A DNA stretch of 64,000 bases from Candidatus Ozemibacter sibiricus (GTDB lineage: Bacteria; Muiribacteriota; Ozemobacteria; Ozemobacterales; Ozemobacteraceae): positions 62,001 to 126,000 of the forward strand of contig QOQW01000004.1 in the NCBI GenBank assembly GCA_003327425.1. The letters run 5' to 3'. Shown piece after piece: positions 1 to 64,000 of this stretch (positions within the stretch are counted from its first letter, which is position 1; each line of letters begins with the position of its first letter). The notes under the pieces were generated by a model that worked only from the letters and a program-made list of their open reading frames with translations, made no database searches and was not told the origin of the DNA. A program made the position numbers and the translations under genes.

Positions 1-6
1 GAAGCC

Positions 7-672
7 ATGGCTCCCAGCCCCGCGCAACTGCCGCGCAAACCCGGTCAGCCGGCCGGTTCGCCGCCCTCTGCAAGCGGCCAGGCATCGAACGACCCGTTGA
101 CAAAGGCCGAGGAGATCAAGAACAAGGTCATGCAATCCCTCGAGCCCGAGAACATGAGCGTGCCGGCCAAGCGGTTGATCGCCGGCTTCATCGACCTGAC
201 CCTGATCGGCTGCCTGGTGGCGTTCATGCATGTGCCATTGGTGGTCCTGCAGGCGGTGCTGCCAGGCTTCCTGGTCTCCTTGGTCTCGACCCTGATCGTC
301 GCCCTGGGCGGCATCCTGATCCTCCTGAAAGACGCCCCCTACCAGATCGCTGTGCTCGACAAGCAAAGTATCGGTAAAAAGGTCATGACCATCCGGGTGG
401 TCAAGGGCCCCGATCGGCAACCGATCACCACCGCCGATTCGGTCGCCCGCAATTTCCTGCTGGCGGTTCCTTATTTCGCCGCGGCGGCGCTATCCCTGCT
501 GAATCTCCTCCCCTTCAGGATTCTGGTCGGGGTAGTGGTGATGGTCCTGGCGGCGTTCTTGTTGATTCTGGTGCTAGCTCTCTACGGGTTCGAGATCTTC
601 ACCATGTTCAAAGACCTGGAAGGCCGTCGCTGGGGCGATCAGAAAGCCGGCACCATGGTGGTGTTGGAGTAA
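7..672 (+). CDS. RDD family integral membrane protein
   Basis: This 221-residue protein has a polar, Pro/Ser-rich N-terminal tail of about 50 residues and then an RDD domain. The family signature is visible: an Arg and an Asp in the first helix (AKRLIAGFIDL, about residue 55), a glycine-containing loop followed by a basic stretch (QSIGKKVMTIRVV, about 120) and the closing segment WGDQKAGTMVV. Hydrophobic segments lie near 60-80, 88-106, 150-172 and 175-200. RDD proteins are inner-membrane proteins of mostly unknown role, some linked to ion transport. The ATG at 7 is followed by sensible sequence, but only six bases precede it in the window, so the start could lie further upstream. The next gene runs in the opposite direction. 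Confidence 0.8.
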   Translation: MAPSPAQLPRKPGQPAGSPPSASGQASNDPLTKAEEIKNKVMQSLEPENMSVPAKRLIAGFIDLTLIGCLVAFMHVPLVVLQAVLPGFLVSLVSTLIVALGGILILLKDAPYQIAVLDKQSIGKKVMTIRVVKGPDRQPITTADSVARNFLLAVPYFAAAALSLLNLLPFRILVGVVVMVLAAFLLILVLALYGFEIFTMFKDLEGRRWGDQKAGTMVVLE

Positions 673-713
673 CCGCACGTCTTCACGACGCTCTCCAGGG
701 AATCAACAAGGCA

Positions 714-1160
714 TCAATCGGCGCTGATCCCGATCCGCAACCGGCGGGTGCCGACCAGCCATTCCATCGCCACGATTCCCGCCAGCGCTCCAACGACATC
801 GACCAGCCAATCGGCCAGCTCGCAGGACCGCATCGGCACGAACGCCTGGTGGATCTCGTCGGTCATGCCATAGAACGCCGAGAAGGCCAGCGCCTTCCAG
901 GCGCGCCGCCGCCAGCCGAAGATCGATCCAAAGCCTGAGACCGGGCGGGAGCAGGGGCGGCGGCGACGGCGGTGGCTCATGTTCACCCAGGCCAGCACTC
1001 CCAGACCGGCATATTCGATGAAATGCATGACCGGCCCCGTCGGCAGGCCCAGCTCTTCTTCCGGGCGCGACCGCGACGAGACGAAGAAGATCACCAGACA
1101 GTAGGCCAGCAGCGACAGCCTGGCCCACCACAGGGGAATATGCCAACGCCACGTCCGCAT
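714..1160 (-). CDS. VanZ-like family membrane protein
   Basis: A 148-residue membrane protein of the VanZ-like family. Diagnostic pieces are the N-terminal hydrophobic helix after MRTWRWHIP, the helix with HFIEYAGLGVLAW, and the C-terminal signature MTDEIHQAFVPMRS followed by DWLVDVVGALAG (family form GxxDExxQxFxPgR...D...N..G). VanZ itself gives low-level teicoplanin resistance; most family members have no known role, so resistance should not be assumed. I chose the ATG at 1160 because GAGGAG lies about ten bases upstream (1171-1176); a longer reading frame runs upstream but has no ribosome site. Its 3' end faces the RDD gene. Confidence 0.75.
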   Translation of the reverse strand: MRTWRWHIPLWWARLSLLAYCLVIFFVSSRSRPEEELGLPTGPVMHFIEYAGLGVLAWVNMSHRRRRRPCSRPVSGFGSIFGWRRRAWKALAFSAFYGMTDEIHQAFVPMRSCELADWLVDVVGALAGIVAMEWLVGTRRLRIGISAD

Positions 1161-1186
1161 GATCGATTCGCTCCTCGAGGGCGGGT

Positions 1187-1192
1187 ATTCTA
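1187..1192 (-). promoter_or_regulatory. Candidate -10 box (TAGAAT) for the VanZ-like gene
   Basis: On the minus strand TAGAAT lies 26 bases before the ATG at 1160. The same hexamer precedes several other genes in this window. No convincing -35 box is visible. Confidence 0.35.
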
Positions 1193-1429
1193 CCACGCCC
1201 TGCCCCCCATCGGGCATCCCGGCGGCCAGGGCCATCGTGCATGTCTGATGGTCGACTACAGCAAGGGCCGCTCATCTTTTCCTGACAACCACCAGCCGCC
1301 ATTGGCCCTTGGGCCCTCGGTCGCCGGCGGGCGGACCATGGCGCTGACAGCCAGACTGGTGCGCATTGACGGGCGAAAGCGACAATCGGAGTCTGTCCTG
1401 CGGCGGTAGCCGAAGAGCCCACGATGGAG

Positions 1430-1435
1430 TATCAT
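1430..1435 (+). promoter_or_regulatory. Candidate -10 box (TATCAT), leaderless type
   Basis: TATCAT ends seven bases before the ATG at 1443, the distance expected if transcription starts at the start codon. No -35 match was found. The local string TATCATACGGCTCATGAGCC resembles that at the M20 peptidase start (32856). Confidence 0.4.
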
Positions 1436-1442
1436 ACGGCTC

Positions 1443-1955
1443 ATGAGCCGCAATGCCCTGGTCTTGCTGGTGATCGCCCTGCTGACCGTTCCTCTCATCT
1501 TCTTGTTCATCCCCGACGCGCCCCCCGGGCGGCTCGACACCCTGCAGGGCGTGATGCTGTCGACGGTGCAGGGCGAGAAATTCAAATTCAGCGGCATGTT
1601 CACCGACAAGAAGATCCTTTTGGTCTTCTGGTCGATCACCTGCAGTTCGTGCATCGAGGAGATTCCCTTCATCATCAGGCTGCACGAAAAGCTGAAAGAT
1701 CGCCTGACCATCATCGGCGTGCATCCGCCCGGCTTCCCGCTAACCAAGGTGCAGAAGTTCATCAAGCGATATCCGCAACCGATCCCCTACCTGCTGGCAA
1801 TCGACGACGAGATGAAGCTGATCCGCACCTACGAAGCCACCATCCTGCCCAAGACCGTGCTGCTCAACCGGAAGGGAGAGGTGTTGTATGCCCACGTCGG
1901 CTATGAACCCGGCCAGGACGACGAGATCGAACGTGCCATCCGCGAAAAGCTCTGA
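1443..1955 (+). CDS. TlpA/ResA-like thioredoxin-fold protein, membrane-anchored
   Basis: A 170-residue protein with one N-terminal hydrophobic anchor (residues 5-24) and a thioredoxin-like domain. The redox motif CSSC is at residues 67-70 after VFWSIT, and the cis-proline is in ILPKTVLL (Pro136). By family knowledge it is an extracytoplasmic thiol-disulfide reductase; TlpA/ResA proteins often keep apocytochrome CXXCH cysteines reduced, which fits the multiheme cytochrome and CcsA-like genes 3-6 kb downstream. No ribosome-binding site is seen, and a -10-like box sits seven bases before the ATG. The next gene, a second thioredoxin-like protein, is read as overlapping its 3' end. Confidence 0.8.
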   Translation: MSRNALVLLVIALLTVPLIFLFIPDAPPGRLDTLQGVMLSTVQGEKFKFSGMFTDKKILLVFWSITCSSCIEEIPFIIRLHEKLKDRLTIIGVHPPGFPLTKVQKFIKRYPQPIPYLLAIDDEMKLIRTYEATILPKTVLLNRKGEVLYAHVGYEPGQDDEIERAIREKL

Positions 1956-2892
1956 TCGGACCGGCCATCGTTTCTTTTCGTCGCTGCCTGGTCTGGCCGC
2001 TCGCCCCTGCCAGAGTGGTTCAGATCGGCGGCAAACGCTCGTCTCGAGCCGGTTCGTTCGGTCTTCTGGGCGGAAAAGCGCCCAAGCCGGGAACCATCGG
2101 CCCAACCGCTCGGTGTGGATGTTCCTGCTCGTCTTGAGCGCTGTAGCCGTAGGAACGCTGGGCCAGGCCTGGGCCGCACCAGTGCCGTTCCGGCAGCCGG
2201 GCGAGACCGCGCCGCGGCTGACCTTGCGCGATCTCGACGACCAGACCGTGGAGTTCCCGGTCGCCGGGCGATGGACGCTGGTCTTCTTCTGGTCGCTGTT
2301 CTGTCACACGTGCCTGGAAGAAATGCCGGTGATGGTCTCCGAGCTGGCCGCTCTGCCGGGGCTCCCCTGCGAGAGCTTCTTCGTTTCGCTCGACACCGCG
2401 CGCATGAAGAAGGGCCTCCTCAACTACCTGCGCAAACGGCGTCTCGCCTGCCGGGTGCTGCTCGAGGAGATCGCCTCCGACGCCTACCTGGCCGCCGACC
2501 AGTGGGGCGTGCGCACGACGCCGGCCCTGTTCCTGGTCGATCCCGACGGGAAGATCGCCTTCTCGCGCGAAGGGCCCTTCCCGCTCGAAGAGCTGTTCGA
2601 ACGGCTGCGCGGCCTGCCCGTGAACGATGGCGTTCCCTCGGCGACGATGGCGAGAGAGATCGGCTCCGCGGCTCTTCCGGTCGATGGGGGGGCCAGCCCG
2701 GCATCAGGCCAGGAGCGTCTCCATCCCCCACCCGCCAGCGAGGGAACGACCCCCGACCAACCAAGCGAGGCGACCGCGCGGCAACGACCTGACCCAACGC
2801 CAAGCCAGCCCGCGAGAGCACCAGAGACGACCCCAGGAGTGGCGCAACCCGCCAGCACCCCCGACGTGGTGCCCCCGGGGGGACAGCCATGA
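1888..2892 (+). CDS. Exported thioredoxin-like (TlpA family) protein with proline-rich tail
   Basis: Second TlpA-type protein of the locus. From the ATG at 1888 the signal/anchor segment (WMFLLVLSAVAVGTLGQAWA) is at 77-96, the redox motif CHTC at 139-142 after VFFWSLF, and the cis-proline in RTTPALFLV (Pro212). The last 100 residues are rich in Pro, Ala and Ser and look disordered. The start is uncertain: 1888 has a GGGAGAGG sequence upstream but overlaps the previous gene by 68 bases and gives a long basic extension; a GTG at 2113 would put the signal peptide at the N-terminus. The stop overlaps the next start (ATGA), so it is co-transcribed with the parvulin. Likely a periplasmic thiol oxidoreductase. 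Confidence 0.75.
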   Translation: MPTSAMNPARTTRSNVPSAKSSDRTGHRFFSSLPGLAARPCQSGSDRRQTLVSSRFVRSSGRKSAQAGNHRPNRSVWMFLLVLSAVAVGTLGQAWAAPVPFRQPGETAPRLTLRDLDDQTVEFPVAGRWTLVFFWSLFCHTCLEEMPVMVSELAALPGLPCESFFVSLDTARMKKGLLNYLRKRRLACRVLLEEIASDAYLAADQWGVRTTPALFLVDPDGKIAFSREGPFPLEELFERLRGLPVNDGVPSATMAREIGSAALPVDGGASPASGQERLHPPPASEGTTPDQPSEATARQRPDPTPSQPARAPETTPGVAQPASTPDVVPPGGQP

Positions 2893-4052
2893 TGGAGCTG
2901 AGAACTGGAGAGAGCTGGCCAGAAGCCGGCCTGGTGCGCTTGTCGCGGTTCGGCCTGCTGGCGACCGCGGTGGGGCTGGTCCTGCTGACGGGGAGCTTGA
3001 TGCTGGCGGTGAGCCAGATCGATCTCGATGCCTGGCTCTTCGGCCACGATCTGGCGCTCAAGGTCGGCGGCACCAGCCTCACGCTCGGCCAGTTCCGGCA
3101 GCTCAAAGAGCTGGCCCCGCCGACCGCGCGCCGGCTGAGCAACACCGAATTCGCCGCCGAGCTGGTCGAGACCCTCCTGCTGGCCGAGGCCGGCCGCCAG
3201 CTTCGGCTCGACCGGGAGGAGGAATTCATCCGATTGCGGGAAGCCTTCGACCAGGCGCTTGCCTCCGGACCCGAGCTGCCCGTGGCCGATCTGGCCGCGA
3301 CCAGCCCAGGAACATGGACCGCTCTCCGTTCGTCAGAAAGCGCCGTGGCCGGTCCCGAGCGGTCGACCGGCCCCGCTGCCCCCCCCGCCGGAGGCTGGTC
3401 GGAACACCGCCCCTCTGACGCCGCGGCAGGGCCGGCCACCCCGCCGACCGATCTGATCCGGGCGTGGTTCCTGATCGAAGAGCTGGCCCGGCTGACCCGA
3501 GCCCGGGTGGCCGACGCCGCCGCGCCCCCCGCCGGTTCAGAGCCGGGCGAGGAGACTGATCCAGGCGAGAACGCAGCGCCGACGCGCTTGCACCTGCAGA
3601 CGATCGTGGTCGGCGACGAGGCCACCGCCCGCGAAGTACTGGCCCAGGCCGCCGCCGGGGTTCCTTTCCCCGTCTTGAACGCCAGCTACTCGCGTTCGCT
3701 CTATGCCCCCGTGGGAGGCGACCTGGGCTGGAAAACCGCCGGCGATCTGCCGCCCGGCCTCTTCGACACGCTCGCCGCTCTGCCCGTCGGCTCGATGACC
3801 GTGGCTTACACCGACGCCGAGGGCGTACACCTGCTGCGGGTCAAGAGTCGTCCCGCCGATGATCGGCCGGGCGCCGCCCGGCGGGCGGCCGCCCAGGCTC
3901 GCGAAGAGGCCCGACGGCAGGCGGTGCAACGCTTCCTGCACACCATGCGGACGACCATGCCGTGGTGGGTGCATCCATTGCTGGCGCCGGCAGCCATGCC
4001 GGCGCCCTTGGGCGTGACCACCCATGGCGCGAGCCCGACCGCTCGCCCCTGA
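2889..4052 (+). CDS. Membrane-anchored parvulin-type peptidyl-prolyl isomerase
   Basis: A 387-residue protein with one N-terminal transmembrane segment (about 22-42), a SurA/PrsA-like helical region, a Pro/Ala-rich linker (about 150-200) and a parvulin (PpiC) domain at about 220-330. The domain is recognised by RLHLQTIVVGDE at its start, GGDLGWKTAGDLPPGLFDTL in the middle and GVHLLRVKSR at its end. Parvulins speed up prolyl isomerisation and often chaperone exported proteins. The ATG overlaps the stop of the thioredoxin-like gene by four bases, so the pair is translationally coupled: a disulfide enzyme and a foldase for envelope proteins. Confidence 0.8.
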   Translation: MMELRTGESWPEAGLVRLSRFGLLATAVGLVLLTGSLMLAVSQIDLDAWLFGHDLALKVGGTSLTLGQFRQLKELAPPTARRLSNTEFAAELVETLLLAEAGRQLRLDREEEFIRLREAFDQALASGPELPVADLAATSPGTWTALRSSESAVAGPERSTGPAAPPAGGWSEHRPSDAAAGPATPPTDLIRAWFLIEELARLTRARVADAAAPPAGSEPGEETDPGENAAPTRLHLQTIVVGDEATAREVLAQAAAGVPFPVLNASYSRSLYAPVGGDLGWKTAGDLPPGLFDTLAALPVGSMTVAYTDAEGVHLLRVKSRPADDRPGAARRAAAQAREEARRQAVQRFLHTMRTTMPWWVHPLLAPAAMPAPLGVTTHGASPTARP

Positions 4053-4096
4053 GAAGGTCGCCAAGGCAGAACGAACGAGGCAAGGAGATCGAGGCC

Positions 4097-4252
4097 ATGG
4101 CCAGGCAGCAACAGCGCATGATCGCCCAGATCAATGGCACCCAGGGCGGGGTCGTTCCTTTGATCCGCAGACCGCTGGCAATTCCGGCGCCCTTCGCGTC
4201 TGAAGGGTCGGCCCGAACCAAAGGAGACGAAGATGGCTGCAAGCAGTCGTAA
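4097..4252 (+). CDS. Possible small protein (51 residues), doubtful
   Basis: A short reading frame with AAGGAG nine bases before its ATG. It starts MARQQQRMIAQINGTQGG and ends by overlapping the first 20 bases of the HAMP gene in another frame. It has no recognisable domain. It could be a leader peptide coupling translation to the HAMP gene, or chance. Confidence 0.2.
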   Translation: MARQQQRMIAQINGTQGGVVPLIRRPLAIPAPFASEGSARTKGDEDGCKQS

Positions 4253-4877
4253 GCATTATCTTGTGTTGCCGTCCTACCAGATCAGGCTGGTAGGCTTCTT
4301 GATCCTGGTCATCCTGCTGGGCACCATGATACACGGCTTCTTTCTGTACAAGATCACGGCGCGCACCGTCGAAGAGGGCTTCTTCTCAGCCCACAACCGC
4401 CTCCGCTCGACCTGGGAAATTCTGAAACCAGCCATCATCGTGACCAACGGCATCTCGTTCCTGCTCATCTCGTTGGCGCTCCTCGTGGTGACGACCTTGA
4501 GCTCCCACCGCCTGATCGGGCCGGTGGTCAAGATCGCCGGCCGGTTGCGCGATCTGGCGGCGGGCCGGCTCGACCTGCCCCCGCTGCGCCTGCGGGCTGA
4601 CGATGAGGGGCAGATCTTGAGCGAGGCGGCCAATCAAGTGCAGGAAACCTTCCGCCAGCGGCTGCAACCGCTGGCCGCGCTGCGCGATGCCCTGGCCGCC
4701 GGGAAAGAACCCGATCTCGAGCAAGTGCGCGCCGTGCTCGACCAGGCGCTGGCCGGGGTGACCCTGTCGCCCCCGGCCCCGGGACCGAGTCCGGAGGGTT
4801 CGCGGCCTCCCGCGGCTGGCCCTGCGGCTTCGACGGCGCCGACCTCGGCCTCGGCCGGGAAGGCCGGCGGGAACTAG
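4233..4877 (+). CDS. HAMP-domain membrane protein without an output domain
   Basis: A 214-residue protein with two transmembrane segments (about 17-39 and 69-90) bracketing a short extracytoplasmic loop, then a HAMP-like region (about 90-145: SSHRLIGPVVKIAGRLRDL, then LRADDEGQILSEAANQVQ). The C-terminus is a Pro/Ala/Ser-rich tail. HAMP domains pass signals across the membrane to kinase, cyclase or chemotaxis modules, but no such output domain follows, so this is a stand-alone HAMP protein. The start has a good ribosome site (AAAGGAG, seven bases upstream). It lies between the parvulin and the decaheme cytochrome on the same strand. Confidence 0.7.
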   Translation: MAASSRKHYLVLPSYQIRLVGFLILVILLGTMIHGFFLYKITARTVEEGFFSAHNRLRSTWEILKPAIIVTNGISFLLISLALLVVTTLSSHRLIGPVVKIAGRLRDLAAGRLDLPPLRLRADDEGQILSEAANQVQETFRQRLQPLAALRDALAAGKEPDLEQVRAVLDQALAGVTLSPPAPGPSPEGSRPPAAGPAASTAPTSASAGKAGGN

Positions 4878-4913
4878 CCCGCGGCCACTCCTCTTAGCCG
4901 GAAGGAAACCGCC

Positions 4914-6611
4914 TTGAGCACTGCCGTTGCGGCGCACCAGCCCGAACAATCGTCCGTTGGGCGGCGCGCGGGGCCGTTGCGAGGGATGACCACGTGGCGG
5001 GCCGGGTGGCCGCCCTTTCGGCCTGACGACTTGTCGTGGCCGGCCAAGGGCCTGGCCTTCGCCCCGAAGAATGCTCTGAGCAGCCGGTCGAAGACTGGCC
5101 CGCCCTCGTGGTCTGGTCGAGCCTGGCAGCTTGCGAAACTGGCGGCTGGGCTCTGGCTGATCCTGTGGTTGATACGCCCCGGAGCGGCGTTCGGGCAGGT
5201 CGACCACGCCGCCGCCGCCCGCCAGGCCGGCTGCGGCACCTGCCACCTCACGCCGGTGCGGTCGCCAGACAGCGCGACGAGCCCCGGCGCGACCGCCTTC
5301 GATTGGGGCGAGCCGCCGGCCCCCGTGGCCCGGCCACGCGTGAACGCTTCCGGCACCCCGGTGCCCATTCGGCCAGGAGCGGGCGGCTGGTGCCTCGCCT
5401 GTCATCCTGACGAGGCGCGGGCGTGCCATCCGATCGGCGTGCCGGCCAGCGCCGGGGCGGGGCTTCCCCTCGAAGGCGGCGACGGACTGAGCTGCCTGAC
5501 CTGCCACTCGCCCCACCAGGCCGCCACCGCCTCGGCGCCGTGGCTGCCCCCTTCCCTCGACCGGCGCACCGCCACCGGCGAGCATCGCACCTTCCTGCTG
5601 ACCCGCCCGAATGTCGATGGCGGCTTGTGCCGATCATGTCATGCCGAGCGGCCGACCGGCCCCGGCCAAGCGGGCCTGCCCCTTTCCGTCCATGGCGCGC
5701 GGGCCTTCGAAAGCCGATCGTATGCGGGTTCGAAAGCCTGCATGGCCTGCCATGCCAAGATCTACCAGGAATGGTCGCGCACCCCGCACGCCCGCATGAC
5801 TCGCCCGCTGGCCGAGGTCGAAGAGGTGCGCCACCTGCGCGACGAGGACCTGGAATGGCCCGTCGCGAATGTGCGGTATGTGCTGGGCTCGCATTACGTG
5901 CACCGTTTCGTGGCCGAGGCTACCGGCACGCTGGTGGTGCTGCCCCGCATCTGGGACCGCCACACCCGCACCTGGCTGTCGACGCGCGACCATGGCTGGA
6001 CGCGCCGCTCCTGGATTCCCCAGTGCGCCGGCTGCCACACCACCGGGTTCTCGGCCGAGACCGAACGCTTCGTCGAGGCGGGGGTCGGCTGCGAGGCCTG
6101 CCACGGCCCCGCCCTCAACCACGTGCGGACGGGCGCCCGGGCGTTCGTGCGCAATCCGGCCCGCTTCACGCCCGAGCGCCGCGAACAGGTGTGCATGTCG
6201 TGCCATACCTCGGGGCTCGACAACACCGGCCGCTACCATTTCCCCGTCGGGTACCTGCCCGGCGACGATCTGGCGGCCTTCTATTCGGGGCTGACCCCCA
6301 AACCGGGCCAGGACGAACGGACCTTCGTCGGCGACGAATCGATGGAAGACCGGGTGCGTCAGTGGGAATTCCTGAAGAGCCGCCTGTTCCTGGCCAAGGG
6401 CCTGACCTGCGACTATTGCCAGAATTTCCGGAACTTCAAAGTGGCCACCGACAGCGAGTATCTGACCCACGACCAGTACTGCCTGACCTGCCACACCGAT
6501 CGCGATCAGCACCCCGCCGAGAGCCCCGGCCAGAACTGCACTCGCTGCCACGTACCGATGCGCACGCCGACCGGCGAGTATTCCATCCACGACCACAAAT
6601 TCCGGTTCTGA
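4914..6611 (+). CDS. Exported decaheme c-type cytochrome with one degenerate heme motif
   Basis: A 565-residue protein with one hydrophobic segment (about 73-94) before the first heme site, so the heme part is outside the cytoplasm. I count ten CXXCH motifs: CGTCH, CLACH, CLTCH, CRSCH, CMACH, CAGCH, CEACH, CMSCH, CLTCH and CTRCH. An eleventh site reads CDYCQ at about 6410-6424. The middle part (CMACHAKIYQEWSRTPHA, then CAGCHTTGF and CEACHGPALNH) resembles multiheme cytochromes related to cytochrome c554/tetraheme c families. I read a TTG start at 4914 with GGAAGG upstream; the 70-residue arginine-rich N-terminal extension is odd, and the true start may be further in. It is followed by a cytochrome c assembly gene. 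Confidence 0.88.
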   Translation: MSTAVAAHQPEQSSVGRRAGPLRGMTTWRAGWPPFRPDDLSWPAKGLAFAPKNALSSRSKTGPPSWSGRAWQLAKLAAGLWLILWLIRPGAAFGQVDHAAAARQAGCGTCHLTPVRSPDSATSPGATAFDWGEPPAPVARPRVNASGTPVPIRPGAGGWCLACHPDEARACHPIGVPASAGAGLPLEGGDGLSCLTCHSPHQAATASAPWLPPSLDRRTATGEHRTFLLTRPNVDGGLCRSCHAERPTGPGQAGLPLSVHGARAFESRSYAGSKACMACHAKIYQEWSRTPHARMTRPLAEVEEVRHLRDEDLEWPVANVRYVLGSHYVHRFVAEATGTLVVLPRIWDRHTRTWLSTRDHGWTRRSWIPQCAGCHTTGFSAETERFVEAGVGCEACHGPALNHVRTGARAFVRNPARFTPERREQVCMSCHTSGLDNTGRYHFPVGYLPGDDLAAFYSGLTPKPGQDERTFVGDESMEDRVRQWEFLKSRLFLAKGLTCDYCQNFRNFKVATDSEYLTHDQYCLTCHTDRDQHPAESPGQNCTRCHVPMRTPTGEYSIHDHKFRF

Positions 6612-6697
6612 ATTCTTTCAGGACAAGCCTTCCGTTCATCCGTTCGCTGGGGCCTCATCTGCAGTTGTCGAGCCCACTGACGATGTCGCCCCCCCGC

Positions 6698-6757
6698 CTG
6701 CCGAACGCGAAGCGTTCGGCAGAGCAGCGTCAGAGGTCCAGGGGCCCGTGGCCCCTG
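6698..6757 (+). repeat. Dispersed palindromic intergenic repeat, copy A
   Basis: Two adjacent palindromes: CTGCCGAACGC paired with GCGTTCGGCAG (6698-6722), then CCAGGGGCC paired with GGCCCCTGG (6738-6757). The same two-part unit occurs at 31463-31522 in reverse orientation and at 32687-32750, all intergenic. Confidence 0.8.
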
Positions 6758-6778
6758 GTGGTGCCCCCTTTTTCGGGG

Positions 6779-6808
6779 TTGGGAGGTGGATGCGGGGTGT
6801 GGTACAAT
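6779..6808 (+). promoter_or_regulatory. Candidate promoter, leaderless type, for the CcsA/HemX-like gene
   Basis: TTGGGA (6779-6784), 18-base spacer, TACAAT (6803-6808). The -10 box ends six bases before the ATG at 6815 and no ribosome site is present. Confidence 0.55.
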
Positions 6809-6814
6809 CGACCT

Positions 6815-7807
6815 ATGCAATGGTTGTTGGCATTGACGGCGCTCGGCTATGCGGCATCGACCGTGACCCGCCTCTTGTCCAAAATGGCGATCAGTCGGGG
6901 GGATTTCCCTGCGCTCGGCGGCCTGACGCACTGCCAGACGCTTTCGACAACAGAGCCCGGCCCCCCCAGAGATGGCCGACACCTTCCCTCTGTCACCGAG
7001 AACGTGAAACGGGCTGCTTCCGAAGACCATGAGCGCCGAGGGGGCGGGCGGGCGGGGCACCAGCCCCCCTGGATGCGATGGTTTGGCGGCCCCTTCCGAT
7101 CGGCCCTCCTCGCCGGCCCCCTCGGCCTCGCGCTGGCGGGCCACCTGGGCGCAGGCGCCCTGCTGCTGATGGGCGGCGCGGCGCCCGAGCACTTCTCGAG
7201 CCGGGCGGCCTTCCTGCTGGCCGCCGGCGTGCTGGCCGCGGTGTGCGCTGCCCTCGAATGGTCGACGGGCGAAACGTTCTTCTCGATCTTCGGGCTGCCG
7301 GTCGCCGCCATCCTGGTGGGGTTCGCCGGATTGTCCGAGCAGGTCTGGCAGAACCCCCTGTTCGAACGGCCCTGGTTCCTGGCGCACGTGGCCGCCGCAG
7401 TGGCCGGCGAGTGCTTCTTCCTGATGGCCGCCGTCTCGGCGGGCACCTATCTGTTCATGGTGCGCCGCCTGAAGAGCAAGAATCGGGTGCGCGCCCTGCA
7501 GGTCCTTCCGCCCCTGGCCCAGCTCGACCAGTTCACCGTGCTGTTCCTGCGGTCGGGGGTCGCCGCCTTCGGTCTCGGTATCGCCATCGGCGCCTGGGGC
7601 TGGATCGAAGCCTTCGGCCTGGCGGGGCTGCTGGCTCCCAAAAAGATGGTGTCGGCCGCCGCCCTGGTGTTTTTCGCCGGATTGCTGGCGGCCCGACGCC
7701 AGCAGTGGGTGGTCGGTCCGCGCTGGTCGATGCTGACCATCGCCGGGGTCATCGCCTCGCTGTCGGTGCTGCTCGTCGACCGCGGCACCCACTGGTCGGC
7801 CCCCTGA
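6815..7807 (+). CDS. CcsA/HemX-like cytochrome c assembly membrane protein
   Basis: A 330-residue polytopic membrane protein with about eight hydrophobic segments. Family features are WSTGETFFSIFGLPVAAIL in one helix and WFLAHVAAAVAGECFFLMA, matching the conserved W...H helix of CcsA/HemX/CcmC-type proteins that handle heme outside the membrane. A polar insert of about 65 residues (residues 20-85) follows the first helix. The stop overlaps the start of the siroheme-synthase-type gene (TGATG), a pairing also known from hemX loci. A role in cytochrome c maturation or heme/tetrapyrrole metabolism is likely, and the decaheme cytochrome just upstream suggests the former. The start is set by the promoter spacing. 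Confidence 0.75.
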   Translation: MQWLLALTALGYAASTVTRLLSKMAISRGDFPALGGLTHCQTLSTTEPGPPRDGRHLPSVTENVKRAASEDHERRGGGRAGHQPPWMRWFGGPFRSALLAGPLGLALAGHLGAGALLLMGGAAPEHFSSRAAFLLAAGVLAAVCAALEWSTGETFFSIFGLPVAAILVGFAGLSEQVWQNPLFERPWFLAHVAAAVAGECFFLMAAVSAGTYLFMVRRLKSKNRVRALQVLPPLAQLDQFTVLFLRSGVAAFGLGIAIGAWGWIEAFGLAGLLAPKKMVSAAALVFFAGLLAARRQQWVVGPRWSMLTIAGVIASLSVLLVDRGTHWSAP

Positions 7808-8445
7808 TGGACTACCTGCCCGTTTTTCTGAACCTGCGCGGGCGGCTCGTCTTGATCGTCGGGGGCGGAGAGGTCGCCCTGCGCAAGGCTCGCCTGCTGC
7901 ACGAGGCAGGGGCGAGGCTCCGCGTCGTCGCCCCCCGGATCGCCCCCGAATTCACCGACCTGACCGCCGACCTGCACCGACGGCCGGCCCAGGTCGACGA
8001 CCTCGCCCCTGATGTCGACCTCGTCGTGCTGGCCACCGACGCCCCCAAGGTGCAGGCCGCCCTGCAGGCCGCCGCCCGCGCCCGCCGCATCTGGTGCAAC
8101 CGCTGCGACGAGCCGGCTGCATCTGATGTCGTTACCGGCAGCGTCTGCGATCGGAGCCCGATCCTGGCCGGCGTGATCTCATCGGGCTGCCCAGGCTTGT
8201 CGCGCCTGCTCGCCGCCCGCTTCGACGCGGTCATCTCGCCGGTGATCGTCGACCTGGCCCGGCTGCTCGTCGAACTGCGGCCACGAGTGAAGGCGCATTT
8301 CCCCACGCCGGCCGCCCGGGCCGCCTTCTGGCGCCGCTGGACGACCGAAGCGGTCATCGCCCGCCTCGAGCGGGAAGGCCTGGCCACCATCCGCCAGGAG
8401 CTCGAAAAGGAGCTGGCCAGCCCTCACGACCGGAACGATCTTTAA
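7807..8445 (+). CDS. Precorrin-2 dehydrogenase / sirohydrochlorin ferrochelatase (CysG N-terminal type)
   Basis: A 212-residue protein with the bifunctional precorrin-2 dehydrogenase fold. The N-terminus MDYLPVFLNLRGRLVLIVGG contains the NAD-binding glycine motif, followed by EVALRKARLLHEAGA. Further matches are VVLATDA, the loop RIWCNRCDEP, and SDVVTGSVCDRSPILAGVISSGCPGLSRLL (the family asparagine/serine-glycine segment). It oxidises precorrin-2 to sirohydrochlorin and may insert iron to give siroheme, or feed heme d1/alternative heme synthesis. Its ATG overlaps the preceding stop. It is small for the family because the methyltransferase half of CysG is absent, as in Met8-type proteins. Confidence 0.85.
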   Translation: MDYLPVFLNLRGRLVLIVGGGEVALRKARLLHEAGARLRVVAPRIAPEFTDLTADLHRRPAQVDDLAPDVDLVVLATDAPKVQAALQAAARARRIWCNRCDEPAASDVVTGSVCDRSPILAGVISSGCPGLSRLLAARFDAVISPVIVDLARLLVELRPRVKAHFPTPAARAAFWRRWTTEAVIARLEREGLATIRQELEKELASPHDRNDL

Positions 8446-8476
8446 GATGGGTCGAAACCAATCGCGGAGAGAAATC

Positions 8477-9154
8477 ATGAACCACCCGAGAATCGCTCCT
8501 CATAAGCGATACACCTATGGCGACTACTTGTACTGGCCTGAAGATGAGCGCTGGGAGCTGATCGACGGCGAGGCCTTCGACATGACACCAGCGCCGAATG
8601 TCGACCATCAATATATTGTTGGAAGACTTTATCGCTTTTTCGACGAATTCCTTGAAGGAAAGCCTTGCCACGCCTTTGTCTCCCCCTTTGACGTGCGGAT
8701 CCCCAAAGGGGATGAAGCTGACGAGGACATCGACACCGTCGTTCAGCCCGATGTCATCGTTGTCTGCCCGCCTGGTCATCTCGACCAGCGCGGCTTGCGA
8801 GGGGCGCCCGACCTGGCGATCGAGGTGCTGTCACCCAGCACCGCCAGCAAGGATCAGATCAAAAAACGCCGCCTGTATGAGCGCTGTGGGGTGAAGGAAT
8901 ACTGGGTGGTCCAGCCGGCCGACCGCGTGGTCATGGTGACGCGCCGGGCCGGCCCGCACGGCGGGTTCGGTCGAACCGAATTCTACGGCGACACCGACCG
9001 CATCGACGTCGCGCTGTTTCCAGGGTTGACGATCGATCTGGCCAGGGTCTTTCCCCCTGCCCCCCAGCCCGCCCCCGCGCCGCTCTCTGCCGCGCCCTCC
9101 GAGGCGCGCAAACCTCCCCCCCCCGCCGCCCGCTCTCGCCGCCGGAAGAAATGA
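8477..9154 (+). CDS. Uma2 family (DUF820) putative restriction-type endonuclease
   Basis: A 225-residue protein with a PD-(D/E)XK-like Uma2 domain. Visible landmarks are WELIDGEAFDMTPAPNVDHQ at the start, VVQPDVIVV (the PD motif), APDLAIEVLSPSTASKD (the ExK-like strand) and KRRLYERCGVKEYWVV. The family is common in cyanobacteria and other environmental bacteria, often in many copies, and its biological role is unclear. The last 35 residues are a Pro/Ala run ending in an arginine/lysine cluster, perhaps DNA binding. I chose the ATG at 8477 (GGAGAG nearby) over an upstream in-frame ATG at 8447 that touches the previous gene. Confidence 0.85.
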   Translation: MNHPRIAPHKRYTYGDYLYWPEDERWELIDGEAFDMTPAPNVDHQYIVGRLYRFFDEFLEGKPCHAFVSPFDVRIPKGDEADEDIDTVVQPDVIVVCPPGHLDQRGLRGAPDLAIEVLSPSTASKDQIKKRRLYERCGVKEYWVVQPADRVVMVTRRAGPHGGFGRTEFYGDTDRIDVALFPGLTIDLARVFPPAPQPAPAPLSAAPSEARKPPPPAARSRRRKK

Positions 9155-9293
9155 TGTGCCCCCGCCTCTTCACCCCTTGTCGTGCCTATGGGCCCCTCGA
9201 TTTGCCCACCCCTCTCAACCTCCCGTTTTGACTGGCCGATAGGGAGGGTGGGGTTTTCCCCGCAATGCCCTGCTGAGGGGAGATGCATTCAAG

Positions 9294-9563
9294 ATGAAGA
9301 CCGCCGGCTATTTCATGGCGTTCCTGCTCTGCGTGGGAGGATTGGCAGTCGCCCAGGCCATCTTCTGGAAGATGACCGGGCGAGCGTTCTGGCGGGCCAT
9401 GGTGCCGCAGGAATGGCGTTTCGCCGTTAAACCAGACGACCCGGTACGTATGGATTCCTTCATGCAGCTCGAGGAATGGGCTGCCCTGCTCTTCTGCGGA
9501 GCATTCCTCGTTTTGCCGTTGATCGCCCTCGACACCCTGGGCTTCATCGCCATCTTCCACTGA
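9294..9563 (+). CDS. Small hypothetical protein with two membrane segments
   Basis: An 89-residue protein with hydrophobic helices at about 4-24 and 63-88 and a short polar region between them containing FWRAMVPQEWRFAVKPDDPV. GGGGAG lies about nine bases before the ATG. No family is recognised. It is not obviously part of an operon: 139 bases separate it from the Uma2 gene and more than 500 bases of non-coding DNA follow. Confidence 0.55.
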   Translation: MKTAGYFMAFLLCVGGLAVAQAIFWKMTGRAFWRAMVPQEWRFAVKPDDPVRMDSFMQLEEWAALLFCGAFLVLPLIALDTLGFIAIFH

Positions 9564-9932
9564 GGTGAAGCCGGCTCGCTGGCGGCCTGGGCGTTGCAAT
9601 CGCTTGTTTTCGCCCGCTTGGCTCTCGGCACGGCCCATCCTTCGGCCGCCCACCCCTCGCCCCCTTCAGTGCCGCCTTTTTGTACAAGCCAACCGCCATG
9701 CACTGACTGCCACTTTCAGCCTATTGTCCACCCCAAGATCGGGCTCTCATGCAACGATCTCGGTGGTACCCAGGCGGCTGCCATGACCAGTTCACGATTC
9801 CCATGGTCGACGATCGAATTTCCACCCCCTTGCCGCCCCCTCGGCGTGCCCTCGAAATGACCGTCGAAGCGCGCCTGATGCCAGTTCCAACGATGTGTCG
9901 CCCCCCTCCCTGACCACCTCGCAAAAAAAAAC
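9564..9932. other. Non-coding stretch, nothing recognised
   Basis: Short overlapping frames here look like chance and none has a ribosome site with a sensible protein. It lies between the small membrane protein and the promoter region of the AT-richer lipoprotein gene. Confidence 0.5.
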
Positions 9933-9961
9933 TTGATCTTTTCCCTTCGCTTTGTTATTGT
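9933..9961 (+). promoter_or_regulatory. Candidate upstream promoter of the lipoprotein gene
   Basis: TTGATC (9933-9938), 17-base spacer, TATTGT (9956-9961), directly after a run of nine A. It would give a 5' leader of about 145 bases before the ATG at 10115. Confidence 0.4.
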
Positions 9962-10046
9962 TGCGGTGCAAGGCTGGTATCTACAGCCCGCACCGCCCGG
10001 CAGGAGGTGGGTATCGAACAAGACAAAAGGTCCTAAGGAGTCTTCG

Positions 10047-10076
10047 TTGACATCCCTGTCCTATTTGTGGTAATCA
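10047..10076 (+). promoter_or_regulatory. Candidate proximal promoter of the lipoprotein gene
   Basis: A perfect TTGACA (10047-10052), 18-base spacer and TAATCA (10071-10076). The start codon is 38 bases downstream, with TGGAGG in front of it. Confidence 0.45.
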
Positions 10077-10114
10077 AACTCACTTCAAAAATTTGATGGA
10101 GGATTCATAAGATC

Positions 10115-11134
10115 ATGAGAAAGCTTTTTGTCCTGTTGCTCATCGCCCTCGTCCCCCTGTCGATCGGGTGTCGCCTGACCGAGAACGACGACGCCGGCCC
10201 CGACGTCACCCTGGCCCCTCAAAATCCCCCGGCAAACCTCACTCTCACCGCTAACGTCCCAGCCGCTAATTTGGCGAACGGGTCAATTCGCCAAGCTGTC
10301 ACTCCCTTTGACATCCAAGTTTTCATTGACAATGTCCAGCTGACCACTGACGGAGTTCTCCAAGGGACAGCCCCTAATCAGTATTACAAATTCACCAAAA
10401 CTCTATCTAAAGCGGAAATCTCTGGGTCGACCGCCGATGAGTTGAAAAAAATTATCAACAACAATGGCATTGGAAATGCGACGCTTAAGATTGTGGTGAA
10501 GGGTGTTGTACAAACCACTACTATTGCTATCAATGCCTCTGCGGCCACTGCAACGGAAAGCAAGACAGTAGAAATTAAAATCGACCTTAACCCCAACCCC
10601 AATGGAACCTTTTCCATGACTGTGACTGTCACCAATGGTGGCACTGGCTCTGCAACTCTCAATAATGCCACTCCCACCTTCCAGATTTTGGATATTCAGT
10701 ATAAAAATCCTGGCGGCCAATTTGCCTCCCTCTCCGGTGCGACTGGAGTTGCAACCTCTGGATTGACCATTCGCGTTATCTTCAATAGTGCCACTATTTC
10801 AAATGCCACCAACACCTTTACTATCACTGCCAAGAGCAGTGTCACGGGTGCTACCGATGTTACTTTGACCGAAGCCGACCTCGCTGGAACTAGTCCTTTG
10901 GCTACCGCTCAGATTGGGACCGTTACTATCAACAACAACACTTACGCATGCGTTGACGTCACTCTCAACCGAACTACCACAGGGACTCCAGCGCGGGTGT
11001 TCGCCCCCAACAAAACTTATACCCTCTCTATGACTCAAAACGCCGACCAGACCACCTTCTCGGTGCAGAGCGGCACCAATAAGCTCCCTGCCGGCTATAC
11101 CACCAGCCGCACTTTCACTACAGCTGCGCAGTAA
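10115..11134 (+). CDS. Secreted lipoprotein with C-terminal Ig-like (Big_5-type) domain
   Basis: A 339-residue lipoprotein. The signal peptide ends in a lipobox, LSIGC, with the lipid-accepting Cys19. The mature part is rich in Thr, Asn and Ala. Its C-terminal third (GLTIRVIFNSATISNATNTF to YTTSRTFTTAAQ) has the layout of a bacterial Ig-like domain of the Big_5 type and resembles the end of the lipoprotein at 17540-18496. Base use is unlike the neighbours: many A/T-ending codons (aat, act, att, aaa) in a window where genes strongly prefer G/C-ending codons, which suggests recent transfer. A strong terminator follows directly, so it is a single-gene unit. Function unknown. Confidence 0.8.
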   Translation: MRKLFVLLLIALVPLSIGCRLTENDDAGPDVTLAPQNPPANLTLTANVPAANLANGSIRQAVTPFDIQVFIDNVQLTTDGVLQGTAPNQYYKFTKTLSKAEISGSTADELKKIINNNGIGNATLKIVVKGVVQTTTIAINASAATATESKTVEIKIDLNPNPNGTFSMTVTVTNGGTGSATLNNATPTFQILDIQYKNPGGQFASLSGATGVATSGLTIRVIFNSATISNATNTFTITAKSSVTGATDVTLTEADLAGTSPLATAQIGTVTINNNTYACVDVTLNRTTTGTPARVFAPNKTYTLSMTQNADQTTFSVQSGTNKLPAGYTTSRTFTTAAQ

Positions 11135-11147
11135 ATCTCGTTTCTTC

Positions 11148-11179
11148 AAAACCCCTTCCCCGTTGGGGAAGGGGTTTTT
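11148..11179 (+). terminator. Strong intrinsic terminator after the lipoprotein gene
   Basis: ACCCCTTCCCC and GGGGAAGGGGT form a perfect stem with a three-base loop (GTT), followed by five T. The next bases look like the 5' end of a group II intron. Confidence 0.95.
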
Positions 11180-11290
11180 GTATGCCCAGCATGGGCGTCA
11201 CCTTGGAGGTGCAAGTCCCCCCGAAAAGAGTTTACCAACCATCCAAACGAAGCGCGACGGCGGAAGGGCGAGCGACCGTGGGAAGGATAG
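11180..11290 (+). mobile_element. Truncated group II intron 5' fragment (IIC-like) next to a terminator
   Basis: GTATGCCCAGCATGGGCG at 11180-11197 closely matches the conserved 5' end of bacterial group II introns (GUGYGCCC-GCAUGGG), and CTTGGAGGTGCAAGTCCCCC follows, as expected for the epsilon' part of domain I. It begins immediately after the T-run of a terminator hairpin, the typical insertion site of class IIC introns. No reverse transcriptase frame and no domain V hairpin are visible before the ATPase gene at 11662, so this is a remnant. The right boundary is approximate. Confidence 0.55.
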
Positions 11291-11597
11291 TTTCCGCATT
11301 GTAGTCAGGATGTTGTTCCCTCCAGGCCTTTTGGGTGACCGCTTGTTTTTCCTGGTAGACTTCGTCGCTTTTCAACTTCTTCCCTGCCAACTCCTCGCTT
11401 GGCGGCCAAACGGCAGGCTTTGCCGCAATACTTCTGATGCGGGGCGAAGGGAGCAGGCTATAAGGCTTTGGTTTCCTGGAATTCCCTCTTCAAGAATCGA
11501 GAATGCCCGATCACCCTGTGCTTTCGAAATCCATGGCGGAAGTTGAATGGATTGCCCACATTCACAGGTCACCCCTGTTTTCAAAGAGGTAGCCGGG
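11291..11597. other. Non-coding stretch, possibly decayed mobile DNA
   Basis: About 300 bases of lower GC than the neighbours with no supported gene. It may be the eroded remainder of the intron insertion. It contains no terminal inverted repeats that I can see. Confidence 0.4.
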
Positions 11598-11625
11598 TTG
11601 ACTTTTTCTATCAATTCCTTAAAAT
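11598..11625 (+). promoter_or_regulatory. Promoter of the AAA/DUF4143 ATPase gene
   Basis: TTGACT (11598-11603), 16-base spacer, TAAAAT (11620-11625). Predicted transcription start near 11632, inside the inverted repeat at 11630-11663. Confidence 0.65.
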
Positions 11626-11629
11626 ACTC

Positions 11630-11663
11630 ATGAGTTTTTTCATTTATGGATTAAAAAACTCAT
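11630..11663 (+). promoter_or_regulatory. Inverted repeat covering the ATPase start codon
   Basis: ATGAGTTTTTT (11630-11640) and AAAAAACTCAT (11653-11663) are perfect 11-base arms around a 12-base loop. The right arm contains the first two bases of the start codon (ATG at 11662). The loop holds ATG GAT TAA, a two-codon reading frame. There is no ribosome-binding site. It could fold in the mRNA and mask the start, or act as a protein operator just downstream of the promoter. Confidence 0.6.
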
Positions 11664-12798
11664 GCAGAATTCCCGGTACCTTGAAGCTGTCATCCGCGAG
11701 GATTTGCGGGAAAAAATGGTGTTTCTGGGAGGGCCTCGGCAGGTCGGCAAGACGACCGTGGCCAAGCGATTGCTCGCTGCTAGCGGGCGACCGCCGAACG
11801 AAGGCTACCTGAACTGGGACGCCGCCGATGATCGACGCCTCATCATGGAGGGCCTCCTTCCCGGCCCGCCCGGTCTGGTGGTCTACGACGAAATCCACAA
11901 GTATTCCCGCTGGCGTAACCTTCTGAAAGGATTGTTCGACAAGCATCGGGAACGCTACCAGTTCCTCGTGACTGGCAGTGCCCGCCTCGACTATTACCGG
12001 CGAGGGGGCGATTCTCTGCAGGGCCGCTACCACTTTCACCGGTTGCATCCCTTGTCATTTGCCGAAATCGGCGGCCAGTCTCGAGACGACCTCATGGCCT
12101 TGTTCACGTTGGGGGGCTTTCCAGAACCGTTCTTTTCAGGGTCGGAACTGAAAGCCCGCCGGTGGAGCCGTGAATACCGTCAGCGCCTGGTTCTCGGGGA
12201 ACTGCCCCAGCTCGAGCGGGTTTGCGAAATCGCGCTGGTCGAGCGGCTGGTGGGCCGGCTTCCCGATCTGGTGGGAAGCCCCCTGTCACTGAACAGTCTG
12301 CGCGAAGATCTTGGGGTTTCCCACCCCACTATCGCCCGCTGGATGGAAATCCTCGAACGCCTGTATGCCATCTTCCGCATCTATCCCTTCGGCGCTCCGA
12401 AGATCCGGGCGGTCAAGAAAGAAGCCAAGCATTACCACTTCGACTGGACCCTGATCAAAGACGAGGGACTCCGGTTCGAGAACATGGTGGCCTGCCACCT
12501 CCTCAAATGGTGCCATTGGCGAGAAGATACGCTGGCCGAAGAGATCGAGCTGCGCTATTTCCGTGATACCGATAAACGGGAAGTCGACTTCGTGATCGTC
12601 CGCGACGGACGCCCCATTCGTTTCATCGAATCCAAACGCTCAGAGAGCCGAGAGGCCAGCCCGCATCTGAAGTACCTGCATGCCAGATTTCCTGAGGTCG
12701 AAGCCATTCAGGTATCGCTTGAAGGGGACTACGACCTGTATACTCCAGCGGGGATCCGCCTGATGTCCGCCACCCGCTTCCTGAAAGACCTCGTCTAG
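11662..12798 (+). CDS. AAA-family ATPase with C-terminal DUF4143 domain
   Basis: A 378-residue protein of the AAA_14/DUF4143 type. The Walker A motif is GGPRQVGKT (23-31, Lys30) and Walker B is GLVVYDEIHK (Asp76, Glu77), followed by the sensor-like stretch FLVTGSARLDYYRRGGDSL. The C-terminal DUF4143 part includes LNSLREDLGVSHPTIARWM, a helix-turn-helix-like segment, and a nuclease-like core KREVDFVIV...FIESKRSE resembling a PD-(D/E)XK fold. These genes are frequent in accessory islands and their role is not settled. A promoter and a start-codon hairpin precede it. Convergent to it is a two-gene minus-strand unit. Confidence 0.85.
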   Translation: MQNSRYLEAVIREDLREKMVFLGGPRQVGKTTVAKRLLAASGRPPNEGYLNWDAADDRRLIMEGLLPGPPGLVVYDEIHKYSRWRNLLKGLFDKHRERYQFLVTGSARLDYYRRGGDSLQGRYHFHRLHPLSFAEIGGQSRDDLMALFTLGGFPEPFFSGSELKARRWSREYRQRLVLGELPQLERVCEIALVERLVGRLPDLVGSPLSLNSLREDLGVSHPTIARWMEILERLYAIFRIYPFGAPKIRAVKKEAKHYHFDWTLIKDEGLRFENMVACHLLKWCHWREDTLAEEIELRYFRDTDKREVDFVIVRDGRPIRFIESKRSESREASPHLKYLHARFPEVEAIQVSLEGDYDLYTPAGIRLMSATRFLKDLV

Positions 12799-12874
12799 AC
12801 TGATTCGGCAGGGCCTGATCGAACGATTGGAAGCGCCGATCTGACGACCCGGAACGACCGGTGGTTGACCAGAC

Positions 12875-13114
12875 TCAATCCCCACCAGGCCTTTTGTTTG
12901 GCCTGGGCGTCGCTAGATCGGGAAACAGTTCGCGAAGATCGGCGCCCGCAAACACGCCATGCGAATACACCCAGGCGTCGAGGTCGTTGCTGGCCTGCGC
13001 TTGCCTAAGCCACTCCTGCCAGACACGTTCGAGTTCTTCCAAGGTCAGGGAAGCCAGATCCAGGTCTTCTTCGCTGAGAAACTCGTCACGAATCTCCTTC
13101 ATCAGGCTCGTCAT
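12875..13114 (-). CDS. Small acidic hypothetical protein, second gene of a two-gene unit
   Basis: A 79-residue protein starting MTSLMKEIRDEFLSEEDLDL, acidic and helical, then ASNDLDAWVYSHGVFAGADL and a Pro/Arg-rich end. Its ATG overlaps the stop of the upstream gene (13111-13914) by four bases, so they are translated together. I recognise no family. In this arrangement it may be a partner protein of the nucleotidyltransferase-like product, similar in layout to two-gene toxin-antitoxin or HEPN/MNT pairs, but nothing in the sequence proves this. A hairpin (CCAGGCC/GGCCTGG, 12885-12906) lies in its 3' end. Confidence 0.6.
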   Translation of the reverse strand: MTSLMKEIRDEFLSEEDLDLASLTLEELERVWQEWLRQAQASNDLDAWVYSHGVFAGADLRELFPDLATPRPNKRPGGD

Positions 13115-13914
13115 ATCGGCTCGCCTTCTGGTACTGCAACCGGCAAGACGCCCTCTGCCCGACGGATCATCAGCGCATGCGCCGCGGCCAACGGCAAGGA
13201 CGCCATCTCTCGAGAGACTTCAGGCCAGATCGCGGCCCACCTGGCAGCCGCCGCTGCGAATCGGGCCAAACGCGCTTCATGGGCTCGCATCAACTGCCTT
13301 CGCTCAGCGTCAAGAGCGGCTTCGAGGACATCCCACCGGCCGTCCGCCAGGGCAGCAAGCATCGGACGGCGAGAAAGAAGTCGCGCCACCAGATCGGGGT
13401 GAGCCTTGGCCACAGCGGCAAGATCACGAGCGCTGCGGCTATGCAGAAGGATTTCTTCCGGTGCCACCAGAAGGCGGGCCAGTTCCCCGATGACCGCGTA
13501 GTCCTTTTCCCGATTGGTTTTCTTCGTTTCGATCAAATCGACCACTTCGAGGAACGGAATCTCGGAGGAATAGGCCCGCGCCCACATCGCCTCCACACGT
13601 TCAGGCGACAGACGAGGGGGGCGAGTGAGGAAATCGGTGCGAACTCTCAAACCCGTATGAACGAACTCGAGATGGGAACTCCATCCGGCAACCAACCACC
13701 TGGGATGGAGCGGCGCCCCGAACCGATACGTCGCGCCATACTCCTGCAAAACGTTCAGAACATGTTGGCATGCTTCGTCGTCCTCGCGCAGGATCCAATC
13801 CCCATCTTTGCTCATCATGGCCAGGCGATGCATGACGACCGCCTGGCCCCCGCTCAGAATGGCGCGGAAGCGGCCAGTATTGAACCGTCGAGTCAGTTCG
13901 AGGTAGATGCTCAT
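13111..13914 (-). CDS. Nucleotidyltransferase-like hypothetical protein
   Basis: A 267-residue protein. The N-terminal half has the outline of a nucleotidyltransferase fold: FRAILSGGQAVVMHRLAMMS (the conserved Gly-Gly helix), then DGDWILREDDEA with possible metal-binding acids, and VVDLIETKKTNREKDYAVIG, which matches the segment DL...K.....KD...I that closes many antitoxin-type or AbiEii-type nucleotidyltransferases. The C-terminal half is Ala/Arg-rich and helical. The catalytic GS...D.D motif is not classic, so activity is uncertain. It is the first gene of a two-gene operon with its own promoter, in an accessory stretch beside an AAA/DUF4143 ATPase and an Rpn nuclease. Confidence 0.6.
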   Translation of the reverse strand: MSIYLELTRRFNTGRFRAILSGGQAVVMHRLAMMSKDGDWILREDDEACQHVLNVLQEYGATYRFGAPLHPRWLVAGWSSHLEFVHTGLRVRTDFLTRPPRLSPERVEAMWARAYSSEIPFLEVVDLIETKKTNREKDYAVIGELARLLVAPEEILLHSRSARDLAAVAKAHPDLVARLLSRRPMLAALADGRWDVLEAALDAERRQLMRAHEARLARFAAAAARWAAIWPEVSREMASLPLAAAHALMIRRAEGVLPVAVPEGEPI

Positions 13915-13931
13915 CTGTTTGCGCAGCCATC

Positions 13932-13960
13932 ATTCTACCATGGGAGCGATTGAGCCCCAA
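13932..13960 (-). promoter_or_regulatory. Promoter of the nucleotidyltransferase-like unit
   Basis: On the minus strand TTGGGG (13955-13960), 17-base spacer, TAGAAT (13932-13937). The -10 box ends 17 bases before the ATG at 13914; no ribosome site is clear. Confidence 0.5.
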
Positions 13961-14068
13961 CCCCACCCGAAGGATCGATGCCTACGCGCTCCCTAGCAAG
14001 ATTCATTACCAGAACCCTGGGCAGCCGCGACAAATCGGCCACCGCCGGGACCTCCACGAAAAGGTGGT

Positions 14069-14098
14069 TTGTCGAAGGGGCATACGTTGCGATAGAAT
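14069..14098 (+). promoter_or_regulatory. Promoter of the Rpn-family gene, leaderless type
   Basis: TTGTCG (14069-14074), 18-base spacer, TAGAAT (14093-14098). The -10 box ends seven bases before the ATG at 14106. Confidence 0.6.
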
Positions 14099-14105
14099 GA
14101 ATTCC

Positions 14106-15167
14106 ATGGGAATGGCGTCATCATTCCAAGATCATGACCACCCCTACAAGCTCTTGTTCTCCCATCCTGAGATGGTCAGAGATCTGCTGCTCACATTCGT
14201 CAAGGAAGATTGGGTCGGGCAGCTCGACTTCGCTACGCTCGAAAAACAGAACGCCCGGTTCGTCACCGACGATCTGCGCGACCGGGAGGACGACCTCATC
14301 TGGCGCGTTCGCCTGGCCGGTCGGTGGCTCTATGTCTACATCTTGCTCGAATTCCAGTCGTCCCCCGATCGCTTCATGGCCGTGCGCCTGATGACCTACC
14401 TGGGACTCCTCTACCAGGACCTCATCCGCAGCGGTCAGATCTCTGGCAGCGAAGTGCTTCCCCCCGTCCTGCCCCTGGTCTTGTACAATGGCCAGGCGCG
14501 CTGGTCGGCCCCGCTCCAGATCGCCACATTGATCGCCGAAGGGCCCGGAAGTCTGCAGCGCTTCCGCCCCGATTTCCGTTACTTGCTGATCGATGAAGGG
14601 GCCTACGACAAAGCCGAGCTGGCCACCCACCGCAATGCTGTCTCCGCCCTGTTCCGGCTCGAGACGTGCCGAACGCCCGAGGAGGTCCGGAGCATCGTGG
14701 CCGAGCTGGTCTTCTGGCTCAGGGCCCCCGAACAAACCCGTTTGCGCCGCGATTTCGCGGTGTGGTTCGGTCGCACGTTCCTGCCCGGCCGGGTACCCGG
14801 CGCCGTGATCCCCGAATTTCACGACCTTCAGGAGGTAGATGCCATGCTATCCGAAACGGTGCGCGAATGGACCATCCAATGGAAAGAACAAGGCCTGGCT
14901 GAAGGTAGAGCGCAAGGCCTTGAAGAAGGAAGAATGCAAGGCCTCGAGGAAGGGAGAGCCAAAGGAAGGGCCGAAGGAAGGGCCGAAGGGCAAGCTGAAG
15001 CCAAAACCGAAATCGCCCGACGCATGCTCGAGAAGGGGCTTGACCTGCCCTTCATTGCCGAAGTGACTGGCCTCTCCATCGAAGAGATCAGAGCCCTGAT
15101 CCCCAGGCCGCCGTGCGTCTGCGAGCCGACCGCCCCCTATCAAGGGGGCGGCCCCGCCACCAAATGA
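14106..15167 (+). CDS. Rpn-family recombination-promoting nuclease / putative transposase-like protein
   Basis: A 353-residue protein of the Rpn/YhgA-like (PD-(D/E)XK) family. Matches: HDHPYKLLFSHPEMVRDLL near the N-terminus, a catalytic-type core with DDLIWRVRL (Asp) and LYVYILLEFQSSPD (Glu-Gln), MTYLGLLYQDL, and PLVLYNGQARW. Near residue 265-305 are repeats of a GxxEGR unit (GLAEGRAQGLEEGRMQGLEEG and so on), typical of these proteins, followed by a short helix-turn-helix-like end (GLSIEEIRALI). Rpn proteins are DNA endonucleases linked to RecA-independent recombination, and the family is often expanded by horizontal transfer. The start is set by promoter spacing; ATGs at 14097 and 14112 are alternatives. 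Confidence 0.82.
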   Translation: MGMASSFQDHDHPYKLLFSHPEMVRDLLLTFVKEDWVGQLDFATLEKQNARFVTDDLRDREDDLIWRVRLAGRWLYVYILLEFQSSPDRFMAVRLMTYLGLLYQDLIRSGQISGSEVLPPVLPLVLYNGQARWSAPLQIATLIAEGPGSLQRFRPDFRYLLIDEGAYDKAELATHRNAVSALFRLETCRTPEEVRSIVAELVFWLRAPEQTRLRRDFAVWFGRTFLPGRVPGAVIPEFHDLQEVDAMLSETVREWTIQWKEQGLAEGRAQGLEEGRMQGLEEGRAKGRAEGRAEGQAEAKTEIARRMLEKGLDLPFIAEVTGLSIEEIRALIPRPPCVCEPTAPYQGGGPATK

Positions 15168-15479
15168 TCGGACCCTGGCCATTACCCAAAACGGAATAAT
15201 CAACTACCGCAAGACGCTGATTTGAAAGAGGGGCGACCTCCTCTCGCTCGAGAGAGAAATCGCCTGGGCATCGTCACCACCACGAAAGGCTGACAAAGAG
15301 GAAACGAGAGATCCGCTTTCGGTCCCCGCCATAGTCAAGCCAGGAGTCGATCACAGAACCGGGAACAGATACTGGCCGCCGGGAATGCGGGAACGCATCA
15401 CCCCCAGGCGGTGAGTCCTCCTCTAGCACAGCGGGTCAGATTGTGGTATTGATACCCAATCCATTATCGAGGCGAATCC
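15168..15479. other. Intergenic region without a recognised gene
   Basis: About 310 bases. TTGTGG (15441) and CATTAT (15462) could form a weak promoter for the next gene, but the spacer is only 15 bases. Nothing else is supported. Confidence 0.4.
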
Positions 15480-16400
15480 ATGCGTGTGCTCTTCGTTCCA
15501 GCCTTGGTGATCCTGGGCGTGTTCGGCGTGTTTCTGCTTCCCTTGCGGGCAGAGAAATGGGAAAGCAATGGTCCGGCCGGGTCGCAGCTCGGCCAGATGA
15601 TCTTCCGCGGCGAGGATCGCCTCGAACTGTACGTGCCACAATCATTCGAGGGGCGCACCGCCAAAGAGAAGCGCCGCTTCTTCGGCATCGAGCTGTTCGA
15701 GGGCATGCGCTTCGAGCGGCGCGAAAGCGACGTGCAATTGCGCGGCAGGTCGACCATCTTCGATTTCGAGGTCAAGCGCGATCGGTTCGATTACCAGATC
15801 CATACCTCGCGCGCCCGGCGCCCCGGCGCCAACGCCTGCATGGACTGCCACGGCGGCGAATTTCCCCGCACCACGCTGATCGTCGGCACTGAGATGGCCC
15901 ATCTCGAACCCAAGCCGATCACCAAAGGGAACATCACCTTCACCATCGACGAGGCCAGTTTCGACGTGGCCCGCGCCCAGCTCAACCACTGGTTCACCAA
16001 GCGCCTGATGGCGCGCGGCGAAGTGCAGCGCGGCGTTTTCCGCCAGGATCGCCTCGATCTCGAGGTGGCGGCAGCCTCTCTCGGCCTGGCCGGCATGGTC
16101 GGTCACCGCCTGGTCTGGGAAGGCCGAGCCATCGTCTCGAAGATGGCCACCTTCACGGCCCGCCGCACCATCACCGGCGAACTGTCCTATCGGTTCGGCA
16201 AACGGCTCAAGCTGACCGTCGGCGGCGGCGCCTTCCTCGACGGCTACACGCAGTTCGGCACCGACATGTCCGACATGGGCGCTCTGACGGTGAACCTCGC
16301 GCGCAACGACCCGCAGTTGATGCCGACCCTCTTCCAGCGGCTGAAAGACGAGCGGTTCGGCTATCTCACCACCTCCCTGCGCTACGAATACCCGTTCTGA
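15480..16400 (+). CDS. Exported monoheme protein with barrel-like C-terminus
   Basis: A 306-residue protein with a signal peptide (MRVLFVPALVILGVFGVFLL, cleavage near LRAEKW). A single heme-binding motif, CMDCH, occurs near residue 120, in a beta-rich N-terminal domain. The C-terminal 150 residues alternate polar and hydrophobic residues in strand-like fashion (TITGELSYRFGKRLKLTVGG, then GYLTTSLRYEYPF) and the protein ends in Phe, as outer-membrane barrel proteins do. I recognise no family. It may be an outer-membrane-associated cytochrome. It stands alone between the Rpn gene and the endonuclease V gene on the other strand. Confidence 0.6.
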   Translation: MRVLFVPALVILGVFGVFLLPLRAEKWESNGPAGSQLGQMIFRGEDRLELYVPQSFEGRTAKEKRRFFGIELFEGMRFERRESDVQLRGRSTIFDFEVKRDRFDYQIHTSRARRPGANACMDCHGGEFPRTTLIVGTEMAHLEPKPITKGNITFTIDEASFDVARAQLNHWFTKRLMARGEVQRGVFRQDRLDLEVAAASLGLAGMVGHRLVWEGRAIVSKMATFTARRTITGELSYRFGKRLKLTVGGGAFLDGYTQFGTDMSDMGALTVNLARNDPQLMPTLFQRLKDERFGYLTTSLRYEYPF

Positions 16401-16536
16401 CGGCCATCGCCTCCTCGCTGGTCCGAGGTGAAATTGCCGCCCTCGGCCATCAGCCCGTTCAAGTCCGGCATCCGGAGAAACTTGCCCAGATCTGGGCAAC
16501 CGTGAACCAAGCCAACCCCGCGTGTGAGGGAGGAAC

Positions 16537-17229
16537 TCAGCCCGTCCGCGCTGCTGCCCGGCGGGCGGCACTGACAGCGTGGTGAGCGAGGCGGGTCGGT
16601 TCTGGCAGGCGATATCCGCGCAGGCACTGCTGGACAAGGTCGAGCGCGCCAGCCAGATCGATGCGATGTCCAGGGGAAACATACAGCGGCCGGCAACGGG
16701 TGCGGGTGCGCAAGACGGCACCCACCGTCCGGCCTGACAGCTCGAGAGGCGACCAAGCTCCAGGCTCGTCAAGCGGGTCGACGGCTTCACCGCAAAGCCG
16801 GCTCTTGGCCACGCCCACGCTGGGCAGATCGAGCCACAGACCCAGATGGCTCGCCAGCCCTAGACCCCGGGGGTGAGCAATACCCTGTCCATCGAACAAA
16901 ACAGCATCTGGCCAGTGCTGCAACCGTTCGAACGCCTGCAGCACCAGCGGCCCTTCACGAAAGGACAGAAACCCCGGCACATAGGGAAACGGCACCCGAC
17001 CGGTCAGCGCGACCTGCTCGACGGTCTCGCCGGTCATGGCATCCCACACCACCACCGCCACCCACATGTCGGGGCAGAAGCGGCGGTACGACCCATCGAC
17101 CCCCGCCACCCACCTGATCGGCCCGACAGGCCGGTCGAACACGAGGCGTGCCGCCAGTTCTTGCTGGAGGGCCGCGGCTTCGGTCAGAGGAATGTTCCAC
17201 GGATGAAGGGGGTCAATGTGGTGCGGCAT
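16537..17229 (-). CDS. nfi: Endonuclease V (deoxyinosine 3' endonuclease)
   Basis: A 230-residue protein matching endonuclease V along its length. Conserved blocks are VAGVDGSY (catalytic Asp45), PYVPGFLSFREGP (Glu92), VLFDGQGIAHPRGLGLASH (Asp113) and the late serine-valine-glycine stretch SVGVAKSRL. The YVPG wedge motif is intact. The enzyme cuts DNA one base 3' of deoxyinosine, starting repair of deaminated adenine, and can act on inosine-containing RNA. I chose the ATG at 17229 because the family normally starts shortly before the first block; the frame remains open upstream. It has its own promoter and runs opposite to its neighbours. Confidence 0.92.
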   Translation of the reverse strand: MPHHIDPLHPWNIPLTEAAALQQELAARLVFDRPVGPIRWVAGVDGSYRRFCPDMWVAVVVWDAMTGETVEQVALTGRVPFPYVPGFLSFREGPLVLQAFERLQHWPDAVLFDGQGIAHPRGLGLASHLGLWLDLPSVGVAKSRLCGEAVDPLDEPGAWSPLELSGRTVGAVLRTRTRCRPLYVSPGHRIDLAGALDLVQQCLRGYRLPEPTRLAHHAVSAARRAAARTG

Positions 17230-17243
17230 GATTCTTCTTCGGC

Positions 17244-17272
17244 ACCCTACCTCCAAAACCGCGCGCTGACAA
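17244..17272 (-). promoter_or_regulatory. Promoter of the endonuclease V gene
   Basis: Minus strand TTGTCA (17267-17272), 17-base spacer, TAGGGT (17244-17249), 14 bases before the ATG at 17229. Confidence 0.5.
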
Positions 17273-17477
17273 GCCTTCGCCAACCGCCCGACCACTGACC
17301 GCTGGAAGGGAGCCCACCATCCATTTCTTCTGCGAAACCACAGAATTTGGCAACAGGCGCTCTCCAGGCCTCCGCGCCCCGAGCCAAACCATTCCAGGAG
17401 GCAGAAACGCGCCGGGCCGACCTGGGTGCACTACCCCCTGCACTCTTGTGCTCAGGCGGATGAATGGCAGAATCCAG

Positions 17478-17506
17478 TTGAAAATTCAGCTGGGAGGCCG
17501 TATCAT
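17478..17506 (+). promoter_or_regulatory. Promoter of the poly-glycine lipoprotein pair
   Basis: TTGAAA (17478-17483), 17-base spacer, TATCAT (17501-17506). The ATG at 17540 follows with GGAGG at 17530-17534. Confidence 0.65.
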
Positions 17507-17539
17507 GGCCGCATTCCAATGCTGTGCCTGGAGGTTCCC

Positions 17540-18496
17540 ATGAAAGTTTCCCACCTGTTCGTGATGATGGCCCTGATTGCCGCCCTGAGCCTTGTTGGTT
17601 GCGGAGGAGGAGGGGGCGGCGGTGATGTCGCGGCGATCCCGGTTGATGCCAACCAGGTCGTCATGGCGCAGAATGTCACCGTGCCGGCGGCCGATGTCGC
17701 AGTCCCCAACTTGAAAGCCAAAGCTCATTGGACGACCTTCACCCTGCAAATCCAAGGTGCCACCTTCACGTATGCCATCGCCCCAACCAGCTACGAGGAA
17801 AGCGGCACGAACCTCATCTTGAAGTTCCGCCACACCTTCCAGGTGACCGAACTGGGCACCACCTGGGATAAAACCAACCAAGTGATCACGGCCGCGAAAC
17901 TGTTGATGGGCGGTCAGGTCATTGCCGAGCTTTCCAATCTCTATGCGAATGGCAAAGCGGCCACCGCGGATACCACCCCGACGGCCTACCCCAAAGACAT
18001 GGTGGTCAGCTATGACACCACGACGGGGGCATTCACCGTGACCTTCCCCAATGGAGGCGGCACGGCGACAGGCAAGACCATCCCCTCCAACAGTTTCCTC
18101 TTCGTCGAAAAGATCATGTATTCGAACTCTCCCACCACGCTCGCCACCATGACCTACGACACCCGCAACGTGACCGCCCCGGTGGCCACGTTCACTTTGT
18201 TCTTCAACGCGCCGATCGCCAACGCCACCACGAACTGGACCATCCTGGTGAAAAACGTCAACACCGGTGCCGAATTCACCCTGACCAGCGCCAACGATGC
18301 CAGCCTGTTCGATGTTTCCCTGTCGTCCAACGAAAAAGAGCTGACCATCGTGGTGCGGGGGAATGAAACCAAATCCCTGCGGGCTGGCACGACCTATCAG
18401 GTGACATTGCAGAGTTCCGATCTCAGCCTCAAGTCGAACAATGCCGTCAAGCTGTCCAACGTGGTACGGCAGTTCACCACCGCCAGCGCTCAATAA
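17540..18496 (+). CDS. Lipoprotein with poly-glycine linker and Ig-like C-terminal domain
   Basis: A 318-residue lipoprotein. The lipobox LVGC (Cys21) is followed at once by seven glycines, a flexible tether, then a Thr/Val-rich beta domain. The last 100 residues (APVATFTLFFNAPIANATTN to VVRQFTTASAQ) look like a Big_5-type Ig-like domain and resemble the C-terminus of the lipoprotein at 10115-11134. Unlike that paralogue, its codon use is typical of the window. Only five bases separate it from the next lipoprotein gene, so they form an operon. Surface or periplasmic role, unknown. Confidence 0.8.
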   Translation: MKVSHLFVMMALIAALSLVGCGGGGGGGDVAAIPVDANQVVMAQNVTVPAADVAVPNLKAKAHWTTFTLQIQGATFTYAIAPTSYEESGTNLILKFRHTFQVTELGTTWDKTNQVITAAKLLMGGQVIAELSNLYANGKAATADTTPTAYPKDMVVSYDTTTGAFTVTFPNGGGTATGKTIPSNSFLFVEKIMYSNSPTTLATMTYDTRNVTAPVATFTLFFNAPIANATTNWTILVKNVNTGAEFTLTSANDASLFDVSLSSNEKELTIVVRGNETKSLRAGTTYQVTLQSSDLSLKSNNAVKLSNVVRQFTTASAQ

Positions 18497-18501
18497 CCCC
18501 T

Positions 18502-19542
18502 ATGAAGCCACGTGCCTTTCTCGCAATCCTTCTCGGTTCGGTTCTGCTGATGGCCACCGGCTGCGGCGGGGGTGGCGGCGGGGGCGGCGGGGGCAATCCC
18601 ACCGGTTCAACCACCAATCCCGTGACCGTGAACGGCATCGTGCAGTTGCCCGAGACCAATGCCGCGCTCACCGCTCTGCGCGCGGCGGCAGCCGACCAGA
18701 TCGACTATGCCAACCTGACCATCGAGGTCGACGGCGTCGATGGCACCAAGACCGCCCTGCAGGGCATCGGCAGCGCCGCGTTCCGACTGACCATCCAGAC
18801 CCTGACACGAAGCACCCTGCAGTTGTCCGTTCGCAATCGCGCCGGTACCCGTCTGCTGGCTCGCCAACTGGAAGGACTGGCCCAAGGCGAAACCCGCCAA
18901 GGGGTCACCGTCGATGCGACCTCGACCGCCATCGTCGGCTTGATCGCCGCCAACGCCAGCTTCACCGCGCGCGATCTCGAAGCGCAGGTGGCCCGCCCCG
19001 AATTCCTCACCGTGGTTCAAGCGTTCCTGGCCTTCCTCAAGGATCAGACGAGCGGCAGCCCCCTCGACCACACCACCGTGCAAAACGCGATCCAGACCGC
19101 CAAGGCCGCATTCCGGCCGGGGGAGGCCGAAATCAAAGCCGCCTACGCCGCCATGAAGGCCGCCCTCGAGAATGCCAATCTCACCGACGAGCAGCGCCTG
19201 AACGCGTTCATGGACAATATCTCGCCCGATTTCAAAGACATCGCCGGCACCCCCAGCTACGAAGATCTGCGCACGACCACCGCCAGCCGGCTCGACCGCT
19301 ACACCATCAACGCATACACCTTCACTCCGACGGGGTTCACCTACCTGGCCACTGATACCATCAAAGTCACCACCGACACCTACATCGATGTGACCCGGAA
19401 GCCTGGAAAAGAGGGCGGCGTATCAGGAGCGAAAATTCCCGTCAGTCCGACCCCTGAGATCACCTGGAAATGGTCAGCCACGCAGAACCGCTGGCTGATT
19501 CAGCAAGGCCTGCCCTACAAACCATCCGAAATCAATATCTGA
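18502..19542 (+). CDS. Lipoprotein with poly-glycine linker, function unknown
   Basis: A 346-residue lipoprotein with lipobox MATGC (Cys21) followed by ten glycines. The mature part starts with a beta-rich segment resembling a carboxypeptidase-regulatory-like or DUF4382-type fold (VTVNGIVQLPETNAAL, IEVDGVDGTKTALQGIG, LTIQTLTRSTLQLSVRN), then a helical region and a beta-rich end with TWKWSATQNRWLIQQGLPYK. I recognise no firm family. It shares operon, lipobox and glycine tether with the gene before it, so the two products probably sit on the same membrane face and may interact. A 12-base-pair perfect hairpin follows. Confidence 0.78.
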   Translation: MKPRAFLAILLGSVLLMATGCGGGGGGGGGGNPTGSTTNPVTVNGIVQLPETNAALTALRAAAADQIDYANLTIEVDGVDGTKTALQGIGSAAFRLTIQTLTRSTLQLSVRNRAGTRLLARQLEGLAQGETRQGVTVDATSTAIVGLIAANASFTARDLEAQVARPEFLTVVQAFLAFLKDQTSGSPLDHTTVQNAIQTAKAAFRPGEAEIKAAYAAMKAALENANLTDEQRLNAFMDNISPDFKDIAGTPSYEDLRTTTASRLDRYTINAYTFTPTGFTYLATDTIKVTTDTYIDVTRKPGKEGGVSGAKIPVSPTPEITWKWSATQNRWLIQQGLPYKPSEINI

Positions 19543-19551
19543 CCGCCGGCT

Positions 19552-19586
19552 GACCGTCCCCCCAGCCCACCAGCGGGGGGACGGTC
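19552..19586 (+). terminator. Terminator hairpin after the lipoprotein operon
   Basis: GACCGTCCCCCC (19552-19563) and GGGGGGACGGTC (19575-19586) pair perfectly around an 11-base loop. The T-run afterwards is weak, so it may act with Rho or mainly stabilise the mRNA 3' end. Confidence 0.7.
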
Positions 19587-19744
19587 GCTTGTTCGAGGAA
19601 TCTGCGCCAGGAGTCGCTCTGCCCGACTGCCCCAGCACCGATCGGCTCGGGCAGAGGCATTCATGGCTGGGGCAAAAAGCCAGTTTTCCCGAACGCGTTT
19701 TCCTGCTACCCTGTTCCCAACACATCACCCAGGAGGTAACCCCA

Positions 19745-20299
19745 ATGGCCAAGACATCCCGTGAAACCATGCGGAAGAACGTCATCGAAGTCCTGAACAA
19801 GGCGCGCGCCATGGAATTGCACGCCATTCACCAGTACATGAACCAGCACTACAATCTCGACAACGCCGACTATGGCGAGCTGGCCGCCAAGATGAAGCTG
19901 ATCGCCATCGACGAGATGCGCCACGCCGAAGCCTTCGCCGAACGCATCAAGGAGATCGGCGGCGAGCCCACCACCGAGCCCGCCGCCCAGACCGTCAAAG
20001 CCCAGCCGGTCGAGGCCATCTACCCGTTCGACGCCGACCTCGAGGATGACACGCTCGCCCAGTACAACGCATTCCTCAAGATCTGCCAGGAGAACGGCGA
20101 CGCCATCAGCGCCAAACTGTTCGAGACGATCATCGACGAAGAGCAGATCCACTTCAACTACTTCGATAACGTCGGCGGCCACCTCAAGAAGCTGGGCGCC
20201 GCCTTCCTCGCCCGCATCGCCGGCACTCCCGCCGAAGTGGGCGCGGTCAACCCCGGCTTCGTCGGCACCCAGGGCGGCGAACCCGGCGGCGCCGCCTGA
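19745..20299 (+). CDS. Bacterioferritin-like ferritin protein
   Basis: A 184-residue four-helix ferritin-like protein. Ferroxidase-type ligands are visible: Glu24 in MELHAIHQY, Glu57 and His60 in DEMRHAE, and the DEEQIH block near 131-136. The Met in DEMRH is at the position of the bacterioferritin heme ligand. After the third helix there is an insertion EPTTEPAAQTVKAQPVEA, and the tail is Gly-rich (NPGFVGTQGGEPGGAA). The protein stores or detoxifies iron in the cytoplasm, a natural need in a cytochrome-rich cell. The ATG at 19745 has a strong ribosome site (AGGAGGT). A terminator follows at 20322. Confidence 0.85.
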   Translation: MAKTSRETMRKNVIEVLNKARAMELHAIHQYMNQHYNLDNADYGELAAKMKLIAIDEMRHAEAFAERIKEIGGEPTTEPAAQTVKAQPVEAIYPFDADLEDDTLAQYNAFLKICQENGDAISAKLFETIIDEEQIHFNYFDNVGGHLKKLGAAFLARIAGTPAEVGAVNPGFVGTQGGEPGGAA

Positions 20300-20321
20300 C
20301 CTCTCTTTCTCGAGTCACCGA

Positions 20322-20358
20322 CCCCGACTGGATACAATGTCCGTCGGGGTTTTCCTTT
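20322..20358 (+). terminator. Intrinsic terminator after the bacterioferritin gene
   Basis: CCCCGAC (20322-20328) and GTCGGGG (20343-20349) form the outer stem, with an inner GGA/TCC pair, followed by TTTTCCTTTT. A TACAAT string in the loop is probably not a promoter. Confidence 0.85.
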
Positions 20359-20449
20359 TCCAGCGTTGCCCCAGGGAAACCCCTGGGCGGCAGCAGAAGC
20401 ACCTTTCCGGCGGTGGCCGGCCATCGGCAAGGAGGTTGTTCTTCCGATG

Positions 20450-21889
20450 TCAGCGTGGGCCGAGCAGGCCTTGCAGGCGGCGGGTGCCCTCGATGTAGGC
20501 GTCGAGGACGTCGCGGTGGCGGAGGGCCTTGGCGGCGGCCGGCCCATTGACGCGCGGCGGCGGGCAGAGGTCGGCATAGTGCCGCCCGGGCAGCAGGAAC
20601 GCCCGGATGGCCCCCACCGTGTAGTCTTGCTGCTCGTCGAAGGCGCCGTGGGCGGCCTGGTCGACCACCAGCAGCTGGCAGCCGTTACCGATGCCCCTCT
20701 GCATCTGCCGGGCATAGACCGGCGGGCAGACGAAGTCGCAGGCCCCCACGATGATCAGGGTCGGCGCCCGCACCTCATGCAAACGCGGCAGCATGTCGTA
20801 GCGCGGCACCCCTTCGAGCCCGGCCTCGCGCCGGAATTCGCCCCGCAACCGGAACATCTTCTCCTTGGCCCAGGCCAGATTCCAGGGGTCGTAGGCCGGC
20901 ACGCCCTCGAGCTGGGCGATCGTCTCAGGGTCGTACATCTCGCTGGCCTGGATGATCAGCAGGGTCGGCGACGGCCCGGTCTCGGGGGCATCGTCGCGCG
21001 CCGGCGGCCGGGGGGCGACTTCGGCGGCCAGAATGCCATTGAGCACCTTGGATTGGCCGGTCTCGGCGATGTCCTGCACCATGCGAGCCAGCACCGTCAG
21101 CCCACGGAAGGAATAGGTGAAGGGCAGGCACTTCGACAGGAAATCGTTCGGCGTCAATGTGACGTTGCCCGGCGTGGTCACCGTCCCTTCGGCGAAGCGG
21201 CGCAGGCTCTTGCGGAAGTTCTGGCGAATCCCTGGAAATTCGCGCGCATCGAGATCGGCCAGGCTGTTCGAAAAATTCTGGTAGAGGTTGGTGAAATAGC
21301 GAAAGCTCGGCGAGGTGTCATGCAACACCAGCCGCGACACCGAATCGGGGAAATAGATGGCATAGGACAGCGCGACCATGCCACCATACGATTCGCCCAG
21401 GACGGCGATTTTCTCCTGGCCGATGACCCGGCGCCGCAGCTCCTCGAGATCGCGACAGATGTTCACCGTGCCATAGAGCCGCCCATCGACCTGCGACAGA
21501 GTCTTGAAAGAAAGACGTGACGACTGGCCATTGCCTCGCTGGTCGAACAGGTAGATCTCGAACTCGTCGCGCAGAGAGTGGAAATAGTCGCGCTCGAGGC
21601 CGCCCTGGGCGTTGTACTTATGGAAGGATTCGTGCGTGCCCCCCGGCCCGCCATTGATCAGCACGAGCGCCTGCGGACGGGGATTGGTCGAGGTCAGTTT
21701 CTCCCAGTAGATTTCGATCTGCCGGCCATCGGGGCGATCGTAATCTTCAGGCACCTCGAGCTTGCCCCACCGATAGATCGCCGGATCGGGAATGCCCGCC
21801 CCGGCGGGGCCCAGCAGAGCCACCACCATCAGCACGACCACGACGCCGAACCGTCGGCAGGCAGACATTCTCCAACACCGTCCCATCAT
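20450..21889 (-). CDS. Exported alpha/beta hydrolase, peptidase S33 (proline iminopeptidase/TAP-like)
   Basis: A 479-residue hydrolase with an N-terminal signal/anchor (FGVVVVLMVVALLGPAGAG). The S33 layout is clear: oxyanion motif NGGPGG, FDQRGNGQS, nucleophile elbow GESYGG (Ser167), the acid in GACDFVCPP and the catalytic His in AAHGAF. Relatives with this length are secreted aminopeptidases of the tripeptidyl or prolyl type, so it may trim peptides in the periplasm. I chose the ATG at 21889, preceded by AAGGAG; an upstream TTG is unlikely and the ATG at 21886 is possible. It is a single gene facing the bacterioferritin terminator. Confidence 0.82.
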   Translation of the reverse strand: MMGRCWRMSACRRFGVVVVLMVVALLGPAGAGIPDPAIYRWGKLEVPEDYDRPDGRQIEIYWEKLTSTNPRPQALVLINGGPGGTHESFHKYNAQGGLERDYFHSLRDEFEIYLFDQRGNGQSSRLSFKTLSQVDGRLYGTVNICRDLEELRRRVIGQEKIAVLGESYGGMVALSYAIYFPDSVSRLVLHDTSPSFRYFTNLYQNFSNSLADLDAREFPGIRQNFRKSLRRFAEGTVTTPGNVTLTPNDFLSKCLPFTYSFRGLTVLARMVQDIAETGQSKVLNGILAAEVAPRPPARDDAPETGPSPTLLIIQASEMYDPETIAQLEGVPAYDPWNLAWAKEKMFRLRGEFRREAGLEGVPRYDMLPRLHEVRAPTLIIVGACDFVCPPVYARQMQRGIGNGCQLLVVDQAAHGAFDEQQDYTVGAIRAFLLPGRHYADLCPPPRVNGPAAAKALRHRDVLDAYIEGTRRLQGLLGPR

Positions 21890-21909
21890 CTTCTCAGGGG
21901 CTCCTTTCA

Positions 21910-21939
21910 AGCATACAGAGGGAACCCGGCCCCTCGCAA
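21910..21939 (-). promoter_or_regulatory. Promoter of the S33 hydrolase gene
   Basis: Minus strand TTGCGA (21934-21939), 18-base spacer, TATGCT (21910-21915), 20 bases before the ATG at 21889. Confidence 0.5.
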
Positions 21940-22213
21940 GGTCCCCGGCGCATCAGGTTTGGTCATGACAGGGGAAAAGGCCAGGGTTCATGCCGAAGAT
22001 CCGTCAGCTTCCTCGCCTCAGGGAGTTCCATCCTGCCAATTGGCCGCCCCGTCTCCCCCCTCCCCCTCGGCAGCCTTGGCGGGAAAGTCATGCCAGAGAA
22101 CGACTGAGCCTGACTTCGCGGCGCGTTTATAGTATGCTGGAACGGTCGGGCACGAGCGGCCTCGCCCTTCTGCCCCGGCGGTTCGCCAACCTTGCTTGAA
22201 CGGAGGTCCGGCT

Positions 22214-24985
22214 GTGGCATACACGATCATCGCGGCACGCGAGGTACCATCGCAAGAAGTCATGGGCATCGTCGGCGGGAAGGGAGGCAACCTCCTGCGG
22301 CTGACCGAAGCCGGCGCCGACGTGCCGCCGTTCGTCATCCTGGCCAGCCCCTGCTTCGAGGCCTTCGTCGAGTCGTTCCGGGCCGAGTTCGACCGGGCGG
22401 TCGCCGCCCTCGACTGCTCCAGCCCGCAGACCATCGCCCGCACCGCCGGCGAGCTGCGCGCCCTGATGTGCCGGCAGCCCCTGCCGCCCGCCCTGGCCGA
22501 CGAGCTGTTCGCCCGTCTGGCGCAGGCCGCCCCGGGGGCCGACTTCTTCGCCGTGCGTTCCAGCGCCCTGGGCGAGGATTCCAAGGAATTCTCGTATGCC
22601 GGCATGCTCGATACCTACCTGTTCCTCAAGACCCGGGAAGACATCGCTCGGGCCGTGGTCCGCTGCTGGTCGTCGATCTATTCCGACCGGGCCGTGGCCT
22701 ATCGCCACCTGCGCGGTATCAGCCAGAGCGGCATCGCGATGGCGGTCGTCGTGCAGAAGATGATCGATGGGGTGGCCTCCGGCGTCACCTTCACCGTCAA
22801 CCCGACCACCAAATATGAAGATGAGATCCTGATCACCAGCGTGTTCGGCCTGGGAGAAGGCCTGGTCTCGGGAGCGCTCAACGCCGACCAGTTCGTCTGC
22901 CTGAAACAAACCAGCTACCCCATCGTCGCGCGCGAGCTGGCCGACAAGGAATCGCGCCTCGTCTTCGACCGCGCCAAGGGCGCGGGCACCGTCGAAGAGA
23001 AGCTGCCCGACGCCGACCGCGCCCGCCCCTCGCTGACCGACGCCCAGGTGCAGAAGATCGCCGCGATCTGCCACCGTATCGAGACCTCCTTCGGCGGCGT
23101 CCCGCAAGACATCGAATGGACGATCGAGGCCGACGGCACGGTGCGCCTGCTGCAAGCGCGGCCGATCACCACCATCGACCAGCCCTGGCCCTCGGAACGA
23201 GCCTACAAAACCATCTGGGACAACTCCAACATCGTCGAGAGCTACAGCGGGGTCACCACCCCGCTCACCTTCAGCTTCGCCCTGCATGCCTACCACAGCG
23301 TCTACGTGCAGTTCTGCGAGGTGCTGGGCGTGCCCAAGGCCGACATCGCGGCCAACGATTTCGCGTTCGCCAACATGCTGGGCCTGCTCAACGGCCGCAT
23401 CTACTACAACCTGAAGAACTGGTACCGCCTGATCTCGGTGCTGCCCGGGTACAAATGGAACAGCCGCTTCATGGAAGGCATGATGGGCGTCAAGGCGCGC
23501 TTCGAAGAAGACGTCAAGCCGGCGCCGACAGGGTTCTTCGCGCGCTGGTTCATCGAGCTGCCCAAGCTCGCCTGGTCGGGCCTCAACCTCGCCTGGAAGT
23601 TCTGGACCATCGACGCCGAAGTGAAGAAGTTCATGGCCATCTACCAGACCATGTACAACAAGTACAAGGACTTCGACTTCGCGCGCGCCCCGGCCCATCA
23701 GATCATCGGCATCTACAACGAACTCGAGATCACGGTGCTGAAGAACTGGAAAGCGCCGATCATCAACGATTTCATGGCCATGATCTTCTACGGCATCCTG
23801 CGCGCCCTGATCGCCGCCTGGAACCTCGACCGGGAAGGCGGGCCCCTGGCCAACGATCTGTGCGCCGGCCAGGGCAATGTCGAAAGCACCCTGCCGATGC
23901 GCGCCCTGCAGAAGATGGCCCGCTCCATCCATGGCCAGCCGGCGCTGCGCGAGCTGTTCCGGACGACCGACGCCGCCACCCTGAAAGGCATGTTCGCCCG
24001 CGCCCCGCGCGCCGAGGACGCCGCCGAGCACCGCGAGCTGTGCCGGCAGGTGCAGGCCTACCTCGCCGACTACGGCTACCGCGCCATGAACGAGCTGAAG
24101 CTCGAAGAGCCTTCCCTCAACGAGCGTCCCGAGTTCCTGTTCACCATGCTGAAGAACTACCTGGCCGGCCCGCTGCCTCCCGAAGAAGACGCCGGCGAAG
24201 CCGAGGCCCGCAAACGCGAAGCGGCCGAGGCGCGCGTGCGCGACGCCCTGCGCGGCCAGAAGCTCTACGGCCTCATTCCCAAGATCGATGTGCTGATGTT
24301 CGTCGCCCGCTACGCCAAGAAGGCGATGGCGGTGCGCGAGTACCAGCGGTTCGCCCGCACCAAGATGTACGGCCTGGTGCGCCGCATGTTCCTCGGCCTC
24401 GGCCATCGCTTCACCGAACGCGGGCTGCTCGACGATCCCAACGACATCTTCTACCTGACCACCCAGGAGGTCATCGGCTACGTGGTCGGCACCGCCACCA
24501 GCCAGAAGTTGCGCGAGCTGGCCGCCCTGCGCAAGGCTGAATTCGACGGCTACCGGCAGATGGACGAGCTGCCCGACCGCATCGAGACCCACGGCATCGT
24601 CTACACCAACGACCTGACCCGCAGCGCCCTGCCGTCGTCGATGCCCGACGATCCCAATGTGCTGAAGGGCATCGGCGGGTGCAGCGGCGTGGTGCGTGGC
24701 AAGGTCAAGGTGATTCTGTCGCCCAGCGATGACATGAGCTTGAACGGCGAGATTCTGGTGGCGGCCCGCACCGACCCCGGGTGGGTGCCCTTGTTCGCTT
24801 CGGCTTCGGCGCTGCTGATCGAGCGGGGAAGCATGCTCTCGCACTCGGTCATCGTCGCCCGCGAGCTGGGACTGCCCGCTGTGGTCGGCGTCACTGGCGC
24901 CACCAAGCGGCTGAAGACCGGCGACGTCGTCGAACTCGACGGCACCACCGGCGTGATCAAGATCCTCGAGCGAGCCCCGGCGTGA
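22214..24985 (+). CDS. PEP synthase-like phosphotransferase lacking the PEP-binding barrel
   Basis: A 923-residue protein. Residues 1-320 form the pyruvate-phosphate-dikinase-type ATP-grasp domain (GGKGGNLLRLTEAGADVPPF, FAVRSSALGEDS, GVASGVTFTVNP, QDIEWTIEADGTVRLLQARP). A 500-residue mostly helical middle domain follows. The C-terminus is the swivelling phosphohistidine domain, with GSMLSHSVIVARELGLPAVV and catalytic His877. The PEP/pyruvate-binding TIM barrel of true PEP synthase is absent. That order, ATP domain, unique middle domain, His domain, is that of rifampin phosphotransferase-like enzymes, in which the middle part binds the substrate. The substrate here is unknown. The GTG start at 22214 has GGAGG in front. 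The RND gene follows after 34 bases. Confidence 0.85.
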   Translation: MAYTIIAAREVPSQEVMGIVGGKGGNLLRLTEAGADVPPFVILASPCFEAFVESFRAEFDRAVAALDCSSPQTIARTAGELRALMCRQPLPPALADELFARLAQAAPGADFFAVRSSALGEDSKEFSYAGMLDTYLFLKTREDIARAVVRCWSSIYSDRAVAYRHLRGISQSGIAMAVVVQKMIDGVASGVTFTVNPTTKYEDEILITSVFGLGEGLVSGALNADQFVCLKQTSYPIVARELADKESRLVFDRAKGAGTVEEKLPDADRARPSLTDAQVQKIAAICHRIETSFGGVPQDIEWTIEADGTVRLLQARPITTIDQPWPSERAYKTIWDNSNIVESYSGVTTPLTFSFALHAYHSVYVQFCEVLGVPKADIAANDFAFANMLGLLNGRIYYNLKNWYRLISVLPGYKWNSRFMEGMMGVKARFEEDVKPAPTGFFARWFIELPKLAWSGLNLAWKFWTIDAEVKKFMAIYQTMYNKYKDFDFARAPAHQIIGIYNELEITVLKNWKAPIINDFMAMIFYGILRALIAAWNLDREGGPLANDLCAGQGNVESTLPMRALQKMARSIHGQPALRELFRTTDAATLKGMFARAPRAEDAAEHRELCRQVQAYLADYGYRAMNELKLEEPSLNERPEFLFTMLKNYLAGPLPPEEDAGEAEARKREAAEARVRDALRGQKLYGLIPKIDVLMFVARYAKKAMAVREYQRFARTKMYGLVRRMFLGLGHRFTERGLLDDPNDIFYLTTQEVIGYVVGTATSQKLRELAALRKAEFDGYRQMDELPDRIETHGIVYTNDLTRSALPSSMPDDPNVLKGIGGCSGVVRGKVKVILSPSDDMSLNGEILVAARTDPGWVPLFASASALLIERGSMLSHSVIVARELGLPAVVGVTGATKRLKTGDVVELDGTTGVIKILERAPA

Positions 24986-25019
24986 CGCTCCCGCGCCTCG
25001 CTCGCCTGTCGAGAACCGT

Positions 25020-27596
25020 ATGAGCCGCTCCGCCTCCGCGCCGACCGCACCCTCGGGCTTCTTCTACCGCCTGGCCACCTGGCTGGTCGACTGGCGCGGC
25101 CCGTGCTTCGCCGCCATGGTCGCGCTGCTGGTGGCCGGCCTGGCCTTCGCCGGTCGCATCAAGATCGACAACAGCCTGGAGGTCTGGTTCCTCGAGAACG
25201 ATCCGACCCTGACCGCCTACCGCGCCTTCAAGCAGATCTACGGCAACGACGAGATCATCCTGGCCCTGGTCGACGGCGGCGAGAAGGGCATGTTCACCCG
25301 CGAGACCGTCAATGCCATCTACCTCGCCTCGCAGGAACTCGAAGCCGATGCCACCAACTTCAAGCGGGTGCTGAGCGTCGGGTTGGCGCCGTACATCGGC
25401 CTGCGCGACGACGACACGCTGGTCGTCGACGACCTGATGACGGCCACCGCCGCCACCGATCTCGAGGTCGAAGAGATCAAGCGCAAGTTCAACGAAGACC
25501 CCTTCAAGCGGAAGATCCTGGCCGACGTGACGCAGCGGTATGCCGTGCTGCTGATCGAGCCGGTCGCCACCACCGAGATGGATGCCCGCCGCCCGCTGCT
25601 GATCGAGGCCGTCAAGCAGCGTCTGACCGCGCATGGCTTGCGCTTCCAACTGGCCGGCATGGGCGTCATGTACGATGAGCTGAACCGGCTCAGCATGCGC
25701 GACGGGCTGGTCTTCACGACCGTCTCCTACGTGGTCATCTGCGTGGTCATCCTGCTCCTCTTCCGCTCCTGGCTGTATCTCGGGATGGTCATCGCCGTCA
25801 TGATCCTGGGCACGCTCTGTTTCCTGGGGGTCTACGGCTTCTTCGAGCAGAACTTCAACATGGTCACCGTCGTTCTGCCGACGTTGATGCTGATCCTGTC
25901 GATCTCCGACGTCTCGTACATCTACAACAACTATTGCTACAACATCGACAAGGTCATCGCCGATCAGCGGCAGGGGCTGATCACCGTCTTCCATGAATGC
26001 CTGTCCCCCTGCCTGTTCACCTCGCTGACGAACTTCTTCGGGTTCATCTCGATCGTCACCAGCCCGATGCAGGTGCTGCGCGGCTTCGGCCTGTTCGCCG
26101 CCTTCGCCACCATGGGGGAATACGTCATCTCGATGATCAGCGCCGCCTTCATCCTGGGGCTGGTCACCCCGCAGGCCGGCGTTACCGTCCGCCGACCGTT
26201 CGCCCACCAGGTCGAGGCGTGGGTCACCTTGATGCCACGCCACTACAAGACCGTCATGGCGTTGCTCATCCTCAGCGCGGTCATCGGCTTCGCCGGGCTG
26301 ACCCGCCTGGAGGTCGACACCTATTCGATGGGGTTCCTGCTCGAGAACAATCCGGTGCGCCAGCAGAGCGACCGCGTCGAAGCCACCTACGGCTACTACC
26401 TGCCGCTCGAATGCCGGCTGCGGACCGGCCGACCCGACGGCGTGAGGGATGTGCGGTTCCTGCAGACCCTGGCCCGGGTGCATGACGAACTCGAGGCCCT
26501 GCCCGAAGTGCAGAAAGCCGCCTCGCTGGTCGATGTCTTGCGCAAACTGAACGAGGTCTGGTCGACCCGGCCGGCCAGAGACGATGCTGGGAATCAAGAA
26601 CCCGGCGCCGCCGCGCCCTCCTCACCTGCGACAGCCACAGAGAACGGGCTCCAGAGCGAGCCGGCGCATTCGCCAGCGACCAGCCCGCCCTCGCCGACCG
26701 TCGGCGCTCGCGATAACGCCACGCAGGCCTCGCTCCCCGGGGCGGCCGCCGCGGGCGTCTCCCCTGCCTATGTCGTGCCCGACTCGCCCGAGAAGATCGC
26801 CCAGTTGCTGATGATGTACGAGTCCGACCCCGACAACGATCTCAGCTCGATGACCGATCCGTCGTATACGGAAGCGCGGTTGACCGTGCGGGTTCCCATG
26901 GTGTCGGCCGCCACCCTGCATCGGATCGAGCAGACGGTCGAAGCCGTGCTGCGTCGCCACTTCGAGCCGCTGGGGGTCTCTGTCATTTTCGGAGGCTACG
27001 TGCCGCTCTATGCCCGGCTCATCTCGTACATCACCCAGAGCCAGCTCAGCAGCTTCGGGCTGGCGCTGTTCTTCATCTTCGGAGCGATGGCCCTGCTGTT
27101 CCGACGCTTCGCGGCCATCTGGCTGGGCGTCATCCCCAACGTCTATCCGATCGTCATGACGCTGGGCATGATGGGATGGCTGGGCATCCGGCTCGACGTC
27201 GCCACCGTCACCATCGCCTCCATCGCGCTCGGCGTCGCGGTCGACGACACCATCCACGAGCTGTTCCTGTTCTTCGAGCCGAGCCGCCGCCATCTCGATC
27301 CGGTCGAATCGATCAGCGAAAGCCTGATCGAGGCCGGGCCGGCCGTGGTCTCGACCTCGCTCATCTACGCCCTCGGCTTCTCGGCCCTCGCCCTGGCCAG
27401 CATCAAGTCGGTCATCTACTTCGGCGGCCTGCTGGCCCTGACGCTCGTTTTCGGCATGCTGTGCGAGATCACGGTGATGCCGGCCCTCGTCTGCCAGTTC
27501 CGGACCATTCTCGACCGGGCCCGTCAGGCCGCCCCCCCTGTGGCCGCCGCGACAGCCGACGGCTCAGGGAGCGGGACAATCCCTCCCGGGTCATGA
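25020..27596 (+). CDS. RND-superfamily (MMPL/HpnN-type) transporter
   Basis: An 858-residue membrane protein with two similar halves. Each half has one membrane helix, a large periplasmic domain and a cluster of about five helices (around 230-420 and 690-850). Markers are LEVDTYSMGFLLENNPVRQQ (start of the second periplasmic domain, echoing DNSLEVWFLENDPTLTAYRA of the first), PTLMLILSISDVSYIYNNY and IASIALGVAVDDTIHELFLF. Between the halves, about 520-590, is a Pro/Ala/Ser insertion. Relatives move lipids, hopanoids or hydrophobic compounds across the envelope using the proton gradient. It lies between the PEP-synthase-like gene and a BtaA-like gene. Confidence 0.88.
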   Translation: MSRSASAPTAPSGFFYRLATWLVDWRGPCFAAMVALLVAGLAFAGRIKIDNSLEVWFLENDPTLTAYRAFKQIYGNDEIILALVDGGEKGMFTRETVNAIYLASQELEADATNFKRVLSVGLAPYIGLRDDDTLVVDDLMTATAATDLEVEEIKRKFNEDPFKRKILADVTQRYAVLLIEPVATTEMDARRPLLIEAVKQRLTAHGLRFQLAGMGVMYDELNRLSMRDGLVFTTVSYVVICVVILLLFRSWLYLGMVIAVMILGTLCFLGVYGFFEQNFNMVTVVLPTLMLILSISDVSYIYNNYCYNIDKVIADQRQGLITVFHECLSPCLFTSLTNFFGFISIVTSPMQVLRGFGLFAAFATMGEYVISMISAAFILGLVTPQAGVTVRRPFAHQVEAWVTLMPRHYKTVMALLILSAVIGFAGLTRLEVDTYSMGFLLENNPVRQQSDRVEATYGYYLPLECRLRTGRPDGVRDVRFLQTLARVHDELEALPEVQKAASLVDVLRKLNEVWSTRPARDDAGNQEPGAAAPSSPATATENGLQSEPAHSPATSPPSPTVGARDNATQASLPGAAAAGVSPAYVVPDSPEKIAQLLMMYESDPDNDLSSMTDPSYTEARLTVRVPMVSAATLHRIEQTVEAVLRRHFEPLGVSVIFGGYVPLYARLISYITQSQLSSFGLALFFIFGAMALLFRRFAAIWLGVIPNVYPIVMTLGMMGWLGIRLDVATVTIASIALGVAVDDTIHELFLFFEPSRRHLDPVESISESLIEAGPAVVSTSLIYALGFSALALASIKSVIYFGGLLALTLVFGMLCEITVMPALVCQFRTILDRARQAAPPVAAATADGSGSGTIPPGS

Positions 27597-27639
27597 TCGT
27601 TTTCCCCCAGGTGATAGCCCAGAAGAACGGAGAAGCGCC

Positions 27640-28743
27640 ATGTCGAATCGCCCATCGGTCGTCTACAGCAACGTCTGGGAAGACCCCGAACTGAACCGGG
27701 GCAGTCTTCTGGTCAAGCCCGGTGATCACGTGCTGTCGATCACCTCGGGCGGCTGCAACTCCCTCTGTCTGTTGCTCGAGAACCCCGAGCGGGTCGTCTC
27801 GATCGACCTCAACCCCGCTCAGCTTGCCATGCTCGAGTTCAAGCGAGCCGCCATCATCGAGCTCGATCATGAAGACTTTCTGACCGCGCTGGGCACGCCG
27901 TTCCATGGCCAGCCTCTGCCGCCGGCGGCCACGCGGGTCGCCCTCTACCGCAAGATCAGACGCCACCTGCCGGCCTATGCCCAGGAATTCTGGGACGCGC
28001 ACCAGCCTCTCATCGAACAGGGCATCTTCCTGTGCGGCAAGGTCGAAGCCTTTTTCGCCTTGTACCGCCGCATTCTGAACTGGCTCTATGATGCCACGAG
28101 CCTCGAGCAGTTCTTCCGCCAACCCGATCTGGCCGCGCAGAAAGCCTATTATAAAGCGTTCCGCAAGAAGCGCTGGCGGTTCCTCAACAGCCTGCTGCTC
28201 AATCGCTTCGTACTCAGCCTGGTCAAAGGCGCGCACTCGTTCGCCCAGGTCGAAGACCCCGACCTCTCGCAGAACCTCAACCGCAAGATCGACCGCGCCA
28301 TGACGACCTTCTACAACCCGGACAACTACTTCGTGGCGCTGATGCTGCTCGGAGGGCACTTCTCGCGCCGGGCCATGTCGCCCTACCTGCTGGCCGAGAA
28401 TTTCCCCATCTTGAAACAGAACATCGGGCGTCTCGAGATCTTCCTGGGCACCGTCGGCGACTGCCTCAAGAAATGGGGCCCCCGCAGCTTCGACAAATTC
28501 AACCTGTCGAACATCTTCGAATGGATGGACCACGAGGTCTTCAACGGCGTCATCCGGGAGGTGCTCGCCCTCAGCCGGCCCGGCGCCCGCATGTGCTGGC
28601 GATATACCCTGGCCCGGCCGCGGCAGCTCGACGCCGAGAACACCCGCCGTCTCGTCGCCGAACCCGATCTGGCCGCCAGGCTGTTCGCGCAAGATCGCTC
28701 GTTCATCTACGAAAGCTTCCATGTCTACCACCTGGCGTCATGA
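27640..28743 (+). CDS. DUF3419 / BtaA-like aminocarboxypropyl transferase
   Basis: A 367-residue protein matching the DUF3419 family, which includes BtaA, the enzyme that moves a 3-amino-3-carboxypropyl group from S-adenosylmethionine to diacylglycerol in betaine lipid synthesis. The SAM-binding region is typical: VKPGDHVLSITSGGCNSLCL followed by PERVVSIDLNPAQLAMLEFK. Later matches are FFRQPDLAAQKAYYKAF, NPDNYFVALMLLGGHFSRRA and SNIFEWMDHEVF. No BtaB N-methyltransferase is adjacent, so the product may stop at the homoserine-type lipid or be another compound. The 43-base gap after the RND gene holds a ribosome site (CGGAGAAG), so it is probably in the same operon. Confidence 0.82.
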   Translation: MSNRPSVVYSNVWEDPELNRGSLLVKPGDHVLSITSGGCNSLCLLLENPERVVSIDLNPAQLAMLEFKRAAIIELDHEDFLTALGTPFHGQPLPPAATRVALYRKIRRHLPAYAQEFWDAHQPLIEQGIFLCGKVEAFFALYRRILNWLYDATSLEQFFRQPDLAAQKAYYKAFRKKRWRFLNSLLLNRFVLSLVKGAHSFAQVEDPDLSQNLNRKIDRAMTTFYNPDNYFVALMLLGGHFSRRAMSPYLLAENFPILKQNIGRLEIFLGTVGDCLKKWGPRSFDKFNLSNIFEWMDHEVFNGVIREVLALSRPGARMCWRYTLARPRQLDAENTRRLVAEPDLAARLFAQDRSFIYESFHVYHLAS

Positions 28744-28880
28744 TGCTGCCCTCCAGCCGATGCTCAGGCTTACCAAACGCGGGAGGTTCCCGGTTCTCGC
28801 GCAGCCTGGCCCCCCTCTCTCACTTCGCGAAATCCTTCCTGTCCCGACCGGGACGATGGTGACATGAAAGGAGTCGAACC

Positions 28881-29675
28881 ATGACGAAACAGCCACGTTC
28901 TCTGAAGATCCTCAGCGCCGTCCTGACGTTACTGACGATGACGATCATGGCCGCCGGCCGCCTGGACGCCATGACCGCCGACGAGGTACTGCAGGGGGTC
29001 GAGAACCGGTACATCGGGAAGACCTCGAAATCGGAATCCACGATGAAACTCGTCGCGCCCGACGGCAATACGCGCACCCGCAAGCTGGTGATCTACCGCC
29101 GCAAAACCGACAACGACAACAAGGACAACTTCATCCATTTCCTGTCGCCGGCCGACATCAAAGACACCACCTACCTGGTCAACGAACGGAACCGGCAGAA
29201 GGAGAAATGGATCTACCTGTCGGCCTTCAAGAACATCCGCAAGATCGTCGCCACCGATTACAACGTGGCTTTCGTCTCCAGCGACTTCACGTATGAAGAC
29301 ATGGACGATATCCATGCGTCCGATTACATCTGCTCCGATCTCAAGGAAGAGACCCTCGACGGAGAGGCTGTCTGGTCGATCGATTGCAAGAAAAAAGACG
29401 CCAACACCGATTATTCTCACACCGTGTTGAAAGTCAGCAAAGACAAGATGGTTATCTTGAAAGCCCTGATGTATGACAAGAAGGATCCTGCCAAGCAGGT
29501 GAAAGAGATGACCGCCACGCAGCTCGAAAAGATCCAGGATATCTGGACCCCGAAAGTGGTCACCATGAAAGACCTGCGCAAGAAGACCTCGACCATCCTC
29601 GAGGTGAACAAGATCGAATACGACCTGCCGTTGCCCGATGATACCTTCTCGCAGCGCAACATGAAGAAGGGGTAA
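28881..29675 (+). CDS. LolA-like outer-membrane lipoprotein-sorting protein
   Basis: A 264-residue exported protein with a signal peptide (LKILSAVLTLLTMTIMAAG, cleavage near RLDA). The mature domain has the LolA-like half-barrel signature often annotated as outer membrane lipoprotein-sorting protein: ADEVLQGVENRYIGKTSKSE, MKLVAPDGNTRTRKLVIYRR, NFIHFLSPADIKDTTYLV and IYLSAFKNIRKIV. Such proteins commonly stand next to MMPL-type RND transporters and probably ferry a lipid or lipoprotein across the periplasm. AAGGAG precedes the ATG. Together with the RND transporter, BtaA-like enzyme and downstream barrel it suggests a lipid export route. Confidence 0.85.
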   Translation: MTKQPRSLKILSAVLTLLTMTIMAAGRLDAMTADEVLQGVENRYIGKTSKSESTMKLVAPDGNTRTRKLVIYRRKTDNDNKDNFIHFLSPADIKDTTYLVNERNRQKEKWIYLSAFKNIRKIVATDYNVAFVSSDFTYEDMDDIHASDYICSDLKEETLDGEAVWSIDCKKKDANTDYSHTVLKVSKDKMVILKALMYDKKDPAKQVKEMTATQLEKIQDIWTPKVVTMKDLRKKTSTILEVNKIEYDLPLPDDTFSQRNMKKG

Positions 29676-30038
29676 GCGATCTACCGACAAGCGCTGGAGC
29701 GCTGCTCCAAGGCCTTACGACGGGCACGCGCCCAATGCTGCTCCCCGTTGCCGATGAACTGGCGACGATGGGTTGCCCAGGGGTTCCGCACCCGCAACTT
29801 CTCGAAGACAGCGCAAGCTTTCGCCCGTTCATGCCGATGAATTTCCTGGGGCAGGTCTGTCTCGGGGAATCCTTCCCTCAAGACAGCCATCCCAGAATCG
29901 GGTCGCTCCACCAGTCTTGGATAAGGGCGGCCCCTTAGGAGGCGGCATCCCATCACCGCGGCATGGCGGGTTCTTCGTGTCTGGCCCCCGCGTCGACACC
30001 AGCCCACCCTGGCAGGGCCGAGGCGTCGCCGGCCGGCC
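29676..30038. other. Non-coding stretch before the barrel-like gene
   Basis: About 360 bases without a supported gene. Frames on both strands read as arginine/proline-rich sequence without ribosome sites. The true start of the next gene may lie near its signal peptide at 30170-30220, which would make this gap longer. Confidence 0.4.
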
Positions 30039-31397
30039 GTGTCGCCATGCGCCTGGCAGGCGCCTCTTCCCAGCGAGGTCGACTTAGGGGAGCCTCGGTC
30101 CGCACAGCCAGGTCGCCCAGCTCCTGCCCCGGGATCACGGTCACAGGCCGGTTGGGCGAACTCAGTCCGCCTCGTGGTGCTTCTGACGGTCTTGCTCCTC
30201 TTCCCCATGCAGATCAGGGCAGAGGAAGACCAGCCCGAACGACCGCAGATCTCAGGAGCTCATTCCTGGCGGTACAACAAGTTCAGCTCCTACGACCAAT
30301 TGCGCGTCAATTTCGAACGCGAATACGGGAAGGGGCAGAAGGCGCTAGTCAGCGTGCATGGACTCTACTATCAGGAAGATGACAACAAGACTTGGAGTGC
30401 CTACCTCGGGGAAAGCTACTACAAATTTCGGGCGGGGCGGTTCGACTTCAAGCTGGGCCAGCTCGTCGAGACCCTGGGCAGCGGCGACAAGATCAGTTGG
30501 GTCGACAAGCTCAACTCGCGCCGCTACCACAACGGCCTGGCCAACGACTACAACCGCGACAAGCGCGAGCAGCCGTGCGCCAAAGTCACCTACAACGTCA
30601 ACTCCCGCATGAGCCTCGATGTCCACTACCTGCCGGTCTTCCAGGCCAGCGAGCTGACCAGCATCTATAGCAAGTGGGCCACGGCCTTCCAGAAGTATCT
30701 GGCCACCGCGCTCTTCTTCGGCGCCCGTTTGCAGAGGGAAGACGACACCAGCTTGCGCGAGCAATTCCATGTCGGGTTCAACTCGAGCTTCAAGAAGTAT
30801 GAACTCCGCTACCACTACTTCCGATTCAAAGAGCGGATCCCGGTCATCGAGGCCGTCGGCGAGCAGGATTTCCGCTGGACCTATCCGCTCGACGAGACGG
30901 TCGCCCTCGACGGCAACTGGCAGCTCGGCAAGGATTTCCTGTTGCGATTCGAGCTGGCGTACACACGCGACAAGTCCTATTCCATCTTCCACCAGGGCCG
31001 CATCGGATACCTTTTCCGCAGCGATCAGTACAACCTTCTGCTGGGCACCGACAAGACCTTCAAGAACAACCTGTATTTCAACATCCAGGGGCTGTTGTCG
31101 CACATTCCCGACATGAAGGGCCCCACGCCGGTGCAGATCCACGTCACCGAAGCGCTCACTACCATCCAACTACGCAAGGGCTTTCGCAGCGAGACTCTGT
31201 TCGTCGAATTCAATGGGCTGAGCAACCTGACGACCGGTGAATACCTGTTGACGCCCCAGATCTCGCTGCAGAAGACGGATTGGCTGAAGTTCGTCGGCGG
31301 GGTGCATCTCAACGGGCGCTCTACCGAGCGACTCGGGCCGATCGGCCAGTTCGACAAGAACAACACCCCATTCTTCGAGACTCACGTCATCTTCTGA
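30039..31397 (+). CDS. Probable outer-membrane beta-barrel protein
   Basis: From the GTG at 30039 this is 452 residues. A signal-like segment (SVRLVVLLTVLLLFPMQIRA) begins near residue 42, so the real start is probably later than shown. The mature protein is rich in alternating aromatic and charged strands, for example KALVSVHGLYYQEDDNKTW, YKFRAGRFDFKLGQLVETLG and FLLRFELAYTRDKSYSIF, and ends FFETHVIF with a terminal Phe, all typical of outer-membrane barrels. The layout resembles the DUF1302-type proteins found with RND and LolA-like genes, but I cannot assign the family. It is the last member of the 22-31 kb locus. Confidence 0.65.
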   Translation: MSPCAWQAPLPSEVDLGEPRSAQPGRPAPAPGSRSQAGWANSVRLVVLLTVLLLFPMQIRAEEDQPERPQISGAHSWRYNKFSSYDQLRVNFEREYGKGQKALVSVHGLYYQEDDNKTWSAYLGESYYKFRAGRFDFKLGQLVETLGSGDKISWVDKLNSRRYHNGLANDYNRDKREQPCAKVTYNVNSRMSLDVHYLPVFQASELTSIYSKWATAFQKYLATALFFGARLQREDDTSLREQFHVGFNSSFKKYELRYHYFRFKERIPVIEAVGEQDFRWTYPLDETVALDGNWQLGKDFLLRFELAYTRDKSYSIFHQGRIGYLFRSDQYNLLLGTDKTFKNNLYFNIQGLLSHIPDMKGPTPVQIHVTEALTTIQLRKGFRSETLFVEFNGLSNLTTGEYLLTPQISLQKTDWLKFVGGVHLNGRSTERLGPIGQFDKNNTPFFETHVIF

Positions 31398-31462
31398 GCA
31401 GTCCGCCCGGCCATCCCACCCCGTTGAACCAAGAGCTCATGAGAAACCACAAAGGATACCGT

Positions 31463-31522
31463 CAGGGGCCGATGGCCCCTGGACCCCTGGTCGCGGCCTG
31501 CCGACCGCATCGCGTTCGGCAG
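31463..31522 (-). repeat. Dispersed palindromic intergenic repeat, copy B (reverse orientation)
   Basis: CAGGGGCC paired with GGCCCCTG comes first (31463-31481), then CTGCCGACCGC with GCGTTCGGCAG (31498-31522). Read on the minus strand the order and spacing match copies A and C. It lies just upstream of the second decaheme cytochrome gene. Confidence 0.78.
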
Positions 31523-31613
31523 GCGGGTCGACCGCCAGGCCGGTGGCAGTTGGTGCGTCCTGATTGGCAGCGAGGGCTTCAGGTCGGTCTGGAACCTGAG
31601 CGGACCTGCCCCC

Positions 31614-31642
31614 TTGTACCTGCGCCTCGGGTGGGTTACCAT
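31614..31642 (+). promoter_or_regulatory. Promoter of the second decaheme cytochrome gene, leaderless type
   Basis: TTGTAC (31614-31619), 17-base spacer, TACCAT (31637-31642). The -10 box ends six bases before the ATG at 31649. Confidence 0.6.
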
Positions 31643-31648
31643 GGAGCC

Positions 31649-32647
31649 ATGGATGCCTGCTCCCCCGTGCCGCCGACCGCGCCACCCCAATCCCCCCGAT
31701 CAAGGAAGCCGCAGGACAGCAACCGCTGGCCGGTCTTTGTCGTCGGTTGGACGTGCCTGGCCATGGTGGCGGGTTCCATGGTGGTGTGGGCGGCGACGAG
31801 CAGCAGTCTGCGCTTTTCGCACAAAACGCACTACGATCAGAACGTGCGCTGCGAGCGGTGCCATGTCTACGGCGGCGATCCGGCCAGCCGCGGCCCGGCT
31901 CCCCCTGGCTGGATGCCGCTGGTCCCCTCTCGCATCTTGCGCGATGCTCAACCGCGCATCACCATCGAGGGCGAGCCCGACGCCGACTCGGCCGACCTGC
32001 CAGGCCCGCCGAGCCTGGCGGCCAGACCAGCCAGCGCCTCCGCCAACGGGTCTTCCACCGCTTCGCCCACCCAGCCACTGGTTCCGACCTTCGGCCGCCC
32101 GCCCGAAAAAACCTGTCTGGAGTGCCACCCGCGCCAGCGCAACCGCAAGGAATGCGGCCTCTGCCACCTGGGGGTGCCAGCCCCCACCCAGCGCGTGCGA
32201 CAGCGGTTGCCGCCGGGGGTGAAATTTCCCCACGAAGCCCACCAGTCGATCGACTGCCTCGATTGCCATCCTCGCGTCACCGATTGGGAGACGCTCGACG
32301 GCACGATGCAGGATCTGACCATGGCCGGCTGCCTGAAATGCCACACCGGCACCAAGGTGAAGAAGACCTGCACCCTGTGCCACGATCCGACGCCGTATCC
32401 GGCCGACCACGTGCGCAACTTCGCCGACAAGCACGGCCTCGCCTATCGCGCCGACCCGCACCGTTGCCGCACCTGCCATGAAGATTCGAGCTGCGTGGCC
32501 TGTCACGCCCAGCGCCCGCGCAGCCACACCCTGGCCTGGGTGAGCCGCCGACACGGCCTCACCGCCAGCTCCCGCCCCGAATCGTGCAAGGCCTGCCACA
32601 CCGACCCCGGCGTCTGCCTTCGCTGCCACGCCGACCAAGGCAGATGA
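31649..32647 (+). CDS. Membrane-anchored decaheme c-type cytochrome (cytochrome c3/c7-like)
   Basis: A 332-residue protein with one transmembrane segment (about 30-50: VFVVGWTCLAMVAGSMVVWA) and ten CXXCH motifs: CERCH, CLECH, CGLCH, CLDCH, CLKCH, CTLCH, CRTCH, CVACH, CKACH and CLRCH. SLRFSHKTHYDQNVRCERCH and KFPHEAHQSIDCLDCH show the extra FxHxxH histidines that ligate hemes in class III (c3/c7-like) cytochromes. The spacing is dense, as in periplasmic electron-shuttle proteins. A 45-residue Pro/Ser-rich linker separates the first heme from the other nine. An open frame runs upstream of 31649 but the promoter position and the signal anchor argue for this start. Repeat copies B and C flank the gene. 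Confidence 0.9.
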   Translation: MDACSPVPPTAPPQSPRSRKPQDSNRWPVFVVGWTCLAMVAGSMVVWAATSSSLRFSHKTHYDQNVRCERCHVYGGDPASRGPAPPGWMPLVPSRILRDAQPRITIEGEPDADSADLPGPPSLAARPASASANGSSTASPTQPLVPTFGRPPEKTCLECHPRQRNRKECGLCHLGVPAPTQRVRQRLPPGVKFPHEAHQSIDCLDCHPRVTDWETLDGTMQDLTMAGCLKCHTGTKVKKTCTLCHDPTPYPADHVRNFADKHGLAYRADPHRCRTCHEDSSCVACHAQRPRSHTLAWVSRRHGLTASSRPESCKACHTDPGVCLRCHADQGR

Positions 32648-32686
32648 ACCGGTCGCAGCATCCGTCTTCTCAGGTTTCGCTCCCCC

Positions 32687-32750
32687 CTGCCGAACGCGAC
32701 GCGTTCGGCAGGCGGCAAGCTGGGGTCCAGGAGCCGACGGCCCCTGCCGG
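32687..32750 (+). repeat. Dispersed palindromic intergenic repeat, copy C
   Basis: CTGCCGAACGC with GCGTTCGGCAG (32687-32711), then GGGGTCCAGGAGCCGACGGC with the second, less perfect palindrome up to 32750. Same orientation as copy A. It follows the decaheme cytochrome gene. Confidence 0.78.
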
Positions 32751-32855
32751 CGTCTTCGAGGGACAAGATGCTCTCCTCTCGCCGGGTGCAATTCCAGGAT
32801 CGGCATGCGCCCTGGTCAGGGCCGCCAGCCGGTGGAACGGGCGATGGCTTTCTTG

Positions 32856-32861
32856 TATCAT
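32856..32861 (+). promoter_or_regulatory. Candidate -10 box (TATCAT), leaderless type
   Basis: TATCAT ends six bases before the ATG at 32868. A weak TGGAAC (32833) could be the -35 box with a 17-base spacer. No ribosome site is seen. Confidence 0.4.
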
Positions 32862-32867
32862 GAGGCT

Positions 32868-34226
32868 ATGAGCCGATTGCTGTCATACCTGGGTCATCTC
32901 GTGGAGGAGCACCTGCCCCAGTTGCTGCTCCTGCTGGAGGACTGCCTGGCCATCCCATCGTTCAGCGGCCAGGAGGCGGGGGTGGCCGACCTCCTGCTGG
33001 GGTTCTTCCGGCGGCACCACCTGCCGGCCGCGCGCACCCCGCGCGGCAGCGTGGTCGCGGTGCTGGCGCCGCCCGAGCTGTCGCCGGGCGGCCTGCCCGC
33101 CACCCTGCCCGAAGGGGAAGCCCGACAACGCCTCGACGCCCTGCTGACCGCCATTCGCGGCCGCCACCTGCCGTTGCTGGCGTTCAACGCGCACATGGAC
33201 GTCGTCGAACCCGGCGAAGGCACGGCCTGGGTCTACCCGCCGTTCGCCGCCACGGTACAGAACGACCGCGTCTACGGACGCGGCACCTGCGACATGAAAG
33301 GCGCCCTGGCCGCCATGGCCCAGGCCCTGGTTCTGGCCCACCAGGCCGCCGTCGAGCACCCGTTACAGCGGGCCGTCATGGCCTGCTTCGTGACCGAAGA
33401 GGAGGCCGGCGAAGGGCTGGCCTTCAAAGAGATTCTCCACGATCTGCAATGGCGACCCGATGCCGTCATCCTCGGCGAACCCTCCGAGATGCAGATCGCC
33501 CGCGGCCAGCGCGGCAAGCTCGAATTCTTCCTGCGGGCCCATGGCAAACGCGCTCACACCTCGGTTCCCGAAGTCGGAGAGAATGCCGCCTACAAGATCG
33601 CCCGTGCCATCCTGGCCGTCGAGGCGCTCGACCGCGGGGAATTCCGCACCGTCGGGCCCGACCCCGAGCGCATCCTCGAACGGTCCACCCTGGTCGCCAC
33701 CTCGTTCCGCACCATTCCCTTCACCAAATCGAGCGTTCCCGACATGGCCGAGGCGCATGTCACCGTGCGGCTGGCCAGAGGCGAGACCCTCGACAGCATC
33801 AAGCAGAAGCTGTTCGATCGAGGCGGCTGGCCCGAAGTCACCATCGACCCCGTGGTCTACCGCGGGAAATCCTATACCGGCCTGCCCGCCGAATGGCCGG
33901 CCTGCCACCCCGCCTGGGAGATCCCACGCCACCACCCGTTCTTCGCCTTCCTGCGCACCGCCGTCCGCGATGCCCTCGGCCGCGAGCCCTCCGACCGCAT
34001 CTGGCCCTTCTCGACCGACGGCGTCTACAGCGCCGGCCAGCTGGGCCTGCCCACCCTGGGCATCGGTCCCGGCCAGGAGGCGGTCGCCCACCTCGTCGAC
34101 GAGTTCGTCGAGATCGGCCACCTGCGCGAAGCCCTGGCGCTCTACGCCTACCTGCCCTTCGCCCCCGCCCCCGATGACCATCCGCGCTTCGAGGTCCGCT
34201 CTCCCACTGCCCCTGACGCTCGCTGA
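32868..34226 (+). CDS. M20-family metallopeptidase / deacylase (ArgE-DapE-like)
   Basis: A 452-residue zinc peptidase. M20 landmarks: LAFNAHMDVV (His109, Asp111), DRVYGRGTCDMKGALAAM (bridging Asp142), VTEEEAGEG (Glu177-Glu178), ILGEPSEMQIARGQRGKLEF, a dimerisation domain with HTSVPEVGENAAYK, and the last ligand in AVAHLVDEFV. Relatives remove acyl or aminoacyl groups (acetylornithine deacetylase, succinyl-diaminopimelate desuccinylase, YgeY-type). I cannot name the substrate. The C-terminal 20 residues are Pro-rich. Residues 63-100 form a slightly longer loop than usual between the first two strands. Start chosen by the -10 spacing. Confidence 0.88.
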   Translation: MSRLLSYLGHLVEEHLPQLLLLLEDCLAIPSFSGQEAGVADLLLGFFRRHHLPAARTPRGSVVAVLAPPELSPGGLPATLPEGEARQRLDALLTAIRGRHLPLLAFNAHMDVVEPGEGTAWVYPPFAATVQNDRVYGRGTCDMKGALAAMAQALVLAHQAAVEHPLQRAVMACFVTEEEAGEGLAFKEILHDLQWRPDAVILGEPSEMQIARGQRGKLEFFLRAHGKRAHTSVPEVGENAAYKIARAILAVEALDRGEFRTVGPDPERILERSTLVATSFRTIPFTKSSVPDMAEAHVTVRLARGETLDSIKQKLFDRGGWPEVTIDPVVYRGKSYTGLPAEWPACHPAWEIPRHHPFFAFLRTAVRDALGREPSDRIWPFSTDGVYSAGQLGLPTLGIGPGQEAVAHLVDEFVEIGHLREALALYAYLPFAPAPDDHPRFEVRSPTAPDAR

Positions 34227-34283
34227 CCGCCCAGGCTCTCCCTATCGCCAGGCATCGCCGGCTGATCGGCCAGCCGGCGAGAG

Positions 34284-34312
34284 TTGACGCCGCGTCCGCT
34301 CCTTCATAGACT
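34284..34312 (+). promoter_or_regulatory. Promoter of the carbamoyltransferase/radical SAM operon
   Basis: TTGACG (34284-34289), 17-base spacer, TAGACT (34307-34312), then GAAGGAG before the ATG at 34343. One of the best promoter matches in the window. Confidence 0.7.
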
Positions 34313-34342
34313 GGGATCATTCTTTTCGGAAGGAGCCTCGCC

Positions 34343-36073
34343 ATGGCCACCACCATCCTCGGCATCAATGCCGCCTATCACGAATCCGCCGTCTGCCTCC
34401 TGCGCGATGGGGTCATCCTGAACGCCGTCGAAGAGGAGCGCTTCAACCGGATCAAGCACGCCAAGCACGCCCGCGTCGACAATGCCGACGAGCTGCCCGA
34501 GCAGGCTCTGGAATGGTCGTTGCGCGCCGCCGGCCTCACCCCCGATCAGATCGATCATATCGGGTTCTCGTTCGACCCCGAAGAGCGCCTGCGCTGCAAC
34601 CGCAACCTCGGCGAGAAGGGCATCCCGCCTGGCGACTACGGCACCCCCGAAGGGGAAGAGACGTTCCATCGTTCCGTGTACAACGCCGCCGCCAAGCTCC
34701 GCCAGCGCTTTCCCAAGGCCCAGTTCCATTTCCTGCGCCACCACCTGTGCCACGCGGCCAGCACCTTCTACCCCTCGCGGCACGAACGGGCCGCCGTGCT
34801 GGCCATCGACGGCATCGGCGAGTTCACCACCACCTGGATGGGCATCGGCGACGGCCACACGCTCAAGCCCATCCACGAGATTTCCTACCCCCATTCCCTC
34901 GGGTTCGTCTGGGAAAAGATGTCGGAACACCTCGGCTTCGACGTCTACGGCGGGCCGGGCAAAGTGATGGGGTACGCCTGCCTGACCGATCCGGTCGGCG
35001 AGGCCAGCGGCATCGATTATGCCGAACGGTTCCGCCGGATCATCCAGCTCACCGACACCGGGTTCACCGTCGACAATTCCGTCATGCGCTTCCGCACCCG
35101 CGATTTCAGCGGGCTCGAACCGTTGTTCGGCCCGCGCCGCCCCAGCATCGTCGACCGCTACGAGGAGGCCAGCATCGCAGCCGGCCTGCAGACGGTGACC
35201 GAAGAGGTCTTCATCCACCTGGCTCGCCTCCTCTACCGCAAGACCGGCATGGAAGCCCTCTGCCTGGCCGGCGGCGTCGCCCTCAACTGCGTGGCCAACG
35301 CCCGCCTCCTGCGCGAGACGCCCTTCCGCGCCCTGCACGTGATGCCCGCCGCCAACGACGCCGGCACCGCCGTCGGCGCCGCCTGCCTGCTCTGGTGCCA
35401 GGTGCTCGGCAACCGGACCCGCCCTCGCCTCGACCACGCCTACCTCGGGCCCGAGTACAGCGAGACCGAGATCAAAGCCGCCCTCGACCAGGCCGGCCTC
35501 GCCGCCACCCGGCCCGACGACCTGCCCCGGGAGGTCGCCCGCCTGGTCTATGACGGCAAGATCGTCGCCTGGTTCCAGGGCCGTCTCGAGTTCGGCCCCC
35601 GCGCCCTCGGCCATCGCTCCATCCTGGGCGATCCGAGCCGGTTCGACATGCGCAGTCGGCTCAACCACAAGGTCAAGGAACGCGAGAGCTTCCGCCCCTT
35701 CGCGCCGAGCGTGCTGCCCGAGGATATCGGCCGCCACCTGCAGACGCCCGCCGATCTCGACGCCGCCGAATACATGCTGCTGGCCCTGCCGGTCGTCGAG
35801 CGGCGCGACATCCAGCGCATCCCGGCGGTGATCCAGGAGAACGGCACCACCGGCCACGCCACCGCCCGGCCGCATGTGGTGCGCCCCGCCGTCAACCCCC
35901 TCTACCACCGCCTGCTGCAGGAGATGAAAGCGATCTCCGGCCTCGGCATGATCCTGAACACCTCGTTCAACATCAGCGAACCGATCGTGGCCACCCCGGA
36001 ACACGCCATCAACTGCTTCCAGCGCTCCAAGATGGATGCACTGGCGATCGGCCCGTTCCTGGTGAAGCGATGA
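34343..36073 (+). CDS. Carbamoyltransferase (NodU/CmcH family)
   Basis: A 576-residue protein matching NodU/CmcH carbamoyltransferases in full length. N-terminal Kae1-like part: ILGINAAYHESAVCLLRDG, EERFNRIKHAKH, HFLRHHLCHAASTFYPS (metal and carbamoyl-adenylate binding histidines) and VLAIDGIGEFTTTWMG. C-terminal part: LCLAGGVALNCVANARLL, MPAANDAGTAVGAACL, FQGRLEFGPRALGHRSIL and LNTSFNISEPIV. The enzyme makes carbamoyl-adenylate from ATP and carbamoyl phosphate and transfers the carbamoyl group to a hydroxyl of a sugar, antibiotic or other metabolite. The stop overlaps the radical SAM gene by four bases, so the two act in one pathway. No polyketide or peptide synthetase is nearby. Confidence 0.92.
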   Translation: MATTILGINAAYHESAVCLLRDGVILNAVEEERFNRIKHAKHARVDNADELPEQALEWSLRAAGLTPDQIDHIGFSFDPEERLRCNRNLGEKGIPPGDYGTPEGEETFHRSVYNAAAKLRQRFPKAQFHFLRHHLCHAASTFYPSRHERAAVLAIDGIGEFTTTWMGIGDGHTLKPIHEISYPHSLGFVWEKMSEHLGFDVYGGPGKVMGYACLTDPVGEASGIDYAERFRRIIQLTDTGFTVDNSVMRFRTRDFSGLEPLFGPRRPSIVDRYEEASIAAGLQTVTEEVFIHLARLLYRKTGMEALCLAGGVALNCVANARLLRETPFRALHVMPAANDAGTAVGAACLLWCQVLGNRTRPRLDHAYLGPEYSETEIKAALDQAGLAATRPDDLPREVARLVYDGKIVAWFQGRLEFGPRALGHRSILGDPSRFDMRSRLNHKVKERESFRPFAPSVLPEDIGRHLQTPADLDAAEYMLLALPVVERRDIQRIPAVIQENGTTGHATARPHVVRPAVNPLYHRLLQEMKAISGLGMILNTSFNISEPIVATPEHAINCFQRSKMDALAIGPFLVKR

Positions 36074-37224
36074 CCGGCGGCCCGCCGGCCGACCGAGCCC
36101 CGACCGCCCCCACCGACCTCAGCAGGCCAGCGGAGTCGCGGCCCCACCCGACGCCGCCCGAGCCCCGCCTCGCCCTGGGCGGCAGGTCCGGCCCTGGCGC
36201 CCTGGCCCCCGTGGCCGGCGCGGCCGATGATCTTCGCCGGCCGGCCTGGCTGGAGCGGGTTCCGACCAATATCGACGGCCAGCCGACGCACCGTCTGATC
36301 TTCATCTTCCGCGCCCCCGGCTGCACCTATGCCCGGCGTCCTGCCGGCGGCTGCACCATGTGCGGCTTCACCCCTCTCACCGGGCGCGCCCGGACCATCA
36401 CCCCCGCCGATCTGATCGCGCAGTTCGATCACGTCTTCGGCGCCAATGCCAAGGGCGCCTCCCCTCCCACGCCGCCGCTGCCGACCGATCTCCTGACCGA
36501 TCTGGGCGAAGTCGACCTGTACAACTCCGGCTCCTTCCTGGCTGACGAGGAGATGCCCCCGCCGGTGCGGGCCCACATCTTCCGCCGTCTGGCGGGCCGC
36601 GGCCTCCGCCGGGTGGTCGTCGAATCGCGCCCGGAGTTCGTCACCCCCGTCGCCCTGCGCGAGGCGGCAGCGTTACCGCCTGGCGTGCTCGACGTCGGCA
36701 TCGGGCTGGAAAGCGCGGACGATCACATCCGCGAAGTCCTGATCCGGAAAGGGTTCGATCGACCCGCCTTCGAACGGGCGGCGGGCGTGCTGGCCGAGAC
36801 CGGGCTCGGCCTGCTGGTCAACATCCTCCTCAAGCCGCCCGGGGTGCTCGACGACCGCGCGGCCCTCGCCGATGCGCTGGCCACCGGCCAGTATGTGGCC
36901 GCCCTGGCGCGTCGGCTGCGTCTGCGGGCCCGTCTCGCCCTGCAGCCCGTGTTCGTCGCCCCCGGCACCGCTCTCGAAGCCGATTTCCTCGCCGGTCGGT
37001 ACCAGCCCCCCAGTCTCTGGACCGTCGTCGAAGCCGTGCGCGGGTTGCATGGCATCCTGGAGACCACGGTCGGTCTCAGCGACGAAGGGCTCGAACCCCA
37101 CCGCAGCCCCGCCGGGTGCGGCCGCTGCGATGACGCCCTGCGGGCCGCTCTGCGCGACTACAACCGGACGCGCTGTCTGGCGGCCTTCGCCGACCTGGCC
37201 TGCTCCTGCCGCGCCAGCCCGTAG
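36070..37224 (+). CDS. Radical SAM protein of the archaeosine-synthase-subunit (RaSEA, TIGR01210)-like type
   Basis: A 384-residue protein with a 60-residue Pro-rich N-terminus. The cluster-binding cysteines are in APGCTYARRPAGGCTMCGF, a CX9CX2C spacing instead of the usual CX3CX2C; this long spacing is a trait of the TIGR01210 family, which includes archaeosine synthase beta (RaSEA). Other matches are DLYNSGSFLADEEMPP, VVVESRPEFV, DVGIGLESADDHIREVLIRK and LVNILLKPPG. A further Cys pair occurs near the C-terminus (GCGRCDDAL). Archaeosine is not expected in bacteria, so the substrate is unknown. It is translationally coupled to the carbamoyltransferase. Confidence 0.8.
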   Translation: MTGGPPADRAPTAPTDLSRPAESRPHPTPPEPRLALGGRSGPGALAPVAGAADDLRRPAWLERVPTNIDGQPTHRLIFIFRAPGCTYARRPAGGCTMCGFTPLTGRARTITPADLIAQFDHVFGANAKGASPPTPPLPTDLLTDLGEVDLYNSGSFLADEEMPPPVRAHIFRRLAGRGLRRVVVESRPEFVTPVALREAAALPPGVLDVGIGLESADDHIREVLIRKGFDRPAFERAAGVLAETGLGLLVNILLKPPGVLDDRAALADALATGQYVAALARRLRLRARLALQPVFVAPGTALEADFLAGRYQPPSLWTVVEAVRGLHGILETTVGLSDEGLEPHRSPAGCGRCDDALRAALRDYNRTRCLAAFADLACSCRASP

Positions 37225-37453
37225 CGGCGCACCGAAGCCAGCCCTCTTTTTTTCCGCCTTCGCGCAGCCACAGCCCCTGCAGCAAGACGGCTCAAAGCCG
37301 GTCGTCAGGAACTCCGCTTCGCGCCGCCCCACCCCGGGGGCCTACTGGCCCTGGGCTCCCGATGCTTCGAGCCAGGAGTCCGTCTGGGCAAGGCCCCGGC
37401 AGAAATCCGAGGTTTCCAACACGCTCAGCTGGCAAGCCGATCATCAAGAAGCA

Positions 37454-37492
37454 CAGCCCCCAGGCCAGCAGGCGAAGCAGGTCTGGGGGCTG
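37454..37492 (-). terminator. Probable terminator of the exported cyclophilin gene
   Basis: CAGCCCCCAG (37454-37463) and CTGGGGGCTG (37483-37492) are perfect ten-base arms around a 19-base loop, 26 bases beyond the stop at 37519. On the minus strand it is followed by TGCTTCTT, a weak T-run. Confidence 0.6.
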
Positions 37493-37518
37493 CGAAGCGG
37501 GCTGGAAAAAGCGAACCG

Positions 37519-38154
37519 TTACTTCTCGGTGATGGTAACCTTCTGGATGACCGGCGGGTTCTTGGGTCGGCTGATTTCCCCGCTGGGGCTGGGGCCGACC
37601 TCGACATCGCTGATGGCCTGGACGACGTCCATGCCTTTGATGACCTTGCCGAACTGGGTGTAGTTGGGGCGACTGTCGAGGCGCTTGGCCCCGGGGCCAT
37701 TGCAGATGAAGAACTGGCTGCCCTGGGTGTTGGGGCCGGCATTGGCCATGGCCACGATGCCGGGCTCATAGGAGTGCCTGGCGGGCAGTTCGTCGTCGAA
37801 CCGGTAGCCCGGGCCGCCCATGCCGGTCCCTTCGGGATCGCCGCCCTGGATCATGAAGTCTTTGATGATGCGATGGAAGATGGTGCCATCATAGAACCCT
37901 TCGCGGGCCAGGAAGACGAAGTTGTTGACCGTGCGCGGCGCCTCTTTCACGAACAGTTCGATCTCGATCTCGCCGTGGCTGGTGTGCAAGGTCGCCACGT
38001 AGGTCTTCGACGAATCGATGTTCATGGGCGGGGGCGAGGCCCAGGATTTTTTCGCCGCCGCGGGGGCGGGCGCCATCGCCGCCGGTTCTTCGGCCAGGGC
38101 CGCCGATGCGGCGATGAACAGGACCAACCCAACAACCATCCACCATTTCGTCAT
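37519..38154 (-). CDS. Exported cyclophilin-type peptidyl-prolyl isomerase
   Basis: A 211-residue protein with a signal peptide (WWMVVGLVLFIAASAALA) and a complete cyclophilin domain: YVATLHTSHGEIEIELFVKE, VNNFVFLAREGFYDGTIFHR (the conserved FHR), IKDFMIQGGDPEGTGMGGPG, SQFFICNG and NYTQFGKVIKGMDVV. Catalytic Arg of FHR and the QGGD and QFF motifs are intact. It is a prolyl isomerase for proteins in the periplasm, complementing the parvulin at 2889. GGAG lies 12 bases before the ATG at 38154; a GTG at 38160 is an equally good start. The gene stands alone with its own upstream palindrome. Confidence 0.88.
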   Translation of the reverse strand: MTKWWMVVGLVLFIAASAALAEEPAAMAPAPAAAKKSWASPPPMNIDSSKTYVATLHTSHGEIEIELFVKEAPRTVNNFVFLAREGFYDGTIFHRIIKDFMIQGGDPEGTGMGGPGYRFDDELPARHSYEPGIVAMANAGPNTQGSQFFICNGPGAKRLDSRPNYTQFGKVIKGMDVVQAISDVEVGPSPSGEISRPKNPPVIQKVTITEK

Positions 38155-38191
38155 GAGCACGTCTTTCTCCTTCGGCGAAGTTCACGGAAAT

Positions 38192-38211
38192 CGACCGATC
38201 GCTCTCGGTCG
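38192..38211. promoter_or_regulatory. Palindrome upstream of the cyclophilin gene
   Basis: CGACCGA (38192-38198) and TCGGTCG (38205-38211) with a six-base loop. It lies about 40 bases before the gene start and next to a TATAGA box (38215-38220, minus strand), so it may be an operator or a leader hairpin. On the plus strand it is followed by TTTTCTATAT, but no plus-strand gene ends here. Confidence 0.4.
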
Positions 38212-38387
38212 TTTTCTATATGTCACAATCACCCCTCCTGGTGCAACCAGCCGGAACGCTGCGAGCGATCCAGCCCTCGCGGGCTTGTCCAGGGCACGGG
38301 GGTGGTCAGATTCGCCGGCCCCGCGGCCTTAAGCCGGAACCCCGCCGGGCTGGCGGCGGGGTTCGAGCTGGGAAAACGCCTGGGGAT

Positions 38388-39632
<1,245 letters not shown>

Positions 39633-39634
39633 GG

Positions 39635-40252
39635 TCACTCCTCGGCGGATTTGGCGGCAGCCGCGGCCGGGGCATTGCGCTGGACCACCTCATCGATGAT
39701 GCCGTAGGCCTTGGCTTCCTGGGCCGACATGAAGAAGTCGCGATCGGTATCTTTCTTGATGCGCTTGAGGGGCTGCCCGGTGTGATGGGCCAGGATGTCG
39801 TTGAGCTTTTCCTTGTTGCGCAGGATCTCGGCGGCCTGGATCTCGATGTCGCTGGCCTGACCCTGGGCCCCGCCCCACGGTTGATGGATCATGATGCGGG
39901 CGTTGGGCAGGGCATAGCGCTTGCCGGGCGTGCCGGCCGCCAACAGGACCGCCCCCATGCTGGCGCACTGCCCGATGCAGATGGTACTGACGTCGGGCTT
40001 GATGTATTGCATGGTATCGTAGATGGCCAGGCCGGCGGTGATGACGCCGCCGGGGCTGTTGATGTAGACCGAGATGTCTTTCTCGGGATCTTCGGATTCG
40101 AGGAACAGGAGCTGGGCGATGATCAGATCGGCCAGGTGGTCCTCGATCGGCCCGCCGATGAAGACGATGCGATCTTTCAGGAGGCGGGAGTAGATGTCAT
40201 ACGCCCGTTCCCCGCGGCTGCTTTGCTCAATGACGATCGGAACCAGCGTCAC
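39635..40252 (-). CDS. clpP: ATP-dependent Clp protease proteolytic subunit ClpP
   Basis: A 205-residue ClpP serine peptidase. The catalytic triad is Ser98 in GQCASMGA, His123 in MIHQPWGG and Asp172 in TDRDFFM. The N-terminus [20 protein letters not shown] is nearly consensus, which supports the GTG start at 40252 even though it overlaps the 3' end of tig by 26 bases. The C-terminus ends in an Ala/Lys-rich tail ([12 protein letters not shown]). Fourteen subunits form the barrel that degrades proteins delivered by ClpX. It sits between tig and clpX, the classical order. Confidence 0.97.
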
Positions 40253-41579
40253 CTGAAGCGTCCCCCTTGTTCAAATCGGCTTCTTTCACCATATCGTAAT
40301 GAACGTCGTTGTTCTTTAGCAAAAACTCCCTGATTTTGCGGTTCCGGATGGTGTGGCGGAGTTCGTTTTCCGTCTCGGAGCCTTTCACGGAACTAAGGAG
40401 TTTCTCGACCGGCACATGGTAATCTTTCGCCCGCTGCTCGATCTCGGCGCGGAAGTCGGCGTCGGAGACTTCGATCTTCTCGCGCGCCGCGATGGCATCG
40501 AGGATCAGCAGGAGCTTGGTCTCATGGCTTGCCCGCTCACGGAAGCTCTCGCGGAACTCGCGGATACCTTTGTTCGCTTTCTTGAGATATTCCTCGAGGT
40601 TGGTGCCGAACTGTCGCCATCGCCGGTCGATGCGCTGCATGAAGAAGTCGATGGTGCGCTGGATCATGGCTTCGGGAATCTTGACATCCAGCTTCTCGGC
40701 CACTTTGTCGAGGATGGCCTCGAAGGCTCGCTCTTCGGCCGCGGCGCGGGACCGGGTCTCGAGATCGTTGCGGATCTTGGCTTTGAGGGCCTCGAGGTTC
40801 GGATAGTCGCCGACCTCCTTGGCGAATTCATCGGTCAAGTCGGGCATCATGGGCCGCGAGATGCGTTCCAGTTTGACCTGGAACTGGACGGTCTTCCCGA
40901 AGAATTTGGAGTCTTTTTCGGTCTCATGATCGAAGGTGTATTGATAGGACCGCGACTCGCCGATCTTCATGCCCTTCAGCGGAGCGAGCTTGCGATTGTC
41001 TTCGACCAACTTGTGGTAGCCCTTCTCCTCGGTCAGCTCCGGTTCGGGCTGACCATCGATGGAGGCCTGGATGTTGGCCAGGAAATAATCCCCCACCTGC
41101 AATTCGCCGCTCTCGAGGGGAGCGGTTTTGCTGAACTGCTCGCGCAGTTGCTGCAGCACACTCTGGAGGCTTTCGTCGTCCACAATGACCTGCGGCACGT
41201 GCACGTGGTGGCCCGTATAGGCTAGATCGCCCAGTTTCGGCTTCACCTCGAAGACCGCTTTGAACGTGAATGGCTCGCCCTCGCGGAGGTGCACCTCCTC
41301 GACGAGATACTGGCTGACCGGCTCGAGCCTGGCTTCTTTCACCGCCAGCGGAATCATTTCCTGGAGGAGTTCTTCCTGGATCTGGCTGCGCACCGCCTCG
41401 GGCCCGAGGAATTTGGCGATGATCGCCGGCGGGGCCTTGCCCGGGCGAAAGCCAGGAACCTTCACCGAGCGTGCCGCACGCTGATAGAAACTGCTGTAGG
41501 CGGCGGCCACTTTGTCCTTCCCCACTTCCACGGCGAGGGCGACTTTGTTGGGTTCCAGTTCGGTGACCTGGGTCTTCAT
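40227..41579 (-). CDS. tig: Trigger factor, ribosome-associated chaperone and prolyl isomerase
   Basis: A 450-residue trigger factor. The N-terminal ribosome-binding domain has the signature [19 protein letters not shown]. The FKBP-type isomerase domain spans about 160-245 ([36 protein letters not shown]). The helical C-terminal chaperone arms follow, with the usual ending [19 protein letters not shown] plus a short tail. It binds nascent chains at the ribosome exit and leads the tig-clpP-clpX operon. The gene begins about 70 bases downstream of the tRNA-Gly gene on the same strand. Confidence 0.95.
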
Positions 41580-41649
41580 GCGATTCCGGGACTCCTTGCA
41601 ATGTTTTCAGCGATTGGGGATGGAAAAGGGGACGGGAAAAAGGAAAAAA

Positions 41650-41721
41650 GCGGGAGACGGGACTCGGACCCGCGACCTCCTGCTTGGAAGGCAGGAGCTC
41701 TACCAACTGAGCTACTCCCGC
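41650..41721 (-). tRNA. tRNA-Gly (anticodon TCC)
   Basis: On the minus strand GCGGGAGTAGCTCAG begins a standard cloverleaf; the acceptor GCGGGAG pairs with CTCCCGC, the anticodon arm is CCTGC-CTTCCAA-GCAGG with anticodon TCC, and the T-arm is GCGGG-TCCGAGT-CCCGT. The gene does not encode CCA. Confidence 0.95.
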
Positions 41722-41737
41722 AGCAACTGTGTCCGGT

Positions 41738-41818
41738 GCGAGGAGCGGGACTTGAACCCGCACGGTGGGTACCACAAGATCCTAAGTCTTGCGCGTCTGC
41801 CAGTTTCGCCATCCTCGC
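41738..41818 (-). tRNA. tRNA-Leu (anticodon TAG)
   Basis: On the minus strand GCGAGGATGGCGAAACTGG opens a leucine-type (class II) tRNA. The acceptor GCGAGGA pairs with TCCTCGC, the anticodon arm is CAAGA-CTTAGGA-TCTTG with anticodon TAG, and a variable arm is present. It is 16 bases from tRNA-Gly, probably co-transcribed. CCA is not encoded. Confidence 0.95.
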
Positions 41819-41834
41819 AGCTTGAACGCACAGC

Positions 41835-41863
41835 AGAATACCAGATTCCTGGAGGAAAGACAA
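41835..41863 (-). promoter_or_regulatory. Promoter of the tRNA-Leu/tRNA-Gly genes
   Basis: Minus strand TTGTCT (41858-41863), 17-base spacer, TATTCT (41835-41840), ending 16 bases before the tRNA-Leu gene. It may also drive tig-clpP-clpX. Confidence 0.65.
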
Positions 41864-41963
41864 GAGAGGCGCACCGAACGACCACCAGCGCCATTCCTTC
41901 GGGAACGTCGGCGTCCTCCGGGCACCGCCAGCGAAAAGGCCGGTCGGGGACCGCTCCAGGCGC

Positions 41964-42036
41964 GCAGGCCCGCGCCCCCTGATGTTCTGCCATGCCGCCC
42001 AGGCACCGAACCGTTCCAGGCGCGCAGGCCCGCGCT
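41964..42036 (+). repeat. Short direct repeat pair
   Basis: CCAGGCGCGCAGGCCCGCGC occurs at 41964-41983 and again at about 42017-42036, in the intergenic region between the tRNA genes and the zincin gene. Two copies only. Confidence 0.7.
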
Positions 42037-42143
42037 CCCCCTGAAGGCGACGCCTGTCGAGGAGATGATGGTCCTGCCGGCGCTCCTGATCGCCCTAGGC
42101 CTCGGCCGATCGCCCTCGACGGACCACTCGCCAGCGCGGCCCA

Positions 42144-42172
42144 TTCCTTCTCGCGGCGCGGGATGATACCAT
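42144..42172 (+). promoter_or_regulatory. Candidate promoter of the zincin gene
   Basis: TACCAT (42167-42172) with a weak TTCCTT (42144-42149) 17 bases upstream. The -10 box ends 7 bases before a GTG (42180) and 10 before the ATG (42183). Confidence 0.4.
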
Positions 42173-42182
42173 CAGGCGCGTG

Positions 42183-42647
42183 ATGTCTCTCGCGCGCTTC
42201 GAACGGCTGGCCGCCCGGGAGGTCCGGCGCATCCCGCCCCGCTTCCGCCAAGGCATCGCCGCCTTTTTCGTCGAACCCCGGGCCTGTCGGCACCGGAAAG
42301 ACCTCCCCGGCCTCTATGTCTTGGGCCACTACCACCGCCATTCCCACCTGCAGGGCCCGATCGTGACCCTGTATTACGGGTCTTTTCGCAAGGTGTTCCG
42401 GGGGGCTGGGCCCCGCGTCCTCCGCCGCGAGATCGCCCGCACCATCGCCCACGAACTCCTCCACCATTGGGAGGCAGAATCCGGCTACGACGCCCTCGGC
42501 GAGGAAGATCGCAAAAAACTGGCCCACTGGGCAGCGCGGATGGGGTATCATGACAGCGAGGTCGTGCGACATGACCTCGCCGAGGCCTTGCTGTTCCTCT
42601 TCCTTGTCCTCCTGGGGATCGCCGTGGCCAGCCGCATGATGGAGTGA
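42183..42647 (+). CDS. Zincin-like metallopeptidase with C-terminal membrane segment
   Basis: A 154-residue protein. It resembles the small bacterial zincin family (FERLAAREVRRIPPRFRQGI, GLYVLGHYHRHSHL, ITLYYGS-like VTLYYGSF) and has the zinc motif HELLHHWE (His90, Glu91, His94, with Glu97). After the catalytic part the chain continues about 40 residues and ends in a hydrophobic helix (ALLFLFLVLLGIAVASRMM), which would tether it to the membrane; family members known to me are soluble, so this is unusual. The start is the ATG at 42183 or the GTG at 42180. It overlaps or abuts the SlyX-like gene, suggesting one transcript. Confidence 0.65.
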   Translation: MSLARFERLAAREVRRIPPRFRQGIAAFFVEPRACRHRKDLPGLYVLGHYHRHSHLQGPIVTLYYGSFRKVFRGAGPRVLRREIARTIAHELLHHWEAESGYDALGEEDRKKLAHWAARMGYHDSEVVRHDLAEALLFLFLVLLGIAVASRMME

Positions 42648-42652
42648 ACCAC

Positions 42653-42940
42653 ATGACACCAGACCACCGCAAGAGCCATCCTCCCGCGACCGCCCTCGCC
42701 GCCGAATCTGGCGACCCGGCCCTGGAGCGTCGCCTGCTCGAACTCGAGACCCGCCTGGCGCACCTGTCCCGGTTCGTCGAAGAGCTGAACGAGGTGGTCA
42801 CCGAGCAGGCCACCCGGATCGAACGACTCGAACGCGAGTATGCCCACCTGCGCTGTCGAGCGGGCTTCACTCCCAGCGGGGGCTTCGGCACCCTGGGCAC
42901 TCCCAGCGGCGCCGGCCCCGGCGACCCCCAGACCCCCTGA
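42653..42940 (+). CDS. SlyX-like coiled-coil protein
   Basis: A 95-residue protein. The core LERRLLELETRLAHLSRFVE followed by ELNEVVTEQATRIERLEREY matches the SlyX family heptad pattern. The C-terminus is a Gly/Pro/Thr-rich tail. SlyX lies near slyD in E. coli and its function is unknown. The start is either the ATG at 42653 or a GTG at 42644 that overlaps the preceding stop. It sits between the zincin and Nudix genes with short gaps. Confidence 0.7.
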   Translation: MTPDHRKSHPPATALAAESGDPALERRLLELETRLAHLSRFVEELNEVVTEQATRIERLEREYAHLRCRAGFTPSGGFGTLGTPSGAGPGDPQTP

Positions 42941-42969
42941 TCGACCCTGTTCCACCCTGGAGGACCGCC

Positions 42970-43626
42970 ATGAAACTCGCCACCTTGTGCTACCTGCGGC
43001 AGAACGGCAAGACCCTGATGCTGCACCGGATCAAGAAGCAGAATGACATCCACGAAGGCAAGTGGAACGGGCTGGGCGGCAAGTTCGAACCGGGCGAGAC
43101 CCCCGAAGCCTGCGCCCGCCGGGAAATCTACGAAGAGTCGGGGCTCAAGGCCCGCCGTCTCGAGCTGAAGGGGTTCATCACCTTCCCCGAATTCGCGCGG
43201 CTCGAGGATTGGTATGTCTTCGTCTTCGTCGTTCCAGAATTCGAGGGCGACCTCAAGGTCTCCCCGGAGGGCGTCCTCCGATGGATTCCAGATGCCGAAC
43301 TGTTCAACATCCCCCTCTGGGACGGCGACCGGATCTTCCTGCCCTGGCTCGACCGCCCCGGATTCTTCTCGGCCCGTTTCACCTACAAAGCGGGCCGCTT
43401 GATCGACCACACCGTCGAATTCTACCCACCGCCGCCGCTGGCGACCTCCGGCCAGACTCCCAGCGCCTCCCCACCGGCGATCGCCTCGCCCACGCTCGCC
43501 GGTGCGGGCCTCGCGGTCTCGCCCGCCCCGCCCGCGGCAGCGACCACTCCCCCGAACGAGGCGACGCCTTCTGCGGCGCCCCCCCAATTCCCGGGCCTGG
43601 GCAGCGCCAGTTACGTCGACTGGTAA
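42970..43626 (+). CDS. Nudix hydrolase (MutT / 8-oxo-dGTP diphosphatase type) with proline-rich tail
   Basis: A 218-residue protein. The complete Nudix box GGKFEPGETPEACARREIYE followed by ESGL is at about 36-59. The N-terminus (LATLCYLRQNGKTLMLHRIK) and WNGLGGKFEPGE context match MutT/NUDT1-like enzymes that remove oxidised nucleotides, with FFSARFTYKAGRLIDHTVEF as in the 8-oxo-dGTP diphosphatases. The last 65 residues are Pro/Ala/Ser-rich and look disordered, an addition to the usual 150-160-residue enzyme. It ends one base before the CinA start. Confidence 0.88.
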   Translation: MKLATLCYLRQNGKTLMLHRIKKQNDIHEGKWNGLGGKFEPGETPEACARREIYEESGLKARRLELKGFITFPEFARLEDWYVFVFVVPEFEGDLKVSPEGVLRWIPDAELFNIPLWDGDRIFLPWLDRPGFFSARFTYKAGRLIDHTVEFYPPPPLATSGQTPSASPPAIASPTLAGAGLAVSPAPPAAATTPPNEATPSAAPPQFPGLGSASYVDW

Positions 43627-43627
43627 C

Positions 43628-44869
43628 GTGCACGTGCAAGCCGCCGAGATCATCAGCGTCGGCACCGAGCTGCTGCTGGGGGAGATCGTCGATACCAACG
43701 CCCCCTGGCTGGCCCGTGAACTGCGCGACCATGGCGTGCCGGTCTTCCACAAAGCGGTGGTGGGCGACAACCGCGGCCGCCTGCGCGAGGCGATCGCCCT
43801 CGCCCTCGGGCGCAGCGACCTGGTCATCATCGGCGGCGGCCTGGGGCCCACCGACGATGACCTGACAAGGGAAGCCATCGCCGACGCCCTGGGCGAGACC
43901 CCGCAGATCGACGGGCGCCTGCTGGCCCGCCTCGAAGAGCTGTTTCGCAGCCGCGGCCGGCCGATGCCCGCGATCAACCGCAAGCAGGCCTGGCTGATTC
44001 CGTCTGCCGAGCCGCTCGACAACCCGATCGGCACCGCCTACGGGTGGTTCGTGCGGTGGCGCGGCCGGAGCGTGGTGGCCCTGCCCGGCCCGCCCCACGA
44101 GCTGCAACGGATGTGGCGCGAGCAGGTCCTGCCTCGCCTACCCCGGGGGCAGGCCGGCTTCTGGCATCAGACGCTGCATACCCTGGGCATCGGCGAAGGC
44201 AGCGTCGGCGAAATGCTGGCCGACTTCACCAACCAGCGCAATCCCAGCGTCGCCACCTACGCCCGCCGCCACGGCGTCGACGTGCGGGTGGCCGCCAGCG
44301 CGCCCGATGCCGAAGCCGCCCGCCAGGCCGCCGCACCGGTGCTGGCCGAGGTCGAGCGCCGGCTGGCCCCGTTCATCTGGGGGCGGGACGAGGAGACGAT
44401 CGGCCTCGTGCTGGGCCGCGCCTTGTCTGCACGCCAGCAGACCGTCGCCGTCGCCGAGTCGTTCACCGGCGGCCTGGTCGCCGACACCCTGACCGACACG
44501 CCCGGCGCCAGCGCCTGGTTCCGGGGCGGCATGATCGCCTACAGTCCTGCCGCCAAGATCGCCCTTGGCGTCCCCGCCGCCCTCATCGAACGCCATGGCG
44601 TCGTCTCCGAGGAAGTGGCCGGAGCGCTGGCCACTGCGGTCCGCGCTCGGTTCGAGACCGACTGGGGCCTGGCCACCACCGGCGTCGCCGGCCCTGCCCC
44701 GCTCGAAGGCCACCCGCCCGGCACCACGCTCGTGGCGGTGGCTGGTCCCGACGGGCTCGTCGTGCGTCGCCTCGGCTGGCCCGGCGAGCGTCGCCAGGTC
44801 AAGGAACGCGCGACCAACGGTCTGTTGATGCTCTTCCTGCGCCGCCTGCGCGGCGATCGTCAGGCATGA
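43628..44869 (+). CDS. cinA: CinA-type protein, nicotinamide-nucleotide amidase
   Basis: A 413-residue CinA with both domains. The N-terminal MoCF-like domain has IISVGTELLLGEIVDTNAPW, DNRGRLREAI and IIGGGLGPTDDDLTREAIAD and GWFVRWRGRSVVALPGPPHE. The C-terminal PncC-type amidase domain has VAESFTGGLVADTLTDTPGA, FRGGMIAYSPAAKIALGV and LATTGVAGPAP. CinA recycles NMN by deamidation, and in some bacteria is induced with competence. The GTG start at 43628 follows the Nudix stop at once; another GTG lies two codons later. ThpR follows, the order known from cinA-thpR-recA clusters, although recA is not here. Confidence 0.93.
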   Translation: MHVQAAEIISVGTELLLGEIVDTNAPWLARELRDHGVPVFHKAVVGDNRGRLREAIALALGRSDLVIIGGGLGPTDDDLTREAIADALGETPQIDGRLLARLEELFRSRGRPMPAINRKQAWLIPSAEPLDNPIGTAYGWFVRWRGRSVVALPGPPHELQRMWREQVLPRLPRGQAGFWHQTLHTLGIGEGSVGEMLADFTNQRNPSVATYARRHGVDVRVAASAPDAEAARQAAAPVLAEVERRLAPFIWGRDEETIGLVLGRALSARQQTVAVAESFTGGLVADTLTDTPGASAWFRGGMIAYSPAAKIALGVPAALIERHGVVSEEVAGALATAVRARFETDWGLATTGVAGPAPLEGHPPGTTLVAVAGPDGLVVRRLGWPGERRQVKERATNGLLMLFLRRLRGDRQA

Positions 44870-45038
44870 GCCAGCGCGCGCCCCGCCGTTCGCCCCGGCA
44901 CCCCAGGCTCATCCAGCCGATCTTCTCGGCTCCCCGGCCGGGCGACCACGCGGGTCGGCCTCTTCCCTGCTCCAGATGCCACCACCGCCCCGTCTTCATG
45001 ACGTCAGCGGCACACCCGAATGCTCTCGAGGATGCACC

Positions 45039-45590
45039 ATGACAACCGAACCCCTTCGTCTGTTCTTCGCCGTCCCCGCTCCTGCCGCGGTGCGGGCCGA
45101 TCTGGCCCGCGCGCTCGGCCGCCTGCATCGCGACTGGCGCCCGGTGCAGCCCCACCAGATGCATCTGACCCTGGCCTTCCTGGGTGCCGTGCCCGCCGAC
45201 CGGCTCGCTGTCGTACTGGCCGCCGGCCAGCAGGCGGCGGCCCGCGTGGGCCCCTTCCCGCTGCGGTTGGGCGACACCGACTGCTTCCCCAACCAGCAGC
45301 AACCCCGCGTGCTCTACGTGCAGGTCGCCGCCCCGCCGCTGCTACGGCTGGCCAGCGACCTGCAAGCCGCCCTGGCCGAGTGGGCCGATGCCAAGCCCTT
45401 CCGCCCGCATCTGACCCTGGCCCGCCAGCGGGCCGCCGGGCGGCCGCCCCATCACGCCATGCGGTTCGACCACGCCTGGACAGTGGAATCCTTCGACCTG
45501 ATCCGCAGCGACCTCGGCCACGGGAGGGCCGAGCATACCGTTCTGCAGACCTTCCGGCTGACCGGGCCAGCCCCCGCCCCAGCGGACTAG
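45039..45590 (+). CDS. thpR: RNA 2',3'-cyclic phosphodiesterase (ThpR/LigT family)
   Basis: A 183-residue 2H phosphoesterase. The two catalytic HxTx motifs are HLTLAF (His42, Thr44) and HLTLARQ (His124, Thr126), and the N-terminus LRLFFAVPAPAAVRADL is family-like. It opens 2',3'-cyclic phosphates on RNA, and in vitro can join 2'-5' bonds. GAGG lies eight bases before the ATG. The gap of 169 bases from cinA contains no other gene. The gene ends where the minus-strand TPR genes converge. Confidence 0.9.
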   Translation: MTTEPLRLFFAVPAPAAVRADLARALGRLHRDWRPVQPHQMHLTLAFLGAVPADRLAVVLAAGQQAAARVGPFPLRLGDTDCFPNQQQPRVLYVQVAAPPLLRLASDLQAALAEWADAKPFRPHLTLARQRAAGRPPHHAMRFDHAWTVESFDLIRSDLGHGRAEHTVLQTFRLTGPAPAPAD

Positions 45591-45747
45591 GCCTCGGCCC
45601 GTCATCAGGCCTACCTCGCGCGAGCTGAGTCACCCCGCACGATCAGCCACGTTTCCCCCTCGAGCCGTGCGGCACCGGACGGCTCCGAGCAGCCGTCCCG
45701 TCCATCCCGCGCGAGAAGCGCGCGCGCCGCCTGGCGCGGGAAAAGCC

Positions 45748-45784
45748 GACGGCCGGGAAACCCGGTGCGGGTTCCCCGGCCGTC
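45748..45784 (-). terminator. Long terminator hairpin between convergent genes
   Basis: Arms 45748-45764 and 45768-45784 pair over 17 bases with one mismatch and a three-base loop (GTG). On the minus strand the hairpin is followed by GGCTTTTCCC, so it probably ends the TPR/coiled-coil transcript; it may also block readthrough from thpR. Confidence 0.8.
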
Positions 45785-45803
45785 AAACCAGCCGGTCAGG
45801 GCA

Positions 45804-47141
45804 TCAGCGCATGCCGTAGACGGCTTCGTGGAGGGAGCGCATCAGTTCGAAGGCTTCCTTGGCGGCGGCCACCTTGGCTTTGTAGGGCGCGATGTAGTTT
45901 TCGATGATGCGCGTGCGGTTGCTGACGATCTCGTTGTAGCGCTCCATCGCTTCCTCCATCTCGCGGCGGGCCGGCCGGACATACTCCTCGATGAACCGGT
46001 TGCGGTTGTTGACCAGGTAGTAGTACTGGTCGCGGGTGTACTGCACGCGCTGGCGGGCCTGGGCGAGCAGCTCGGCCGAGGGCGAAGCCTGGGCCTCGAG
46101 CGCCCGCAGATCGCGTTCGGCTTTTTCCATGTCGCGGCGGGCCCATTCCAGGCGGCGGGCGTATTCGTCTTCGGCATCCCGCTGGGCTCGGCGATAGCGG
46201 TATTCGGCCTCATCATAGGCCGTCTTGGCCTCGCGCAGCTTGTTCTCGTAGTAGCGCTCGGCGGCCTCGCGCTGCTGATCGAGGATATCGAGGGCGACCT
46301 TGTACTCGTTCTGATAGCGAGCCAGGATGCCCAGCGACACGCTCTTCGGTTCGGCATTGCCGGCGATCAGGTTGATCGCCTTCTGGTAGTCGGCCCGGGC
46401 GACGGCGAAGTCCTTCTTGTAGTAGAAGACCGCCTTGGCCAGATAGACATCGGACAGCCGCTGGTTGAAGTTGGGGTAATCGAGCGGCCGGTTGGGGTAG
46501 TTGTAGCGCTCGATCAGGTCGAGGGCGGTCAGCTCGGCGGGGTTGCCGTCGATCGGCTCGAGGATCTGGAACAGCCAGTAGACGGCTTCCTTCATGCGCC
46601 CGTCGAGCTTGTAGCAATCGACGATCTCGAGAGCATTGGCATCGGTGCGGGCCATCTTCAGGATCCATTGGATGGCCAGTTCGTATTCCTTCAGGGCCTT
46701 GTAGCAGGAGGCGATGCGGAAGCGGACCTTGTCATCCTGGTTCTTGACCTTGAGGTAATACTCGATCGCCTTGCGGTAATCGCCGTTCTTCTCATAGGTC
46801 TGCCCGACGGCGAAGACCATGTCCTGGACCTGCTTCTGCAGAGCCGCCATCTCGCGGGCGAGCCGGTCGATCAACGCGGTCTGCTCGCCGATCTGCCGCT
46901 CCAGTTCCTTTTTCTTGCTGCCCTGGAACCACCCGCCGACGCCGTCGAGCTTGGCCCGCTCGACCAGCAGGGTGTCAAGGCGCAGTTCGGGCTCGAGCAG
47001 TTCGCTCTCTTTCTGGATCAGCTGCTTCTCGAGCTGCAGGATGTCGTTCTCGTCGGCCGCCCGGACCCCCCCGGGGACCAGCAGGATGACGCTCAGAACC
47101 AAACCGAGGACCCATGGCATGCGCTTCATGGTGATGTTCAT
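45804..47141 (-). CDS. Exported TPR and coiled-coil protein
   Basis: A 445-residue protein with a signal peptide (RMPWVLGLVLSVILLVPGGVRA). After a first coiled coil (about 30-105) come TPR-like helical repeats (GQTYEKNGDYRKAIEYYLKV, RIASCYKALKEYELAIQWIL, KAVFYYKKDFAVARADYQKA), then a long charged coiled coil from about 280 to the end, rich in Tyr, Arg and Glu (REAAERYYENKLREAKTAYD). It should be a periplasmic scaffold. The upstream gene, 30 bases away on the same strand, is another exported protein, so the pair may act together. No family is recognised. Confidence 0.72.
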   Translation of the reverse strand: MNITMKRMPWVLGLVLSVILLVPGGVRAADENDILQLEKQLIQKESELLEPELRLDTLLVERAKLDGVGGWFQGSKKKELERQIGEQTALIDRLAREMAALQKQVQDMVFAVGQTYEKNGDYRKAIEYYLKVKNQDDKVRFRIASCYKALKEYELAIQWILKMARTDANALEIVDCYKLDGRMKEAVYWLFQILEPIDGNPAELTALDLIERYNYPNRPLDYPNFNQRLSDVYLAKAVFYYKKDFAVARADYQKAINLIAGNAEPKSVSLGILARYQNEYKVALDILDQQREAAERYYENKLREAKTAYDEAEYRYRRAQRDAEDEYARRLEWARRDMEKAERDLRALEAQASPSAELLAQARQRVQYTRDQYYYLVNNRNRFIEEYVRPARREMEEAMERYNEIVSNRTRIIENYIAPYKAKVAAAKEAFELMRSLHEAVYGMR

Positions 47142-47171
47142 CGCTTTCGTCCTTTCCTCGACTCCTCGTCC

Positions 47172-48194
47172 TCAGCGGGCCGCGATATAGACGTCGCCGA
47201 ACTCGACGGTGTTGGCGTAGATCGCATCGAGCTTGGTGCCGGTGGAAGGAACCACCCAGATCTCAAGTTTGGCGTTCTTCAGCCGCAGCTTCTTCTCGCC
47301 CGCGAGATCCTCGACCTTGCCCAGGGTGGCCAGTTTGCCATAGTCGTTGTCGGCCATCCATTTCCAGGGATCCTTTTCGAGGACCGCCTGATACCAGGCC
47401 AGGCTGCCCGTTTCAGCCGCCTCGGGCTTCGGGGCGACGGTCACTTCGATGCTGGTCTTGCCCCAAAATCCGCCGGTGGTCAGGACCATGATCGCCTTCA
47501 GGTTGCTGGTAACCTCGACGCCCTTGAAATGACGCATCAGAGCTTCGAGCACGAACTTCTTGCCGGAAATGTAGAAATTGGTGCGATCATCCTGAGCGAA
47601 CTCCGAGAGGAGGCGGCACTCGTGACGCTGCAAGAGGGCCCGGAAAGCCTCGATCCGGCGCTTTTCCTTGTTGTCGGTGATGGTAACGACGGCCTCGGCG
47701 ATGGGCACCTGCAACATGACCAGCGAACGCTGGCGGCGATCGAGGAGCAGCTCGGGCTTCTCGGCCCGGCTGACCCCGGCGGCGGCCAGTTCCTGGCCAA
47801 GGGTCTGGAAGTCCGCGTCCAGCTGATCGCCATACTGCAGGAAGCTGGCCCGGTCTTTCAACATCCCCAGGGCGACCGCCCCGGTGTGCGACTGCAGCTG
47901 ACCCTGCTCTCCGAATTTGCGGATCTCGTCGAGGGCGGCCTGCAGCTCTTCCGGGCTGTCGAGCCGATTGATCATCTCAGCCAACCGGCGCTGGTGGCGC
48001 TCGGTGCGTTCGATGGCCGACTCGTAGGCTTCGCGCTCGGCCGACCCGGCCTTCTCGCTGAGCGTGTAGACCGTCTGCGAAATCCCATCGGCCAGATCGG
48101 TCAGCGCCGCCTGCCAGGCTGCGCCATCCAGGGCGTAGGCCGGACCGGACAAGGTCAGGACCACCAAAAGACCCAAGATCAGGAATGGTTTCAT
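47172..48194 (-). CDS. Exported hypothetical protein, partner of the TPR/coiled-coil protein
   Basis: A 340-residue protein with a signal peptide (MKPFLILGLLVVLTLSGPAYA). The first 200 residues are helical (RTERHQRRLAEMINRLDSPE, LGQELAAAGVSRAEK), the last 130 are beta-rich and end KLDAIYANTVEFGDVYIAAR. I recognise no domain. The start has GGGGGAGAAGC directly before the ATG. It lies 30 bases before the TPR protein gene, so the two are probably one operon, and may form an envelope complex. Confidence 0.65.
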   Translation of the reverse strand: MKPFLILGLLVVLTLSGPAYALDGAAWQAALTDLADGISQTVYTLSEKAGSAEREAYESAIERTERHQRRLAEMINRLDSPEELQAALDEIRKFGEQGQLQSHTGAVALGMLKDRASFLQYGDQLDADFQTLGQELAAAGVSRAEKPELLLDRRQRSLVMLQVPIAEAVVTITDNKEKRRIEAFRALLQRHECRLLSEFAQDDRTNFYISGKKFVLEALMRHFKGVEVTSNLKAIMVLTTGGFWGKTSIEVTVAPKPEAAETGSLAWYQAVLEKDPWKWMADNDYGKLATLGKVEDLAGEKKLRLKNAKLEIWVVPSTGTKLDAIYANTVEFGDVYIAAR

Positions 48195-48393
48195 GCTTCT
48201 CCCCCCCCCGCATGATGGAATGCACCAGTTTGTGCAAATCGTGTACCAACAAGAAACCGCTCTAGATCAAGGATTTCGTCCTATCCGGCTCGTTCTGCCA
48301 AAAATTCCGCGCTGCTGCTGCCGAGTTTCGGGCGGCCCGCTCGCCCACCGCTCAGGCGCCCGAGCCCCCCCCGGTCCGTCCTCCTTCTGAGGA

Positions 48394-48422
48394 TTGCCTT
48401 TCCTTCCGCCGCACGGTATCAT
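48394..48422 (+). promoter_or_regulatory. Promoter of the TPR protein gene at 48462
   Basis: TTGCCT (48394-48399), 17-base spacer, TATCAT (48417-48422), 39 bases before the ATG. Confidence 0.55.
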
Positions 48423-48461
48423 TCCCCCACCATCTGCGACTCCATTACGGAAGGGATGCTT

Positions 48462-49454
48462 ATGAACCGCTATCTCCCTCTCATCCTCGTCCTGGCCTTG
48501 GGCACTCCCCTTCTGGCCCAGACCGGGTCTCCCTCAGGCCCCAAGCCGACCGCCCCTGCCGCCAAGACCACCAGCGCGACTGCGACCAAGGCAACGGCCG
48601 CCGAGCCCCAGGTGCCCAGCCAGCCGGTCAACCCCATCCTGCTCTCGAACCAGATGATGGTCACGGTCAGCGAGCGGATCAAGGCGGGCGCGCTGCCCGA
48701 GGCCCGCAAGATTGCCGAGGACATGATCTACGGCCATGAGAAGATCACCGATTCGGCCAAAGGGCTGGTTCGCACCTTCGCCTCGATGATGGGGAAGAAG
48801 CTGTTCGAGCGGCAGATGAAACGCGACGGCCATCAGGAACCGGTCATCTGGCTCCAACAGCCGATTGCCGACGGGTTCTACTTCCTGGCCATCATCGATT
48901 TCCAGGACAAGAAACCCAAGGAAGCCCTCGAGAACATCCAGCGCGCCATTCAATGGGATCCGACCCGGGCCGCGTTTTTCATCGAGCGTGGCTTCTTGAT
49001 GATCAACCAGGAACAGCCGATTCCCCTCGCCGAGATCGCCGCCTCCTATCTGAAAGCCCTCGAACTGGCCGATGACCCGGTCGACTTCGCGGCGGCCCTG
49101 CGGGGTCTGGGGTATGTCTTCATCGAGCAGAACGACTGGGAGGGGGCCCTGGCCTGCTACCTGGTCTCCCTGCATTTCGACCCCCAGAGCGAGGCGGCCA
49201 AGAAGGAGATCGATTTCATCAAGTTCAACCAACCGGTCGTGTTCAAGAACCTCGACGGCGCCGCCGCCATCCAGGCCCTCAACCGGCGCAAGGTGCCGGT
49301 CAAGATCGACCCCGTCCACGTGGAGATCCTGCTGGAGATCGCCAATGAACTGCCGGCCTCCCAGACCCAGGAGTTGAAGGCGGTTCTCAAGCGGGCCCTC
49401 CTGCTGGACCCCAAGAACGAAACCATCAAGAAGCGATTGGCCGCCCTGAAGTGA
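48462..49454 (+). CDS. Exported TPR-repeat protein
   Basis: A 330-residue protein with a signal peptide (MNRYLPLILVLALGTPLLAQ) and an Ala/Thr/Pro-rich linker. From about residue 60 it is helical with TPR-like repeats: FYFLAIIDFQDKKPKEALEN, IQRAIQWDPTRAAFFIERGF, ALRGLGYVFIEQNDWEGALA and CYLVSLHFDPQSEAAKKEID. It is likely a periplasmic protein-binding scaffold. The ATG at 48462 has GGAAGG seven bases upstream, better than the ATG at 48456. Function unknown. Confidence 0.75.
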   Translation: MNRYLPLILVLALGTPLLAQTGSPSGPKPTAPAAKTTSATATKATAAEPQVPSQPVNPILLSNQMMVTVSERIKAGALPEARKIAEDMIYGHEKITDSAKGLVRTFASMMGKKLFERQMKRDGHQEPVIWLQQPIADGFYFLAIIDFQDKKPKEALENIQRAIQWDPTRAAFFIERGFLMINQEQPIPLAEIAASYLKALELADDPVDFAAALRGLGYVFIEQNDWEGALACYLVSLHFDPQSEAAKKEIDFIKFNQPVVFKNLDGAAAIQALNRRKVPVKIDPVHVEILLEIANELPASQTQELKAVLKRALLLDPKNETIKKRLAALK

Positions 49455-49550
49455 CGTGTCCAGCCGACCATTCAGCCATCGGCGCTGGAATTCCAGCAAG
49501 GACAGCCCCTCTGGCCCAGAGCGAGCGCCCATGCGACAGGTCTGATTTTT

Positions 49551-49584
49551 GCTTGTCAAAAGCCGTCGACGGGCTTGTCAAAAG
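49551..49584 (+). repeat. Direct repeat pair in the upstream region of the next gene
   Basis: GCTTGTCAAAAG occurs at 49551-49562 and again at 49573-49584, a spacing of 22 bases or two helical turns. Possible tandem protein-binding sites. Confidence 0.6.
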
Positions 49585-49602
49585 ACGCGAGGAGGAAAAG
49601 GA

Positions 49603-50343
49603 ATGAACACCCGGCAGCGAGTTCTGGTCACACTTCTTCTGGGAGCCGCTCTCACCGTCGGATGGCCGACCCTGGCGGACCCCGTCGCCGAATATCTGGT
49701 CCTCGATGCAGCATGGCGGGCCACCTGCCCCGAATCCCCAGCTTTTATAAAGCTCGAGGCCACCGAACGCGCGCTGGCCACCCACCTCCTCGACCACCCC
49801 GCCGACCTGGCGCGCCTGCTCGAGACCGGCCTCGACCTGAGCCCCGATCTGCGTCAGCGCCTGCTCCAGCGCCTCCGGTTCGCCATCGCCCAGGACGGCC
49901 GCACCGACCTGCTGCCCCTGCTGGCCCGGCTCGAGACCGCACCATCGCGGCCAGCCACCGCGGGTCTCAGCACCGATCACTTGCTCGGCATCCCCATGCG
50001 CCCCGGCAAGCTGGAATTGACCGCTCTCTTTCAGAAACGCTACGGCCAGATCCTGCGGATCGATCGGCAAGCCTTCCATGCCGTGCTCGACACCTACCGG
50101 CTCGAAGTGACGCCTCACCCCTCCGGCCAGCCCGGCCGCATCCTGGCCACGATCTCCGGGGGTTCTTCCGACGATCAGCTTCCCCAGGAACCCGTGGCCG
50201 GCACGCTCACCACCGATGGCACTGTCGCCGACGTGGTCATGGATGATGGCACCACGTTGAAAGTGACCTGGCTGGGGAATGGAAAGTATATCTTCCAGAG
50301 CAGCCTCCTGCCGGTCAAGGTGACGGCCCGCTACATCGACTAA
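49603..50343 (+). CDS. Exported hypothetical protein
   Basis: A 246-residue protein with a signal peptide (RVLVTLLLGAALTVGWPTLA). The middle is helical and Leu/Arg-rich (ATHLLDHPADLARLLETGLD), the last 100 residues beta-rich (VTPHPSGQPGRILATISGGS, KVTWLGNGKYIFQSSLLPVK). No family is recognised. GGAGG is present before the ATG. It is 148 bases from the TPR gene and may be transcribed separately, since a repeat pair precedes it. Confidence 0.62.
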   Translation: MNTRQRVLVTLLLGAALTVGWPTLADPVAEYLVLDAAWRATCPESPAFIKLEATERALATHLLDHPADLARLLETGLDLSPDLRQRLLQRLRFAIAQDGRTDLLPLLARLETAPSRPATAGLSTDHLLGIPMRPGKLELTALFQKRYGQILRIDRQAFHAVLDTYRLEVTPHPSGQPGRILATISGGSSDDQLPQEPVAGTLTTDGTVADVVMDDGTTLKVTWLGNGKYIFQSSLLPVKVTARYID

Positions 50344-50703
50344 GACCGATCGCCGGGCTCGCTCCTCCTGGCTTCCCAAGCCTGAAGCCCCCCTCGGCTA
50401 TCGAGCGGGGAAACCAGCGCTGACGGCACATGCCGTTGGCGGGGGTGACGATCGTCTGGCGATGGTGGGTGCCCCCATGCTGGGTCGACCGGTCGTCAAC
50501 CGGCCTGGCCCCCCTCAGCCAACGCGAAGCAATTCCTGCACTGCTTTGGCATACCAGCCGGCTTCTGTCTCACAGTTCAAGAAATGAACCCGGCAAGCCA
50601 GCCGGCGGCGCCGTTCGTGGCTCTGGAAGCGTGAATGCTGGCTGAGGAGCGGCAGTTCGGGTACCGCCAACCAGCGGGGGTAGGGCCTGGCCCTCCCGCG
50701 GGG
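50344..50703. other. Intergenic region between convergent genes with a decayed repeat
   Basis: About 360 bases. At 50512-50545 a string (CCCCCTCAGCC followed by AACGCGAAGC) resembles the first palindrome of repeat copies A-C with several changes, so it may be a degenerate copy. No gene is supported. Confidence 0.4.
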
Positions 50704-51549
50704 TTATTTCCCCTTGGCCGCCGCTTTCTTGGCTGCAGGGGCGGAAGCGGACACCGAGGTCTTTTTCCCCGCCGCAGAAGGGGCAGGCGCGTTCGAGGCA
50801 GCGGCCGCCTTGCCCGACGATGATGTGGCGGACGTCTTCGGCGGAGCCTTCGCAGCGGGCCTGGCGGCGGGAGCGGAGGCCGCCGGGGAAGTCGGCGAGG
50901 CTGTCGGCGTTCCCGTCGCCTGCTTCTTCTTTTTGGGTTGATAGGGCGGCGTCGGGGGCGGCTGGTGAACTTTCGCTTTTTCCGGACGCCAGACGTGTTC
51001 CTGGGCGAACCGCACCAGCTCTTCATCGGAGATCTCTCCGAAGGTGCGATAACCCGCGGTCGGCTCGACCCGCTCAACGACCTTCGGCACCCCCGGAGCG
51101 GCCGGAACAGGGGGAGCCGGCAGAGCTGGTGAAGACTGGGGAGGCAAGGACAACGGGGCCGAAGCCGCCACCGCAGCAGGGACGGTCACCGCTGGTTTGG
51201 TCGGTGCCTCGCTCGGTTTTCCTGGGGGCATGGCCGCTGCAGAGGGAACAGAGGTCTTTTCGCTGGAGGGAGGAGCCGACTCGGGAGAGCGCCGGCGGTG
51301 GCCTTTCCGGGGCGGTTCGGGAGCGGGCGGGGTGACAGCGGGTGGAGGCCCCGGGGGTGGTGGCGGCACGGTCACCACCTCTTCCGGGGGTGGAATGACC
51401 TTGGGTGGGGCCTCCAGGAGGGGGGCTTCCGTTTTGCGGCGAAGTTGTTCAAGCAGCTGTTTGCCCGCCTCGGTCAGACCGAACAGGGGCTGACTGGTCA
51501 GAAGGACCAGACTGAGCAGCAAGAGGGATTTCGAAATCTGGTGAGGCAT
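50704..51549 (-). CDS. Exported proline/alanine-rich protein
   Basis: A 281-residue protein with a signal peptide (ISKSLLLLSLVLLTSQPLFG). Most of the mature chain is low-complexity Pro, Ala, Ser and Lys. One ordered island reads TAGYRTFGEISDEELVRFAQ followed by EHVWRPEKAKVH. The Ala/Lys-rich C-terminus (AAKKAAAKGK) resembles histone-like or cell-wall-associated tails. GGAGG precedes the ATG at 51549. It follows the RlpA-like gene by 59 bases on the same strand, so both likely form an operon concerned with the envelope. Function unknown. Confidence 0.6.
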   Translation of the reverse strand: MPHQISKSLLLLSLVLLTSQPLFGLTEAGKQLLEQLRRKTEAPLLEAPPKVIPPPEEVVTVPPPPPGPPPAVTPPAPEPPRKGHRRRSPESAPPSSEKTSVPSAAAMPPGKPSEAPTKPAVTVPAAVAASAPLSLPPQSSPALPAPPVPAAPGVPKVVERVEPTAGYRTFGEISDEELVRFAQEHVWRPEKAKVHQPPPTPPYQPKKKKQATGTPTASPTSPAASAPAARPAAKAPPKTSATSSSGKAAAASNAPAPSAAGKKTSVSASAPAAKKAAAKGK

Positions 51550-51608
51550 GCGGTGATTCCTCCGAAATGGCAAAAAGCCGGGTCGGCCAACCCGGACGTG
51601 GCGTTGCG

Positions 51609-52085
51609 TTAAGATTTGCGGGCGAACTGGGTGGGCGTGAGCCGGAAGATCTTCAAGACGATCCGGCCGATGCCTCCGATGCCGAGGGCCTTGGCCCCGT
51701 GGGCGTCCAGGTCGATGATGCGACCCGGGATGAATGGTCCGCGGTCGATCACCCGGCACAGGATCTTGCGCCCGTTGGCAGGATTGATGACTTTGATGAG
51801 CGTGCCGAACGGCAGCGTCCGATGGGCCGCGGGATAGATGACATCTTTGATCTTGAGCCCTTTGTGGATGATCGGTTCGGGCTTGATGGGACAGTCATAC
51901 CAGGAGGCGATCCCGAATTCGGCCAGGATCTGGATGTCGGCATTCAGCGCATACAGCGGGGAAATGCCACCCGTCGGCCGGATCCGGCGGGCGATCTCCT
52001 CCATGGGGAGGGGCCCTGCGAACGCTCCTGCTGCCAGACCCAGAACCAGGGACCATCCGAGGACAACCTTCGACCAACGCACCAT
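51609..52085 (-). CDS. RlpA-like double-psi beta-barrel protein
   Basis: A 158-residue exported protein with a signal peptide ([20 protein letters not shown]) and an RlpA-like domain: [48 protein letters not shown] and [18 protein letters not shown]. RlpA proteins are lytic transglycosylases acting on denuded peptidoglycan, or murein-binding. The lipobox of classic RlpA is not present, the SPOR domain is absent, and the protein is short. The ATG at 52085 has GAGGAGG upstream. It heads an operon with the Pro/Ala-rich gene. Confidence 0.8.
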
Positions 52086-52207
52086 CAAACCTCCTCGCGA
52101 GATAGGAGTCGAACCAGGAAACCGGAGCTGGACCTTTCCGACCTGACCGGCCCGCGATGTCCTACGCCACGGGGTTGAAACGGTCGGCCGGGATTGGGAA
52201 CGTCTGC

Positions 52208-52236
52208 AGAATAGCATACCCCCCATTCCCTGTCGA
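52208..52236 (-). promoter_or_regulatory. Candidate promoter of the RlpA-like operon
   Basis: Minus strand TCGACA (52231-52236), 17-base spacer, TATTCT (52208-52213). The -35 box lies inside the structured element at 52222-52299. Confidence 0.5.
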
Positions 52237-52299
52237 GCCCAGGCTCGACTCTTTCACGCATCCCCGCCTGGCCATCTGGCCGTGGATGCAGGGAATGGG
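52222..52299. other. Candidate structured element (three-way junction)
   Basis: Outer arms CCCATTCCCTG (52222-52232) and CAGGGAATGGG (52289-52299) pair perfectly. They enclose hairpin 1, TCGAGC/GCTCGA (52233-52248), and hairpin 2, CATCC/GGATG with an inner GGCC/GGCC (52259-52288). It may be a small RNA element or a DNA palindrome at the RlpA promoter. Confidence 0.45.
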
Positions 52300-52503
52300 A
52301 TCGTCGGCCCCCCGCCCGGAGCCTTCTAGCAAAGAAATGGCAGGCAGACGAAGCCGTCACATCTGACGAGCCGCGATGACCTGGACGTGGCCCACGTTCA
52401 CGCTGGCCTGGGAGAAACGGGCCGAAAGGTTCAGCTCCGCTGGGCGGTGAAATCGATCATCACCATGGGCCACCGGGGGCCACACCCCCGTTGGCGAGCC
52501 CCT

Positions 52504-53160
52504 TCACTTCCGCGATTTGGGCAACCGGGGCTGGACGGCGGTGGCCGCCTTTCCTTCGGGGGTCAGAATTCCGTGCAAGACGAACTGGGTCAAGGCTTCG
52601 GCTTCGTCGACCAGCCCGGGGGGGCACCCGCGATGGATCCACCAGCCGATGGCCCCATGCATCGCCCCCAGGATCAGGAACAGCAGCTTTTCCGGATCCA
52701 TGGGATTGGCCACGCCGGCCTGCATCATCGCATGCAGCTCATCCTTGCGCCGCAGCGCGATTTCGAGATAGCGAGTCAGGAAATCCTTCCGCAAGCCCTG
52801 ACCCCACGGGGTGCTGGGCAGTCCCAGGAGGATCTTGCCGAAGAATGAGAAGATTTCGCGCTGGTCTTCGATCTGGCGCAGGTAGTTTTCGAAGATATAC
52901 CGGACCCGGGCGCCGGGATCGCCATCGATCACCGGTGGATAGGCCTTTCCCGCGTTCTGGATCTGCTCGATGCTATCGGCGAAGACCGCGACCAGCAGGT
53001 CTTCTTTATTGCCGAAATAGCGATAGATGATGCCCTTGCCGATGCGTGCCTGCTTGGCGATCTGATCGAGGGTCGTCTCCTGATAGCCCTGCTGCGCGAA
53101 AAGTTCCCGGCTGATGCGCAGAACCCGTTGTCGGCGTTCGATCTGTCGGGGAGTAGGCAT
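52504..53160 (-). CDS. TetR-family transcriptional regulator
   Basis: A 218-residue protein with an N-terminal TetR helix-turn-helix (RISRELFAQQGYQETTLDQI, then AKQARIGKGIIYRYFGNKED; recognition part about 28-48) and a long helical ligand-binding domain. The C-terminus adds a basic tail (AATAVQPRLPKSRK). Ligand and targets are unknown. A near-consensus promoter lies 44 bases upstream of its start, and an imperfect inverted repeat around it (GGATGTA and TACATCT, 53178-53215) might be an operator for self-repression. Its own neighbours, the exported proteins to either side, are possible targets. Confidence 0.85.
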   Translation of the reverse strand: MPTPRQIERRQRVLRISRELFAQQGYQETTLDQIAKQARIGKGIIYRYFGNKEDLLVAVFADSIEQIQNAGKAYPPVIDGDPGARVRYIFENYLRQIEDQREIFSFFGKILLGLPSTPWGQGLRKDFLTRYLEIALRRKDELHAMMQAGVANPMDPEKLLFLILGAMHGAIGWWIHRGCPPGLVDEAEALTQFVLHGILTPEGKAATAVQPRLPKSRK

Positions 53161-53203
53161 GGCTATCGACCTCCAGTCGGATGTAGGGAACCGTGAAAGC
53201 CAT

Positions 53204-53233
53204 TTTGTACATCTGACGACCGAACGATGTCAA
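53204..53233 (-). promoter_or_regulatory. Promoter of the TetR regulator gene
   Basis: Minus strand TTGACA (53228-53233), 18-base spacer, TACAAA (53204-53209). The perfect -35 box makes this one of the best promoters here. Confidence 0.65.
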
Positions 53234-53338
53234 GGAGCGCACGCCTGTTTCAGAGGTCGGACGAACCTTCAAACAACCTGGCAGCGGGCGATCAGGCCTG
53301 CCGGGAACTTCCGGTATGGTCTTCGTTGCCTTCCGGTC

Positions 53339-54781
53339 TCAGAAGAGTTGGCGCGGATGGCTGAAGCGGTAGGGCAGGTTGCGATGAAGCTTCCAGACGC
53401 CGCCCTCGCGACGCCAGTCGACGACGGCATGGATGGGCCCGGTCTCGACATCGATGCCGGGGGCCAGACGGAAGACCACCACCTGCGCCGAGCAGTGCAC
53501 CCGCGCATAGTTGTCATCGATGATGTCGATGAAGCGGATGGTGAACGAGGCGTTCTTCACATCGGCCGCATTGAAGCGCGCCCGTGCCGTGTTCAAGAGA
53601 TCGGCGTAGGTGCTGGTGACGTCCCAGTCATTGCCGAAATTGGGCGAGACGTATCGCTCGAGCACCGTCAGATCTTCACGGAAGATGGCGGTCTGCAGGT
53701 CGGCATGCGCGCGGGCGATCTCTCCCCAGCGGCTATCAGCCATGACCTGGGTCGGATGCCCTCGCCGATACGGCAGATTGCGCCGGATCTTCCAGAAGGT
53801 TCCTTCCCTCCGCCAGAACACATCGGAGGTATAGACTCCGGTCTGGTACGGCTGATCGGAGATGATGTGGCGGGAGGAGATATCGCCGGCGATCCTGACG
53901 CGGGCCTGTTCGCCGGGCAGGAACTCCATATCGATGATGGTGTAGGACGCGGCCGTGATGTCGTAGGCGGTGAAATAGTCATCCATGGCCTCGAGGAAGT
54001 CCTGCCAGCTCGAGGTGGAATCCCAGTCATTGGTGAATTCGGGGGAGATGTAGTAGGCCAGCAGATCGTGATTCTTCTTCAGCAGCGCATTTTCCAGGAC
54101 CGTCCAAGCTTCGCGCAAGGTCTCCTCGCGCGGCAGAATGCGATCGGCGAGGGCACGCGCCGGCGCCTCGACGGCGGGCAGGTCGAGGATGGTCTTCGGC
54201 ACGCTGCTTTTGGGGAGCTGCAAGGCCAGACGCAGGGCGGTGGTCAGGCTGGCGAGGGCCTCGGTGTATTCACGAGCCGCGATGTCCCAAGCCGTCAATT
54301 CGGTCTTGCGCTCCCGAGCCTTCTTCCAGATGAGAGCCCGGGCGGTGGAATCGAGAGAGAGGGTCAGGCGCGACACATCGGTCAGCCGCAGGTCGCGCGG
54401 GTACAGCCGCTTCAGCAGCACGACCTTGCCGGCGGTGGCCGACAGCACCAGATCTTCGGCGAAGGGCACATCGGACAGGGTGAAGGAACCATCCTTGGCG
54501 GCGCGGGTCGATTTGCCGCCGGCCTCGATCGTAAAGACCGAGAAATCGGTGATGGGCTGGATGGCCGCAGCGGGGTCGCGCAGACCGGCCAGCAGGTCGG
54601 ATTCGGCGACTTCGGGCAGCAGGAGGCGGCCAGCCAGGCGGTATTTTTCCCCGGGCGCCACTGGATTGAAGCGCAGGTCCCCTTCATTGACGCAACTGGT
54701 CGCCAGCACCAGCAGCACCAGGGCCGGGATCGCCAGCACCCGGGAACGCCCTCCCGAGTGGCCAGGGGCAGGGGCGGACAC
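53339..54781 (-). CDS. Lipoprotein with two NTF2/SnoaL-like repeats
   Basis: A 480-residue lipoprotein. Lipobox LATSC follows a hydrophobic stretch (VLAIPALVLLVLATSC). The first part (to about 130) is a beta-rich region with DGSFTLSDVPF, like carboxypeptidase-regulatory domains. Two similar modules follow: one with YYISPEFTNDWDSTSSWQDF to FWRREGTFWKIRRNLPYRRG, and the second with YVSPNFGNDWDVTSTYADLL to WRREGGVWKLHRNLPYRFSH. Such repeats look like NTF2/SnoaL-type domains. The GTG at 54781 with AGGAGG nine bases upstream fits best; a TTG at 54838 is possible. Single gene. Confidence 0.7.
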   Translation of the reverse strand: MSAPAPGHSGGRSRVLAIPALVLLVLATSCVNEGDLRFNPVAPGEKYRLAGRLLLPEVAESDLLAGLRDPAAAIQPITDFSVFTIEAGGKSTRAAKDGSFTLSDVPFAEDLVLSATAGKVVLLKRLYPRDLRLTDVSRLTLSLDSTARALIWKKARERKTELTAWDIAAREYTEALASLTTALRLALQLPKSSVPKTILDLPAVEAPARALADRILPREETLREAWTVLENALLKKNHDLLAYYISPEFTNDWDSTSSWQDFLEAMDDYFTAYDITAASYTIIDMEFLPGEQARVRIAGDISSRHIISDQPYQTGVYTSDVFWRREGTFWKIRRNLPYRRGHPTQVMADSRWGEIARAHADLQTAIFREDLTVLERYVSPNFGNDWDVTSTYADLLNTARARFNAADVKNASFTIRFIDIIDDNYARVHCSAQVVVFRLAPGIDVETGPIHAVVDWRREGGVWKLHRNLPYRFSHPRQLF

Positions 54782-54892
54782 GAACAACGGCCTCCTCTTG
54801 ATTCGTCTTCTCCTTATTCTTTCGTCCCAATCTCCCAAAGACCGAAGAGAGAGTCTTCACCTCGACTCGCCATGACATTGGGCAAGGCCGCC

Positions 54893-54921
54893 TTTTCACG
54901 CGCCCCCCGAGGGAGTAGAAT
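54893..54921 (+). promoter_or_regulatory. Promoter of the gene at 54939
   Basis: TTTTCA (54893-54898), 17-base spacer, TAGAAT (54916-54921), then GGGAGGACGAC before the ATG. Confidence 0.55.
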
Positions 54922-54938
54922 GTCGCCGGGAGGACGAC

Positions 54939-55859
54939 ATGCATTCCTTGCCAGACCTGGCCGGTATCCGACCTTCGTGGGCTGCCCCTGACCGAGCCCA
55001 GCGCTCGCTTCATCATCAGCGGGGAGCGCCCTTGTCCTGCTCGAAGCGCGGGCCGAACCCCTCAGGCGGCAGGCGAGGCCGCATGGCCTGGTCGGTCCTG
55101 TGGCTCCTGGTTTCCCTCGCTTCCGCCGCCAGCGGAACCAGCCTTCCCGACCTGGTCGAGATGCAGGAGCGTTTCGCCCAGCTCTACCAATGCCCCGCCG
55201 ACCGAGGGCTGGCCACCTTCTCGGCCACCATCGTCAGCGAGCAGATCACCTACCTGGCCGGCAGCCTCGGTCTGCCGGCTCCTGACCTGCGGTTGACCTT
55301 CGATGGCTTCAGCGGATTCGAGGTCGACTATGACCGCGAGGCGTTGCTCGCCCGCGAAAAAGGCTCTCTGCTGGCCGATGCCGCCGATGCGATCAAGAAT
55401 GCGGCGGAAGGCTTCTTTCAAGCCTATGAAAGCCTGGCCTTCCGCAACCTCTGCACGCACCTGCCCGCCACCCCCACCATCAGCCTGGCCGGGGAAAACG
55501 TCGTTCTGGCCTACCCTGATCGCACCCCCGGACAGACGGTCCACCTGACCTTCAGCCCCGAGTTCCGTCTTCTGGTCATGGAAGCCCGCGACGCCCCGAC
55601 CAACGCCGCCCACCGCATGATGCCTCGCTGGGTGATGGCCGACGGCCGGTTCGTGCTGGTGGCCGTCGAGGTCGAATTCATCCAGGACGGCGCCTCCGCC
55701 TTCCACAGTCTGTTCAAGGTCGAGAACCAATCCATCGACGGCATTTTCCTCCCCTCCCGCGTCACCATGCACGCGCGGGATGGCGGTCTGGCCTCCACGA
55801 AAAACGCGTTGATGGAATTCCAGGTGACCGGGTATGCTCTCGGTCGCTCCCGCCGCTGA
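54939..55859 (+). CDS. Exported hypothetical protein, possibly LolA-like
   Basis: A 306-residue protein from the ATG at 54939, which has a good ribosome site and promoter. However, a signal-like segment (RMAWSVLWLLVSLASAASG) begins only at residue 48, so the start at 55083 (MAWSVLWL) is an alternative. The mature part starts LPDLVEMQERFAQLYQCPAD and continues with beta strands such as VHLTFSPEFRLLVMEARDAP and VLVAVEVEFIQDGASAFHSL. The size and strand pattern recall LolA-like or DUF-type periplasmic proteins, but no motif fixes a family. It is followed by the AsmA-family gene after 87 bases. Confidence 0.55.
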   Translation: MHSLPDLAGIRPSWAAPDRAQRSLHHQRGAPLSCSKRGPNPSGGRRGRMAWSVLWLLVSLASAASGTSLPDLVEMQERFAQLYQCPADRGLATFSATIVSEQITYLAGSLGLPAPDLRLTFDGFSGFEVDYDREALLAREKGSLLADAADAIKNAAEGFFQAYESLAFRNLCTHLPATPTISLAGENVVLAYPDRTPGQTVHLTFSPEFRLLVMEARDAPTNAAHRMMPRWVMADGRFVLVAVEVEFIQDGASAFHSLFKVENQSIDGIFLPSRVTMHARDGGLASTKNALMEFQVTGYALGRSRR

Positions 55860-55946
55860 GGTCTGCGCCGCGGCTGCTCGGTCCGGTCACCGGTCGCGAC
55901 CGACCTCCGGATCCCGTTGTCCAGTCTCATGCCCAGGAGGAACCCC

Positions 55947-58900
55947 ATGGAACCCATGAACGACCCCACCACCCCTGCCTCGCCAGCCCCGACCGACGAG
56001 GGGACGGCGGCCGAGACCCCCAGGCGACGGCCGATCCTGCGGATCATCGGTTTTCTGCTGCTCGCCGGTCTGGTGACGACCGCGGCGGGGGGCTACTATC
56101 TCTACACGCGGTTCCTCGGCCTGGGCAGCCTCAAGGATGTCTTCGCCAGCAAGGCCGCCGCCTATCTCGGGCAGCCGGTCACGATCGAAGAGCTGGCTTT
56201 GCAGTTTCCGACCATCCGGCTGACCGGTCTCAAGATCGGCGACGAACAGGCCAGCCCTGGACTGCCCGTCGCCACCGTGGCCCTGGTCAGCGTCACCCCC
56301 GACTTCTGGGAGCTGGTGCGCGGGAATGTGCGCATCGAAGGGTTGACGGTCTCATCGGCCGCGCTGCGACTGACCCGCTCTTCCTCTGGCGACCTGGCAC
56401 TGCCCCCCGGCCTGGCGACCGTCGGCAGCTCGAGCCCGGCCGTACCCAGCGCTGACCCCGGCCTGGCCTTCGACCCGACGACGCTGCCGCTCGAACAGCT
56501 CGATCTCGACGGTCTGACGCTGACCTTCGACGACCAACCGGCCGGTCGGGTCTTGCGCGCCCGCCTGCCCAAGGGTTCGCTGGCCAAGAACCGCCTGCGC
56601 CAGGCCCTGACCTTCGCCGCCAGCCTCGCCGCCGAGCATCTCGTCGACCTCGAACTGTCAGGAACCATCCAGGCCGACGGCACGCTGGAAGCCACCGTCA
56701 AGTCCAGCCCCCTGGCCATCGCCGGCCTGCGCACCTGGGCTCCCGACCTGCCCCCCCTGCCCGCAGGCCTCGCTTCCCCGGCCGTGGAGGCGCAGCTGCA
56801 CCGCCTGCCCACCGGCGGCCTGCGCGTGGCGCGCCTGGTCCTGACCAGCCAACCTGGCCTCAAGCTCGAGGGCCAGATCGACCTGCCCACCTTGTCCCCG
56901 CTCACCGCTTCGGGCACCGTGACCGCCGCGCCCATGGCGGTCGGTCTGCTCCTGCCGCTCATCAAGCCCTACCTGCCCGATCTGGGCGGACTCGAGCTGC
57001 CGGCCGGCGAGATCGGCGGCGGCGCCCGGTTCACCCTGGCGGCCGAGGGGCCGCCCCAGGTGACCGCCTGGGTTCGTCCCAAGGGCCTGGTGGTCAAGCA
57101 TCCGGCCGCCCCCGGGCCGGTTTCGCTGGCAGAGGGCCAGGTGCAGTATGTCGACGGCACGGTCCAGTGGGAAGGTCTGCGCGCCGCGGTGTCGGCTCTG
57201 ACGATCGCCAGCCCCCGCGGCCGAGCGACGCTCGGTAGTGCCCCCACGCTCGAAGCCGACCTGAAAGCCTCCTTGCAAGCGGCACCTCTCTTCAAAGATC
57301 TCCAGGACAAGGTCCCGAAAGATCTGCGCCACCTCAGTCCGAGCGGCACCCTCGAGTTCGAGGGGAAGGCCCGCTGGGCCGCCGGGCGGCCCGTCCTCGA
57401 CGGCACGTTGCGCGTGACCGCGGCATCCTTCGTGCCGCAATCCGGCATGGCGCCTGTGGGGCTCGAGCAGGCGGTCCTGCGGGCCGAAGGTCTCGGCCCC
57501 GCCGCGGGGCGGCTGGTGGTCGCCACCTGCCGGGCTCGTCTGCTCGACACACCTGTCGATCTGAGCGGCGAGATCGCCAACGCCGCTGACCCCAAGCTGG
57601 CCTTGCAGGCGAGCGGGGTGGCCGACCTCGCTCGCCTGCAAGCCGCCCTGCCCATCGAGAACGAGGTGTTCAAGAAGAAATCCCGGCTGGCCGGCCGCGC
57701 CCAGGTGACCGCCACGATCGGCGGCACGCTGGGCCAGCCTGATCCCCAAGCGGTCCTCACTCTGAGCGGGGCGGAGTTCCACCTCGAAGAACGCCGAGTC
57801 CATCTCACCGGCCTGCAAGGCACAGCCCGCGGCAGTTTGCAGCGCCTGCACCTGGACAAGATCGCTGCCACGCTCGCCGGGGCGCGCATCCAGCTCGAGG
57901 GGACCCTCGACAATCTGCTCAAGCCGGTGATTTCCGGCAAAGCGACGATCGCCGGGCTCGACCTCGCCGAAGTGCGGGCGTTCCTGGCCCACAACTTCCC
58001 GACCTTCCCGGCCGACCTCGGGTTCGACGGCCGGGTCAACCTCGACCTCAAGCTCTCGGGACCGGCCGACACCCCGCGGCTCGACGGCACCGCCATCCTG
58101 GCGGGAGTCAACCTGCAGCATCCGGCCATGATGCGACCGTTGGTGCGTATCACCGGCCCGGTCGGCTTCGACAACACCGGCCTGCGGACCGAAGGCCTGC
58201 GAGCCGACTGGGGCAGCTCATCGCTGCTGCTGAAGGGGAAGATCGACTCCTGGGCCTCGTTCGGCCTCGATTTCCACTACGAGATCAAACCGCTCGATCT
58301 CACCGACCTGGGCCAGTTCTTCCTGTCAGGGACCAGCTATGGGCTGACCGGCAGCGGCGCGGCCCAGGGCCGCCTGACCGGCCCCATCGCCCGTTTCGTG
58401 CTGGCAGGCACGGCCAACGTCCCGGCCGGGATGATCGAAGCTGCCACCACCAAGGGCGCGGCCGGATTCAAATTTCCCTTCACCGATCTGACCGCGCCGT
58501 TCACCTTCACCGACAAAGTGCTCGACGTCAAGAATGCGCAGTTGAAGATGTTCGACGGCGGCCTGCAGGCCTCTGGCAAGGTCTGGGTCGGGGAAGAGGC
58601 CATTCGGTTCGCCTTCGACACCAAGGGCGCCGGGTTGCGCGCCGAAAGCTTCCTGGCGCTCAATTCCCGGTTCAAGAATGTCCTGACCGGACCGGTCGAC
58701 CTGACTTTCAACGCCCAGGGCAACTCGACCGGCTTGTCTTCTCTCGACGGCGGCTGGTCGGTCGGCATGAAGAGCGGGTCCTATCAGGCCCCCCCGGTGG
58801 CCGCCCAGATCTTCAACGCCCTCAATGCGCCGCAACTGGCCAGTGGCGCCATCAGCAACGTCGGGGGGCACTTCGTGTTCAAGGCCGGGCAGATGCATTC

Positions 58901-59540
58901 CGATGACCTGCTGTTCAAAAGCCCGGTCGGTCAGCTCACCTACAAGGGGACGGTCGGCCTCGACACCTCCCTCAACGGCACCGCGAATCTGTCGCTGCCC
59001 CGCTCCGTCTGCCAGGGCAGTCCGATTCTGGCGCAGCTGGTCGGCAACCGCCCGACCCTCGAACTGCCCGTCGGGGTCAGAGGGACTCTGGTGTCGCCCG
59101 CCATCGATCTGGCCCTCGACCGGCTGTTGAAGAAAGCGGTCGAGGAGCAAGCCAAGGCCAAGGCCCAGGACCTGCTGCTCAACGCCCTCGGCGGCGGCAA
59201 GGGCCCGCCGGCCGAAGTGGCCAGCGGCACGACGGGCAGTGCCACCGCTCCCGCCGGCACTGCCAAGGTCGATCCGAAACAGGCCCTGCAGAAAGAACTG
59301 GGCAAACTCCTGGGTCTTGAACCCAAGCAGCCCCCGCCGCCCCCTCCGGCGCCACATCCGGCACCGACGCCCTCGCCCACCCCGACCGCGCCCCCGACTC
59401 CCACCCCGGTGGCCAGCCCCACCCTTCCTGCCGGACCGGCCACCGCCACCGTACCGGCCCAGCCCAGGAATCCTGTCAAGAAGATCGAACAGGACCTGAA
59501 GAACGTCGGCAAGGATCTGAAGAAGATCTTCAAATGGTAG
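55947..59540 (+). CDS. AsmA-family (TamB/YhdP-like) envelope protein
   Basis: A very large, 1197-residue protein with one N-terminal membrane helix (IIGFLLLAGLVTTAAGGYYL, about 32-51) and a long repetitive beta-rich periplasmic chain of the AsmA/TamB/YhdP repeating beta-groove type. Typical units are LGQPVTIEELALQFPTIRLT, IRIEGLTVSSAALRLTRS-type strands and the closing AsmA_2-like part GVNLQHPAMMRPLVRITGPV. Such proteins carry phospholipids across the periplasm to the outer membrane. A Pro/Thr-rich linker and a basic amphipathic helix (VKKIEQDLKNVGKDLKKIFK) close the chain. AGGAGG precedes the ATG at 55947. Confidence 0.82.
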   Translation: MEPMNDPTTPASPAPTDEGTAAETPRRRPILRIIGFLLLAGLVTTAAGGYYLYTRFLGLGSLKDVFASKAAAYLGQPVTIEELALQFPTIRLTGLKIGDEQASPGLPVATVALVSVTPDFWELVRGNVRIEGLTVSSAALRLTRSSSGDLALPPGLATVGSSSPAVPSADPGLAFDPTTLPLEQLDLDGLTLTFDDQPAGRVLRARLPKGSLAKNRLRQALTFAASLAAEHLVDLELSGTIQADGTLEATVKSSPLAIAGLRTWAPDLPPLPAGLASPAVEAQLHRLPTGGLRVARLVLTSQPGLKLEGQIDLPTLSPLTASGTVTAAPMAVGLLLPLIKPYLPDLGGLELPAGEIGGGARFTLAAEGPPQVTAWVRPKGLVVKHPAAPGPVSLAEGQVQYVDGTVQWEGLRAAVSALTIASPRGRATLGSAPTLEADLKASLQAAPLFKDLQDKVPKDLRHLSPSGTLEFEGKARWAAGRPVLDGTLRVTAASFVPQSGMAPVGLEQAVLRAEGLGPAAGRLVVATCRARLLDTPVDLSGEIANAADPKLALQASGVADLARLQAALPIENEVFKKKSRLAGRAQVTATIGGTLGQPDPQAVLTLSGAEFHLEERRVHLTGLQGTARGSLQRLHLDKIAATLAGARIQLEGTLDNLLKPVISGKATIAGLDLAEVRAFLAHNFPTFPADLGFDGRVNLDLKLSGPADTPRLDGTAILAGVNLQHPAMMRPLVRITGPVGFDNTGLRTEGLRADWGSSSLLLKGKIDSWASFGLDFHYEIKPLDLTDLGQFFLSGTSYGLTGSGAAQGRLTGPIARFVLAGTANVPAGMIEAATTKGAAGFKFPFTDLTAPFTFTDKVLDVKNAQLKMFDGGLQASGKVWVGEEAIRFAFDTKGAGLRAESFLALNSRFKNVLTGPVDLTFNAQGNSTGLSSLDGGWSVGMKSGSYQAPPVAAQIFNALNAPQLASGAISNVGGHFVFKAGQMHSDDLLFKSPVGQLTYKGTVGLDTSLNGTANLSLPRSVCQGSPILAQLVGNRPTLELPVGVRGTLVSPAIDLALDRLLKKAVEEQAKAKAQDLLLNALGGGKGPPAEVASGTTGSATAPAGTAKVDPKQALQKELGKLLGLEPKQPPPPPPAPHPAPTPSPTPTAPPTPTPVASPTLPAGPATATVPAQPRNPVKKIEQDLKNVGKDLKKIFKW

Positions 59541-59548
59541 GGGGGCAG

Positions 59549-59577
59549 TGGAAATTTCCAGAAAGTTGGGGTAGAGT
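59549..59577 (+). promoter_or_regulatory. Promoter of the STAS gene
   Basis: TGGAAA (59549-59554), 17-base spacer, TAGAGT (59572-59577), 29 bases before the ATG at 59607. Confidence 0.4.
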
Positions 59578-59606
59578 GAAGCCATCTTCCGCACTGAGGA
59601 CGCGCG

Positions 59607-59966
59607 ATGCATACCAAAGACGCCTTTTCCATCAAAGTTGAAACCAAGGGCGAGGTCACCATCGTCCACATCAAAGGATCATTGATCGAAGAAGCCGGCA
59701 TCGCCCTGAGCACGGAAGTCACCAAGAAGATCGACGAGGGGTGCCGACGGTTCATCTTCGACTTCGGGCATTCCCTCACCATCAGCAGTCCAACGGTCGC
59801 CACCATTCTCGATCTGGCCGAACGGATCGTGGACGGCAAGGGCGGCAAGCTGATCGTCTCAAGCCTCACCGATCTCAACATGAAAGTGTTCGAGATGGTC
59901 GGCATCTTCCTGTATGCTGAAGCCTGCCCCACCGTCCAGGAGGCAGAAGTCCAGGTGATGCTCTGA
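59607..59966 (+). CDS. STAS-domain protein (anti-sigma factor antagonist type)
   Basis: A 119-residue single STAS domain. The strand/helix order fits SpoIIAA/RsbV: VTIVHIKGSLIEEAGIALST, KKIDEGCRRFIFDFGHSLTI, then SSPTVATILDLAERIVDG with Ser60-Ser61 at the position of the phosphorylated serine, and GKLIVSSLTDLNMKVFEMVG. Such proteins bind anti-sigma kinases and free a sigma factor under stress. No cognate kinase or phosphatase is within the window, so the target is unknown. Confidence 0.82.
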   Translation: MHTKDAFSIKVETKGEVTIVHIKGSLIEEAGIALSTEVTKKIDEGCRRFIFDFGHSLTISSPTVATILDLAERIVDGKGGKLIVSSLTDLNMKVFEMVGIFLYAEACPTVQEAEVQVML

Positions 59967-60248
59967 CCTGGGCCATCCCATCTTCCCCCACTGCTTCGAG
60001 GGCGCCCAGGCCCCCTTGGGCCCCAGGATGGGGTACGTTGCCCGCCGAGCAGATCCGGGCGCGCCACGCCTCGTGAACGAAGCTGGCCGAACCGATTGAA
60101 TTTCACCACCTCGATGCCGGTTTTCTGGCGCCCGACGGCCCGACGGTTCGCCATTCCGCGCTCCTGGCTCATACCGCCCTGGTACATACCTTGCGTAGAT
60201 TCAGGCATCATTGCTACGAGTTCATGATGAGATCATAAGGAGGCCCTC

Positions 60249-61196
60249 GTGATCAAGCGGATGTGTTCCAAGGTCCTACCGGTCGTCCTGGCGTTGGGTC
60301 TGCTCTGCGGCGGAACGGCGTGGGCAGGCAAAGAAGATGGCCACGGTCACTGCCATAAGAAGAAGGTTGGTTTCTTCCAGAGGCTCGGGCGTGCCATTCG
60401 TCACCTGGGCGACCATATCAAAAATGGCATCATGGATTTCGGCGTGAAGGTGAAGTACTTCTTCACTGGCCGCAAATGCCGGGTCTGGGTGTGCGGCTAC
60501 TATGACCACAACGGTCGCCATGTGAAAGGCCACTGGCGCTACCTGAACAACTGCCACGGCAAACCCGGGCAGGGCAATCCCGGGCAGGGCAACAACCCCG
60601 GTCAGGGCAGCAATCCTGGACAGGGCAGCAACCCCGGACAAGGCGGCGGCAGCCTGCCTCCTCTCCCGCCTGACAATCCTCCGGCGGAATCTCCTGCTCA
60701 ACCCCCATCCGACCTGCCACCCACCGGTGAACCCCCGGCCAGCGATCAGGGCCAGGGCGATCAAGGGCAAGGCGACCAGGGTCAGGGGAATCCTGGGCAG
60801 GGCAAGCGCACCCTCGGCATGCTGATGAACGACCTGGTGACCGCCTCCGCCGATCTCGACCAGCTCAAGCGGCAGGCCGTGCAAGCCCGGAAAGGCAAGG
60901 CCAAGCCCGAGGTCATGATGTCGATGGCCGAAGATTACACCCTGATCGGCAATGACCGCGAGGCCGACGGCAAGCGCCTGGTGCGGGTCATCACCCAGGA
61001 TCTCGAGCAGAACCAGGGCCGCCCCGGCATCTACTACAGCGCCTACCTGCGCAACCTCTCGAGAATGACCAAGGCTGACCGCGATTCCATCCGCGATATT
61101 CTCGAGTCCATCGAGAAATTCGTGAAAGCCGAAGCGCTCGAGGAAGGCAAGAACAGCCCCTATCACGCCCGCCTCGCCGAGCTGAGCAAGTTCTAA
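60249..61196 (+). CDS. Secreted protein with WxxGxW-like motif and Gly-Gln repeats
   Basis: A 315-residue protein with a signal peptide (LPVVLALGLLCGGTAWA). A His/Cys-rich N-terminal part contains VWVCGYYDHNGRHVKGHWRY, which matches the WxxGxW-type repeat often seen in periplasmic proteins. A central low-complexity region has repeats such as GNPGQGNNPGQGSNPGQG and GDQGQGDQGQG. The C-terminal 120 residues are helical (TASADLDQLKRQAVQARKGK). A GTG start has AAGGAGG in front. A strong terminator follows. Function unknown; it may bind metal or cell wall. Confidence 0.7.
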   Translation: MIKRMCSKVLPVVLALGLLCGGTAWAGKEDGHGHCHKKKVGFFQRLGRAIRHLGDHIKNGIMDFGVKVKYFFTGRKCRVWVCGYYDHNGRHVKGHWRYLNNCHGKPGQGNPGQGNNPGQGSNPGQGSNPGQGGGSLPPLPPDNPPAESPAQPPSDLPPTGEPPASDQGQGDQGQGDQGQGNPGQGKRTLGMLMNDLVTASADLDQLKRQAVQARKGKAKPEVMMSMAEDYTLIGNDREADGKRLVRVITQDLEQNQGRPGIYYSAYLRNLSRMTKADRDSIRDILESIEKFVKAEALEEGKNSPYHARLAELSKF

Positions 61197-61216
61197 ATCC
61201 CTCTCGATTGTCGTCT

Positions 61217-61245
61217 CCCCCCCGGTTCCCGGGGGGGATTCCTTT
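61217..61245 (+). terminator. Intrinsic terminator after the Gly/Gln-repeat protein gene
   Basis: CCCCCCCGG (61217-61225) pairs with CCGGGGGGG (61229-61237) around a three-base loop, followed by ATTCCTTTTT. Confidence 0.88.
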
Positions 61246-61429
61246 TTGCCGCCCTCCCGCTTTTCGCCAGGCTCGGCGCGCTGAACCCGCCTGCGAGATC
61301 GCGGCTCAGAGAACCCCCGCGACCGTTCTCGACGTGAGCCGTGAAGAGGAAGAGCACCTCCCGGCAGCCGCGCCCTCCACCCCCTCATCTTTTGGTCGAG
61401 CTTCGATTCCAGGCGAGGCATCGAGAAAC

Positions 61430-61458
61430 TTGCGTCTGCCTTCCCGGCAGCATAGAAT
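61430..61458 (+). promoter_or_regulatory. Promoter of the 5'-nucleotidase-like gene, leaderless type
   Basis: TTGCGT (61430-61435), 17-base spacer, TAGAAT (61453-61458). The -10 box ends seven bases before the ATG at 61466. Confidence 0.65.
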
Positions 61459-61465
61459 GTGGCCC

Positions 61466-63025
61466 ATGCACCCGAGATCAGGAGGCATCGTTGGGCGGTT
61501 GTTGCTGCTCGCCGGCTTCATCGCCCTGGTGACGGCGATCGCCATCGTGCTCCTGCCGCGAGGCCAGCGCCGGTACCATCTGTTCTTCCTCGGGGTGTCC
61601 AAAGGCCGGGTCAAGCCCATAACTGCCAAGTTCCCCCCCTATCGCGGCAACCGGATGGGCGGAGCCGCCTACGTGAAACGACAGCTCGACACGCTCATCG
61701 CGTCCCTCAGCGGGGAACCCTACAACATCCTGTCGATCGGCAGCGAGATTTCCGGCACGGCGGAAGCCTATTTCTCGCGCGGCGCCATTCCGGTCGAGGT
61801 GCTCAACCGGTTGAAGGTCGATGCCATGCTGGTCGGGAACATCGAGTTCACCTTCGGTCGACAACGCCTCGAAGAGCTGGCCGGCCTGGCGCACTTCCCC
61901 TTCCTGGGAACGAATGTCACCGTCATGGGCAGCGATGAACCGCCGCCCTTCTTGCAGAAAGAACAGATTCTCAGCCCCGGTGGCGGGCTCAAGATCGGCG
62001 TGGTGGGGGTGACCCCGCCGCAGACCCCGACCCTGACCTCGGCCGGCAATGTGGCAGGTCTGCAATTCCTTCCCCCTGGCCCGGAACTCGTCGAGCGCGT
62101 CAAATCGCTGCGGAACCGTGGGGTCGATCTGGTGGTCATGCTGTCGCTCTATGATGATTCCCGTCTGAGCGATGAGGAATGGGCGCAGATCGTCGCCGCC
62201 CGCCCCGATGTGCTGGCCATGGTCGATTTCGAGGTCGATCCGCCGTTGCCCGTCGAGAAGGACGGCATCATCATCAAGACCATCAGCGGCTACAACCAGT
62301 CCAAGGAGATCGACCTTTTGACGCTCGAGCTGCCGGCCTTCGGCGGGCGCCCGACCGCCTGGCACGGTCGACGGATCCCGGTCTACTGCGATGAACTCGA
62401 GCCTGATTCCGCCATGGAGGACTACCTCACCACGGCCGCCAGCGACATCGAAAAACTGAAAGGGGAGGTGATCGGCCAGTTCGCGGCCGATTCCAGCCGC
62501 CAATATGACCGGGAATGCCCGATCGGCAATCTGGTGGCCGACGCCATGCGCGACCTCTTCCAATCCGATGTGGCCCTGATGAATAGCGGCGGCATCCAGA
62601 GCGACATCAAGGAGGGCCCGTTCACGGTGGGCGATCTGTTCTCGCTGCTGCCGTTCGACAACCAGGTGGTGAACATGACCCTCACCGGCCAGGACCTCCT
62701 GGAAGTGCTGTCGATCTCGGTTTCCCTGAAACGCGGGCTGCTGCAGATCTCCGGAGGGCGGTACACCTTCGCCCATCGCACCGAAGAGGATTTCGAGTTG
62801 AAAGAGGTGGTCATCGGCAGCGAGATGCTCGACCCGACCCGCACCTACCGGGTGACCACCAACAGCTTCCTGGCCGAGGGCGGCGACGGCTTCTGGGCCT
62901 TCAAACGCGGGAAGGAGGTCCAGAATGGCCCGCTGCACCGCGAGGCGGTCCGAACCTACCTGCAGCGCCTGACAGCGTCGGGGCCGCTCCGGCTGGCGAC
63001 CGAGGGACGGATCATCCGCGAATGA
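61466..63025 (+). CDS. 5'-nucleotidase/UDP-sugar hydrolase-like protein, probably inactive
   Basis: A 519-residue membrane-anchored protein (anchor about 10-30). The C-terminal substrate-binding domain is well kept: NLVADAMRDLFQSDVALMNS followed by GGIQSDIKEGPFTVGDLFSL, LPFDNQVVNMTLTGQDLLEV and YRVTTNSFLAEGGDGF. The N-terminal metallophosphatase domain has the family shape but not its metal ligands: the family GNHEF reads GNIEF (Ile126 in place of His), the family GD reads GSE, and the HxG and HxH histidines are not seen. It may therefore bind nucleotides or sugars without hydrolysing them. A leaderless-type promoter fixes the start; the open frame upstream is ignored. Confidence 0.8.
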   Translation: MHPRSGGIVGRLLLLAGFIALVTAIAIVLLPRGQRRYHLFFLGVSKGRVKPITAKFPPYRGNRMGGAAYVKRQLDTLIASLSGEPYNILSIGSEISGTAEAYFSRGAIPVEVLNRLKVDAMLVGNIEFTFGRQRLEELAGLAHFPFLGTNVTVMGSDEPPPFLQKEQILSPGGGLKIGVVGVTPPQTPTLTSAGNVAGLQFLPPGPELVERVKSLRNRGVDLVVMLSLYDDSRLSDEEWAQIVAARPDVLAMVDFEVDPPLPVEKDGIIIKTISGYNQSKEIDLLTLELPAFGGRPTAWHGRRIPVYCDELEPDSAMEDYLTTAASDIEKLKGEVIGQFAADSSRQYDRECPIGNLVADAMRDLFQSDVALMNSGGIQSDIKEGPFTVGDLFSLLPFDNQVVNMTLTGQDLLEVLSISVSLKRGLLQISGGRYTFAHRTEEDFELKEVVIGSEMLDPTRTYRVTTNSFLAEGGDGFWAFKRGKEVQNGPLHREAVRTYLQRLTASGPLRLATEGRIIRE

Positions 63026-63075
63026 ACCGCCCTTGCCATCGCTCCCGCCATTGATCGGGGGACGGGAGGCTCCTG

Positions 63076-63747
63076 ATGGATCCGACTCGGCAACGGCTGG
63101 TGGACCGCCTGCCCCCGATCGACGAACGGGCCCGGCAGAGCAACCTGGCCATGACCAACGCCAACTTCGTGTTCATCGGCAACGAGGTGTCCTGGGCCCG
63201 CTCGGCCCGCTTCAGCCACTTCTACCGGATGGCGCTGCCGGCCGGCACCATCCTGCGGGTGACCTACCACGAAGGCGTCTTCTGCGGGCGACTGGCCACG
63301 CGCCTCTGCCTGTGGGGAGACGAGGAATATCTGGAATGCCCTCTGCCCCGCGATTTCGCGTCCCTGGTCGCCGGGCCGTTCCGTCGGGCGGTCGATGTCG
63401 CCACCAACATCGACGGCCAACTGGTCATGACCTTTACCCCGGGCGCCGACTATGTCTGCCATGGCGAGACCTCGCTCGACCGGCTGGCGCTGGCTCGCGA
63501 TCTCGAGATCCTGACCGCCTGGCCGGCCAGCGATCCGACCCCGCAACGCGCCATGAATGCCTGTGCCCATGGCCAGATCGCCGAGATCACGCCCGACCCC
63601 TCCTCCTCGTTCCTCGAACGCACGTTCACCGTCTGCGTGGCCTGCGGCCGCGTGCTGGCCCGGCGAGGCCGGTGCGCCCGCGACGCCTGCGATTGCCGAC
63701 GCCACGACGCCGATTTCCGCACCGTGCCCGTCGCGGTCGGGGGATGA
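63076..63747 (+). CDS. Hypothetical protein with C-terminal cysteine cluster
   Basis: A 223-residue soluble protein. No domain is recognised. The N-terminal part is mixed (LAMTNANFVFIGNEVSWARS, VTYHEGVFCGRLATRLCLWG), and the C-terminus carries a Cys cluster: Cys187, Cys190, Cys200, Cys205 and Cys207 in CVACGRVLARRGRCARDACD, with His210 close by. It may be a zinc-binding module. GGGAGG lies six bases before the ATG. It lies 50 bases after the nucleotidase-like gene on the same strand and may be transcribed with it. Confidence 0.6.
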   Translation: MDPTRQRLVDRLPPIDERARQSNLAMTNANFVFIGNEVSWARSARFSHFYRMALPAGTILRVTYHEGVFCGRLATRLCLWGDEEYLECPLPRDFASLVAGPFRRAVDVATNIDGQLVMTFTPGADYVCHGETSLDRLALARDLEILTAWPASDPTPQRAMNACAHGQIAEITPDPSSSFLERTFTVCVACGRVLARRGRCARDACDCRRHDADFRTVPVAVGG

Positions 63748-63842
63748 GGGCTCCACCGCGCTCGATTCGCCCATCTTCCCTTTCGTACCGGTCGCCCCTG
63801 CTGCCCCGACGGCGGCTTCGCCGCTGGCGCCGGGTCGGCGCG

Positions 63843-63872
63843 TTGTCATTTTTCCGCTGGCCATGCTAGAAT
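63843..63872 (+). promoter_or_regulatory. Promoter of the last, partial gene
   Basis: TTGTCA (63843-63848), 18-base spacer, TAGAAT (63867-63872). The -10 box ends ten bases before the ATG at 63883. Confidence 0.6.
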
Positions 63873-63882
63873 GGCGCCACCC

Positions 63883-64000
63883 ATGTTTGACACCTCTTGG
63901 TTCCTGCCCAAGGCCACCCCTGCCCCGGATGCCCTGTTCCGGGAGAATGAACTCCTCAAGAACCAGATCCAGGAACTGCTGTCTCTCGAGGAGACGGGGT
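63883..64000 (+). CDS. Start of a gene cut by the window end
   Basis: Thirty-nine codons are visible, beginning MFDTSWFLPKATPAPDALFR and turning into a leucine-rich, probably coiled-coil helix (ENELLKNQIQELLSLEE). The frame stays open to the edge. No ribosome site is seen, in keeping with its close promoter. The product cannot be named. Confidence 0.6.
   Translation, partial: MFDTSWFLPKATPAPDALFRENELLKNQIQELLSLEETG

Follow-up and report, generated by a model that had tools for sequence, protein, structure and literature searches.

The carbamoyltransferase gene and the radical SAM gene that adjoin each other in the window, i.e., the whole stretch of 64,000 nucleotides of Candidatus Ozemibacter sibiricus DNA that was analysed, form a functional unit. 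We put at about one half the probability that their products, designated here CT and RS, constitute a previously undescribed accessory two-enzyme module that modifies one acceptor shared by both. No description of the pair was found in the literature. The CT gene (plus strand, 34343..36073) encodes a NodU/CmcH/TobZ-type carbamoyltransferase of 576 aa, and the RS gene (plus strand, 36070..37224) encodes a radical SAM protein of 384 aa that resembles the TIGR01210/RaSEA family of NCBIfam, below the cut-off of that family. The coordinates, strand and lengths of the two genes in the original prediction were exact, as was the overlap of four bases that it described: the ATGA at 36070..36073 (plus strand), read from the sequence, is common to the stop of CT and the start of RS, is indicative of translational coupling, and is near-identical in most relatives.

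The original prediction also placed a strong promoter in front of the pair. A sigma-70-like promoter, TTGACG-N17-TAGACT (34284..34312, plus strand; 9/12 matches), and a Shine-Dalgarno-like AAGGAG (34330..34335, plus strand, read directly from the sequence) precede CT. The number of promoter-like sites in the scan (2) was not in excess of that in shuffled sequences (1.2 ± 1.1). In the congener G001, the region upstream of the orthologue has kept both hexamers at a distance of 17 bp although most of the remaining sequence has diverged, which makes the promoter credible. The M20 peptidase gene located upstream (32805-34226) was considered as a further member of the unit and rejected, because it is a neighbour of the pair only here and in G001, and not elsewhere. 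At a greater distance in the window (27640-28743), next to genes of an MMPL transporter and a LolA-like protein, lies a gene for a DUF3419 protein (PF11899), which we take to be BtaA-like, i.e., involved in aminocarboxypropyl transfer of the betaine-lipid type.

CT has both domains of its family, Carbam_trans_N (PF02543; 184.3 bits, Pfam cut-off 24) and Carbam_trans_C (PF16861; 186.6 bits, cut-off 27), and its best solved relatives are the structures of TobZ, of a decarbamoylnovobiocin carbamoyltransferase (NovN-type) and of GdmN, with which it also agrees in length. Residues His13, Lys445 and Ser541 of CT, invariant in an alignment of 13 CTs, align with His14, Lys443 and Ser530 of TobZ, the last of which could be pinpointed by the mutant entry 3vf4, which has an A there in the alignment. 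We take these three residues to represent the TobZ active site, and the numbering of the PDB chain to equal that of the paper plus six. TobZ-type enzymes form a carbamoyl-adenylate and then transfer the carbamoyl group, and the targets that they tailor are usually antibiotics and glycans. CT differs from TobZ, NovN, GdmN and NodU in that it belongs to a separate clade, whose members have a coupled radical SAM gene in every case in which the neighbourhood is visible. From NodU itself it is far removed, scoring 113.7 bits against the equivalog NF041651 with a curated cut-off of 1000.

RS contains the predicted CX9CX2C motif of a [4Fe-4S] cluster as Cys85, Cys95 and Cys98 (36322..36363, plus strand), and further cysteines near its C-terminus, Cys350-X2-Cys353 and Cys378-X-Cys380 (37117..37209, plus strand), which may form a second metal site. 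The C-terminal cysteines are kept in the RS proteins that we call type A, to which RS of the window belongs, and in several RaSEA-like proteins found elsewhere. They are absent from type-B RS proteins, which carry CX6CX2C or CX7CX2C instead of CX9CX2C. Since both the cysteine spacing and the C-terminal cysteines differ, RS proteins of the two types may not perform the same reaction. The AlphaFold2 model of RS, built from three sequences, was of moderate quality (pLDDT 68, pTM 0.70), with very low confidence in the low-complexity region of the first ~50 residues. The closest solved folds in a Foldseek search were Elp3 proteins, although with such a model the ranks are merely indicative.

To follow the pair in relatives, we used 40 genomes of Ca. 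Riflebacteria, the phylum of the Ozemobacteraceae MAG that contains the window; nearly all genomes of the analysis were drafts, and many are probably MAGs. In this phylum, each of the 13 best CT matches was followed by a TIGR01210-like gene, of type A in six genomes (G000, G001, G003, G004, G007 and G010) and of type B in seven (G005, G009, G012, G016, G017, G023 and G037). With three genomes of a second phylum added, the number of genomes in which CT and an RS-family protein are neighbours is 16. The conserved co-occurrence that was proposed as a check was thus found, and the two genes were not separate in relatives. A search of genome contigs with a single-protein query had matched only two congeners. 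In G002, RS is located at the start of a contig and the CT side is beyond view, and in G008, a CT of the paired kind is truncated by the contig end. A frameshift divides RS of G003 into two overlapping frames (L030 6885-7851), as a result of either assembly error or decay. In 12/13 Riflebacteria pairs, the RS start is at −23 to +3 nt relative to the stop of CT, often within ATGA or GTGA; the one pair outside this count is that of G001, in which the RS start is not settled. The recurrence of this spacing indicates that the overlap is not due to chance, and the spacing persists across RS sequences that are only ~24% identical.

The distribution of the pair is patchy, as 10/24 members of the family show no sign of it. 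Genes flanking the pair are common only to congeners and close relatives and are otherwise different; neither a constant third gene nor conserved biosynthetic neighbours were found when the pair loci were compared. Additionally, we considered whether RS accompanies carbamoyltransferases in general. This was rejected, as no RS homologue is located near 10 paralogous CT loci of the phylum or 5 CT loci from other phyla. Some of the paralogous CT genes in the phylum (L080 4462-6701 and L082 4176-6420) are followed by a gene for a protein of 136-142 aa and by no radical SAM gene, which is another conserved arrangement.

All 16 coupled CTs fall into a single clade (97/96; 96% of bootstrap trees). 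In a profile comparison of 382 genomes, with a model that was itself built from coupled CTs, the full-length coupled CTs reached 828-1025 bits, compared with 561 bits for the best uncoupled CT. In contrast, the RS proteins of the pairs occupy two places in the tree of their family: those of type A group with Cys-rich RaSEA-like proteins, and those of type B are sister to a CX4CX2C group found elsewhere. A single clade of all pair RS proteins was not firmly rejected (AU p = 0.077, or 0.27 with fewer rows). In place of the distinct radical SAM clade that had been anticipated, one CT clade is combined with two RS subtypes. Within each type, the branching orders of CT and RS are nearly identical, as expected if both genes were inherited jointly. 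The exception is G511, in which a type-A RS accompanies a CT that is sister to type-B CTs, which points to either a change of partner inside the family or a very fast divergence of the two types.

These observations also bear on whether the linkage reflects co-regulation only, with CT and RS catalysing separate reactions that are needed simultaneously. A common substrate of the two enzymes is not directly evidenced, which such a reading would accommodate, but it explains poorly the near-invariant overlap of stop and start across divergent lineages and the matching branching orders of the two genes in each type. We regard it as quite improbable.

Outside Riflebacteria, the sampling comprised ~1,100 genomes. 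Among 343 sampled genomes of the phylum of G311, which, as inferred from gene content such as a DUF1501-like protein, is probably Planctomycetota, three more pairs were found. Two of them (G526 and G558) are of type B, with genes overlapping by ~20 and ~17 nt, and the third (G511) is of type A, with CT and RS ~300 nt apart. No pair was present in two other phyla sampled with 24 and 397 genomes, respectively, and the RS-like matches there were weak (at most 119 bits); the single such match in the 397-genome sample had no CT within the examined stretch. In ~340 genomes of other phyla, no CT reached the coupled level of at least 828 bits, as measured with the model built from the coupled set, and the few RS-like proteins were in other contexts. 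The pair is thus rare, yet it crosses phyla. Carriage by phages or plasmids was rejected, as no convincing match was obtained: viral contigs gave one remote radical SAM match and none for type B, a search of phages with the solo-type RaSEA-like protein of L038 gave no match, and plasmids gave only clusters of Streptomyces.

These clusters, on plasmids pFRL5 (L045 7121-20876) and pFRL3 (L046 8185-20690), include a RaSEA-like radical SAM gene (173 bits in the case of pFRL5) together with P450, SHMT, GT9, carbamoyltransferase, GDSL esterase and heptose-nucleotide genes, and they resemble an uncharacterised natural-product cluster. By uniting a RaSEA-like radical SAM gene with a carbamoyltransferase, and because TobZ-type enzymes usually act on antibiotics and glycans, they lend something to the reading of the CT–RS pair as a cassette that tailors a secondary metabolite or a surface glycan, the remaining genes of which would lie elsewhere in each genome. 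However, biosynthetic neighbours are not conserved around the pair, and the Streptomyces plasmid CT falls outside the clade of coupled CTs, so that this reading, while worth keeping in mind, is unlikely. RaSEA-like genes also occur in other surroundings. In L124 (7656-11872), a gene for a CX4CX2C protein is located directly 3' of a gene pair resembling that of the glycine cleavage P-protein, and its relatives in L041, L169, L170 and L172 are in other contexts. In close Ozemobacteraceae relatives (L043 3045-7150 and L044 3225-7342), a third RaSEA-like subfamily is flanked by two larger genes resembling B12-type radical SAM genes (472-486 aa).

The only NCBIfam family matched by RS is TIGR01210, 'archaeosine biosynthesis radical SAM protein RaSEA', with which it shares the sequence family, the radical SAM fold and the three-cysteine motif. 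RS of the window scores 163.9 bits and does not reach the cut-off of 212.15, its orthologue in G007 exceeds it (217.5 bits), and type-B RS proteins score 54-60 bits. The original prediction held that a member of this family would not be expected in bacteria. Contrary to that, RaSEA-like proteins recur in bacteria outside the pair, and so the family is not limited to archaea; two of these proteins, in L123 (740-1744; 230 bits) and L038 (8823-10019; 216 bits), are above the NCBI cut-off. As bacterial proteins of L123, L038 and G007 exceed the cut-off, it alone does not identify archaeosine synthases. The genome of L038 lacks PF17884, which we take to be the ArcS domain, and the RaSEA label on the L038 and L123 proteins is therefore probably misleading.

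In Euryarchaea, RaSEA has ArcS as its partner, and ArcS-RaSEA of T. kodakarensis is a transferase that works as a complex with a RaSEA (PMC11298593). The CT–RS pair is similar in being a two-part unit of a transferase and a RaSEA-type radical SAM enzyme, but the partner is a carbamoyltransferase, not a lysine transferase, and RS is below the family cut-off. A link to archaeosine did not hold: PF17884 was present in 0/40 genomes of the phylum and in 3/14 controls, all three of them archaeal (euryarchaeal), a distribution that fits the presumed identity of this domain. On account of the missing domain and the sub-threshold score, archaeosine synthesis by RS was rejected. Even though TIGR01210 is its sole family and the G007 orthologue passes the cut-off, it is hardly conceivable that RS is a genuine archaeosine synthase subunit which a bacterium has acquired for making archaeosine in tRNA, with CT as an accidental neighbour, given also that the genome has only one TGT-like locus and that CT is kept as a neighbour in 16 genomes.

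A profile of RS matched only one solved structure in the PDB, that of queuine lyase (QueL, 6p78; PDB chain of 251 aa), by a weak and partial match (E = 3e-8, 136/321 profile positions) covering the barrel core. We know of no carbamoyltransferase partner of QueL. For some RS-family members MnmL (YtqA) is the next-best NCBIfam match, but RS scores far below both the Elp3 and MnmL families and lacks the GNAT domain of Elp3. As RaSEA, MnmL, Elp3 and queuine lyase act on tRNA bases or queuine, and as the genome has a TGT-like gene, the pair might modify a tRNA base or a 7-deazapurine, such as a queuosine derivative, with RS trimming the side chain and CT carbamoylating it. This seems rather improbable in view of the resemblance of CT to enzymes of small natural products, the lack of a tRNA-binding Pfam domain in both proteins, and the patchy occurrence of the pair.

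In the module that we favour, CT would make carbamoyl-adenylate from carbamoyl phosphate and ATP, and an acceptor hydroxyl or amine would then receive the carbamoyl group. RS, as an enzyme of the Elp3/RaSEA/QueL type, would form a 5'-deoxyadenosyl radical and remove hydrogen from this acceptor, too, at a carbon that is most likely adjacent to nitrogen. Both RaSEA and queuine lyase cleave a C-N bond adjacent to the radical site, as MnmL perhaps does; by analogy with such distant relatives only (20-30% identity), hydrogen abstraction by RS might perhaps lead to C-N bond cleavage or trimming. The two enzymes would act in either order, perhaps as a complex. Since no third gene accompanies the pair, general metabolism is the most likely source of the acceptor, which would be a small molecule, a sugar or a lipid precursor. 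Of the small pathway of modification and carbamoylation proposed originally, the conservation of the pair as a unit was observed directly, as were its coupling, joint inheritance, family membership and intact motifs; the pathway itself follows soundly from it, and that the acceptor is shared we infer, together with the kind of acceptor and the C-N chemistry, as RS might have a substrate that has nothing to do with the one carbamoylated by CT. A variant in which CT and RS form one complex and the carbamoyl group is itself the unit on which the radical chemistry of RS works, resulting in an undescribed nucleoside, cofactor or metabolite, would be analogous to the loading of lysine by ArcS for RaSEA and of acetyl by the GNAT domain of Elp3. 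It is quite improbable.

With the CT–RS pair, little-studied bacteria provide a conserved two-gene unit that is open to testing and that combines a RaSEA-like radical enzyme with a carbamoyltransferase in the absence of ArcS. The RaSEA family extends beyond archaeosine synthesis, which makes automatic 'RaSEA' labels on bacterial proteins above the cut-off unsafe, and the pair may represent a route to a new carbamoyl/radical modification.
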